Origin: an uncultured Lachnospiraceae bacterium
Lineage (GTDB): Bacteria > Bacillota > Clostridia > Lachnospirales > Lachnospiraceae
Direction: 5' to 3'
Assembly: GCA_946626215.1 (NCBI GenBank)
Contig: CAMOUD010000008.1
Location: forward strand, 1-38,507
Length of the DNA stretch: 38,507 bases
The translations under genes and the position numbers were made by a program. The notes below the pieces were generated by a model. It saw only the letters and a program-made list of their open reading frames with translations, was not told the DNA's origin and did no database searches. Below, in pieces: positions 1 to 38,507 of the stretch (its first letter is position 1; every line of letters begins with the position of its first letter).

Positions 1-124
1 AGACTCCCACGGCAGAACAGCAAGCTCGTAGATTCAATCTACGAGAAGCTGACAGGCGGAACTGAGGGCGCGCCTGTACGACGCGCTGGTGGAACTGGAG
101 GACAGAAGGAACAGATACTGGTGA
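1..124 (+). pseudogene. 3' end of an upstream coding sequence, apparently frame-broken
   Basis: Frame 2 from about 53 to the TGA at 122-124 reads like genuine coding DNA: G or C dominates the third position, and the product is helical and charged, ending in ELEDRRNRYW. Upstream in the same frame there are stops at 29-31 and 50-52, whereas frame 1 is open across that stretch and encodes a plausible SKLVDSIYEKL segment. This suggests a frameshift near 50-60, or the end of a gene whose true upstream part lies outside the window. The product cannot be identified. Confidence 0.3.
25..45. repeat. perfect 10-bp inverted repeat around one base
   Basis: The arms ctcgtagatt (25-34) and aatctacgag (36-45) are exact reverse complements separated by a single C. 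A one-base loop cannot fold well as an RNA hairpin, so a dyad protein-binding site or chance within the coding remnant is more likely than a terminator. It has no tail of T residues. Confidence 0.6.
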
Positions 125-182
125 TCCGGCGCTTTCTCTGATCCGGTTTTGCGGGAAACAGCAGGATCCTGCCTCCCGGAAA

Positions 183-224
183 GCCGGAAACGCGCAGGGT
201 TTTCCGTGGAACGGCCTTTTTTTT
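183..224 (+). terminator. probable Rho-independent terminator of the upstream gene
   Basis: The arms cggaaa (185-190) and tttccg (201-206) can pair, and outer gccg/cggc segments (183-186 and 212-215) offer an alternative longer stem. A run of eight T follows at 217-224. It lies after the coding remnant ending at 124 and before the AT-rich leader of the next gene. The stem is imperfect, so confidence is moderate. Confidence 0.5.
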
Positions 225-274
225 GCAAGTCAGGCAATTTGCAGATGTATTCATGATTATTTAATGATATAGTA

Positions 275-293
275 ATAATTGTGTAACAATTAT
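275..293. promoter_or_regulatory. 19-bp palindrome in the AT-rich leader of the transglutaminase-like gene
   Basis: The arms ataattgt and acaattat are exact reverse complements around a GTA centre. The site lies 72 bases before the start at 365, in the only AT-rich stretch of this intergenic region (about 225-300), which should hold the promoter. No convincing -35/-10 pair could be picked. An operator overlapping the promoter is the simplest reading; this is inference. Confidence 0.4.
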
Positions 294-302
294 CGATTTT
301 TG

Positions 303-350
303 GCCCGGAGAGGAGATTCCGGGCGGATTCGGCAGATCCCTGCGCTGCCG
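303..350 (+). promoter_or_regulatory. two consecutive hairpins in the 5' leader
   Basis: Hairpin 1 pairs gcccgga (303-309) with tccgggc (318-324), and its loop holds a GAGGAG purine run. Hairpin 2 pairs cggcag (330-335) with ctgccg (345-350). The ribosome binding site ggagagag begins at 351, immediately after hairpin 2. Neither hairpin has a T tract. They may stabilise the transcript or control access to the ribosome binding site. Confidence 0.4.
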
Positions 351-364
351 GGAGAGAGAAATAT

Positions 365-2764
365 ATGAAAGCACTTGCCATGAGACTGACTGCCCTCTGC
401 CTGGCCGGCCTGCTTGCCCTGACGCCGGCAGTTCAGGCCTTCGCGGCCCAGGAAGATACAGAGGAAGCCGGGGAGGATATCCTGACCGGGGAAACAGAGC
501 CCGCCGGGGAACTGGACCTGGATGGGCCCCCCGAAGAAGAAGAAGACTGTTATGACGACCAGGGCCTGCTTCTGGAGGCTCTGGAAGAGGAAGAGGCCGC
601 GGCCGGAGAAACGGCCGGAGAGGTGACGGAGGAGGCTCCTGAGGCCTCTGAGGAGGCGCCTGAGGCCCTTCCGGAGGAAGAGGAGGCCCGGGAGGAAGTC
701 CCCGAAGAGGCCCCCTCCGGAGAGATCCTCCTGGAGGACGAGGTCCTGGAGGAAGCGGCCGATGAGGCCATCCTTCCCAGGCAGAACGCTTCCTCGGATG
801 AGCTCTTCGAGCTCTATTTCGCCAGAGAGATGGACCAGTCCCTGGGCATTGCCGCCAGCCTTTCCCCTGCCAGGATGCAGTCTGTATCCCTGCGGGGCCG
901 CCAGGCCCTGAATGAGACCCTGCGGGGCCTCTATGACCAGATCGCGCCGGCCATCCGGGACATCGCGGCGGGCAATGTCACCGATACCAGGATCCCCTGC
1001 TCCTTCAGCGTGACCTATACCGTGGAGGAACTTTCCGCCTATACGGACACGGACCTTTCCCAGGTGGACGCGGCCGCCGCTTCGGAGGCGTCTGCCCTGA
1101 TCAAGCAGCTGGCCGGCTACAATACGGGAAGCCTGAAGCTCCTGACCAGCGCTCTCAAGGCGGATATGCCCTACGACCTCTACTGGGCCGCCACCACCCT
1201 GAGTTTTTCCCTGGGCACGGCCAGGACCACCAGAAAGACCCAGACCGCGGACGGGGAGAGAAAGGCGGTCTCCTATACCTTTGAGATCACCGGCCCCTTC
1301 TCCCTCCAGGTATCCAAAGACTACAGGCCGGAGGGAGACCCCGGCACGGAAGAAACGGACGCGTCCGGACAGGCCGTCATCCGCTATTACAGGACCGATC
1401 CCGAAAAGACCGGGGCGGCGGCTGCCACCACGGCGGCGGCCAGGGAGATCGCGGAAAAATACGCCTCTCTTCCGGACCTGGACAAGCTCCGCGCCTATGC
1501 CGAAGAGATCGTGAACCTGGTCTCCTACAATACGGAGGTCTCCGGCTGGTCCGGCGACCAGGCGGCCACGGACTACGGCGATCCCTGGCAGCTGATCTAT
1601 GTCTTTGACGGCGACCCTGCCACCAACGTGGTCTGCGAGGGCTACGCCAAGGCCTTCAAGTACCTCTGCGACCTGTCCTCCTTTGAAGACAGCGCCCTGC
1701 AGGCGGCCACGGTCATGGGCTCGCTGAAGGGAGTCAACCACATGTGGAACCAGGTGGAGACCTCCAAAGGCAATTTCCTGGTGGACCTGACCAACGACGA
1801 CCTGGACGCCGGGGCCGGCGCTGACCTTGGCGGGCGTCTTTTCCTGGTGGGAGACCGGGACGTGACCCCGGATACGGCCTGGAAGGGCAGCCCTGACGCC
1901 GGCTATACCGTGACCACGCCGGACAAGGCCCTGGCCTACTCCTATGACGACGACTGCCGGTCCATCTATTCCGAGGCCTTCCTGACCATCGGCCCCTTCG
2001 ACCTGGTCCATGAGGATACGGACGAAGACGGCCTCTGCGACGCCTGCGGCCATGTCAGGGTGACAGGCGGGGACAAGTCCGCCTGCGCCTTCCCCTTTGA
2101 AGACACGCCCGACGCGGGCGGGGACGGCAGGGTCTCCATCCGGGACCTGGAGGGGAGGATCCTCTATCTGGGCCTGGCCGGAACGGACGCGGCCCTTTTT
2201 GACAACGAGAACTATCCCCATACCCTGTTCTGCCAGGATCTGGACGGAGAAAAGGTGACCTATCTCTTCGCCGGCTGGTATGAAGAGGCGGACGGGAACA
2301 TGGTCCCCATGACCTCTCTTCCGGACGGGACAGAGACGGCCTACGCGGCCTTCGCGGACGCGGGGATCCTGTCCGTCAGGCTCCAGCTCATATACGGGGC
2401 GGACCTGACCAGCGAGAAGACCAGCATCCGGTTCCTGTCCACGGTGGACTCCCTCCACTATCAGGCGGCCGGCTTTGCCTTCACCATTGACAGGGACGGA
2501 GAGGTGACGGAAAAGGACGCGAGCTCGGCCACCGTATACGCCTCTCTCCAGGGAAGGACGGATGAAGGGAAGAAGACCTACGCGCCTGACCTCTTCAGTC
2601 CTGCCTCGGCCTATTTCTTTGCCTTTGTCCTCAGGGACATCCCGGAGGAAGACTACAACACATCCGTCACCGTGGTCCCCTACTGGGTAACGGAGGACGG
2701 GACCAGGGTCGAGGGCGCTTCCAGGACCCTGACGCCGGCCGAATTTCTGGCCCGGAATGACTGA
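365..2764 (+). CDS. secreted protein with acidic stalk and transglutaminase-like domain
   Basis: This 799-residue exported protein has a signal peptide at about 1-28 (basic start, hydrophobic core, ending AFAA). A Glu/Pro/Ala-rich low-complexity stalk follows at about 29-135, then a helical region. The transglutaminase-like core has a Cys-His-Asp triad visible as Cys424 (VCEGYA), His459 (NHMWN) and Asp474 (VDLTND). In this fold the triad serves peptide or isopeptide cleavage or transfer; Clostridial surface versions are mostly of unknown substrate. A calcium-loop-like motif (DTDEDGLCDACG) follows at about 557-568, and beta-rich domains lie at the C-terminus. No LPXTG anchor is visible. The start is set by ggagagag at 351-358. 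Only 12 bases separate it from the PqqD-like gene, so it is probably the first gene of that operon. The acidic stalk recurs in three other secreted proteins of this window. Confidence 0.85.
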   Translation: MKALAMRLTALCLAGLLALTPAVQAFAAQEDTEEAGEDILTGETEPAGELDLDGPPEEEEDCYDDQGLLLEALEEEEAAAGETAGEVTEEAPEASEEAPEALPEEEEAREEVPEEAPSGEILLEDEVLEEAADEAILPRQNASSDELFELYFAREMDQSLGIAASLSPARMQSVSLRGRQALNETLRGLYDQIAPAIRDIAAGNVTDTRIPCSFSVTYTVEELSAYTDTDLSQVDAAAASEASALIKQLAGYNTGSLKLLTSALKADMPYDLYWAATTLSFSLGTARTTRKTQTADGERKAVSYTFEITGPFSLQVSKDYRPEGDPGTEETDASGQAVIRYYRTDPEKTGAAAATTAAAREIAEKYASLPDLDKLRAYAEEIVNLVSYNTEVSGWSGDQAATDYGDPWQLIYVFDGDPATNVVCEGYAKAFKYLCDLSSFEDSALQAATVMGSLKGVNHMWNQVETSKGNFLVDLTNDDLDAGAGADLGGRLFLVGDRDVTPDTAWKGSPDAGYTVTTPDKALAYSYDDDCRSIYSEAFLTIGPFDLVHEDTDEDGLCDACGHVRVTGGDKSACAFPFEDTPDAGGDGRVSIRDLEGRILYLGLAGTDAALFDNENYPHTLFCQDLDGEKVTYLFAGWYEEADGNMVPMTSLPDGTETAYAAFADAGILSVRLQLIYGADLTSEKTSIRFLSTVDSLHYQAAGFAFTIDRDGEVTEKDASSATVYASLQGRTDEGKKTYAPDLFSPASAYFFAFVLRDIPEEDYNTSVTVVPYWVTEDGTRVEGASRTLTPAEFLARND

Positions 2765-2776
2765 GCGGGAGCGGAG

Positions 2777-3049
2777 ATGAAACTGAAATATACATTTGTC
2801 CTCCAGCGGGTGGGAAAGGATACCATCGCGGCGGCAGTGGGAGAGGACGCCGGGGCCTACCCCAGCGTCATCAGACTGAACGCCACCGGGGCCAGGATCT
2901 TTGCCCTGGCTATGGAGGGCATGGACAAGGAAGAGATCGCCCGGGCCCTGGCCCGGGAGTACGGGATCAGCGAAAAGGAGGCCCTGGAGGCCGCGGACCG
3001 GTTCGAAGAGAGGATGCGGCAGGCGGGGATCCTGGAGGAAGAAGGATGA
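2777..3049 (+). CDS. PqqD-family protein (peptide-recognition domain)
   Basis: This 90-residue protein has the PqqD pattern: a beta-rich N-terminus, a RLNATGARIFAL segment matching the family 'LN.tg..iw.l' core, and a helical C-terminal half with an EEIARALAREYGIS-type winged-helix motif. PqqD domains bind the leader of a ribosomally made peptide and present it to modifying enzymes; they are known from PQQ, lasso-peptide and sactipeptide pathways. The start follows a GGGAG site at 2767-2771. The stop overlaps the start of a tiny gene (ATGA at 3046-3049), which indicates translational coupling. No radical SAM or cyclase gene adjoins it, so the modification is unknown. Confidence 0.85.
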   Translation: MKLKYTFVLQRVGKDTIAAAVGEDAGAYPSVIRLNATGARIFALAMEGMDKEEIARALAREYGISEKEALEAADRFEERMRQAGILEEEG

Positions 3050-3201
3050 TGGAAGAAAAGAAGAAAAAAGGACCCGGCGTTCCCTTTCCCGGCCTGTTCG
3101 AGGAGCCTGTTCTCCAGGTCGTGGAACTGGAAGTGGTGGATACCCTGACGGCGAGCCCTGAGGAAACAGACGGATATGACTGGGGAAAGATCGTTGGATA
3201 A
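3046..3201 (+). CDS. small peptide, candidate modified-peptide precursor
   Basis: This is a 51-residue reading frame (50 if ATG 3049 is used) lying entirely between the PqqD-like gene and the HPrK-like gene and overlapping both. A GGAGG site at 3034-3038 sits 7 bases before ATG 3046. The product starts with a Lys-rich run, continues through PFPGLFEEPVLQVVELEVVD and TLTASPEE, and ends DWGKIVG. From memory, EEPxLxVVELEVxDTLTxS resembles the conserved N-terminal part of small Clostridial peptides encoded beside PqqD/kinase genes, with a variable Asp/Gly/Trp tail. It has no Cys and no signal peptide. A precursor role is inferred from size, position and pattern; a short non-precursor protein remains possible. 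Confidence 0.6.
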   Translation: MMEEKKKKGPGVPFPGLFEEPVLQVVELEVVDTLTASPEETDGYDWGKIVG

Positions 3202-3946
3202 GACTGAGCAGGAGAGCTTCCTGGTCAGGATCGCCGGCGTGACCCTCCTGGTCCGGCCGGCCTGTCCGGGCCTTCGTCCCTATTTCCGGGACTTTGAGAC
3301 AGAAGAAGGCGAGCCTGCCTTTACGGCCGCTTCCGTGCCGGAAAGGCTGCGGAGGCTGGAAAAGAGCATCCGGCAGGCGGGAGACCCCCTGCCCTCTCCC
3401 AGGCAGATGGAGCTCCTGGGCCTCCATGAGTCCATCACGGAGGGGCTGCTGGCCAGGGACATCCTTCTGATGCACGGGTCCGCCCTGGCCGTGGACGGCA
3501 GGGCCTGTATCTTTTCGGCCCCTTCCGGGACCGGCAAGTCTACCCACGCCCGCCTGGTCCGGGAGCTTCTGGGAGACCGGGTCCTGATGATCAATGACGA
3601 CAAGCCCTATCTGCGCTTTGATCCGGAGGAGATCATGGTCTGCGGCAGCCCCTGGATGGGCAAGCACCGGCTGGGAGCCCCTGTGGAAAGGCCCCTGACC
3701 GGCCTGGTCTTCCTGACCCGGGGAAAGACCGACTCCATCCGGCCCCTGGAGCCCCAGGAGGAGCTGCCCCTTCTCCTGACCCAGCTCTACCGGCCCCGGG
3801 AGGCGGAGCTCATGCAGAGGAGCCTGGTCCTGATCGACCGGTTGGTCCGGGAGATCCCCATGTACCGGATGGCCTGCACCATGGAGCCTGACGCCCCCCG
3901 CCTGTCCATGGAGACCCTCTTCGGGCCGGGGACCTGTCCTTCGTGA
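3176..3946 (+). CDS. HPr-kinase/PEP-carboxykinase-like P-loop ATPase of a peptide cassette
   Basis: This 256-residue cytoplasmic protein has a Walker A loop SAPSGTGKSTHARL at about 116-129 (after MHGSALAVDG), an acidic NDDKP motif at about 141-145 and a GSPWMGKHR segment at about 160-168. These are the HPr-kinase-like signatures found in stand-alone kinases of lasso and other PqqD-linked peptide clusters. It lacks the N-terminal domain of true HprK, so it is unlikely to phosphorylate HPr. It overlaps the 51-residue peptide gene by 26 bases. The ATG at 3176 has only a distant TGAGGA (3159-3164), and TTG 3194 after GGGGAAAG is an alternative start. A role in phosphorylating the peptide is inferred from context. 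Confidence 0.8.
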   Translation: MTGERSLDKTEQESFLVRIAGVTLLVRPACPGLRPYFRDFETEEGEPAFTAASVPERLRRLEKSIRQAGDPLPSPRQMELLGLHESITEGLLARDILLMHGSALAVDGRACIFSAPSGTGKSTHARLVRELLGDRVLMINDDKPYLRFDPEEIMVCGSPWMGKHRLGAPVERPLTGLVFLTRGKTDSIRPLEPQEELPLLLTQLYRPREAELMQRSLVLIDRLVREIPMYRMACTMEPDAPRLSMETLFGPGTCPS

Positions 3947-3954
3947 AATCGCTT

Positions 3955-3983
3955 TTGCCAAGCCGGCGGCGATACAGTATACT
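3955..3983 (+). promoter_or_regulatory. sigma-70-type promoter of the flavodiiron gene
   Basis: TTGCCA (3955-3960), a 17-base spacer and TATACT (3978-3983) make a near-consensus housekeeping promoter just after the stop of the HPrK-like gene. It separates the flavodiiron gene transcriptionally from the peptide cassette and places the transcript start near 3990. Confidence 0.75.
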
Positions 3984-4038
3984 GGATATGGTTCCAATAC
4001 AGACAGAAGACTTCTGCCGTGAAAAAAAGGAGGATATT

Positions 4039-5241
4039 ATGCACTGCGTCCGTAAAGTGACCGATGATCTCTACTGGATCGGCGGCAATGACCACCGCCT
4101 GGCCCTTTTTGAAAACGTCCATCCCATCCCGGAGGGCGTTTCCTATAATTCCTACCTGCTCCTGGATGAGAAGACCGTCCTTTTTGATACCGCGGACTGG
4201 GATGTCTGCCGGCAGTTCCTGGAGAACCTGGAATATGTCCTGGACGGCCGTCCTCTGGACTATATCATCGTCAACCACATGGAGCCTGACCACGCCGCTT
4301 CCCTGGCCGAGGTGACCCTCCGCCACCCTGAGGCGGTCCTGATCTCCACGGCCAAGGCCTTCACCATGATGGGCCAGTTCGGCTTTGCCATGGAGAACAA
4401 GAGGGAGACGGTCAAGGAAAAGGATACGCGGTGCTTCGGAAAGCACACCGTGACCTTCATCATGGCCCCCATGGTCCACTGGCCCGAGGTCATGTTCACC
4501 TTTGATACCACCGACGGCATCCTCTTCTCCGCCGACGCCTTCGGTACCTTCGGCGCCCTGGACGGCCGCCTCTTCAACGACGAGGTCGACTTCGAGCGCG
4601 ACTGGCTGGTGCCTGCCAGAAGGTACTACACCAACATCGTGGGCAAGTACGGCCGTCAGGTCCAGGCGGTCCTGAAAAAGGCCGGCGGCCTGGATATCAG
4701 AATGATCTGCCCCCTTCACGGCCCCGTCTGGAGGACCGATCTGGGCTGGTTCATCGACAAGCATGTCAAGTGGGCGACCTGCACCCCTGAGGAAAAGGGC
4801 GTCGTGATCGTCTACGGGTCCATGTACGGCAACACGGAAGCGGCGGCCCAGAAGCTGGCGGCCCTCCTGTGCGAAAAGGGCATGACCAATGTCAGGGTCT
4901 ATGACGTTTCCGAGACCCATGTCTCCTACCTGATCGCCGAGGCCTTCCGCTTCAGCCATCTGGTCCTGGCCTCCGTGACCTACAACCTGGGCATCTTCCC
5001 GCCCATGAAGGACTTCATCCACGACATGCAGGCCCTGGAGTTCAAGGGCAGGACCGTAGGCCTTGTGGAGAACGGGACCTGGGCCATCAAGTCCGGCGCC
5101 CTCATGAAGGAAGAGCTGGAGAAGATGAAGGATATGACCATCCTGGACGGCCCTGTGACCGTGACCTCTTCCGTGAACGACGCTTCCGCCGCGGGCCTGG
5201 AGGCCCTGGCAGAGAGCCTGATCGCGTCCATGGGGGACTGA
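4039..5241 (+). CDS. fprA: flavodiiron protein (A-type flavoprotein)
   Basis: This 400-residue soluble enzyme reduces O2 to water and/or NO to N2O and protects anaerobes. The N-terminal metallo-beta-lactamase domain carries every di-iron ligand: His80, Glu82, Asp84 and His85 (NHMEPDHAAS), His147 (MVHWPE), Asp166 (SADAFG) and His227 (CPLHGPVW). The C-terminal flavodoxin domain has the FMN loop YGSMYGNTE at 259-267. There is no C-terminal rubredoxin or reductase extension, so electrons must come from separate partners. The frame stays open upstream to 3943, but AAGGAGG at 4027-4033 and the promoter at 3955-3983 fix the start at 4039. It is monocistronic, ending at the terminator 5269-5294. Confidence 0.96.
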   Translation: MHCVRKVTDDLYWIGGNDHRLALFENVHPIPEGVSYNSYLLLDEKTVLFDTADWDVCRQFLENLEYVLDGRPLDYIIVNHMEPDHAASLAEVTLRHPEAVLISTAKAFTMMGQFGFAMENKRETVKEKDTRCFGKHTVTFIMAPMVHWPEVMFTFDTTDGILFSADAFGTFGALDGRLFNDEVDFERDWLVPARRYYTNIVGKYGRQVQAVLKKAGGLDIRMICPLHGPVWRTDLGWFIDKHVKWATCTPEEKGVVIVYGSMYGNTEAAAQKLAALLCEKGMTNVRVYDVSETHVSYLIAEAFRFSHLVLASVTYNLGIFPPMKDFIHDMQALEFKGRTVGLVENGTWAIKSGALMKEELEKMKDMTILDGPVTVTSSVNDASAAGLEALAESLIASMGD

Positions 5242-5268
5242 GCATCGTCTGAACCATGCCAATGGAAG

Positions 5269-5294
5269 GCGGCACCCTCCGGGTGCCGCTTTTT
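5269..5294 (+). terminator. Rho-independent terminator after fprA
   Basis: A perfect 9-bp stem, gcggcaccc (5269-5277) with gggtgccgc (5281-5289), a three-base loop and five T residues (5290-5294). Confidence 0.92.
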
Positions 5295-5329
5295 CCAATC
5301 CATCTGTGCCCTTTTAGTGTCAGAGCTGA

Positions 5330-5338
5330 TGCTATCAT
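5330..5338 (+). promoter_or_regulatory. candidate extended -10 promoter for the Cna-B protein gene
   Basis: TGC followed by TATCAT (5330-5338) forms an extended -10 element 78 bases before the start at 5416. No good -35 box is visible upstream. It lies between the fprA terminator and the surface-protein gene, where a promoter is needed. Confidence 0.4.
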
Positions 5339-5415
5339 GGCTCCGAATCATCACTATGGGCCTCTGTCGGCTTCTGAAAGCCTTTTCCGGCCCTGAAGAA
5401 ATGTGAGGAATGAGC

Positions 5416-6375
5416 ATGATGAGAAGAGCACAGAATCGTTTTGGAAGGATCAGAACCCTGGTCCTGGCCCTTTTCCTGGTCCTGGGCCTCCTGACCGGAC
5501 CCTGCAGGGCCATGGCCTATGGGGAAGTGGAAACAGACAAAAAGGCGCAGCTGACCCTGAATTACGAGGTCCCCGGAGCCGAGTTCCGCCTTTACAAGGT
5601 CATGTCCATCGCTTCCAACGGGGAGCTGACGGTCCTTGAGCCCTATGCCAGCCAGGATGTGGTCCTGGAAGGCCTGGACGAGAAGGGCTGGAGCGACGCT
5701 GCCGGCACCTTGTACGCCATGCTGCCCCAGATGGGCGCGGAGGCGGACTATACCGGTGTGACGGACCAGGAGGGAAAGGCTGTCCTGACAGATCTGGAGG
5801 TCGGCCTCTACCTGGTGGCCGGCGAAGAGATGACTGTGGGCAGCACGACCTACCTGCCGGCTCCCTTCTTTACCTGCCTGCCCGGCAGTGAGGACGGAGA
5901 CACATGGATCTATGAGGTGACTGCGGACGTCAAATATGTCAAATGGGACGTTCCGCCGGAGGAGAGAGAATTCTCCGTCTGCAAGAAGTGGAAGAACGAT
6001 TCCGCTTCCTCCAGACCGGTCTCTGTGGATGTGGAGATCTACAGGGACGGGGTCCTGAAGGAGACCGTCACCCTGAATAAGGACAACAACTGGCGCTACA
6101 GCTGGAAGGCTGAGAATGACGGCGCTGCCTGGACGGCGGCTGAGAAGAAGGTCCCGGCCGGCTATAAGGTGACCATCGCCCCCTGGAATGAAAAGGACGG
6201 GATCGTGATCACCAATACCAGGAATACCACACCTCCCGGACCCGGCAGGCGGGTACCGCCCGGCAAGACCAGGACCGGCGACAGCGCGTCCATCCTGCTG
6301 CCCCTTCTGGGCCTGGCCTGCGGAGGCATCGGCCTGATCCTCCTCGGAATGAAGCTGAGGAGCAGCAGAAAATAA
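5416..6375 (+). CDS. pilin-like surface protein with Cna-B domain and atypical sorting signal
   Basis: This is a 319-residue exported protein. A signal peptide covers about 1-35 (basic start, LVLALFLVLGLL core). A pilin/SpaA-like beta domain follows (about 40-180; YEVPGAEFRLYKV, and GKAVLTDLEVGLYLV typical of Cna-B-like folds). A clear Cna-B domain spans about 190-275 (EFSVCKKWKND through VPAGYKV to ITNT). The C-terminus has a wall-anchoring layout: a Pro-rich spacer, TRTGD, a hydrophobic helix (about 293-314) and a basic tail KLRSSRK. The usual LPXTG is replaced by KTRTGD. A start at ATG 5410 would sit on the GAGGAA site (5405-5410), so 5416 or 5419 is preferred. A sortase homologue follows, but it lacks catalytic residues. 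Confidence 0.85.
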   Translation: MMRRAQNRFGRIRTLVLALFLVLGLLTGPCRAMAYGEVETDKKAQLTLNYEVPGAEFRLYKVMSIASNGELTVLEPYASQDVVLEGLDEKGWSDAAGTLYAMLPQMGAEADYTGVTDQEGKAVLTDLEVGLYLVAGEEMTVGSTTYLPAPFFTCLPGSEDGDTWIYEVTADVKYVKWDVPPEEREFSVCKKWKNDSASSRPVSVDVEIYRDGVLKETVTLNKDNNWRYSWKAENDGAAWTAAEKKVPAGYKVTIAPWNEKDGIVITNTRNTTPPGPGRRVPPGKTRTGDSASILLPLLGLACGGIGLILLGMKLRSSRK

Positions 6376-6406
6376 GAAATACGGGCGCCGCGGGATGCGG
6401 GCGTCA

Positions 6407-6437
6407 GGGGGAGACCGGAGGGCCTCCCCCTTTTTTT
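6407..6437 (+). terminator. Rho-independent terminator after the Cna-B gene
   Basis: gggggag (6407-6413) pairs with ctccccc (6424-6430), followed by seven T (6431-6437). It lies between the surface-protein gene and the sortase homologue, so the latter depends on read-through or on an unseen promoter. Confidence 0.85.
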
Positions 6438-6512
6438 CCTGTTCATGCCGGTTCCCCGGCCCGGCAGCGGGAAGGCGCCGGGGCGGCTTTGACAGAAAGA
6501 GAGAGGTAGACG

Positions 6513-7244
6513 ATGCTGAAAAAGAGAATGGGAGCCCTGCTGGCCCTGCTGGGCTTTGTCGTGGTCCTGGCAGCCGGAGCCTACGGAGGAAGGGTCTGGC
6601 AGAGAACGAGGACCATCCTCACCAGGAATGAGCGCCTGGCCGGCCTGACCCTGGAGGCCATGCCTGAAGAGATCCGGGAGGACTGGCCGGAGGAGGACGC
6701 CTTTGTGGGCGAGGCAGTCACGCCGGGCCTGTCCGGAGGCGATGCCCTGCCTGTGAACCGGGAGGGAGAGGAAGAAGAGGAGAAAAAGAACGAACTGGTA
6801 AAAGCCTCGGACCTCCTGCCGGATTTCCGTACCCTGGACCTGGAGGGGGAGCGTGTGATCGGCCTTCTGGAGGTCCCCTCCCGGAGCCTTTCCCTGGTCC
6901 TGACCGGCTCTTCCGCCGGCTCAGAGGATCTTGTCTCCCTGACCGATGACCTGCCTGACCCTTCGATCCCCTTTACCGTCACAGGGCCCAGGGCCCTTCT
7001 GGGCAGCCTTTCCTCCGCCGGGATCGGAGACAGGGTCTTTTTCACGGATCTGGAAGGGAGGCGCTATTCCTACGCCATTGAGGGGATCGTGATCTCCGAT
7101 GCCGGCACGGAGCCCTTTGTCTCCGAAGAGACCGGCCGGGGCCGGGCCATGGAAGCCCTGATCCTGACCTACCAGGCCGTGGGGCGGCAGAGGGTCCTGA
7201 TCTCCTGCGGCCGGATCCGGGACGGGGCCGCTGAAACGGATTAG
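6513..7244 (+). CDS. sortase-fold protein lacking catalytic His and Cys (pseudosortase)
   Basis: This 243-residue protein has one N-terminal membrane helix (about 7-26), a charged Glu/Lys-rich linker (about 80-95) and a sortase-like beta-barrel. The alignment to class B/C sortases is my own by eye: ERVIGLLEVPSRSLSLVL matches the conserved first strand, and FTVTGPRALLG occupies the place of the 'TGHRG' catalytic-His motif, with Pro159 instead of His. ALILTYQAVGRQRVLI occupies the place of the 'LvTCtp...R' Cys/Arg segment, with Thr219/Tyr220 where Cys is expected; an Arg (Arg227) remains. The only Cys is 232, near the end and out of register. If the alignment holds, it cannot perform transpeptidation. 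It lies directly after a Cna-B protein with a non-standard sorting signal. A weak site gagagg at 6500-6505 supports the start. Confidence 0.7.
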   Translation: MLKKRMGALLALLGFVVVLAAGAYGGRVWQRTRTILTRNERLAGLTLEAMPEEIREDWPEEDAFVGEAVTPGLSGGDALPVNREGEEEEEKKNELVKASDLLPDFRTLDLEGERVIGLLEVPSRSLSLVLTGSSAGSEDLVSLTDDLPDPSIPFTVTGPRALLGSLSSAGIGDRVFFTDLEGRRYSYAIEGIVISDAGTEPFVSEETGRGRAMEALILTYQAVGRQRVLISCGRIRDGAAETD

Positions 7245-7268
7245 AGCATGGCATCAAAAGGGAACCTG

Positions 7269-7283
7269 TGATACACTTAAGTG
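7269..7283 (+). promoter_or_regulatory. candidate extended -10 promoter with adjoining palindrome before rmlA
   Basis: TGA plus TACACT (7269-7277) fits an extended -10 element. It overlaps a perfect 10-bp palindrome CACTTAAGTG (7274-7283). There is no recognisable -35 box. The start of rmlA at 7317 lies 40 bases downstream. Confidence 0.35.
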
Positions 7284-7316
7284 GAATACACACCGGATTC
7301 CCTCAGGAGAAAAGCG

Positions 7317-8204
7317 ATGAAAGGCATCATTCTGGCCGGCGGCGCCGGTACCCGTTTATATCCTCTGACCATGGTCACTTCCAAGCAGCTCCTTCCTGTA
7401 TACGATAAACCCATGATCTACTATCCCCTCTCGACCCTCATGCTGGCCAAGATCCGGGATATCCTGATCATTTCCACCCCTGTGGATACGCCCCGCTTCG
7501 AGGCCCTTCTGGGAGACGGCAGCCAGTTCGGCATCCATCTCTCCTACGCGGTCCAGCCCTCGCCCGACGGCCTGGCCCAGGCCTTCCTCATCGGAAAGGA
7601 CTTCATCGGGGACGACGCCTGCGCCATGATCCTGGGCGACAACATTTATTACGGCAACGGCTTCGGCTATAAGCTGGGCGACGCCCGGAGGGCGGCGGAG
7701 GACCAGGGCAGGGCCACCGTCTTCTGCTACTTTGTCCGGGACCCTGAAAGATTCGGCATCGTAGAGCTGGACGATCAGGGAAAGCCGGTCTCCATCGTGG
7801 AAAAGCCCGAGCACCCGGCCAGCAACTATGCCGTCACGGGCCTTTACTTCTATCCGGCCGGTGTGGCCGAAAGGGCCGCCAGGGTCAAGCCTTCGCCCCG
7901 GGGCGAGCTGGAGATCACCACCCTCAACGACATGTATCTGGAGGATGGCCTCCTGGACGCCGAGATCCTGGGCAGGGGCTACGCCTGGATGGATACCGGG
8001 ACCATGGAAAGCCTTCTGGAGGCTTCCGAATTCGTCCACATGATCGAAAAGAGCCAGGGCCTCAAGATCTCTGCCCCGGAGGAGATCGCCTTCCGGCATA
8101 AGTGGATCAGCCGCGAGGAGCTGCTCAGGTCTGCCGAGAAATACGGCAAATCGCCCTACGGCCATCATCTGGAGGCCGTGGCGGAAGCCAGGTTCATCAA
8201 GTAG
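7317..8204 (+). CDS. rmlA: glucose-1-phosphate thymidylyltransferase
   Basis: This 295-residue cytoplasmic enzyme makes dTDP-glucose from glucose-1-phosphate and dTTP, the first step toward dTDP-rhamnose and related sugars. The nucleotide-binding signature [11 protein letters not shown] lies at 8-18, with the family motifs [53 protein letters not shown] and [14 protein letters not shown]. The length matches the short RmlA form. The frame is open upstream to 7281, but AGGAGA at 7305-7310 selects ATG 7317. The partner genes rmlB, rmlC and rmlD are not in this window. It is followed 22 bases later by the PHP phosphatase gene, probably in one transcript ending at 9004-9034. Confidence 0.95.
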
Positions 8205-8226
8205 GAAAGACAGAGAACAGAGAATT

Positions 8227-8994
8227 ATGAACGGCTACGTCCCTATTACAGACCTTCATAATCATATCCTTCCCGGGATCGACGACGGGGCCAGGAACCC
8301 GGATCTGTCCCGGGCCCTTCTGCAGTCCGAAAAGGAACAGGGGACCGAACAGATCCTTTTTACGCCTCATTTCTATGCCAACCACATGGACTTCGAGGAA
8401 TTCTTCAGGAACCGGGACGCTTCCTTCGCTTCCATGAAGGGGGTCATCCGGGACATGGGCTTCAAGACCAAGCTGGGGGCGGAGGTCCGCCTTCAGGAGA
8501 AGCTCTTTGAACTGGACCTGCCCCGGCTCCGGATGGGCAATACCCACTACCTCCTGCTGGAATGGCCTTTTGACGGCTCCTATCCGGTCTGGGGAGATGA
8601 GATCGTGGACCGGCTCCTCCGCCGGGGGATCCGCCCCCTCTTTGCCCATATCGAGCGCTATGATTTCTTTTTCCGCAATGAGGAGAACCTCCGCCATTTC
8701 ATGGACAAGGGCTGCGTCTTCCACATCAACGCGGATACCGTATCCTACAAGAGGACCAGCGGCCAGGCCATCCATCTCCTGAAGGACGGCTTTGTCCACA
8801 TGATCTGTTCGGACGCCCATGATCCCGGACGAAGACCGGTCCGCCTGGACCAGGCCTATGACTTCATAGAGGAGAAGGTGGGGCCTGAAGCGGTCTGGAT
8901 GCTGCGTGAGAACGCGGACACCCTTTTCAACGACGGAGAGGTCCATACCCACAGGCGGCCTCCTGTCCGCAGGCGCCTTTTCGGCCTTTTCTGA
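8227..8994 (+). CDS. CpsB/YwqE-type PHP-domain tyrosine phosphatase
   Basis: This 255-residue cytoplasmic metal-dependent phosphatase has the DLHNHILPGIDDGA signature at 9-22. Further metal-binding motifs are TPHFYANH, GAEVRL, FAHIERY and CSDAHD near residue 200. In capsule systems CpsB dephosphorylates the BY-type tyrosine kinase CpsD and so controls chain length and export. Here the Wzz-type proteins at 17230-19819 have degenerate kinase domains without tyrosine-rich tails, so its substrate is probably encoded elsewhere or is something else. It lies 22 bases after rmlA with only a weak site before its ATG, consistent with coupling. Confidence 0.9.
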   Translation: MNGYVPITDLHNHILPGIDDGARNPDLSRALLQSEKEQGTEQILFTPHFYANHMDFEEFFRNRDASFASMKGVIRDMGFKTKLGAEVRLQEKLFELDLPRLRMGNTHYLLLEWPFDGSYPVWGDEIVDRLLRRGIRPLFAHIERYDFFFRNEENLRHFMDKGCVFHINADTVSYKRTSGQAIHLLKDGFVHMICSDAHDPGRRPVRLDQAYDFIEEKVGPEAVWMLRENADTLFNDGEVHTHRRPPVRRRLFGLF

Positions 8995-9003
8995 TGCCTC
9001 CTG

Positions 9004-9034
9004 ACTGGCCTCCCGGGAACGGGAGGCAGTTTTT
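9004..9034 (+). terminator. Rho-independent terminator after the PHP phosphatase
   Basis: gcctcccg (9008-9015) and cgggaggc (9020-9027) form a perfect 8-bp stem with a GGAA loop. It extends by act/agt across a bulge and is followed by five T (9030-9034). Confidence 0.9.
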
Positions 9035-9037
9035 GGC

Positions 9038-9066
9038 TTTACTAAAACGGGGACATATTGTAGAAT
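9038..9066 (+). promoter_or_regulatory. promoter of the polymer cluster
   Basis: TTTACT (9038-9043), a 17-base spacer and TAGAAT (9061-9066) sit just after the preceding terminator. The predicted transcript start near 9073 leaves a leader of about 95 bases before pssD, holding the terminator-like hairpin at 9115-9136. Confidence 0.6.
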
Positions 9067-9114
9067 GTAAAAGAGTTATTGTCTGCAGCAAAGGGTTTAG
9101 TATGCGCTTTGGGA

Positions 9115-9136
9115 CGCCGGATGCCGGCGCCTTTTT
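9115..9136 (+). terminator. terminator-like hairpin inside the pssD leader (candidate attenuator)
   Basis: cgccgg (9115-9120) pairs with ccggcg (9124-9129) around an ATG loop, and five T follow at 9132-9136 after two C. It lies about 40 bases into the predicted transcript and before any gene. An intrinsic stop here would require antitermination to express the cluster. The two-base gap before the T run weakens the call. Confidence 0.5.
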
Positions 9137-9166
9137 CAGCCGCCGCCTGCGGGCACGGAGGTATCT

Positions 9167-9616
9167 ATGAAAATATGTCTGGTCGGCTCTTCAGGCGGAC
9201 ACCTGACACATTTATATATGCTGAAGCCCTTCTGGAGCAAACACGAGCGTTTCTGGGTCACCTTTGACAAGGAGGACGCCAGGAGCCTTCTGGGAGAGGA
9301 GCGGGTCTACTACTGCTATTATCCCACCAACCGCAGCGCCCGGGCCCTGGCCATCAATACCAAGCTGGCCCTGGACCTGATCAAAAAGGAAAAGCCGGAC
9401 CTGATCATTTCATCCGGTGCCGCCGCAGCTGTGCCCTTCTTCTACATCGGCAAGCTCCGCGGAGCCAAGACCATCTACCTGGAAGTCTTCGACAGGATCG
9501 ACAAGCCTACCATGACAGGCAGGATGGTCTATCCCATCACTGACCGCTTTATCGTAGAGTGGGAAGAGATGAAAAAAGTATACAAGGGAGCCATCAATCT
9601 GGGCAGCATCTTCTAG
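9167..9616 (+). CDS. pssD: PssD/Alg14-like glycosyltransferase membrane-recruiting subunit
   Basis: This 149-residue protein has the Alg14/PssD start ICLVGSSGGHLTHLYML at 3-19 and the conserved DLIISSGAAAAVPFFYIGK segment at about 78-96. PssD-type proteins pair with the PssE/Alg13 catalytic half to add an early sugar, often the second, to a lipid-linked polymer intermediate on the inner membrane face. The expected partner follows 35 bases downstream. GGAGG just before the ATG fixes the start. The initiating phosphoglycosyltransferase that normally precedes it is absent here. Confidence 0.92.
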   Translation: MKICLVGSSGGHLTHLYMLKPFWSKHERFWVTFDKEDARSLLGEERVYYCYYPTNRSARALAINTKLALDLIKKEKPDLIISSGAAAAVPFFYIGKLRGAKTIYLEVFDRIDKPTMTGRMVYPITDRFIVEWEEMKKVYKGAINLGSIF

Positions 9617-9651
9617 ATTGACCCTCCTTTTACCGCGCCAAAGGAGCGAGT

Positions 9652-10233
9652 ATGATTTTTGTAACTGTCGGCACACACGAGCAGCCCTTCAACCGGCTGA
9701 TTCGTTATATAGACAAAATGAAGGAGAAAGGACTGATCAGGGAAGAGGTCGTGATCCAGACCGGATACAGCACCTACGAGCCTAAGTTCTGCAGCTGGTC
9801 CAGTCTCTATTCCTACGCGGATATGTGCCGGTATGTGGAAGAGGCCAGGATCGTGATCACCCACGGCGGCCCCTCCTCCTTTATCATGCCTCTGCAGGTC
9901 GGCAAGATCCCCATCGTGGTCCCCCGCCAGCGGCAGTTCGGCGAGCATGTCAATAACCATCAGCTGGAATTCTGCCGGGCCATTTCCCAGCGCAGCGGCA
10001 ACATCATCGTCATCGAAGACATCCGGGACCTGAAGCAGGTCATCCGGACCTATGATAAGATCGTGGAGGCCATGCCGGTCGCCCACATCAGCAACAATGC
10101 CAGATTCAATGAGGAATTTGAAAGGGTCGTGGACGAGCTTTTCAAGGAAAAGGACGGAGGCAAGAAGGCTTCCGGCCTCAATCTGGCCCTGCGCGGCTTC
10201 ATGGACGCCGTGATCAGGAAGAAGGAATCATAA
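9652..10233 (+). CDS. pssE: PssE/Alg13-like glycosyltransferase catalytic subunit
   Basis: This 193-residue GT28 C-terminal-type protein begins MIFVTVGTHEQPFNRLI, the PssE/Alg13 signature. A donor-binding motif ITHGGPSSFIMPLQVGKIPIVVPRQ (in which HGG contacts the nucleotide) lies at about 69-93, and FGEHVNNHQ follows at about 96-104. It forms the active enzyme with the adjacent PssD. The start follows AAAGGAG (9640-9646). A strong terminator at 10253-10290 lies directly downstream although the cluster continues. Confidence 0.93.
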   Translation: MIFVTVGTHEQPFNRLIRYIDKMKEKGLIREEVVIQTGYSTYEPKFCSWSSLYSYADMCRYVEEARIVITHGGPSSFIMPLQVGKIPIVVPRQRQFGEHVNNHQLEFCRAISQRSGNIIVIEDIRDLKQVIRTYDKIVEAMPVAHISNNARFNEEFERVVDELFKEKDGGKKASGLNLALRGFMDAVIRKKES

Positions 10234-10252
10234 AAGACCGTGAGGGATACGC

Positions 10253-10290
10253 GGTGCCGCAGCTGTCAGGTACGGCTGCGGCACCTTTTT
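10253..10290 (+). terminator. strong terminator inside the polymer cluster
   Basis: A perfect 11-bp stem, ggtgccgcagc (10253-10263) with gctgcggcacc (10275-10285), is followed by five T (10286-10290). It lies 19 bases after pssE and 38 bases before the next co-oriented gene. No promoter is visible between it and 10328, so downstream expression implies read-through or antitermination. Confidence 0.93.
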
Positions 10291-10297
10291 ATGAGAA

Positions 10298-10315
10298 GCC
10301 GGCCCGGAGGCCGGC
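10298..10315 (+). promoter_or_regulatory. GC-rich hairpin at the ribosome binding site of the fusion gene
   Basis: gccggcc (10298-10304) pairs with ggccggc (10309-10315) around CGGA. The stem ends one or two bases before the ribosome binding site CGGAG and 12 bases before ATG 10328. It has no T tract. It could influence initiation or protect a transcript end processed after the preceding terminator. Confidence 0.4.
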
Positions 10316-10327
10316 CGGAGAAAAAAC

Positions 10328-12493
10328 ATGATCAAGAACGTAGCGCTTAAGAACCTGCTGACCAATACCGTCTTCCGGGGCATCTCCGCCGCCAGTGCCG
10401 CCATGCCCAAGTGGGACGACATGATCCTGATCTACTGCAACATGGGCTTTCGGGACAATGTCAAATATATCTATGACTACCTGATCGAACACGGCTACAA
10501 CAGAAAGTACCGGATCATCCGGAGCCAGAACGAGCCCTATGAGGGAGAGGTCCCCAGGAACGTCCGGATCGTTTCCAACGCCGAGGCCATCCGCTATTTC
10601 TGCAGGGCCGGCCATGTCTTCTATTCCTTCGGCCGCCTGCCCATCATGCCGGGAAAGGGCCAGGTCACCATCCAGACCGGCCACGGCCAGCCCTTCAAGG
10701 GCTATGACGAGGCGGTCCGGACCAACAGGCGCCATAACGAATATACCTACGCCGTGGCCGCCAGCGAGTTCTTCCGCGGGCCGGTCCAGGGCCTCTTCAA
10801 CGTGGATCCGGACCACGTCTGCATCTGCGGCCTGCCCAGGACCGACGCCATGTATTCGGAGGAGCCCCCCTATGAGACGGGCCTTTCCTGCCAAAAGACC
10901 ATCCTCTGGATGCCGACCTTCCGCAAGTCCGCCCTCATGGGCTATACGGACGTCCAGGGAGAGGCCTCCCTGGTCCCCCTCTTTTCGAACGAGGAGCTGA
11001 AGGCCCTGAACGACAGGCTGAAGGAGACCGGGATCGGCCTCCTGATCAAGCTCCATCCCTCCCAGGACCTGGACGGCTACGAGGCCCTGGACCTGTCCAA
11101 CATCCGCCTTCTGTCCCACGCCGCCTTCAACGCCCAGGGATGGGACCTCTACCGGCTCATGGGCCAGGTGGACGGCCTGATCACGGACTATTCCTCCGTC
11201 TTTATCGATTACCTTCTCATGGACAGGCCCCTGGCCTTTACCATGGACGACTTTGAGGACTATAAGGAGACCCGGGGCTTTTGCGTGCCCGAGCCCGAAT
11301 CCCTGATGGCCGGCCACAAGATCCGTACGGCAGAGGACTTCCTGGCCTTCATAGAGGACATGGCAGCCGGCCGGGACCCCTGGCAGGAAGAGCGCCGGAG
11401 GGTCCGGGACCTGCTGAACGCCTGCCAGGACGGACAGAATACCAGGCGCCTCCTCCGGATCTCCGGCATCTACCTGACGGAGGAGGAAAGAGAGGCCTGC
11501 CGGGCGGAAAGGGCCAGGCAGGAGGCGGCCGCCGAAGCGGCCATGGCCGCGGCTCCCGGAGAGGCCGCCGAAGCGGAGGCAGCGGAAGGGACCGGAGAAG
11601 AGGAAGGGTCCGGGCAGGCAGCGGAGCCCGCGTCGCCCCGGGAGGCTTCCGGGGAGGCGGGCCACGGCAGGCTCCTGACGGCCGCCGAGCAGAGGAAGGT
11701 CATGTTCGAGATGCTCTGCTACCTGGACGACCTCTGCCGGGAACATGACATCCATTACTCCCTGGTGGGCGGGACCCTTCTGGGCGCTGTCCGCCATAAG
11801 GGCTTTATCCCCTGGGACGATGACATCGATATCTTCCTGCTCCGGCCCGAGTATGACCGCCTGGACGCCCTCCTGAGAAAGGAGACCCGCTACAGGTGGG
11901 TGACGGCGGATACGGACCCCGGCTATTTCTACAACTACGGGCGTCTGGTCAATCCCCATACCGTGGTCTATGACGACGAGCTGGAGGATCTGAAGGGCAT
12001 GGGCATCTTCATCGATGTCTGCGTCGTGGACGGCCTGCCGGACAACAGGATCCTCCGGGAAGCCCATATCGCCAGGATGCGGGCCCTCTACCGGCTCCGC
12101 CGGTCCACCACCGCCCAGAAGGAGGCCTACGTGCCCAAAAACCCCGTGAAAAGGGCCCTGAAGGGGGCGGTCCGGTCCTATACCCTGGCCAGGGGCGCCG
12201 CCCACTGGGCAGAGGAGATCGGCCGGCTGGACAAGAGGTATCCCGTGGAAGGAGGCCGCTACGTCTGCAACCTGACCTGCGTGCCCGGCAGAAAGGAAAT
12301 GCTGGAAAGGTCCTGCTTTGATTCCTATATCACTATGGAATTCGAGGGCAGGGACTTCATGGTCATGCGGGGCTGGGAAGACTGGCTGACCCAGGTCTAC
12401 GGGAACTACATGGAGCTGCCCCCTCTGGAAAAGAGGGTCAGCCACCACTATGACCGGGCCTTCTGGCTGGAAGGTCAGGAAGATCTGTATTAA
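10328..12493 (+). CDS. CDP-glycerol/ribitol phosphotransferase-LicD fusion
   Basis: This 721-residue fusion has three parts. Residues 1 to about 385 form a CDP-glycerol:poly(glycerophosphate) glycerophosphotransferase-type domain, with GHGQPFKGYD near 118, an RKSALMGYTD segment and ITDYSSVFIDYL near 285. A low-complexity Ala/Glu-rich linker covers about 386-450. Residues about 452-721 are a LicD-type domain with SLVGGTLLGAVRHKGFIPWDDDIDIF near 476-501; LicD proteins transfer phosphocholine or phospho-polyols from CDP donors. One protein may thus add a polyol phosphate and a second phospho-substituent to the polymer. Each half is usually a separate protein. The ATG follows cggag at 10316-10320. 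Donors may come from the 19932-21718 gene pair. The next gene is a second LicD. Confidence 0.88.
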   Translation: MIKNVALKNLLTNTVFRGISAASAAMPKWDDMILIYCNMGFRDNVKYIYDYLIEHGYNRKYRIIRSQNEPYEGEVPRNVRIVSNAEAIRYFCRAGHVFYSFGRLPIMPGKGQVTIQTGHGQPFKGYDEAVRTNRRHNEYTYAVAASEFFRGPVQGLFNVDPDHVCICGLPRTDAMYSEEPPYETGLSCQKTILWMPTFRKSALMGYTDVQGEASLVPLFSNEELKALNDRLKETGIGLLIKLHPSQDLDGYEALDLSNIRLLSHAAFNAQGWDLYRLMGQVDGLITDYSSVFIDYLLMDRPLAFTMDDFEDYKETRGFCVPEPESLMAGHKIRTAEDFLAFIEDMAAGRDPWQEERRRVRDLLNACQDGQNTRRLLRISGIYLTEEEREACRAERARQEAAAEAAMAAAPGEAAEAEAAEGTGEEEGSGQAAEPASPREASGEAGHGRLLTAAEQRKVMFEMLCYLDDLCREHDIHYSLVGGTLLGAVRHKGFIPWDDDIDIFLLRPEYDRLDALLRKETRYRWVTADTDPGYFYNYGRLVNPHTVVYDDELEDLKGMGIFIDVCVVDGLPDNRILREAHIARMRALYRLRRSTTAQKEAYVPKNPVKRALKGAVRSYTLARGAAHWAEEIGRLDKRYPVEGGRYVCNLTCVPGRKEMLERSCFDSYITMEFEGRDFMVMRGWEDWLTQVYGNYMELPPLEKRVSHHYDRAFWLEGQEDLY

Positions 12494-12519
12494 GAGCAGG
12501 AGCCTCAGGAGAAGCCAAG

Positions 12520-13380
12520 ATGAGAAAGCTTTCAGCGGATGAGAGAAAACAGATATTTCTGGAGATGATGGACTATTTCGACCGGGTCTGCGGGGAGAAC
12601 GGGATCCACTATTCCCTGACCGGCGGGACCCTCCTGGGGGCCGTCCGCCATAAGGGGTTTATCCCCTGGGACGACGACGTGGATATCTTCCTGGCCAGGC
12701 CCGAGTACAACAAGCTCCTGACGGTCTTTCCGGATGACGCCCGCTTTGTCTGGGACTCCAGGGAAAAGACGGCCGGCTATGAGTGGGCCTACGGGCGGCT
12801 CTATGATACCAGGACCATCCTGACGGACGCCGACGGCCTGCCCAGCGAGGGCAGGGGCCTCTATATCGACGTCTCTCCCGTGGACGGCCTGCCGGACAAC
12901 CCCATCCTCCGGAAGGCCCATATGAAATATATGCGCTTCCTCTACCGGGGAAGACGGGCCGTCATCACCAATACGGAGTCGGAAGACTACTATAAGAAGG
13001 GGAAGCTGGCCGGCCGGGCCAAGAACGCCCTGGTCCATGCCACGGGCCTGGAGTTCTGGACCTCCCGCATGCACAGGGCCATGGACCGGTACCCCTTTGA
13101 CGGGGGGACCTACATCGGCAACTTCACATCTCCCAAGGGAGACCGGGAGCTCCTCCACAGGACCTTCTTTGACTCCTATATCCGGATGGAATTCGAGGGC
13201 CGGTCCTATGAGGTGGCGGCGGGCTGGGAGGAATACCTGACCAGCATCTACGGCGACTATATGCAGCTGCCTCCCGAGGACCAGCGGGTCGGCGACCACT
13301 ACGGGGATTCCACCTGCCTCCTGGAGGAGGGAGAGACAAGGGAGAGCGTCTACCGGAAGAGAAGAAGATACGTCCGCTGA
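12520..13380 (+). CDS. LicD-family phosphotransferase
   Basis: This 286-residue protein is a stand-alone LicD domain: SLTGGTLLGAVRHKGFIPWDDDVDIF, with the acidic catalytic triplet Asp51-Asp53 plus Asp55 and a preceding GGT nucleotide-binding motif. It is closely similar to the LicD half of the upstream fusion, which shares GAVRHKGFIPWDDD, the VDGLPDN block and MEFEGR, so the two are paralogues. They probably act on different positions or use different CDP donors. AGGAGA at 12508-12513 precedes the ATG, and the gap to the fusion gene is 26 bases. Confidence 0.93.
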   Translation: MRKLSADERKQIFLEMMDYFDRVCGENGIHYSLTGGTLLGAVRHKGFIPWDDDVDIFLARPEYNKLLTVFPDDARFVWDSREKTAGYEWAYGRLYDTRTILTDADGLPSEGRGLYIDVSPVDGLPDNPILRKAHMKYMRFLYRGRRAVITNTESEDYYKKGKLAGRAKNALVHATGLEFWTSRMHRAMDRYPFDGGTYIGNFTSPKGDRELLHRTFFDSYIRMEFEGRSYEVAAGWEEYLTSIYGDYMQLPPEDQRVGDHYGDSTCLLEEGETRESVYRKRRRYVR

Positions 13381-13446
13381 CAGCCCCGGCGCGCTGCCGG
13401 AGAGCCTGACAGGGGAAAGAAAGAATACGCACCAGAGGAAAGAAAA

Positions 13447-14451
13447 ATGAGCAAGATCCTGACCATTTCCATCGCATCCTACAACGTGGCCGCCTATCTT
13501 CGGGGGACCCTGGACAGCCTGATCGATCCCCGGATCATGGAGGACCTGGAGGTCCTGATCGTCAACGACGGGTCCAGGGATGAGACGGCAGACATCGCCC
13601 GGGAATATGAAGCCCGCTTCCCCGGGACCTTCCGCCTGATCGACAAGGAGAACGGGGGCTACGGGACCACGGTCAACGCCAGCATGAAGGAGGCCAGGGG
13701 CAGGTACTTCAAGCTCCTGGACGGAGATGACTGGTACCGGACCGAGGGCCTGGTCAAGCTGGTGGGCTTTTTAAGGACCTGCGAGGCGGACCTGGTCCTG
13801 ACCAAGAGGACCGAGGTGGTGGACGAGACGGGAGAGGAATTTCCCTCCACGGCCAGATGGGTCAGTCTCTACGGAAAGAAGTACAACCGGATGACCGTGG
13901 ACCTGGCAGACCTGGAGCCCTTCATCTACGGCATGTGGGTGGCGGCCTACAGGACCTCCATGCTGCGGGAGCATCCCTTTACCCTGCCGGCCCATCAGCT
14001 CTATACGGACAGGCTCTATGTCTGCTATCCCCTTCCCTGGATCCGGACCGTGGCCTTCCTGACCACGGAGGTCTACCGCTACCGGATCGGCAGGGAGGAG
14101 CAGTCGGTCTCCAACGCTTCCCGGATGAAGCACATCGATGACCTGGAGAACGGCTTCGATATCCTTCTGGACTGGTACAGGGACCTGCCTGAGATCCCCG
14201 CGGTCAACGATGAATTTTTGAAGCTCAGGATTGCCCGCCACTACAACGGCCTCCTGGAGATCCTGATCATGCTCCCGGCCTCCCGGGCCAACATGAAAAA
14301 GATCCGGGAGATCGACCGGAAGATCAAGGAGATCTCTCCCGCCCTCTATAAGGTCTGCGGGCAGGAGAACCGGATGCTGCGCTCTTTCCGGCGCTTCGGC
14401 TACCATCTCTACTGGCTCCGCAAGCTGAAGAAGGCCCGCAACACGGTCTGA
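13447..14451 (+). CDS. family 2 glycosyltransferase
   Basis: This 334-residue GT-A enzyme opens ILTISIASYNVAAYLRGTLDSL and has VLIVNDGSRDET near 38-49 (nucleotide-sugar binding), GGYGTTVNASMKEARG near 75-90 and the metal-binding DGDDW near 94-98. It should add one sugar to the lipid-linked repeat unit on the inner membrane face. The donor and linkage cannot be read from the sequence. No membrane helices are evident. It is the only classical GT2 in the cluster, so with PssD/E and the phosphotransferases the repeat unit looks short. The start follows agagga about 8 bases upstream. Confidence 0.92.
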   Translation: MSKILTISIASYNVAAYLRGTLDSLIDPRIMEDLEVLIVNDGSRDETADIAREYEARFPGTFRLIDKENGGYGTTVNASMKEARGRYFKLLDGDDWYRTEGLVKLVGFLRTCEADLVLTKRTEVVDETGEEFPSTARWVSLYGKKYNRMTVDLADLEPFIYGMWVAAYRTSMLREHPFTLPAHQLYTDRLYVCYPLPWIRTVAFLTTEVYRYRIGREEQSVSNASRMKHIDDLENGFDILLDWYRDLPEIPAVNDEFLKLRIARHYNGLLEILIMLPASRANMKKIREIDRKIKEISPALYKVCGQENRMLRSFRRFGYHLYWLRKLKKARNTV

Positions 14452-14509
14452 TCCCGCCTGGCCGGCAAAAGACGTACAATAACAACCGCGCTTTCAGAAA
14501 GGAGGTCCC

Positions 14510-15736
14510 ATGCGGCAAGGCAGCATACTGGAAATGAATCCCATGCTCCGGTTTCCGGTCCGGGACCTCTGCTTCTACGCTTCCTTCGGTCTTTATCTCT
14601 TTTTCGGGATCCTGAGCCAGAGCCTGTACCTGCACTTTTTTGAAGGGTTCCGCTACAGGATGATCATCGCCCTGGCCCTGGGCCTTCTGGTCCTCCATGA
14701 GGTCCAGTTCCTCCGTCTTCACGGGAGGGTTTCCCTGAGGACCTTCCTGACCTGCCTGCTCATGGCCGCGTGCGCCCTTTTTGCCCTTTCGGTGGCAAAG
14801 GGCATGCTCATGCTCTCGGCGGCCATCCTATTTGTCTATCTCTACGCCGCCCGGACCCTGTCCTATGAAAAGACGGCCGCCTTCGCGGCGGTGGTCATGG
14901 CCCTGGCCCTTTTCTTCGTGATCTTCTCCGCCTGGCGGGGATGGATCCCCGACTACATCCTGGAGATCAACAACCGGAGCCGGCACTGCCTGGGCTTCCG
15001 CTATACCCTCCTGCCCTCGGCCCTCCTGTCCCAGATCACGGCCCTGACCATCTGCGTCCGGAAGGAGAGGCTGACCCTTCAGGAGGGAGTCATCTGGGCC
15101 CTGGCCCACTATCTCATGTACCGCCAGACCATGTCCCGCCTGTCCTTTCTCATGGCCATGCTGGTCCTGGCGGCGGCCCTTATGATGAAGGCGGGCCTTT
15201 TCAGACCGGAGCGGCGTCCCGCCCTGACCCTGCTCATGGCCCTCTCCTTTGTGATCCTGGCAGGGGCGGCCTTTGTCCTGACCTGGACCTATGATCCCGC
15301 CTCCTCCTGGCAGGCGGCCCTCAACAAGGTCCTGACCGGCCGTCTTTACTACGGCCGGACCTCCCTGTCCCTCTACGGCTTCGGCCTCTTCCCCCGGAGG
15401 ATCGAGTGGGTGGGGAACGGCCTGGACGCCAACGGGGAAGCTCTGACCGGCATCTACATGTACGTGGACTGCCTCTATATCCAGATCCTCCAGCGCTACG
15501 GGATCCTCTTTACCCTGGCCCTTTTAGGGCTGCTGACGGCCGCCGCCCTCCGGGTCCGTGCCCGGGGAAGGTGGTACATCCTCCTGGTCCTGACCTACAT
15601 GGCCCTGACCTGCCTGGTGGACGACCTCTTCCTCTATCCCTTTTTCAACTGTATCTGGTTCATTCTTTCCGACGTCCTGGTGGGGCCGCCCATGGCCCTC
15701 AGGGAACCCGAGCAGGGCGCCGTTTCCCTTCTGTGA
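14510..15736 (+). CDS. Wzy-like polysaccharide polymerase (multi-spanning membrane protein)
   Basis: This 408-residue protein has about ten predicted membrane helices and a larger polar loop in its second half (about 265-320, containing GRLYYGRTSLSLYGFGLFP and WVGNGLDANG), the usual layout of O-antigen/capsule polymerases. A polymerase role is assigned from topology and from its place next to a Wzx flippase and Wzz-type proteins; sequence conservation in Wzy is too low to prove it. AAAGGAGG at 14498-14505 firmly sets the start. A TACAAT at 14475-14480 could be a weak internal -10, without a -35 box. Confidence 0.75.
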   Translation: MRQGSILEMNPMLRFPVRDLCFYASFGLYLFFGILSQSLYLHFFEGFRYRMIIALALGLLVLHEVQFLRLHGRVSLRTFLTCLLMAACALFALSVAKGMLMLSAAILFVYLYAARTLSYEKTAAFAAVVMALALFFVIFSAWRGWIPDYILEINNRSRHCLGFRYTLLPSALLSQITALTICVRKERLTLQEGVIWALAHYLMYRQTMSRLSFLMAMLVLAAALMMKAGLFRPERRPALTLLMALSFVILAGAAFVLTWTYDPASSWQAALNKVLTGRLYYGRTSLSLYGFGLFPRRIEWVGNGLDANGEALTGIYMYVDCLYIQILQRYGILFTLALLGLLTAAALRVRARGRWYILLVLTYMALTCLVDDLFLYPFFNCIWFILSDVLVGPPMALREPEQGAVSLL

Positions 15737-15748
15737 GGTGTCAAGAGC

Positions 15749-17233
15749 TTGAGCAAGCCTAAATCTCTGAAAAAGAATTTCATCATGAACGCCATCCTCA
15801 CGATGTCGTCCTTTATTTTCCCCATGATCACCTTTCCCTACGTGTCCAGGATCCTCCTGGCCGACGGTACGGGAAAGGTCCAGTTCGCGACCTCGCTGAT
15901 CTCCTACTTCACCATGTTCTCCCAGCTGGGCGTGCCCACCTACGGCATCCGGGCCGTGGCGGGGGTCCGGGATGATAAGGAAAAGCTTTCCCGGACCGTT
16001 CAGGAGCTCCTGATCCTGCGGGCCGTGACCACGGCCCTGGCCTACGCGGCCTTCTTTGTCATCCTCCTTACGGTGCCCCGGCTCCGGGAGGAGAGGCTCC
16101 TCTACCTGATCATGAGCGCCAACACCTTCCTGTCCTTCATCGGCATGGAATGGCTCTACAAGGGCCTGGAGCACTATTCCTACATCACCATCCGGCAGCT
16201 GATCGTCAAGTTCCTGTCCCTGATCCTCATGTTCGCCCTGGTCCATCAGAAGGCGGACTACGTGGTCTACGGGGCCATCGCCGTCTTTGCCGGCGCCGCC
16301 TCCAACATCTTCAACTTCATCCACGCCCGCCATTACGTGTCCATGAAGCCGGTGGGCCATTACAACGTCCGCAGGCATATCCGGCCGGTCCTGGTCTTTT
16401 TTGCCATGTCCTGCGCCACCATGATCTATACCCATCTGGATACGGTCATGCTGGGCTTCATGACCACGGACACGGACGTGGGCTACTACGGGGCAGCCGT
16501 CAAGATCAAGACCCTCCTGGTCTCCATCGTGACCAGCCTGGGCACGGTCCTCCTGCCCCGGGCCTCCTACTATGTCAAGCAGGGGAAGATGGAGGAGTTC
16601 AGGAGGGTCACCTCCAAGGCCCTCCGCTTTGCCATCCTCCTGTCCGCCCCCATGAGCCTCTACTTCATGATCTTTGCCCGCTACGGGATCCGGCTCCTTT
16701 CGGGCAACGGCTATGACGGGGCCATCGTGCCCATGATCATCATCATGCCCACCCTTCTCCTGATCGGCATGAGCAACATCACGGGCATGCAGATCCTGGT
16801 GCCCACGGGCCGGGAAAAGGTGGTCCTCTATTCGGAGATCGCCGGGGCCGTCGTGGACGTGATCATCAACGCCCTCCTGATCCCGGGCATGAAGTCCTCG
16901 GGCGCCGCCATCGGCACCCTGGTGGCGGAGGCCGTGGTCCTCTTCGTCCAGTACAGGGCGCTCCGGCCGGAGGTCAGGCCCATCCTGGGAGAGATCCGGT
17001 ACGCCAGCTTCCTGCCCGCCATGGGCCTGGGCGTCCTGGCCTCTGTATGGACCGTCTTTGTGGATTTCGGGCCCGGTGAAATGGGCGCCTTCCTGACCCT
17101 TCTGGCTTCCGCCGTCTGCTTCTTCGGCGTTTACCTGGGCTTCCTCCTGCTGACAAAGGAGCCCCTGGCGACGGAAATCGTATTCGGAACCTTAAAGAGC
17201 ATCCGGCAAAAGCTTTCGCGGAGAAAACAATGA
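15749..17233 (+). CDS. Wzx-type polysaccharide flippase
   Basis: This 494-residue polytopic protein (about 12-14 helices) of the MOP/PST exporter family flips lipid-linked repeat units outward. The N-terminus KKNFIMNAILTMSSFIFPMITFPYVSRIL and the FATSLISYFTMFSQLGVPTYGIRAVA block are typical of Wzx/RfbX. The start is TTG at 15749, preceded by GAGGTG (15734-15739) at 9-10 bases; ATG at codon 13 (15785) is a less likely alternative. The gene begins 12 bases after the Wzy-like stop, and its end overlaps the next start by four bases (ATGA, 17230-17233). Confidence 0.92.
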   Translation: MSKPKSLKKNFIMNAILTMSSFIFPMITFPYVSRILLADGTGKVQFATSLISYFTMFSQLGVPTYGIRAVAGVRDDKEKLSRTVQELLILRAVTTALAYAAFFVILLTVPRLREERLLYLIMSANTFLSFIGMEWLYKGLEHYSYITIRQLIVKFLSLILMFALVHQKADYVVYGAIAVFAGAASNIFNFIHARHYVSMKPVGHYNVRRHIRPVLVFFAMSCATMIYTHLDTVMLGFMTTDTDVGYYGAAVKIKTLLVSIVTSLGTVLLPRASYYVKQGKMEEFRRVTSKALRFAILLSAPMSLYFMIFARYGIRLLSGNGYDGAIVPMIIIMPTLLLIGMSNITGMQILVPTGREKVVLYSEIAGAVVDVIINALLIPGMKSSGAAIGTLVAEAVVLFVQYRALRPEVRPILGEIRYASFLPAMGLGVLASVWTVFVDFGPGEMGAFLTLLASAVCFFGVYLGFLLLTKEPLATEIVFGTLKSIRQKLSRRKQ

Positions 17234-18531
17234 CCAGAAACTATGATGATGAAATCGTGCTGGACCTGAGGCGGATCGCCCTGGCCCTGCGGCGCTATAT
17301 CCTGCCGGCCCTTCTGGCCATGGTCCTCCTGGGAGGCATGGGATTTGCCTACGGGACGGCCCGGCGCTATACCCGGTATACGGCCCGGGTCGACTTCTTC
17401 CTCTATGCCGACCGGGAGGGAAAAGTCCTCTACGGGGGGACCGAGGAGGAGGCCAAAGCGGCCGTCCAGGCCGGGACCACGGCCTTTGAGACCAGGGCCA
17501 GGACCTACGCGGACATCCTGACGGGCCCCGCCATGGCGCGGGCCATCCTTGACCGCCTGGACCTGGACATGGAGGCGGAGGACCTGGCAGACATGCTGGA
17601 CATGGAGATCCCCGACGACTTCCAGGTCATGCGGATCCTGGTGGAGGGCCGGGACAGGGACATGGTCCTGGCCGCCGCGGACGCCCTGGCAGACCTGGCG
17701 CCGGGCATGATCCGGACCCGGGTCGGGGCCGGAGCCGTCAGAGCGGCGGAGGAGGCCGTCCTGACCTCGGAGACCGTTGGAGGCCGGAAACGGTTCCTTT
17801 TTGCCGGCATGGCCGCGGGCCTTCTTCTGGTCCTGGGAGCCGGCTGCTGGAAGGAACTGCTCTACAGGGGCTTCAGGACAGAAGAAGAGATCGACCGGAC
17901 TCTGGGCCTTCCGGTCCTGGGCGCCCTGCCTGCCGGTGAGGAAGGCAGGCAGGAGGGCCTGCGCTACCTGCGCCTGTCCGTCCAGCGCCTTTTCCGGGAA
18001 AGCAGGAAGCCTCTCCGCAGAAAGAGGGGCAGGATCCTGGCCCTGGTCAGTCCCGACGCGGAGTCCGGGGCCGCCGGCCTGGCCGCCTCTCTGGCGGAGT
18101 CCCTGAGACAGGCGGGCATCCGGACCGCCCTGGTCACGGGAACGGAGGAGGACCCGGAGGCAGGGACCTACGCCCTGCCCGAACAGGATAAGGAGGCCGC
18201 CTTCTACAGCGGCCTGAAGGACGCGTATGAACTGATCCTGGCAGCGCCGGAGCCCCTTCTGGAGGCTCCCTGGGGGGCCGGGATCCTGGACCAGGCGGAA
18301 AAAGCCCTTCTGGTCATTGCCTATGACGGGACGGGAAGGAGACAGGCCAGGCAGGCCCTGGACCTGGCCCGGACCGGGACCTCGGGCATCCAGGGCCTTG
18401 TCCTGACAGGCCTTTCTCCGGACAAGGCCGGGGGAGACTCCCTGGAGCGGTTCCTGATGGGCGCCGCCGGAGAAAAGAGAGGGATTTCCGGTCTCTTCAG
18501 AGCCGGCAGAGGAAAAAAAGATGGAGAATAA
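17230..18531 (+). CDS. Wzz-type polysaccharide co-polymerase with degenerate BY-kinase domain (1)
   Basis: This 433-residue membrane protein has helices at about 22-44 and 188-207 flanking an external Wzz-like domain, as in chain-length regulators. The cytoplasmic C-terminal domain (about 265-425) keeps the length and order of a BY-type tyrosine kinase (Walker A position, ADP-binding strand, YELILAAPEP in place of Walker B). The P-loop at 274-283 reads SPDAESGAAG, without the GK[ST] core, and the Walker A' Asp pair is missing. No tyrosine-rich tail is present. It should not bind ATP in the usual way. It overlaps Wzx by 4 bases and the second copy by 11 bases. Confidence 0.8.
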   Translation: MTRNYDDEIVLDLRRIALALRRYILPALLAMVLLGGMGFAYGTARRYTRYTARVDFFLYADREGKVLYGGTEEEAKAAVQAGTTAFETRARTYADILTGPAMARAILDRLDLDMEAEDLADMLDMEIPDDFQVMRILVEGRDRDMVLAAADALADLAPGMIRTRVGAGAVRAAEEAVLTSETVGGRKRFLFAGMAAGLLLVLGAGCWKELLYRGFRTEEEIDRTLGLPVLGALPAGEEGRQEGLRYLRLSVQRLFRESRKPLRRKRGRILALVSPDAESGAAGLAASLAESLRQAGIRTALVTGTEEDPEAGTYALPEQDKEAAFYSGLKDAYELILAAPEPLLEAPWGAGILDQAEKALLVIAYDGTGRRQARQALDLARTGTSGIQGLVLTGLSPDKAGGDSLERFLMGAAGEKRGISGLFRAGRGKKDGE

Positions 18532-19819
18532 ACGGACGAATCGAAATATCCTGGCAGACCTGGGCGCGATCCGGGGACTGCTGATCCGGAGCCTGTCCCT
18601 GATCCTGGCGGCAGCCCTGGTCTCAGGCGGCCTCATGTATTTCCGCCTCCAGAGGGGCTTTACCCCCCTCTACCAGGCCTCGGCCTACCTGATGGTCTCC
18701 TCGGACAGCGCGCCGGAGGAAGAGGCCGATACCCTGGAGGTCCAGGACCAGGAGGCCTATATGAAGACCCTGATCGCCACCTACGCCAACCTGATCCGGG
18801 GCCAGACCCTCCTGAACCTGACCATAGGGACCCTGGACCTGGACTGGTCCTACGAGAAGCTCCTGGGCCGGTGCGAGGTGGCCTCCCTGGCAGGGACCCA
18901 CATCATTGTGGTCAACGTGACGGACTCCGATCCTGAAAAGGCCCTGGACATCGCCAGGACCATCGTATCCCTGGCTCCCGGCGTCCTCATGGACATGGTG
19001 GGAGAGGGCTCGATCCGGGAGATCGAGCAGGCCTATGGAAAGCCCGCGGCCATCAATTCCGTCTCCAATATCAAGATCCTGGCGGCGGCTGTGGCCGGCG
19101 GCCTCCTGGCCTGCCTGGTCCTGGCCTGCCTGATCCTCTTCCGGAAGTCCTTCCAGACGGCGGCCCTGGCCGCCCGGCAGACGGGCCTGCCCGTCCTGGG
19201 GACCCTGCCCAAAGGGACAGGAGAGGAGAAGGAAAAGAGGGTCGAAGGCCTGCGCCTGGTCCTGTCCCGGATCCGGCACGCCCTGCCTCCCGCGGATCCT
19301 GAAGAGGGAAGAGTCGTCCTGGCGGCCGACGCGGCGGCAGGGGACGGAGCCCTGAAGACCTGCCAGAGCCTGGCGGCCCTGGGCGTCCGGGGCGGTCTCC
19401 GGGTCCTGGTGGCCGACGGGAACCTCCGGCGGTCCGGAAAGGCGAAGGAGGGAAAGGCGGCCGAGGGATTGACAGACCTTCTTTCCGCCCGCCGCAACAG
19501 CTGGCGGAACATGGTCCAGACAGGGGCAGGCGGGGACTTCCTTCCGGCCGGGACCCCGGTCCGCGGCGGAGCTGACCTCTGGCAGAGCCCGGAGGCGGCC
19601 CGGCTCTTTAAGGAGCTCCGCCGGGAGTACGACCTGGTCTTCCTGGTCCCGCCCGCGGCCTCGGCCTTCCCCGACGCGGCCGCCCAGGCCCCGCTGACGG
19701 ACGGCGCCGTCTTTTTCCTGACCCTGGGCCAGACGGCCCGCAGGGACGCGGCCGCTGCCGTAGACCTGGTGGCCCCCATGGACTGTCCTCTTCTGGGCCT
19801 GGTCCTGACAGACCTCTGA
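18521..19819 (+). CDS. Wzz-type polysaccharide co-polymerase with degenerate BY-kinase domain (2)
   Basis: This 432-residue relative of the upstream gene has the same plan: helices at about 22-44 and 185-207, an external Wzz domain and a cytoplasmic kinase-like domain. The kinase-like part is easier to recognise here: VLVADGNLRR matches the Walker A' 'DADLRRP', GLTDLL and FLPAGTPV match conserved CpsD blocks, and RREYDLVFLVPP matches Walker B. However, the P-loop is AAAGDGALKT (271-280), with Ala277 and Leu278 in place of Lys-Ser, the second A' Asp is Asn, and the Walker B Asp is Val. No tyrosine cluster is seen. The ATG overlaps the end of the preceding gene by 11 bases, suggesting fixed stoichiometry. 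Confidence 0.82.
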   Translation: MENKRTNRNILADLGAIRGLLIRSLSLILAAALVSGGLMYFRLQRGFTPLYQASAYLMVSSDSAPEEEADTLEVQDQEAYMKTLIATYANLIRGQTLLNLTIGTLDLDWSYEKLLGRCEVASLAGTHIIVVNVTDSDPEKALDIARTIVSLAPGVLMDMVGEGSIREIEQAYGKPAAINSVSNIKILAAAVAGGLLACLVLACLILFRKSFQTAALAARQTGLPVLGTLPKGTGEEKEKRVEGLRLVLSRIRHALPPADPEEGRVVLAADAAAGDGALKTCQSLAALGVRGGLRVLVADGNLRRSGKAKEGKAAEGLTDLLSARRNSWRNMVQTGAGGDFLPAGTPVRGGADLWQSPEAARLFKELRREYDLVFLVPPAASAFPDAAAQAPLTDGAVFFLTLGQTARRDAAAAVDLVAPMDCPLLGLVLTDL

Positions 19820-19834
19820 AAAAAGGCGTCCGCG

Positions 19835-19863
19835 TTGCAAAGAAGCCCGATTTAGTATATGCT
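19835..19863 (+). promoter_or_regulatory. promoter of the cytidylyltransferase-SDR pair
   Basis: TTGCAA (19835-19840), a 17-base spacer and TATGCT (19858-19863) lie in the 112-base gap before 19932. TATATG at 19856-19861 is an alternative -10 with a short spacer. Confidence 0.5.
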
Positions 19864-19931
19864 GACAAAGGCAGAACCGAAAACGCGCCCGGCCTTTTCC
19901 CCGCCGGGGTCTCATAAAGAAAGGAAACCGC

Positions 19932-20654
19932 ATGAACACAGCAGTCATCATTGCCGGCGGATCCGGCAGCAGAATGGGACAGGACATCCCCAAGCAGTTC
20001 ATTAACGTCTATGACAAGCCGATCCTGATCTATACCCTGGAGGGCTTCCAGCGCCATCCCCAGATCGACGCCATCCTGGTGGTCTGCATCGACGGCTGGC
20101 ATGAGATCCTCAGGGCCTACGCCAAGCAGTTCAACATCGACAAGCTCAAATGGATCGTTTCCGGCGGCGGCAGCGGCCAGGAATCCATCCGGAACGGCGT
20201 CTTTGCCCTGGAGGGCATCTGCGGCCCCGACGACGTGGTCATCATCCACGACGGCATCCGGCCCCTGGTGGATGAGTCGGTCCTGTCCGACGTCATCGCC
20301 AAGGCCCAGAAGTACGGCAACGGCGTGACCAGCCTCCCCTACAATGAGCAGATCTTCGTGGTGAACGAGGACGATCCCACCACCACCACCCGCTTCATCC
20401 CCCGGGAGACCCTGCGCCGGGTCTCCACCCCCCAGGCCTATAAGTTCGGAAAGCTGGACTGGGCCTATCACGAGGCCTTTGAAAAGGAGATCGGCATCTA
20501 CGGGTCCCACTATACCAACACCATGATGGTGGAGCTGGGAGAGACCCTTCACTTCGCGGCGGGCTCCGACAAGAACATCAAGCTGACCACCAAGGATGAC
20601 CTGGAAATGTTCAAGGGCTATCTCAAACGGGAAAAGGAAAACTGGTTAAAGTGA
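19932..20654 (+). CDS. IspD/TarI-family cytidylyltransferase
   Basis: This 240-residue enzyme has the CTP-binding signature IIAGGSGSRMGQDIPKQF at about 6-23, then GGGSGQESIRNG near 78-89, VIIHDGIRPLVD near 101-112 and a late KLTTKDDL motif. The family couples CTP to polyol or methylerythritol phosphates. IspD serves isoprenoid synthesis, while TarI-type members make CDP-ribitol for teichoic acids. The placement beside a CDP-polyol-transferase/LicD cluster and the immediate coupling to an SDR favour the polymer role, but a housekeeping IspD cannot be excluded from sequence alone. An aaaggaaa site about 12 bases upstream precedes the ATG. Confidence 0.85.
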   Translation: MNTAVIIAGGSGSRMGQDIPKQFINVYDKPILIYTLEGFQRHPQIDAILVVCIDGWHEILRAYAKQFNIDKLKWIVSGGGSGQESIRNGVFALEGICGPDDVVIIHDGIRPLVDESVLSDVIAKAQKYGNGVTSLPYNEQIFVVNEDDPTTTTRFIPRETLRRVSTPQAYKFGKLDWAYHEAFEKEIGIYGSHYTNTMMVELGETLHFAAGSDKNIKLTTKDDLEMFKGYLKREKENWLK

Positions 20655-21718
20655 TGAAAGTATACGAGAACAGCAAGTATCAGGAAGATATCAGAAGGAT
20701 CGCGGGCCTTCCCCTCCCCTGGGACAAGCTTCAGGGAAGCTCCGTCCTTCTTTCCGGCGCCACCGGTCTGGTAGGGTCCTTCCTGGTGGACGTCATCATG
20801 GAAAAGAACGCCGCGGACGGCCTCTCCTGCCAGGTCTACGCCCTGGGCAGGAACGCGGAAAAGGCAAAGAACCGCTTCGGCAACCACTGGGACAGCCCCC
20901 TCTTTACCTTTATTCCCTACGATATCAACAAGCCCTTCGTCAGGGATGACATCGGGGATGTGGGCTATGTCCTCCACCTGGCCTCCAACACCCACCCGGT
21001 GGCCTACGCCACCGATCCCATCGGGACCATTACCACCAACATCATCGGGACCGCCAACATGCTGGACTTCGCCTTTGCCCATAAGGCCGTCCGCAGCGCC
21101 TTTGCCTCCTCCAATGAGATCTACGGGGAGAACCGGGGCGATACCGAGAAGTTCGACGAGTCCTACTGCGGCTATATCGACTGCAACACCATGCGGGCCG
21201 GCTATCCGGAATCCAAGCGCTGCGGCGAGGCCCTCTGCCAGGCCTATATCCGGCAGAAGGGCATGGACATCGTGGTGCCCCGCCTGACCAGGTCCTACGG
21301 CCCCACCATGCTCATGTCGGACACCAAGGCCATCAGCCAGTTCATCCGCAAGGGCATCGCCGGGGAGGACATCGTCCTGAAGAGCGCCGGGACCCAGTAC
21401 TATTCCTATACCTATGTGGCAGACGCCGTCTCCGGCCTCCTGACCGTCCTCCTGAAGGGAGAATGCGGCCTGGCCTACAACATCGCGGACGACGCCTCCG
21501 ACATCATGCTCAAGGACCTGGCGGCCATCATCGCAGGCAAGGCCGGCAGGAAGGTGGTCTTCGAGCTTCCCGACGAGGTGGAGGCGGCCGGCTACAGCCG
21601 GGCCACCAAGGCCCGCCTGGAAGGAGCCAGGCTCAAGGCCCTGGGCTGGGAGCCCTTCTATGATATCCGGTCCGGCCTGGAGAGGACCCTGGATATCCTG
21701 GGAGAGATGCAGGCCTGA
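20654..21718 (+). CDS. NAD-dependent epimerase/dehydratase (extended SDR)
   Basis: This 354-residue Rossmann-fold enzyme has the cofactor loop GATGLVG at 35-41, a conserved LHLASNTHP block near 108-116, SSNEIYG near 151-157 and the catalytic YPESK near 183-187. Extended SDRs of this group act on nucleotide sugars (epimerisation, dehydration, decarboxylation). Its ATG shares one base with the stop of the cytidylyltransferase (TGATG at 20652-20656), so the two are translationally coupled and probably act in sequence on a CDP- or phospho-linked substrate. It is not a TarJ-type alcohol dehydrogenase, so the product is probably not simple CDP-ribitol. The exact substrate is unknown. Confidence 0.85.
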   Translation: MKVYENSKYQEDIRRIAGLPLPWDKLQGSSVLLSGATGLVGSFLVDVIMEKNAADGLSCQVYALGRNAEKAKNRFGNHWDSPLFTFIPYDINKPFVRDDIGDVGYVLHLASNTHPVAYATDPIGTITTNIIGTANMLDFAFAHKAVRSAFASSNEIYGENRGDTEKFDESYCGYIDCNTMRAGYPESKRCGEALCQAYIRQKGMDIVVPRLTRSYGPTMLMSDTKAISQFIRKGIAGEDIVLKSAGTQYYSYTYVADAVSGLLTVLLKGECGLAYNIADDASDIMLKDLAAIIAGKAGRKVVFELPDEVEAAGYSRATKARLEGARLKALGWEPFYDIRSGLERTLDILGEMQA

Positions 21719-21796
21719 GAGAGCGGATGACCTGCCGCCGGCCTGGTCCGGTCTGAAAAAAGCGTCAGGCACAGAATAGAAACGAAAAGAAAGAAG

Positions 21797-21839
21797 GCCC
21801 CGCGGCCCGTCCCTGGAAGGATGGACCGCGGGGCATTTT
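21797..21839. terminator. bidirectional terminator between convergent genes
   Basis: gccccgcgg (21797-21805) pairs with ccgcggggc (21826-21834), with further inner pairing (ccgtcc/ggatgg with a G-U). ATTTT follows on the + side and an A-rich run precedes it, so it can serve both the SDR gene and the minus-strand acyltransferase. Confidence 0.85.
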
Positions 21840-21858
21840 CGTGTCTTCCGGACCGCCT

Positions 21859-22923
21859 TTACAGGCTGACCAGTTTTTTCAGGTAAGGGATCTTTGAGAG
21901 GACAAAGGCAAGGATGGAAGAGCCCAGGAGGAGGACGGCGAAGCAGAGGCACTGGCTCCTGGCCCCGGACAGGGAGTGGCTGATCAGGTAGACCTTGCGG
22001 ATGAAGGGATGGATCAGATAGATGCCCAGGGTCAGGGGAGAAAAGAAGGAAAGGGCCCTTTCCATGCCCGCCCCCAGGGGGATCCGCATCAGGAGAGCGA
22101 AGAGGCAGACCACGTAGGCGGCCATCAGAGGATCGTCATAGAAGTATTCAGCGGCATCCGCGAAGCCCATCCGGTGGATCAGCAGGTTCTGCTGGACCAG
22201 GACGGCCCCGGCCAGAAGGAGAGCCGCCGGGAGGTGGAGGAGGAAGGGGACTTTCCTTTTGACGATCCGGCAGACCCGGGGCATGAGGCCGCCCAGAAGG
22301 AAGTACTGGAGCCAGGTCCAGACCCGGAGGGTCTCGTAGAAGGAGGCGGCCAGGGGCTCCCCGATCAGGTAGGAGACCAGCTGGAGCAGGACCCCGGCCA
22401 GGGCAAGAGGGATCCAGATCCGGAGGAGCATCCGGAAGCGGGCCCCGGAGCGGCCGTCCGTCCGGTTCAGCCAGGTCCCGAAGAGGGGGATCAGGAGGAG
22501 AAAGACCAGGGCGGAGGCGGCCAGGTACCACATGTGCCAGACGCAGTCCCAGAGGGACCCGTGGTTGAGAAAGCTGACCGCGATGGCCCGGGGAAGGCTG
22601 AGGAGCCCGTAGGAGCTCAGGTCCGCCCCCTTTGCCAGGCGGACCAGGAGGACCAGGAAGAACTCGGGCACGATCCAGAGGAGGCCCAGCCGGACCAGGG
22701 CCCGGGCCTTTTTCAGACAGTAGGAGGAATCCCCCCGGTCCTTCTGGAGAACGAACCAGCCGGTGGACATGAAGAAGGCCGGAATGGAGAAGCCGCAGAG
22801 GAGATAGGCGGTCCTGGAGAGGAACGCCCGGGTCCCATGGAAGCTGTGCAGGCCTATGACCATCAGGCAGGCCAGGCTCTTGACCAGGTCGATGTTGTAG
22901 TTTCGGGTCGATGCGGGACTCAT
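21859..22923 (-). CDS. membrane acyltransferase family 3 protein
   Basis: This 354-residue membrane protein has about ten helices. It starts RNYNIDLVKSLACLMVIGLHS, the acyltransferase-3 (OafA/WecH-like) signature with the conserved catalytic-type His about 20 residues in, followed by FSIPAFFMSTGWF. The C-terminal FFSPLTLGIYLIHPF is also typical. These enzymes O-acetylate exported sugars or wall polymers, so it may decorate the polymer made upstream. The minus-strand start is fixed by AAAGGAGG (plus-strand cctccttt at 22929-22936). It is transcribed on its own from a TGC-TATACT promoter. Confidence 0.92.
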   Translation of the reverse strand: MSPASTRNYNIDLVKSLACLMVIGLHSFHGTRAFLSRTAYLLCGFSIPAFFMSTGWFVLQKDRGDSSYCLKKARALVRLGLLWIVPEFFLVLLVRLAKGADLSSYGLLSLPRAIAVSFLNHGSLWDCVWHMWYLAASALVFLLLIPLFGTWLNRTDGRSGARFRMLLRIWIPLALAGVLLQLVSYLIGEPLAASFYETLRVWTWLQYFLLGGLMPRVCRIVKRKVPFLLHLPAALLLAGAVLVQQNLLIHRMGFADAAEYFYDDPLMAAYVVCLFALLMRIPLGAGMERALSFFSPLTLGIYLIHPFIRKVYLISHSLSGARSQCLCFAVLLLGSSILAFVLSKIPYLKKLVSL

Positions 22924-22961
22924 AAGGGCCTCCTTTCCGCGGCCGGGACCGGCGCATGCCC

Positions 22962-22970
22962 AGTATAGCA
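22962..22970 (-). promoter_or_regulatory. extended -10 promoter of the acyltransferase gene
   Basis: Read on the minus strand this is TGC TATACT, a near-consensus extended -10 about 40 bases before the start. The -35 region is poor. Confidence 0.6.
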
Positions 22971-23002
22971 GAAAAAAAACCGGTTTGCATCTGCCTGCCT
23001 GC

Positions 23003-23034
23003 TTGACGATTTTAAGGAAATATTTTAATATAAT
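23003..23034 (+). promoter_or_regulatory. promoter of the secreted beta-helix protein
   Basis: TTGACG (23003-23008) lies 17 bases before TAATAT (23026-23031). A perfect TATAAT at 23029-23034 overlaps it at a 20-base spacing. The region 23010-23085 is strikingly AT-rich compared with its surroundings. The leader to ATG 23169 is about 130 bases and contains no clear hairpin. Confidence 0.6.
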
Positions 23035-23168
23035 TTTAAAAACTAGTAAAAATATTGAAATATTTTCTTAACATTTAGAAGAAAGAGGAGTATGCTTAGG
23101 GAAGGATACCGGGAAACTGTGTCAGGTCCGATCATGACAAGCGTGTCAGCGTACTCGAGGGGGACCAG

Positions 23169-25610
23169 ATGAAGAGATCCAGACAGGCCATAGCCCTGAT
23201 CCTGGCGATCCTGCTGACAGGCACGGCCATTCTGACAGGAGCGCCGGCAGCCGCGGCAGCGGCGGAAAGCGCCAAGACCGGGGAAACAGAGGCCCCGGCC
23301 CAGACTGAGGAAGAGGTCCTTCCGGAAGAGCCGGAAGAGGATCCTGAGGAAGAACAGGAGCCCGAAGGACCTGTCCGGACAGAGGTGTCAGGAGAGGAGG
23401 AAGAGGCCGCGGAGGAAGAAGAGGACCTGCTTCCCGAAGAGTTCCCGGAAGAAGGACCTGAGGAAGCCGAAGAGGGATCCCCCGAGGAGGAAGCCCCCGC
23501 TGAAGAGGAGGTCCTCGAAGAAGAGGAGACCATGGAAGAGCTGGACGTCTATGAGTATTCCGTGAAGGACTTCGGCGCTTCGGGCTCGGATTCCAAGGAT
23601 GACCGCTCTGCCATCCAGAAGGCCCTGGACAAGGGAAAATCCGCCACGGCCTCCAAGGAGGTCACCGTCAACGTGCCGGCGGGCACCTACTATATATCCG
23701 GCCCCCTGGGCATCTATTCCAACACCAACCTGGTCCTGGCCTCCGGCGCCAGGATCGTAAGGACCGATCCTTCCAAGATCATGCTCTGCAACGCCCTGGC
23801 CTCCAAGGGAGGCTACGGCCAGCTGACCAACGTGAAGATCACAGGCGGTACCTGGGACGGGAACCTGTCCGATTCCTCCGGGAACCTCAAAAGCTCCCTG
23901 AAGGATCCCGCCACAGGCCACTGCCGGTACTGGGCCAACCTCCTGTATTTCTGGCACGGATCGGGCCTGACCATCAGCAATACCACCCTGAAGGACTGCG
24001 CCGGCACCCACCATCTGGAGCTGGCCGGGGTCAGGGACTCCACCGTTTCCGGGGTCACCCTGAAGAACTTCTTCCGCTATTATAAGACCCGGTATACGGC
24101 CACCGACCCCAATCCCGTGGGATCGGGATCCGCCACTTCCGTGGCGGCGGAGGCCCTTCAGCTGGATTCCTGCGTGGCCAGCCACTGCGCGGGGGCGAAG
24201 CCTTCGGACGGGACCGCCTGCAAAAATATCACAGTCACGGGATGCGCCTTCCAGAATGTCATGACCGGGGTCGGGTCCCACAACGCGGACCATACCACCC
24301 GGGACATCAGGATCAAAAACTGCAGCTTCCGGACGATCTTTTTCACCTGTGTCCAGTTCAAGAATTTCGCGGACTCTTCCGTGACCGGCTGCACGGCCTC
24401 GGATATCACCCTCTTCCTGGATGCCTGGGACTCGGCCGGCATTACGGTATCAGGGTCTTCCATCACCTACGGGAACAGCAGAAAGCTCCTGGACAAGGCC
24501 ATGTTCGTGGTGGGGCGGTGCACGGCCTCCATCAAGTCCAACACCATCAAAGGGAACGGGCTCAGCACCCTGACCATGGCCGGCAGCGGCTGCAAGGTGA
24601 CCTTTTCCTCCAATAAGGTGACCCTGACAAAGGCGGCGGGCGCCAGTCCCGTCTACATGTCCTCCGGCAGCCTGACCATGAACGGGAACACCATCACCTC
24701 CCTGAAGGGGGTGACAGGAGGCAAGAACACCGTCTACTGCTCCGGCGGGACCCTGAACGCCTCCTCCAATACCCTGAACAACGCCGAATCGGCAGGCTTC
24801 CGGATCACAGGCACGGCAGCGGCGGCTCTGAAGTCCAACAAGATCGTCTCTCCCAGGGACCGGGGCTATTACTTCAGCGGCAAGAGCCTGACGGCCTCCG
24901 GCAACGTCGTCCAGGATTCGGGCGGCAGAGGCATCCAGATCGGCGGCGGGACCGTCACCATCAGCGGGGACACCGTAAAGAACGCCGCGAACCACGCCCT
25001 TCTGGTGAGCGCCGACGGGTCCTACCAGAAGGCAAAGATCACGGTCAGCGGATGCGACCTGACCGGCAGGAACTCGGCGGTCACCGTATCCAACGCCAAG
25101 GCTTCCGTCACCGTCAGGGGATCGACCCTCCATACCGGGACCTCCTATCCCGTGGTCCATGTCACGGCGGCGGCAGGGGGCAGGGTCACAGGCTGCTACA
25201 TGTCCGGCGGGAACTATAAAAAGTCCGCGGCCGGCTCCTCCCTTTCCATCAGCGGGAACGTCCGATGCGCGGCTTCGGCGGGGCAGTATTCCGTCTTTTT
25301 CTTCACGGGCGTGGACGCCAAATACCTGGGCTGCCAGGCCGTTACCTACGGGAAGGCCGCAAAGCTCAGGTCAGCCTCCTCCCTCAAGGCCAAAAAGACC
25401 GGCTATGCCTTCAAAGGCTGGGTCGCCAACCGGATCGAGGACAATACCTGGTACGCCGTTAAGAACGGCAAGGCCTCCTGGGTCAGGATGACAGGCGGCA
25501 AGCTCCCTTCGGGCTATTCCTTCTATATCTACAAGGACAAGGCCGCTGTGGCGAAAACGGCCGGGGCCGGCAGAACGGTCCGCATGTGCGCCCAGTGGAA
25601 GAAGAAATAG
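23169..25610 (+). CDS. secreted right-handed beta-helix (pectate-lyase-fold) protein with acidic stalk
   Basis: This is an 813-residue exported protein. A signal peptide covers about 1-34 (basic start, IALILAILLTGTAIL core, Ala-rich cleavage region), and a very acidic Glu/Pro stalk covers about 35-128. YSVKDFGASGSDSKDDRSAIQKAL near 134-157, followed by VTVNVPAGTYYISGPL, is the N-terminal cap of the pectate-lyase-3/glycosyl-hydrolase-28-like fold. A long run of beta-helix coils follows to about 700. The last about 90 residues resemble an InlB/flg_new-type repeat (KKTGYAFKGWV). Such proteins cut or bind acidic polysaccharides; no catalytic residues can be assigned with confidence. There is no LPXTG motif. 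GAGGGGGA just before the ATG supports the start. Confidence 0.85.
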   Translation: MKRSRQAIALILAILLTGTAILTGAPAAAAAAESAKTGETEAPAQTEEEVLPEEPEEDPEEEQEPEGPVRTEVSGEEEEAAEEEEDLLPEEFPEEGPEEAEEGSPEEEAPAEEEVLEEEETMEELDVYEYSVKDFGASGSDSKDDRSAIQKALDKGKSATASKEVTVNVPAGTYYISGPLGIYSNTNLVLASGARIVRTDPSKIMLCNALASKGGYGQLTNVKITGGTWDGNLSDSSGNLKSSLKDPATGHCRYWANLLYFWHGSGLTISNTTLKDCAGTHHLELAGVRDSTVSGVTLKNFFRYYKTRYTATDPNPVGSGSATSVAAEALQLDSCVASHCAGAKPSDGTACKNITVTGCAFQNVMTGVGSHNADHTTRDIRIKNCSFRTIFFTCVQFKNFADSSVTGCTASDITLFLDAWDSAGITVSGSSITYGNSRKLLDKAMFVVGRCTASIKSNTIKGNGLSTLTMAGSGCKVTFSSNKVTLTKAAGASPVYMSSGSLTMNGNTITSLKGVTGGKNTVYCSGGTLNASSNTLNNAESAGFRITGTAAAALKSNKIVSPRDRGYYFSGKSLTASGNVVQDSGGRGIQIGGGTVTISGDTVKNAANHALLVSADGSYQKAKITVSGCDLTGRNSAVTVSNAKASVTVRGSTLHTGTSYPVVHVTAAAGGRVTGCYMSGGNYKKSAAGSSLSISGNVRCAASAGQYSVFFFTGVDAKYLGCQAVTYGKAAKLRSASSLKAKKTGYAFKGWVANRIEDNTWYAVKNGKASWVRMTGGKLPSGYSFYIYKDKAAVAKTAGAGRTVRMCAQWKKK

Positions 25611-25635
25611 GCCTTAAATCAGTACATAAAAACAG

Positions 25636-25675
25636 AACACAGGGACTTTCCTTTTTGCGGGGCTGTGTTTATAAT
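25636..25675 (+). promoter_or_regulatory. promoter of the LCP gene with flanking inverted repeat
   Basis: A perfect TATAAT (25670-25675) is preceded at 17 bases by a weak TTTCCT (25647-25652). aacacag (25636-25642) and ctgtgtt (25663-25669) form an inverted repeat that brackets the spacer and abuts the -10 box, a plausible operator or weak terminator. Confidence 0.6.
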
Positions 25676-25750
25676 CATGGGATGCTCTGAGGACAGGCTC
25701 CGAAGAGCGGATCGAACAGCCAACAATTTCAGGAAAGGAAATACACAGCT

Positions 25751-27196
25751 ATGAACGAAAGAACAGATACAAAGGCCGGCGGCGGAGCCGCCGTCCTCAG
25801 CCGGATCCTCCTGGCCCTCCATGTGGTCAGCGCCGGCGCCTTCGCGGCCCTGGCAGCCGCGTCCGGCTTCCTGCCGGGCAGATTCCTGGCCATTGTCATC
25901 GGGGTCCTGGCGGCCACCGTCCTCCTGACCCTCCCCTTCCATCTGGGAAAGACCGGGGGAAGCAAGATCGGAGGCGCCGTCCTCTCCCTGATCCTGACGG
26001 CCATGTTCGCCTTCGGCAGCTTTTACCTCTGGACCATCAGCCACGCGGTGGACACCATCGCCAGGGAGGTCACGGAAAGCGACTCCTACGTGGTGGTGGT
26101 AAGGGCGGACGATCCGGCCCAGACCATTGTCGACGCGGCTTCCTATGAATTCGCCCTGCCCCTCTCCGGGGACAGCGACGGCCTGGCGGCCGCTCTGGAG
26201 GACATCTCCGCCGCGGCAGGCGGCGAGCTTGCCACAAAGGCCTATGCCGGCCCCATGGAAGAGGCGAACGCCCTTCTGGCGGAAGAGATCCCTGCGGCCA
26301 TCTACAACGAAGCCTATACGGCGACCCTGGAGGAGGCCATTGAGAACTATTCCGACCAGGTCAGGATCCTGTACAGGGCCGTGATCGAGAAGGAACCCGA
26401 TGAGCCTGAAAGGACCGTCTCCGTGGACGAGCCCTTCACCGTCTATATCAGCGGTATCGACGTGGCCGGCGCCATCACCACCACCAGCCGGTCGGACGTC
26501 AACATCATCGTGAACGTCAACCCCTATACCCATAAGATCCTCCTGACCACGACCCCCCGTGACTACTTCGTCACCATCCCCGGCATCAGCGGCGACGTCA
26601 GAGACAAGCTGACCCACGCCGGCATCTACGGGATCCGGGCCTCCATGGCCACTCTGGAGAATGTCTACGGGGTCGACCTGGACTATTACGTCCGCGTCAA
26701 CTTCACCTCCCTGATCAACATCGTGGACGCCCTGGGCGGCATCGATGTGGATTCACCGGTGGCCTTCACCAAGGGCGACTACAGCTTCGTGCAGGGCGTG
26801 AACCACATGGACGGCGAGATGGCCCTGGCCTTCTGCCGGGAACGGTACGCCTTCGCCTCCGGCGACAACCAGAGAGGAAAGAACCAGGAGGCGGTCCTGA
26901 CCGCCATCATCCACAAGATCACCTCCCCTGCCGTCCTGACCCACGCGGGCGAGGTCATCGAGGTCGTATCCTCCTGTACCCAGACCAGCATCAGCCGGGA
27001 GGATATCAGCAAGCTGGTCAGCCGCCAGCTGGCGGAGGGCGCTTCCTGGCAGGTAGAGAGCCAGGCCGCTTCCGGCACCGGCGACAGCCAGCCCACCTAT
27101 TCCATGGGCGAGACCAATCTTTACGTCATGTGGCCCGATGAAGAAGTCGTCGCCTCCCTGGCGGAGAAGATGAAGGCCGTTCTGGAAGAAAGATAA
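25751..27196 (+). CDS. LytR-CpsA-Psr (LCP) family wall-polymer ligase
   Basis: This 481-residue membrane protein has three hydrophobic helices in the first about 100 residues, an extracellular accessory segment (about 105-220), then the LCP domain. The domain shows PFTVYISGIDVAG, TSRSDVNIIVNVNPYTHKILLTTTPRDYFV with the conserved Arg/Asp residues near 254-280, and FCRERYAFASGDNQRGKNQEAVL near 363-385. LCP enzymes transfer lipid-linked glycopolymers onto peptidoglycan, so this is the likely attachment enzyme for the cluster's polymer. AAAGGA at about 25734-25739 precedes the start. It has its own promoter and is followed after 48 bases by a nucleotidyltransferase. Confidence 0.95.
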   Translation: MNERTDTKAGGGAAVLSRILLALHVVSAGAFAALAAASGFLPGRFLAIVIGVLAATVLLTLPFHLGKTGGSKIGGAVLSLILTAMFAFGSFYLWTISHAVDTIAREVTESDSYVVVVRADDPAQTIVDAASYEFALPLSGDSDGLAAALEDISAAAGGELATKAYAGPMEEANALLAEEIPAAIYNEAYTATLEEAIENYSDQVRILYRAVIEKEPDEPERTVSVDEPFTVYISGIDVAGAITTTSRSDVNIIVNVNPYTHKILLTTTPRDYFVTIPGISGDVRDKLTHAGIYGIRASMATLENVYGVDLDYYVRVNFTSLINIVDALGGIDVDSPVAFTKGDYSFVQGVNHMDGEMALAFCRERYAFASGDNQRGKNQEAVLTAIIHKITSPAVLTHAGEVIEVVSSCTQTSISREDISKLVSRQLAEGASWQVESQAASGTGDSQPTYSMGETNLYVMWPDEEVVASLAEKMKAVLEER

Positions 27197-27244
27197 CAGC
27201 AAACAGTCAGCAGGCCGCCCCGGGCGGTATAAGGAGAACCATCT

Positions 27245-28180
27245 ATGAAAACTACACTGGTCATTATGGCAGCAGGCATCGGATCCCGTTTCGGCGGAGG
27301 CATCAAGCAGCTGGAGCCCGTAGGCATGAACGGCGAGATCATCATGGACTATTCCATCCATGACGCCATGGAAGCCGGATTTGAAAAGATCATCTTCGTC
27401 ATCCGCAGGGACATTGAAAAGGATTTCCGCGAGGTCATCGGCGACAGGATCGAAAAGGTCTGCGCCGCCAGGGGCGTGGAGACCGCCTATGCCTTCCAGT
27501 CCATGACCGACCTTCCCGAGGGGATCAGCCTGCCTGAAGGCAGGAAAAAGCCCTGGGGCACCGGCCAGGCCATCCTGGCCTGCGACGGCCTGATCGACGG
27601 CCCCTTCGCCGTCATCAACGCTGACGACTACTACGGCAAGGAAGCCTACCGCAGGATCTGCGCCTTCCTGAAGGGCTATGATCCCGCCAGGCCCGCCGAC
27701 TACTGCATGGCCGGATTCATCCTCAAGAACACCCTGAGCGACAACGGCACCGTGACCAGAGGCCTCTGCCAGGTCGACGCGGACGGATATCTGACCGACG
27801 TCGTGGAGACTTCCGAGATCCTCAAGGTGACCGGTGAAGACGGCAGCATCGGGGCCAGCGTGCCCGCGGGCCCTCTGGATCCCGAATCCTATGTTTCCAT
27901 GAACATGTGGGGCCTGACCCCTGAATTCATGGATATCCTCCGGACAGGCTTCAAGACCTTCCTGGAGGAGACCATCGCGGCCGGGAACGGTCTCAAGGGC
28001 GAATACCTTCTGCCCACCATCATCGGCGGCCTCCTCCGTCAGGGCAGGGTCACGGTGAAGGTCCTGGAGACCGGCGACAAGTGGTTCGGCGTGACCTATA
28101 AGGAAGACAAGCCCCTGGTAGTGGAATCCTTCCGCAGACTGATCGAACAGGGCGTCTACAGCGAAAAGCTTTTTGGATAA
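27245..28180 (+). CDS. sugar-phosphate nucleotidyltransferase family protein
   Basis: This 311-residue protein starts TLVIMAAGIGSRFGGGIKQLEPVG, the nucleotidyltransferase signature. It carries WGTGQAIL near 101-108, INADDYYG near 120-127 (metal-binding Asp pair) and NMWGLTPEF near 220-228. It joins a nucleotide to a phosphorylated sugar or small alcohol. Members close to LicD genes can activate choline or sugars, but the substrate here is not evident. No acyl-transferase hexapeptide tail is present. AAGGAG at 27231-27236 precedes the ATG. It is probably co-transcribed with the LCP gene. Confidence 0.88.
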   Translation: MKTTLVIMAAGIGSRFGGGIKQLEPVGMNGEIIMDYSIHDAMEAGFEKIIFVIRRDIEKDFREVIGDRIEKVCAARGVETAYAFQSMTDLPEGISLPEGRKKPWGTGQAILACDGLIDGPFAVINADDYYGKEAYRRICAFLKGYDPARPADYCMAGFILKNTLSDNGTVTRGLCQVDADGYLTDVVETSEILKVTGEDGSIGASVPAGPLDPESYVSMNMWGLTPEFMDILRTGFKTFLEETIAAGNGLKGEYLLPTIIGGLLRQGRVTVKVLETGDKWFGVTYKEDKPLVVESFRRLIEQGVYSEKLFG

Positions 28181-28216
28181 TTCCTGTTCGGCCGCTTTAT
28201 ATAGGACATAAGTGTA

Positions 28217-28225
28217 TGCTACAAT
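28217..28225 (+). promoter_or_regulatory. extended -10 promoter of the first L,D-transpeptidase-like gene
   Basis: TGC TACAAT (28217-28225) is an extended -10 element. The -35 area is AT-rich but not consensus. It gives a leader of about 75 bases to ATG 28305. Confidence 0.6.
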
Positions 28226-28304
28226 ATATAGTTGGGCAGTGCCAGCCCGCGCAGCATACCAATCCATAGTTCGAGAAGAAGAAAGGGACGAAAAGGAGAA
28301 ACGA

Positions 28305-30389
28305 ATGAAGCGTACATTAGCATTACTGCTGGCAGTAGTCATGACGGCAGCATCCCCGTTCTCGGCCGCCGCGACCGTGGCGGCTGATAACGCGGCCCAG
28401 ACCGAAGGGGAGGTCCAGGATGAGACCGGAACTCCCGCCCAGGATGAGGCCGAGGCGGATCCGGCGCAGGGAGAGGTCACAGTGACCGATCCCGATGAGA
28501 CACAGGATCCGGTCCAGGAGATCCTTCCTCCGGAAGAGGAGAAGACCGAGGAGGAGACCCTGACAGAGGAGCAGGAAGACGCCGCCGATGACCAGGAGGC
28601 AGAGCCTGTCGAGGAAGAGACAGCTCAGGAAGAAAGTCCTGAAACGGCCCAAGCCGTTGCCAATACCTCCCTTTATACCTATACGATCGCGCTCCCCGAT
28701 GAGAAGAGCCTGAAAGCAGGCGGTTCCGGAAAGGTTTCCCTTACGTCCGAGGATGCCCCCGAGGGTTCCTACACGGTAGAGTGGACCGTAGCGGACGCCG
28801 ATGAGAACGGCGCCGCCCTGGAGACCGCTGACAGGGCCTCCATTGACAGCCAGACCGGCCTCCTGACCGGCAAGGCTGCCGGCCGGGTCATCGTCACGGC
28901 TCTTGTGACGGAGACTGCCGAGGACGGAGCCCGGATCACCGTCACGGCCCCCGCCTCCATCGCTGAGCAGAAGGGATGGCTGGTGAACGGCCAGGATACC
29001 TATTATTATGTCAAGGCCGGCGAGCCCGCCAAGGGCGTCTACGCCGTGACCGAGAAGGAGTGGTACTGGTTCAACGAGACCACGGGCGTCATGAAGAAGG
29101 CGGCCAGGTTCGTGACCTATGGCGCCAGGACCGTGGGCGGAGCCGCCAAGGCCGGCTCCAAGCTGAACCCCGGCATCCACTACTTCAATAATAAGTACCA
29201 GTTCTATGTCAAGGGCCTCAACACCGACAAGAACGGCTACGTCTGGAACAACACCTATAAGAGCTGGCTCTATGCTGACGCCTACGGCGCCTGCGGCCAT
29301 GAGTTCCAGAAGATGTCCAACGGATGGCATTATTTCGACGACAAGACCGGCATGACCGCCCTGAAGCCTTTTACTGCCGACAAGGAGTACAAGCTTTACA
29401 AGGAATCCGGCAAGTCTGAGAAGAAGTCCAAGACCGTTGAGTACACCATCAAGAAGGGGACCAAGCTCTTCTTCACCAGCGTCGGCGTTCTGTGCATCAA
29501 CGGCTGGAACACCGTGGACGGCAAGAAGTACTACTTCGACAAGGGCGGAAATGCCAAGTACGGCTTCCAGACCATCAGCAAGAAGAAGTACTACATTGAC
29601 AAGGCAGGGGGCCTGAAGACCGGCTGGTTCAAGGTCTCCGGCAAGTGGTACCTGGCCGACACCAAGGGCGTGATCATGGTCGAGAAGGCCTCCAAGGCCA
29701 CCTACGGCTGGTTCACGAAGAGCGGCAAGAAGTACTACATCGACAAGAAGAAGGGCGTGCTGACCGGCTTCCAGACCATCAGCAAGAAGACCTATTACTT
29801 TGACAGCACAGGCTGGATGGCTACCGGCTGGTATGTCATCGGCAAGGACAACTACTACTTCGATTCCAAGGGCGTCATGGCCAAGAGCAAGACCGTCAAT
29901 GGGATCCGGATCGGCGCGGACGGCAAGGCCGTTCTGGACGCGGGCAGGAAGGATATGATGAAGAAGGCCAAGGGCTATTCCAGCTCCACCTCCTACCTGA
30001 TCCTGGTCAACAAGTCCATCCACCGCGCCGGCATCTTCAAGAAGGTCAAGGGCAGCTGGGAACTGCAGCGCTACTTCCCTATCTCCGTAGGCAAGTTCGA
30101 AAAGGGCAGATCCAAGACCCCCAGCGGCACCTTCAAGATCGGTTACAAGCTCTACAAGCACAACTGGAAAAGGGAGTCCTGCTCCTTCTACAACTCCTAC
30201 ATCCAGAACACCGGCACCTTCTTCCACTCCGTCCAGTACAAGTTCACGGACAAGAACCCCGTCCACATCGTGGCAGGTTCCCTGAACAAGCATATGACCA
30301 ACATGTGCATCCGTATGGCTCTGGGCAACGCGAAGTGGATCTATGACAACATCCCCAGGAACACTAAGGTCGTTATCTACGGCAAGTGA
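28305..30389 (+). CDS. secreted L,D-transpeptidase-like protein with cell-wall-binding repeats (1)
   Basis: This is a 694-residue exported protein. A signal peptide covers about 1-27, an acidic stalk about 28-118, and a bacterial Ig-like domain about 120-225. Aromatic-rich cell-wall-binding repeats (units such as GWFKVSGKWYLAD and TISKKTYYFDSTG) span about 230-550. The C-terminal YkuD-like domain (about 555-694) keeps His641 (FFHSVQY) and Cys668, but the usual SxGCxR active-site motif reads TNMCIRM, with Met before the Cys. YkuD enzymes crosslink or modify peptidoglycan. The altered motif may change activity. The frame is open to 28212, but AAAAGGAG at 28291-28298 and the signal peptide set the start at 28305. 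The paralogue follows at 30548. Confidence 0.88.
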   Translation: MKRTLALLLAVVMTAASPFSAAATVAADNAAQTEGEVQDETGTPAQDEAEADPAQGEVTVTDPDETQDPVQEILPPEEEKTEEETLTEEQEDAADDQEAEPVEEETAQEESPETAQAVANTSLYTYTIALPDEKSLKAGGSGKVSLTSEDAPEGSYTVEWTVADADENGAALETADRASIDSQTGLLTGKAAGRVIVTALVTETAEDGARITVTAPASIAEQKGWLVNGQDTYYYVKAGEPAKGVYAVTEKEWYWFNETTGVMKKAARFVTYGARTVGGAAKAGSKLNPGIHYFNNKYQFYVKGLNTDKNGYVWNNTYKSWLYADAYGACGHEFQKMSNGWHYFDDKTGMTALKPFTADKEYKLYKESGKSEKKSKTVEYTIKKGTKLFFTSVGVLCINGWNTVDGKKYYFDKGGNAKYGFQTISKKKYYIDKAGGLKTGWFKVSGKWYLADTKGVIMVEKASKATYGWFTKSGKKYYIDKKKGVLTGFQTISKKTYYFDSTGWMATGWYVIGKDNYYFDSKGVMAKSKTVNGIRIGADGKAVLDAGRKDMMKKAKGYSSSTSYLILVNKSIHRAGIFKKVKGSWELQRYFPISVGKFEKGRSKTPSGTFKIGYKLYKHNWKRESCSFYNSYIQNTGTFFHSVQYKFTDKNPVHIVAGSLNKHMTNMCIRMALGNAKWIYDNIPRNTKVVIYGK

Positions 30390-30472
30390 TACTGCAGGCT
30401 GAAACAGACCGGGCCGCCTCTCCCGGACCCTGATCCGACAGGGCCGGCCCGGAGCATGCAAGGCTGAAGCGA

Positions 30473-30497
30473 GGTCTGCGCGGGAGTGCCGCAGACC
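30473..30497 (+). promoter_or_regulatory. hairpin in the leader of the second L,D-transpeptidase gene
   Basis: ggtctgcg (30473-30480) pairs with cgcagacc (30490-30497). The same ggtctg could instead pair with an upstream cagacc at about 30406-30411, so two mutually exclusive folds are possible in the 158-base gap between the paralogues. No T tract and no clear promoter are present. Confidence 0.35.
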
Positions 30498-30547
30498 GTC
30501 CGGGTCCGGGATCCGGGCAGGACGCATTCCAGAAAAGAGGAAAGAGT

Positions 30548-32605
30548 ATGAAACGCAGACTGGCACTGATTCTCACACTCATACTGACTATGATGGTCCC
30601 CATGCAGGCCCTGGCCGCGTCTCCGGAGGAGACGGAGGTCATGGAGGAGACTGTGGAAGCAGCCCCTGCTGCCCAGGCTCCTGCCGCTGAGGAACCCGCT
30701 CCCGAGCCTGCCGTCAAGGAAGAGGCCGCTCCGGCGGAGACCGCCTCCGAAGCCGGAACGACTGCCCCCGCCGCGGAAGAGGAGAAGAAGGAGGAGGCCG
30801 CAGAGGCATCCACCGAGGCTCCCGCCCAGGCATCCACCGAAGCCCCTGCCGAGGCGTCCGCCGAGGCTCCCGCTGCCGTGAATGAGGAGACAGATCCCGC
30901 CCTGGCAGCTGAGACCGAGGAAGCCCTGACCGAAGAAGAGGCCCTGACCGAGGAAGTCCTTACAGAAGAGGAAGAGCTCCTGGAAGAGGAAGAACTGGCA
31001 GAGGAAGATCCTGAATTCGCGGGCTACATGGCAGCCGACAAGCTCAAGTATGACTACGCCATCAAGGCCCCCGGCTCCAGCAGCCTCAAGGTCTATTCCA
31101 AGGCCACCTTCGGCATCACCACCAAGGCTCCCGCCTCCGCCTACCAGGTCGTCTGGAAGATGGCTCCCGCCTCCGGCAAGGGCACCTTCGGCACCATCGG
31201 CAAGAAGGACGGCGTCTTTGAGGGCACCAAGGCCGGCAAGATCAAGGTCACGGCCCAGATCTATGAGTCCGTCACCAAGAAGACCAAGTCCTACACCAAG
31301 GAAGTGACCATCGCCGGTCTCGGCGGCTGGACCAAGGTGGGCGGCAATACCCGCTACTATGCCAAGAACGCCAAGAACAAGGACGACTACTACAAGGGCT
31401 GGCATGAGATTGAAAAGAACAAGTGGTACTATTTCAATCCTAAGAACGGCTACGGCGAGCTCAACTATGTGGACCTTTCCAAGGACACGACCGTCAAGGG
31501 CGAAGTCTCCGGCAAGAAGATCACCTTCGGCAAGGGCCGCCATTACTTTGACAAGAGCAACGGCCTGGCTATCATCCACAGCGTGACTGCCGACAAGAAC
31601 GGCCTCTACTACTGCTCGAACAAGAAGTCCTACTACCTGGTCAACAAGAAGTCCGTGGCCCTGACAGACTGGCAGGGGACCAGCCTGGGCTGGCAGTATT
31701 TCGACCCTAAGACCGGTCTGGCCTATAAGGGCGACAAGAACGGCTGGTGGACCTGCAAGAAGGATACCAAGATCTCCGGCACCGATCCCAAGACCGGCAA
31801 GAAGATCTCCTATACCGTCAAGAAGGGCAAGCACCACTTCAACGACAAGGGCGTCCTGGCCATCAGCTGCTGGCAGAAGGCCGGCAGCGCCAAGTTCTAC
31901 TTCGACAAGAACGGCTTCGTCAAGACCGGATGGGTCACTGTCAACAACAAGACCTACTACGTGGACAAGTCCAAGGGCCAGTACACCGGACTGAAGACCA
32001 TCAGCAAGAAGACCTACTACTTCGACTCCAACGGCGTCCGCCAGTCCGGCTGGTTCAAGATCAACAACGCCCTCTATTATTTCGATTCCAAGGGCGTCAT
32101 GCAGAAGAACAAGTCCGTCAACGGCATCAAGCTGGATAAGAACGGCAAGGCGACCGGCGACTCCAAGAAGATCGCCATGGTCAGCAAGGCCCAGCAGTTC
32201 ACATCCAAGTCCAGCTACCTGATCATCCTGGACAAGAAGACCCATAAGGTGGGCATCTTCAAGGGCAAGAAGAACAACTGGGTGCTCCAGCAGTACGTAG
32301 ACTGCTCCATCGGCATCACAGGTCCCAAGACCGGCAAGTGCATCACCCCTTCCGGCTACTTCCGGACTGTCTTTACCGAATACCACAGGGTCTATACTCT
32401 TTCCGCTACCTTCTACAACACCTATGTATCGGGCGGATTCTTCTTCCACTCGGTCCTCTACAGCAAGTATGACTCCAGCCCTGTCAACGTCGTGGACGGC
32501 CGCTTCGGCCTGAACATCTCCAACGGCTGCGTACGGCTGCCCATGTCCGCCTGCAAGTTCATCTACAACAACTGCAAGAAGGACACCACCGTCATCTCCA
32601 ACTGA
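30548..32605 (+). CDS. secreted L,D-transpeptidase with cell-wall-binding repeats (2)
   Basis: This 685-residue paralogue of the previous protein has a signal peptide at about 1-23, a long Glu/Ala/Pro/Thr stalk at about 24-155, and a small Ig-like domain at about 160-258. Cell-wall-binding repeats (GWVTVNNKTYYVDKSKG, GWFKINNALYYFDSKG and others) span about 260-535. The C-terminal YkuD domain has a canonical active site: His634 (FFHSVLY) and ISNGCVRLP with Cys661 and the following Arg. It should form or exchange L,D crosslinks in peptidoglycan or anchor proteins to it. The repeats resemble choline-binding modules, so LicD-modified polymer is a plausible ligand (inference). Lys and Gly codons are strongly biased to AAG and GGC, which suggests high expression. 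gaggaaag before the ATG fixes the start. Confidence 0.92.
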   Translation: MKRRLALILTLILTMMVPMQALAASPEETEVMEETVEAAPAAQAPAAEEPAPEPAVKEEAAPAETASEAGTTAPAAEEEKKEEAAEASTEAPAQASTEAPAEASAEAPAAVNEETDPALAAETEEALTEEEALTEEVLTEEEELLEEEELAEEDPEFAGYMAADKLKYDYAIKAPGSSSLKVYSKATFGITTKAPASAYQVVWKMAPASGKGTFGTIGKKDGVFEGTKAGKIKVTAQIYESVTKKTKSYTKEVTIAGLGGWTKVGGNTRYYAKNAKNKDDYYKGWHEIEKNKWYYFNPKNGYGELNYVDLSKDTTVKGEVSGKKITFGKGRHYFDKSNGLAIIHSVTADKNGLYYCSNKKSYYLVNKKSVALTDWQGTSLGWQYFDPKTGLAYKGDKNGWWTCKKDTKISGTDPKTGKKISYTVKKGKHHFNDKGVLAISCWQKAGSAKFYFDKNGFVKTGWVTVNNKTYYVDKSKGQYTGLKTISKKTYYFDSNGVRQSGWFKINNALYYFDSKGVMQKNKSVNGIKLDKNGKATGDSKKIAMVSKAQQFTSKSSYLIILDKKTHKVGIFKGKKNNWVLQQYVDCSIGITGPKTGKCITPSGYFRTVFTEYHRVYTLSATFYNTYVSGGFFFHSVLYSKYDSSPVNVVDGRFGLNISNGCVRLPMSACKFIYNNCKKDTTVISN

Positions 32606-32685
32606 TGAGGAGAAGACCGGAAGGGATCCTCTCCGGACAGGGAGAAGGTCCTGCTGAAAGGTCATAAATCAAGCGTAAATCAAAG

Positions 32686-32730
32686 GCCGCGGAGCCATGG
32701 CAGCATTTCACCATGGCCCCGCGGCTTTTT
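32686..32730 (+). terminator. Rho-independent terminator after the transpeptidase pair
   Basis: gccgcgg/ccgcggc (32686-32692 and 32719-32725) and gccatgg/ccatggc (32694-32700 and 32711-32717) stack into a 14-bp stem with one mismatch. Five T follow (32726-32730). Confidence 0.95.
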
Positions 32731-33005
32731 GTCATGTCTTACGGGCAGGGGCGTTCCCGCTTTCCGCCGGGTACCCTCTCAGCGTGCGGGAAGCCTGTTC
32801 AGGCAGAGGAAGGGCCTTTGGATCCGGGACGAGGGCATGGACCGGGAGCATGCCCCGGAAACGGGAAATGACCGGAAGCAGGTGCCTGGGATACTGATGG
32901 AATGCCGGAATCGGGGTATAATGGATTCGGACGGTGTTTCAGATGACGCGCCGGCCGGATGAAGAAACGGAATATATGCTCTATGGGCCGGGACCGGGAG
33001 GTGAT
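32731..33005 (+). other. intergenic stretch without a supported gene
   Basis: Together with the terminator region this leaves 400 bases (32606-33005) without a gene. Short frames here start inside the terminator or lack a binding site and coding bias. The only clear signal is a perfect TATAAT at 32917-32922, with a weak CTGATG 17 bases upstream (32894-32899). It is the probable promoter of the GNAT gene. Confidence 0.5.
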
Positions 33006-33479
33006 ATGAGCGTGATCATACGAAAGCTCAGGGAGGACGAGACCGGGCTGCTGAAGGACTTCCTTTATGAGGCCATCTTCATCCCTGAAGGCGCGGAGCC
33101 TCCGGACAGATCGATCGTCGACCTTCCGGAGCTCGCCTTATACTATGAAAACTTCGGGGATGGTCCTGCTGACAACTGCCTGGCGGCCGAGGCCGGCGGC
33201 AGGGTCGTAGGCGCTGTCTGGTCCAGGATCATGGAGGATTACGGCCATGTGGACGACCAGACGCCCTCCCTTGCCATTTCCCTCTGCAGGGAATGCCGGG
33301 GCAGGGGCATCGGTACGGAAATGATGCGGAGGATGCTGGAGCTGCTTCGGGACCAGGGATGGAAGCGGGCCTCCCTCGCGGTACAGAAGGCCAACCCCGC
33401 GGTCAGGATGTACAGGGCCGTCGGCTTCCGGACGGCCTTTGAAAATGCCGAAGAATATATCATGGTGCGGGAATTATGA
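33006..33479 (+). CDS. GNAT-family N-acetyltransferase
   Basis: This 157-residue cytoplasmic protein begins VIIRKLREDETGLLKDFLYEAIF. It has the acetyl-CoA pyrophosphate-binding motif CRGRGIGTEMMRRMLELL near 98-115 and a late VQKANPAVRMYRAVGF segment near 126-141, all typical of GNAT enzymes. The acceptor is unknown. The frame extends upstream to 32934, but the excellent GGGAGGTGAT site at 32996-33005 selects ATG 33006. A small membrane-protein gene follows 63 bases later. No link to the polymer genes is evident. Confidence 0.92.
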   Translation: MSVIIRKLREDETGLLKDFLYEAIFIPEGAEPPDRSIVDLPELALYYENFGDGPADNCLAAEAGGRVVGAVWSRIMEDYGHVDDQTPSLAISLCRECRGRGIGTEMMRRMLELLRDQGWKRASLAVQKANPAVRMYRAVGFRTAFENAEEYIMVREL

Positions 33480-33542
33480 TCAGGTCCGGGGGCCGGTCCG
33501 GCCGGCGGGCTCCGCGCGGCTGAGAGGGAAAGGAGAAATGAA

Positions 33543-34031
33543 ATGATGAGGTGGATCAGGCTGTTCGGGGATCAGTATCTCGGGTTCTGGGCCCTGGGCC
33601 CTGTACTCTTTGCCCTGCAGGAGATCCCTTACATGGTGATGCCCTTTGTCCGTCTGGAAACGAATCCGATCATGAACATGACGGAAACTTCCATGGCGCT
33701 GGAGATCTGCGAAAAGGTCCTGGGGATCCTGTGCGTCGCCCTTATGACCTTTGTCGTGCACAGGGACGCGGTGCTTTTTTCTATTTCGGACGGAAAAGAG
33801 CGCTTTTTCTTTATACTGGCGGGAATCCTGTTGGCCGCCAACTTCGCGGGCTGGGCCCTGTATTTCTCCGGCCGGCAGAGCCTTTTTATCATGATGATCT
33901 TTCTTGTGGTCCTGCCGCCGCTCTACTACGCGGCCATCGGCCTCTGGAGGCGGAACGTTCCTCTGGCGGCCGCGGGCGCTGTCTTCCTCGCTGCGCATTT
34001 TGCGCACGTGCTGGGGAACCTGAAGGGATGA
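33543..34031 (+). CDS. small multi-spanning membrane protein of unknown function
   Basis: This 162-residue, strongly hydrophobic protein has about five predicted helices (about 11-33, 53-70, 81-100, 106-128 and 136-155). Polar patches include LQEIPYMVMPF, METNP-like LETNPIMNMTETS and a final AAHFAHVLGNLK. I do not recognise a characterised family. The conserved-looking charged loop between helices 1 and 2 suggests a real, conserved protein rather than a random frame. AAGGAGA (33529-33535) precedes the ATG at good spacing. It may be co-transcribed with the GNAT gene and ends at the convergent terminator 34096-34123. Confidence 0.8.
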   Translation: MMRWIRLFGDQYLGFWALGPVLFALQEIPYMVMPFVRLETNPIMNMTETSMALEICEKVLGILCVALMTFVVHRDAVLFSISDGKERFFFILAGILLAANFAGWALYFSGRQSLFIMMIFLVVLPPLYYAAIGLWRRNVPLAAAGAVFLAAHFAHVLGNLKG

Positions 34032-34071
34032 ATCTCCCCGCCCATGAGACGGGGCACTGAACAGAGGAAGA

Positions 34072-34123
34072 GCCCGGCCGGGAGCCGGGCACGCGAAAGG
34101 ACCGGGCCAGGGCCCGGTCCTTT
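34072..34123. terminator. bidirectional terminator between convergent genes
   Basis: aaaggaccgggcc (34096-34108) and ggcccggtccttt (34111-34123) form a 13-bp inverted repeat with A and T ends suited to both strands. A second hairpin, gcccggc (34072-34078) with gccgggc (34084-34090), precedes it. Confidence 0.8.
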
Positions 34124-34161
34124 CTATGAGAGATTCGAATTAAGAAGTGAAAAATCTTTTG

Positions 34162-35463
34162 TTACCAGTCGATCATGGTGACCGGAATGTAGTTGTTGGC
34201 GAAGAGGTTGTCCAGGGTGTAGACCTTGTCCACTCTCCAGGAGGTGTTGGCTCCCTTTTCCAGGCCGGACTGCTCGATGCACTTGACATAGCCGTTGCCG
34301 ACATAGGTGACCATGCGGACGTGGCCGCTGGAGCCCTCGCCGTGGAGGACCAGATCGCCGGGAAGAAGGTTCTCATAGGCCTTGACCATGACGGCCTTGC
34401 CGTTCTTCTTGCAGATCTTGGAGGAGGAGAGGCTCTTTAAGTGGTCATACTTGCCGACGGTCTTGCAGTAGCCGTAGACCGGGAACATGCCTCTGGTGGT
34501 GGTGATGGGGAACTTCTTGTTGACCTGATAGTAGGCCAGGCTGCAGGAAGAGGAGCAGTCGCTGCCCATGTAGGTCTTGTTGGTGGCGGGGCCTGTGTAG
34601 GTGGTCCCGGACATCTTTTTCTTGAAGGCCGCTACGGTCGTGTTGCGGGTCCACTGGGAATAAGGGATGCCGTAATAGTAGGTGCCCTTCTTCCACTTGA
34701 TGGAGGTGGTGCGCCAGTAGTTGATGGTCTTCTTGGGGGTCCACTTGATGGTGGCCATCTGGCGGATATAGTCAACGACCTTGGCCCTCTTCTGGCCGAT
34801 GGCGGTATCGGACAGGTAGACCTGGGTGCTTTCCAGGAGCTCGGTATCGGAGAGCTTCCACTTCTGGGCCTTGGAGCCGGTCCTGGAGAAGGTGAAGACA
34901 TTGGTCCGGTTGCGGTAGATGCCGCCGCGGACATCCAGGTAGTTGCCGAGCTTGGACTGGATGTACATATAGCCGTTGCCGGCGTCATAGAAGCGCCAGA
35001 GCTGGGCATCAGTCCCGTTGGGAGTAAAGATCTGCACATTGGTCCGGATGGCGGGATTGCCGTTCTCCACGTCCAGGCACTTGCCGGAGATGACGTTGGT
35101 AATGGTATACCAGCCCTTGCCCTGATGCTTGATCACGAACTTCTGGTTGTTGCTGCCGTTGTTCTCGTAGATCTGGACATTGCCGCCGTCAGACGCCCGG
35201 CCGCCGGAAACATCCAGCCTGGCCTTTTTGCCGACGCCCGAGATCAGGTTGTAGGTCCCGTCGGCGGGCTTCAGGTAGTTGCTGGCGAACTTAACGGCAG
35301 TTTTGGTGCTTGTCACCGACGTTTCCACTTCCGCTTCCGCTGTGACGATGTTGTTCTCTGCCGCCATGGCGGGAAGGGAAGAAAGGCTTCCGGCAGCGAT
35401 GGCCAGCGCCAGTGACAGTACGGTAAGGAACCGCGTCAGGTGTCTGCAGATCGTTCGATTCAT
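34162..35463 (-). CDS. secreted ricin-type lectin plus NlpC/P60-like hydrolase
   Basis: This is a 433-residue exported protein. A signal peptide covers about 1-35 (ending AMAA). A ricin-B-like beta-trefoil spans about 60-205, with repeated NVQIY..N.SNNQKF, NVQIFTPNGTDAQLWRF and NVFTFSRTGSKAQKWKL units (the QxW motif). The C-terminal NlpC/P60- or amidase-like domain shows Cys303 (GSDCSSSCS), a GDLVLHG strand and His381 (SGHVRMV). The lectin should bind wall sugars while the Cys/His site cuts peptidoglycan peptides. A longer frame starts at 35484, but GAGGGAG 8 bases upstream selects ATG 35463. It is the only minus-strand gene in this part and diverges from the LtaS-like gene. Confidence 0.85.
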   Translation of the reverse strand: MNRTICRHLTRFLTVLSLALAIAAGSLSSLPAMAAENNIVTAEAEVETSVTSTKTAVKFASNYLKPADGTYNLISGVGKKARLDVSGGRASDGGNVQIYENNGSNNQKFVIKHQGKGWYTITNVISGKCLDVENGNPAIRTNVQIFTPNGTDAQLWRFYDAGNGYMYIQSKLGNYLDVRGGIYRNRTNVFTFSRTGSKAQKWKLSDTELLESTQVYLSDTAIGQKRAKVVDYIRQMATIKWTPKKTINYWRTTSIKWKKGTYYYGIPYSQWTRNTTVAAFKKKMSGTTYTGPATNKTYMGSDCSSSCSLAYYQVNKKFPITTTRGMFPVYGYCKTVGKYDHLKSLSSSKICKKNGKAVMVKAYENLLPGDLVLHGEGSSGHVRMVTYVGNGYVKCIEQSGLEKGANTSWRVDKVYTLDNLFANNYIPVTMIDW

Positions 35464-35530
35464 ACTCTTTTCTCCCTCTTTCATATGCAGGCGGGACCAT
35501 TCCCGCAGATGTTACAGACCTGTTGAGAGT

Positions 35531-35559
35531 ATTTTAACATATCTGTCACAATTTTGTAA
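35531..35559 (-). promoter_or_regulatory. promoter of the lectin-hydrolase gene
   Basis: On the minus strand TTACAA (35559-35554), a 17-base spacer and TAAAAT (35536-35531) lie in an AT-rich stretch of the divergent intergenic region. Confidence 0.55.
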
Positions 35560-35597
35560 AATATATTCTATTTTTTCTTAATTAATTTAAAAATATT

Positions 35598-35606
35598 TGC
35601 TATGAT
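35598..35606 (+). promoter_or_regulatory. extended -10 promoter of the LtaS-like gene
   Basis: TGC TATGAT (35598-35606) is an extended -10 element. It implies a leader of about 150 bases before ATG 35762. Confidence 0.6.
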
Positions 35607-35688
35607 AGGAATAGACAAGAAAAAACCCTCGTGGTAAGGTAGTGTCTGCGATATCTGAAATAAGAAGACATTCCGATCATCCCGCCCG

Positions 35689-35736
35689 GGCCGGCCTCCG
35701 GCCACCGGAAAAGGGAGCCTTTCCGAAGGGATTTTT
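35689..35736 (+). promoter_or_regulatory. tandem hairpins in the LtaS-like leader
   Basis: ggccgg (35689-35694) pairs with ccggcc (35698-35703). cggaaaagg (35706-35714) pairs with cctttccg (35718-35725) with one bulged A. A run of five T begins at 35732, seven bases after the second stem. It resembles a weak terminator or attenuator ahead of the gene. No known riboswitch motif was recognised. Confidence 0.35.
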
Positions 35737-35761
35737 GTCATAGAAAAACGGAGAACCATAT

Positions 35762-37774
35762 ATGTCCGAAAGCACCATGGATCATAAGGAAGAAAGAGAA
35801 GAGATCCTCCAGACGGAGGGCGGAGAAAAGAAGGCCGGGCAAAGGCGCAGGAGGGCGGCAGGAAGCCGCCGGACGGGCCTGGCCCGGCAGAATATGAAGA
35901 AGGATGGCCGGTCCGGCCGGGGAGGAAGAAGGAGAAGGCGCCGTCCGGGCCCCGGAAAGGGACTGAAGGCCCTGGCGGTCTTTGCCGTCATCTTTTTTGC
36001 CCTGTCCATCTTCCTGCTCTTTGCCGCCAGGATGCTCTTTGACAACTGGGCGGAGCTGACCATCGATGAGATCATGTTCCACCTCAAGACCTCCATCCAG
36101 GGAACGGACACCTCCATGGTCAGGGGCTTCGTGATCCGCTACGGCCTGCCGGCAGCGGCTCTGGTGGCCCTCCTGATCGTCATGCTGGTCAGGAGACGGA
36201 GGAACCGGGTCCGGTTCCGCAGGGTCACCGTCCTCGCCCTGGTCCTGGCCCTTCTGGCGGACATCTTTACCTTTTATCAGGTGGAGATCAACCTGGGACT
36301 CCTGGACTATTTCCGCTATCAGGGGGAGGACTCCACCTTTGTGGAGGACAACTACGCCGATCCGGCGGCCGTGGAGCTGACCTTCCCGGAAAAGAAGCGG
36401 AACCTGATCTACATCTACCTGGAATCCATGGAGATGACCTACGCGGATGAGGCAAGCGGCGGGGCCTTCCCGGAAAATGTCATTCCGGAGCTGACGGCCC
36501 TGGCCCAGGAGAACGAGGATTTTTCCGGAGAGGATCCGGCCCTCAACGGCGGGGAGTGCCTGGCCGGCACCACCTGGACCATGGCGGGCCTTTTCGGCCA
36601 GTCCGCGGCCCTTCCCCTCAAGTCCACCATCGGAGACAACGAGATGGACAAGCAGGACAGCTTCTTCCCGGGCATCACGACCCTGGGAGACATCCTGGAG
36701 GACAACGGCTACGAGCAGTACTTCCTGCTGGGGAGCGACGTGACCTTCGGAGGCCGCAGGCTCTACTACAGGGACCACGGCAACTTCCATCTCTACGACT
36801 ATTACCACGCCGTGGATGTGGGCTGGATCCCCGAGGGCTATGTCAAGACCTGGGGCTTTGAGGACGAAAAGCTCTTCACCTTTGCCCGGGAGACCCTGAC
36901 AGAGCTGGCGGCAAAGGAAGAGCCCTTCAACCTGACCCTCCTGACGGTGGACACCCACTTTGAGGACGGCTTTGTCTGCGACCTCTGCCGGGAGGACTTC
37001 GGAGACAACCAGTACGCCAATGTCATGGCCTGCTCCAGCCGCCAGGTGACGGAATTTGTCCGCTGGTGCCAGGAACAGGATTTCTACGAGAACACCACCA
37101 TCATCCTCAGCGGGGACCATACCACCATGGACCACGATTTCTGTGACGGGGTCCCGGCTGACTATACCAGAAGGACCTATACCTGCTACATCAACCCGGC
37201 CGCCGAGCCGGTCCGGAATGAAAGACGGACCTACTCCACCATGGACAACTTCCCCACGACCCTGGCGGCTCTGGGCGTGGAGATCAAAGGAGACAGGCTG
37301 GGCCTTGGCACCAATCTCTTCTCGGATGAAAAGACCCTGCTGGAGCAGTACAGCAAGTCCTTCATCGACGCGGAATTCAACAAGCATTCCGAATACATGG
37401 ACAGGCTCATGGCCGTGGAGATCACGGATTCCATCGTGGAAAAGGTCCAGAAGCAGGCCGAGTTCAAGTTCGAGGTGACCAACGAGGAGGGCGGCCGGGA
37501 AGTCATCTTCTATATCGGCACGGCCCTGAACCGGGACGGCATCGATTCGGTGGAGGTCTATTTCTGGACGGAGGGCGCGCCCGACGAGGTCCACCGGCTG
37601 GAGATGGAGGATACCACGGACTACGACGTCCCCCACGCCAAGAAGATCCAGTTCTCGGCCTTCATCGACCTGGATGACTATCCGGAGGGGACAAGGCACT
37701 ATGAAGGCTATATCAATACCATAGACGGCCAGAGATTCCTGGCGGCGGAATACAGTTCGGAAACGGGAGAATGA
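35762..37774 (+). CDS. LtaS/MdoB-type sulfatase-fold phosphotransferase
   Basis: This 670-residue membrane protein has a strongly basic cytoplasmic N-terminus (Arg/Lys-rich, about 25-66) and three helices (about 68-94, 122-142 and 151-173), fewer than the usual five of LtaS. A large external sulfatase-fold domain follows with YLESME (metal-binding Glu), GTTWTMAGLFGQ near 269-281 holding the probable Thr nucleophile, VDTHFEDG and LSGDHTTM. The C-terminal about 100 residues form an extra beta-rich domain. Family members transfer phosphoglycerol or similar groups from lipid donors to polymers or glycans. It could build or decorate the envelope polymer. The start follows CGGAGA at about 35749-35754. 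hisB begins 17 bases after its stop. Confidence 0.9.
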   Translation: MSESTMDHKEEREEILQTEGGEKKAGQRRRRAAGSRRTGLARQNMKKDGRSGRGGRRRRRRPGPGKGLKALAVFAVIFFALSIFLLFAARMLFDNWAELTIDEIMFHLKTSIQGTDTSMVRGFVIRYGLPAAALVALLIVMLVRRRRNRVRFRRVTVLALVLALLADIFTFYQVEINLGLLDYFRYQGEDSTFVEDNYADPAAVELTFPEKKRNLIYIYLESMEMTYADEASGGAFPENVIPELTALAQENEDFSGEDPALNGGECLAGTTWTMAGLFGQSAALPLKSTIGDNEMDKQDSFFPGITTLGDILEDNGYEQYFLLGSDVTFGGRRLYYRDHGNFHLYDYYHAVDVGWIPEGYVKTWGFEDEKLFTFARETLTELAAKEEPFNLTLLTVDTHFEDGFVCDLCREDFGDNQYANVMACSSRQVTEFVRWCQEQDFYENTTIILSGDHTTMDHDFCDGVPADYTRRTYTCYINPAAEPVRNERRTYSTMDNFPTTLAALGVEIKGDRLGLGTNLFSDEKTLLEQYSKSFIDAEFNKHSEYMDRLMAVEITDSIVEKVQKQAEFKFEVTNEEGGREVIFYIGTALNRDGIDSVEVYFWTEGAPDEVHRLEMEDTTDYDVPHAKKIQFSAFIDLDDYPEGTRHYEGYINTIDGQRFLAAEYSSETGE

Positions 37775-37791
37775 TCAGAGAGGAGGTCCGC

Positions 37792-38385
37792 ATGGAGATC
37801 AGAAAAGCCGAGGTCACAAGAAAGACCAGGGAGACGGACATTACCTGCGTCCTGGCCCTGGACGGGACAGGGACCTATGACATTGATACGGGCGTGGGAT
37901 TTTTCGACCACATGCTCGCGGGATTTGCCAGGCACGGCCTCTTTGACCTGACCCTGCGCTGCAGGGGGGACCTGGAGGTGGACTGCCACCACACCATCGA
38001 GGACTGCGGGATCGTCCTGGGAACCTGCATCGCCAGGGCCCTGGGAGACAAGAAGGCCATTAAGCGCTTCGGCCAGGCCATCCTGCCCATGGATGAGGCC
38101 CTGATCCTCTGCGCGGTGGACCTGTCCGGCAGGCCTTACTACCAGTCCGATCTGGCCTTTACCGCGGAGCGGATCGGGACCATGGATACGGAGATGGTCC
38201 GGGAGTTCTTCTATTCGGTCTCCTATGGGGCCATGATGAACCTCCACTTCCACATGTTCACGGGAGAGAACAACCACCACATCGCGGAGTGCGCCTTCAA
38301 GGCCTTCGGCAAGGCCCTGGATATGGCGACCCTCCGGGAGGACAGGCTGGGCGAAGGCGTCTGGTCCACCAAGGGCGTCCTGTGA
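37792..38385 (+). CDS. hisB: imidazoleglycerol-phosphate dehydratase
   Basis: This 197-residue enzyme of histidine synthesis converts imidazole glycerol phosphate to imidazole acetol phosphate. All signatures are visible: GVGFFDHMLAGFARHGLFDLT near 43-63, DCHHTIEDCGIVLG near 72-85, MDEAL, DLSGRPY and GENNHHIAECAFKAFG near 163-178 (Mn-binding His residues). It is the monofunctional form without a phosphatase domain. The frame extends to 37771, overlapping the previous gene, but GAGGAGGT just upstream selects ATG 37792. Its closeness to the LtaS-like gene suggests read-through transcription. Other his genes are not in the window. Confidence 0.97.
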   Translation: MEIRKAEVTRKTRETDITCVLALDGTGTYDIDTGVGFFDHMLAGFARHGLFDLTLRCRGDLEVDCHHTIEDCGIVLGTCIARALGDKKAIKRFGQAILPMDEALILCAVDLSGRPYYQSDLAFTAERIGTMDTEMVREFFYSVSYGAMMNLHFHMFTGENNHHIAECAFKAFGKALDMATLREDRLGEGVWSTKGVL

Positions 38386-38434
38386 GCCCTGCGGGAAAAA
38401 GGACACAGGCGGATCATAAGCGGAGAAGGATAAG

Positions 38435-38466
38435 GCCGGACGGGAGAGGGGATCTCCCGGTCCGGC
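38435..38466 (+). repeat. long GC-rich hairpin downstream of hisB
   Basis: gccggac (38435-38441) plus gggaga (38442-38447) pair with tctccc (38453-38458) and, after one bulged G, gtccggc (38460-38466). No T tract follows, so it is not a standard terminator. A frame opening at ATG 38470 stays open to the window edge but has no credible binding site. Confidence 0.5.
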
Positions 38467-38507
38467 GGGGATGGACAGAGAAGCAAAGAGTAGTAAAGAG
38501 ATGGAAG

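Follow-up and report, generated by a model that had tools for sequence, protein, structure and literature searches.

In the Bradymonas bsf lasso cluster, the HPrK-like kinase BsfK phosphorylates Ser3 of the BsfA core, and the PqqD-like protein BsfB1 speeds the reaction (PMC10368454). The bsf leaders carry Y(−17), P(−14), L(−12) and I(−2), and the cluster itself brings together a lasso cyclase, a B2 protease, an ABC transporter and a nucleotidyltransferase (PMC10368454). In the case of paeninodin and pseudomycoidin, an HPr-kinase homologue phosphorylates the core and a nucleotidyltransferase adds hexose to the phosphate; the sugar on the phosphate of pseudomycoidin was reported in vivo (PMC8498205). 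A survey of rumen lasso peptides found an HPr kinase in ~58%, PqqD in ~46% and an uncharacterised nucleotidyltransferase in ~30% of the genomes it analysed; its sections on these genes deal with lasso precursors and cyclases, and the peptide family presented below is not described in them (PMC7533575).

Here we describe a cassette that shares with the bsf cluster an HPrK-like kinase whose motif agrees at seven of eight residues, a discrete PqqD protein, a YxxPxL leader and a Ser at core position +3 (PMC10368454). Unlike bsf, it has no cyclase, and the protease of its relatives is signal-peptidase-like. Its conserved Ser lies near the leader boundary, whereas paeninodin and pseudomycoidin are modified at the C-terminal Ser of the lasso (PMC8498205). 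From the results presented here, we consider it rather likely that the product of the cassette is a ribosomal peptide that is phosphorylated, perhaps decorated further, and not cyclised to a lasso. Among the matches listed from the open-access PMC literature there was no description of such a cassette, nor did the motif strings VYGPP, DVITTS, DIITTS or EDVITTSG occur; subscription papers and preprints fall mostly outside this collection, so that the result is no proof of novelty.

The cassette lies in a stretch of 38,507 nucleotides from an uncultured Lachnospiraceae bacterium, which we refer to as the window. A sequence-only reading had pointed out a PqqD-like protein, a 51-residue ORF and an HPrK-like ATPase, and all three are present where it placed them. 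The features are as follows.

365..2764, plus strand: apparently secreted protein, 799 aa; its middle part (residues 352-505) is transglutaminase-like
2420..2734, plus strand: C-terminal domain ‘type A’ of the 799-aa protein, residues 686-790 (profile built here)
2777..3049, plus strand: PqqD-like RiPP recognition element, 90 aa (PF05402, structure model)
3034..3038, plus strand: Shine-Dalgarno sequence GGAGG, 7 nt ahead of the peptide ATG at 3046 (from the sequence)
3046..3201, plus strand: precursor peptide, 51 residues (coding statistics, peptide-family profiles)
3097..3147, plus strand: leader recognition part, F18 to L34 of the peptide (lasso register)
3148..3198, plus strand: predicted core, T35 to G51, TASPEETDGYDWGKIVG (from the register)
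3154..3156, plus strand: AGC codon of Ser37, core +3, predicted phosphorylation site (conservation and the BsfA Ser3 precedent)
3176..3946, plus strand: HPrK-like kinase, 256 aa (relatives, motif, fold); the start could be TTG 3194
3518..3544, plus strand: kinase P-loop APSGTGKST, residues 115-123 (alignment of 50 sequences)

The peptide ORF overlaps the PqqD gene by 4 nt (3046-3049) and the kinase gene by 26 nt if the latter starts at ATG 3176. Since the first 10 residues of the kinase model are of low confidence (mean pLDDT 56), TTG 3194 is possible as an alternative start. Only 12 nt separate the end of the gene for the secreted-like protein from the PqqD gene.

The PqqD protein scores 43.1 bits against PF05402, for which the gathering cut-off is 23.4. 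Its structure model (pLDDT 94.4) contains strands at residues 7-12, 15-20 and 31-34 and helices at 36-46, 51-62 and 66-83, that is, the three strands followed by three helices by which the RiPP recognition element is defined (PMC12710340), with an extra short helix (24-27) before the third strand. The best fold match in the PDB is TbiB1 with its leader peptide (5v1u; TM 0.76, E 7.3e-5), and among solved chains the PqqD profile finds TbiB1 at 1.6e-7 and TfuB1 at 4.1e-5. In modelled fold and in profile, the window PqqD resembles the lasso B1 proteins.

A Pfam scan of the kinase gave no hit above the cut-off, so the protein was placed by its relatives, its motif and its fold. The model (pLDDT 94.1) shows the P-loop fold common to PEPCK and HprK/P. 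The nearest chains by fold are PEPCKs; HprK/P chains reach a TM score of only 0.26-0.33 (query-normalised) and are absent among the 50 rows of a second structural alignment. Within the P-loop, A115, S117, G120, K121, S122 and T123 are invariant in 50 sequences, the window kinase included, and G118 and T119 are conserved in at least 90%. The residues listed for BsfK, H148, G163, G166, G168, K169, S170, D186 and D187 (PMC10368454), map to H100, A115, G118, G120, K121, S122, D141 and D142, seven of the eight being identical, and the spacing from H to K is 21 in both proteins. The exception is the first P-loop Gly of BsfK, which is replaced by the invariant Ala115; all eight equivalent positions are invariant in the 50 sequences save G118.

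Several named systems were considered for this kinase. HPr(Ser) kinase/phosphatase proper was rejected (TIGR00679, 10.8 against a cut-off of 240 bits). The HPr-rel-A system is like the cassette in having an HprK-related kinase and a PqqD-like chaperone; it was also set aside, as both of its models score under their curated cut-offs (TIGR04352, 19.1 against 200 bits; TIGR04353, 22.2 against 35 bits). The kinase family bears a weak likeness to ScmC of SynChlorMet (TIGR04249), the relative in L200 scoring 29.5 bits over residues 80-237 against a cut-off of 125; unlike SynChlorMet, no radical SAM pair stands beside the window cassette.

In order to judge the coding status of the peptide, we scored the part that is free of overlap (3052-3174). 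Its own frame gives 0.66 bits per codon, a value attained by only six of 1675 stretches taken from the other five frames of window genes; 26 of 335 true-frame stretches score as low or lower. Small ORFs around some kinase relatives align with the window peptide without gaps, with the consensus Y/F-x-x-P-x-(M/L)-(E/D/Q)-(V/I)-x-x-(F/L)-x-x-x-D-x-(I/L)-T-x-S, and the leader motif of the family is YxxPxME(V/I)(V/I)xFxxxD(V/I)I, then TxS. When a 25-row profile lacking the window peptide was run against the whole 2.6-Mb genome, this peptide was the sole match at E≤10, although a weak one (E 1.62, 10.7 bits). With a 6-seed profile, likewise built without it, the ORF ranked first after 12 recognised family members (E 0.34, 5920 ORFs); a 9-row profile did not match it at E≤10. 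From the E value of 1.62 and the failure of the 9-row profile, we regard the window peptide as a divergent member, with F for Y, T at −2 and a long N-terminus as its departures from the family, and the assignment therefore stands on motif, register and position together. Neither Pfam (window peptide and six relatives scanned) nor NCBIfam (window peptide and seven relatives) gave a match.

We applied the lasso numbering of PMC10368454 to the peptides of loci below class level and placed 72 of 74. Position −17 is Y in 65 and F in 7 of the 72, position −14 is P in 44, and position −2 is V or I in 65. At core +3, 58 peptides have Ser; two of the other 14 have Thr. The window peptide reads F18(−17), P21(−14), L23(−12), D(−3), T33(−2), L34(−1) and Ser37(+3), and thus has the lasso-type YxxPxL leader in the form F-EE-P-V-L, F replacing Y, with T33 at −2, where lasso leaders carry T or I.

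The peptide is no singular case: the family occurs in 38 of 391 genomes of the class (25-row profile, E≤1e-3). A genome can have up to 19 matches, often scattered, as in G523 (19) and G326 (10). In the 25-row search that included the window's genome, eight of the matches at E≤10 reached E<1e-3 (in G253, G294, G307 and G276) and were used; weaker ones were left out, the window's own excepted. Within the family Lachnospiraceae, the 9-row profile finds peptides in 13 of 250 genomes at E≤1e-3, seven of these 13 having supplied rows of the profile, and in 22 at E≤0.1; kinase relatives occur in 60 of the 250 genomes, and in 9 of 62 at the level of the genus, the window's own genome included.

The peptide profiles drew their seeds from loci that had been retrieved through the kinase, and co-occurrence was for this reason also counted without the seed genomes. 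In the class, the kinase (E≤1e-20) is present in 36 of 37 peptide genomes, the exception being G567, against a background of 108/390; in the family the figures are 6/6 against 53/243 and in the genus 2/2 against 7/60. With the seeds kept, they are 37/38, 13/13 and 4/4, respectively. The genomes are related, so that p-values for co-occurrence do not refer to independent events. Peptides are present in 16 families of the class sample, and the kinase occurs in all 16.

On the sequence-only reading, its proposal would fail if relatives that keep the PqqD and kinase genes had no conserved ORF at this position, or if the small frame had a dN/dS near 1. For the peptide family neither applies: next to PqqD and kinase genes the leader is kept, while the tails vary. 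Seven pairs of relatives give pN/pS ratios between 0 and 0.38, and an eighth pair is without changes; the leader is under purifying selection in relatives. A close orthologue of the window peptide was looked for and none was found, and these values refer to the relatives only. In three loci of the same genus (L158, L160 and L161), the same leader precedes Cys-containing tails and radical SAM proteins adjoin; the neighbour in L158 (4904-6373) scores 69.3 bits against PF04055, and those in L160 and L161 were judged by eye. One leader type thus seemingly serves different maturation enzymes, and the kind of modification cannot be read from the leader alone.

The surroundings of the kinase were surveyed in a set of 80 named loci retrieved through it, some of which repeat genomes (L266 and L069 share one peptide). 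A PqqD gene lies within 4 kb on the same strand in 61 loci, and not so in 19, some of them cut by contig ends. By the same measure, 54 loci have a signal-peptidase-like protease and 27 have an ABC protein; with the limit set at 5 kb, 27 have a PF14907-like nucleotidyltransferase. There are 33 peptides at E<0.01, spread over 26 of the loci, and 31 of them are on the kinase strand; in 20 of the 25 loci with a same-strand peptide the distance to the kinase is ≤800 bp. The remaining 54 loci show no peptide at E<0.01, some of them ending at contig ends. In four of the 80 (L195, L197, L200 and L234) the gene order is peptide, HPrK, PqqD, protease, ABC exporter, nucleotidyltransferase; in L195, L200 and L234 a gene for a stalk-like protein (see below) separates the peptide from the kinase. 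L216, L236 and L242 contain every component in a different order. The assignments were confirmed for PF14907 in L048 (159.6 bits) and for the ABC domains in L052. The relatives' protease has a weak likeness to archaeal-type signal peptidase I (29.7 bits against a cut-off of 51.85).

These data support the proposal that a PqqD recognition protein and an HPrK-like kinase accompany a RiPP-like precursor, with no adjoining radical SAM enzyme or cyclase. They do not sustain the further idea that the set is isolated and exporterless by design, as the loci of relatives and contig C29 of the same genome carry ABC exporters. On C29 (G000; L135:16924-19292), a second PqqD (39.4 bits) lies at the contig end, and with it are a protease (142 bits) and an ABC exporter (581 bits; profiles made here) of the same kinds as in the relatives' cassettes. 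No kinase was found on C29; one may lie beyond the contig end. Beside the window cassette there is no protease, exporter or nucleotidyltransferase, and C29 would provide the first two only if it acts in trans, in which case its exporter may serve the window peptide.

The lasso-like leader register and PqqD, together with an Asp at core +8, raise the alternative that the locus is a lasso peptide system relying on a cyclase elsewhere in the genome. PF00733, the Asn-synthetase-like cyclase, has no match on contig C8. There are five Asn_synthase matches elsewhere in the genome (C30, C28, C145 and C37; the two on C30 share a 532-residue frame), a further point in favour; the predicted core, on the other hand, begins with Thr. 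Among 20 cassette genomes, all incomplete MAGs and counted genome-wide, irrespective of nearness to the cassette in the other 13, seven have only short partial Asn_synthase matches (<100 of 354 positions), so that the cassette is found where no lasso cyclase can be recognised. A lasso system proper was rejected on this and on the lack of a cyclase on the contig, and dependence on a distant cyclase appears very improbable. We infer that the cassette is RiPP-like and of the lasso-tailoring kind without cyclase, rather than a lasso system.

If the cassette does make a phosphorylated peptide, its action could proceed as follows. The PqqD protein would bind the leader from F18-xx-P21-x-L23 to L34 in the way that lasso B1 proteins bind YxxPxL, as its fold and the leader motif suggest. 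The kinase, assisted by PqqD, would then phosphorylate Ser37 at core +3, a site predicted from the lasso register, the conservation of Ser and the BsfK precedent. To judge from the relatives' cassettes and contig C29, a signal-peptidase-like protease would cut off the leader and an ABC exporter would send out the acidic 17-residue core; where present, the PF14907 enzyme may add a sugar to the phosphate. Finally, and this is the weakest step, the exported core might act at the cell surface with the secreted protein encoded just upstream. Points that tell against this reading are the divergence of the window peptide, the 14 placed relatives without Ser at +3, the kinase loci that lack a peptide or a PqqD, the Ala in place of the first P-loop Gly and the low scores of the kinase with HPr kinase models. 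If the reading is correct, the reach of kinase tailoring would widen from lasso peptides to a large family of leader peptides in Clostridia of the gut and rumen, for which a definite site of modification is predicted.

The upstream secreted-like protein, on which the sequence-only reading was silent, as it was on the matched-tail stalks of relatives described below, has a signal-like N-terminus by eye and scores 40.8 bits with NCBIfam NF045980, far under the cut-off of 450. When it is compared with the lasso B2 protease, the upstream gene is transglutaminase-like yet apparently secreted, and the relatives' protein is signal-peptidase-like. The window protein, which stops 282 bp ahead of the peptide, ends in the type A domain, and this domain is common to other proteins near such peptides or kinases (profile of 12 proteins; the window protein, from which the profile was seeded, matches at E 2.4e-37). 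A protein with one of three C-terminal domains lies ≤500 bp from 44 of 100 peptides, on the same strand in 43 cases and upstream in 38 of these, often at 4-66 bp; the chance rate in the same loci is ~3% as a rough figure. The other 56 peptides, loci with possible contig or locus ends included, have no such protein within 500 bp. Many of the C-terminal-domain proteins inspected have signal-like N-termini by eye. The domains may occur elsewhere too, because the models were seeded from proteins beside peptides and only the fetched loci were scanned.

The 43 same-strand neighbours would also fit a peptide that is not secreted, namely an intracellular regulator or chaperone-like partner of the upstream secreted protein, switched by the kinase. 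In accordance with this, peptides exceed kinase matches in several genomes (19 against 2 in G523, 10 against 1 in G326). However, the cassettes of relatives hold a protease and an ABC exporter, and the leader-core layout and variable tails fit a product. We therefore think a regulatory role unlikely.

Another regularity concerns ‘stalk-like’ proteins, which are small and have a hydrophobic anchor at the N-terminus and a linker of low complexity; the definition goes by composition and admits some false ones. Such a protein is encoded within 3 kb on the same strand for 41 of 100 distinct peptides. The tail of the stalk matches that of its own neighbour peptide with a mean score of 20.5, against 13.0 (sd 0.73) after permutation (0 of 5000 permutations reached this), and 11 of the 41 pairs score at least 24 where 1.66 are expected (maximum 6 in 2000 permutations); the other 30 fall under that level. 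Matched tails are DEDGWTVIIVKP and DEDGWTTIIVKP in L128, DEDELPWVP and EEDELPWIP in L251, and GDDTPIDPFE and GDDLPIDKFE in L156, which is of the same genus. In L133, a protein that is a lipoprotein by eye (502-990) repeats VYGPPE(W/Y)F five times, and a peptide ~6 kb on (6818-6961) has VYGPPEWF once in its tail. A tail match in L179 was above the chance estimate and was dropped, as the partner ORF looked spurious. We also observed that a stalk ending in (E/Q)LPFVP recurs across genomes (L200, L195, L176 and L051); in L176 and L051, these stalks adjoin peptides with differing tails.

For the window peptide, a search by its tail in genome and window frames found no stalk, and the best same-strand candidate within 3 kb is a pilin-like ORF with a score of 9. 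This bears on another possibility, that the locus is a relic: the peptide would be subject to drift, the kinase and PqqD would act on other peptides or have no role left, and an adjoining exporter, protease and stalk would have been lost. The divergence of the peptide (E 1.62), the lack of these adjoining partners and the presence of only one recognisable peptide in the genome (a 90% complete draft) are in keeping with decay. The three frames are nevertheless intact, overlapping and coding-like, the invariant kinase residues are retained, and C29 has a protease and an exporter; decay is on balance quite unlikely.

If, as we prefer, the peptide is phosphorylated and exported, a more specific and tentative possibility is a three-part surface system of no known kind, made up of a secreted C-terminal-domain protein, an anchored or lipoprotein stalk that copies the core, and a peptide phosphorylated by PqqD/HPrK and exported. 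In this view the shared tail would serve as a tag for docking; the stalk would hold a surface partner, perhaps the C-terminal domain itself, for which the modified peptide would compete or which it would lock. Since the peptide-stalk pairs of G007 carry different tags, one tailoring cassette could address many such proteins separately. A role at the surface, more than that of a classical antibiotic, is suggested by the matching tails and by the recurrent proximity to apparently secreted proteins; both also offer a route to the substrates of orphan PqqD and HPrK-like genes.

Two other features of the window were noted. At 5410-7244, a Cna_B pilin-like protein (PF05738, 48.9 bits) is followed by a 243-residue ORF that has no Pfam hit and is sortase-like by eye, lacking the usual Cys. 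On the minus strand, an antisense open frame of 1235 codons extends over 290-3997; it probably does no more than reflect the high GC content at third codon positions in the real genes.
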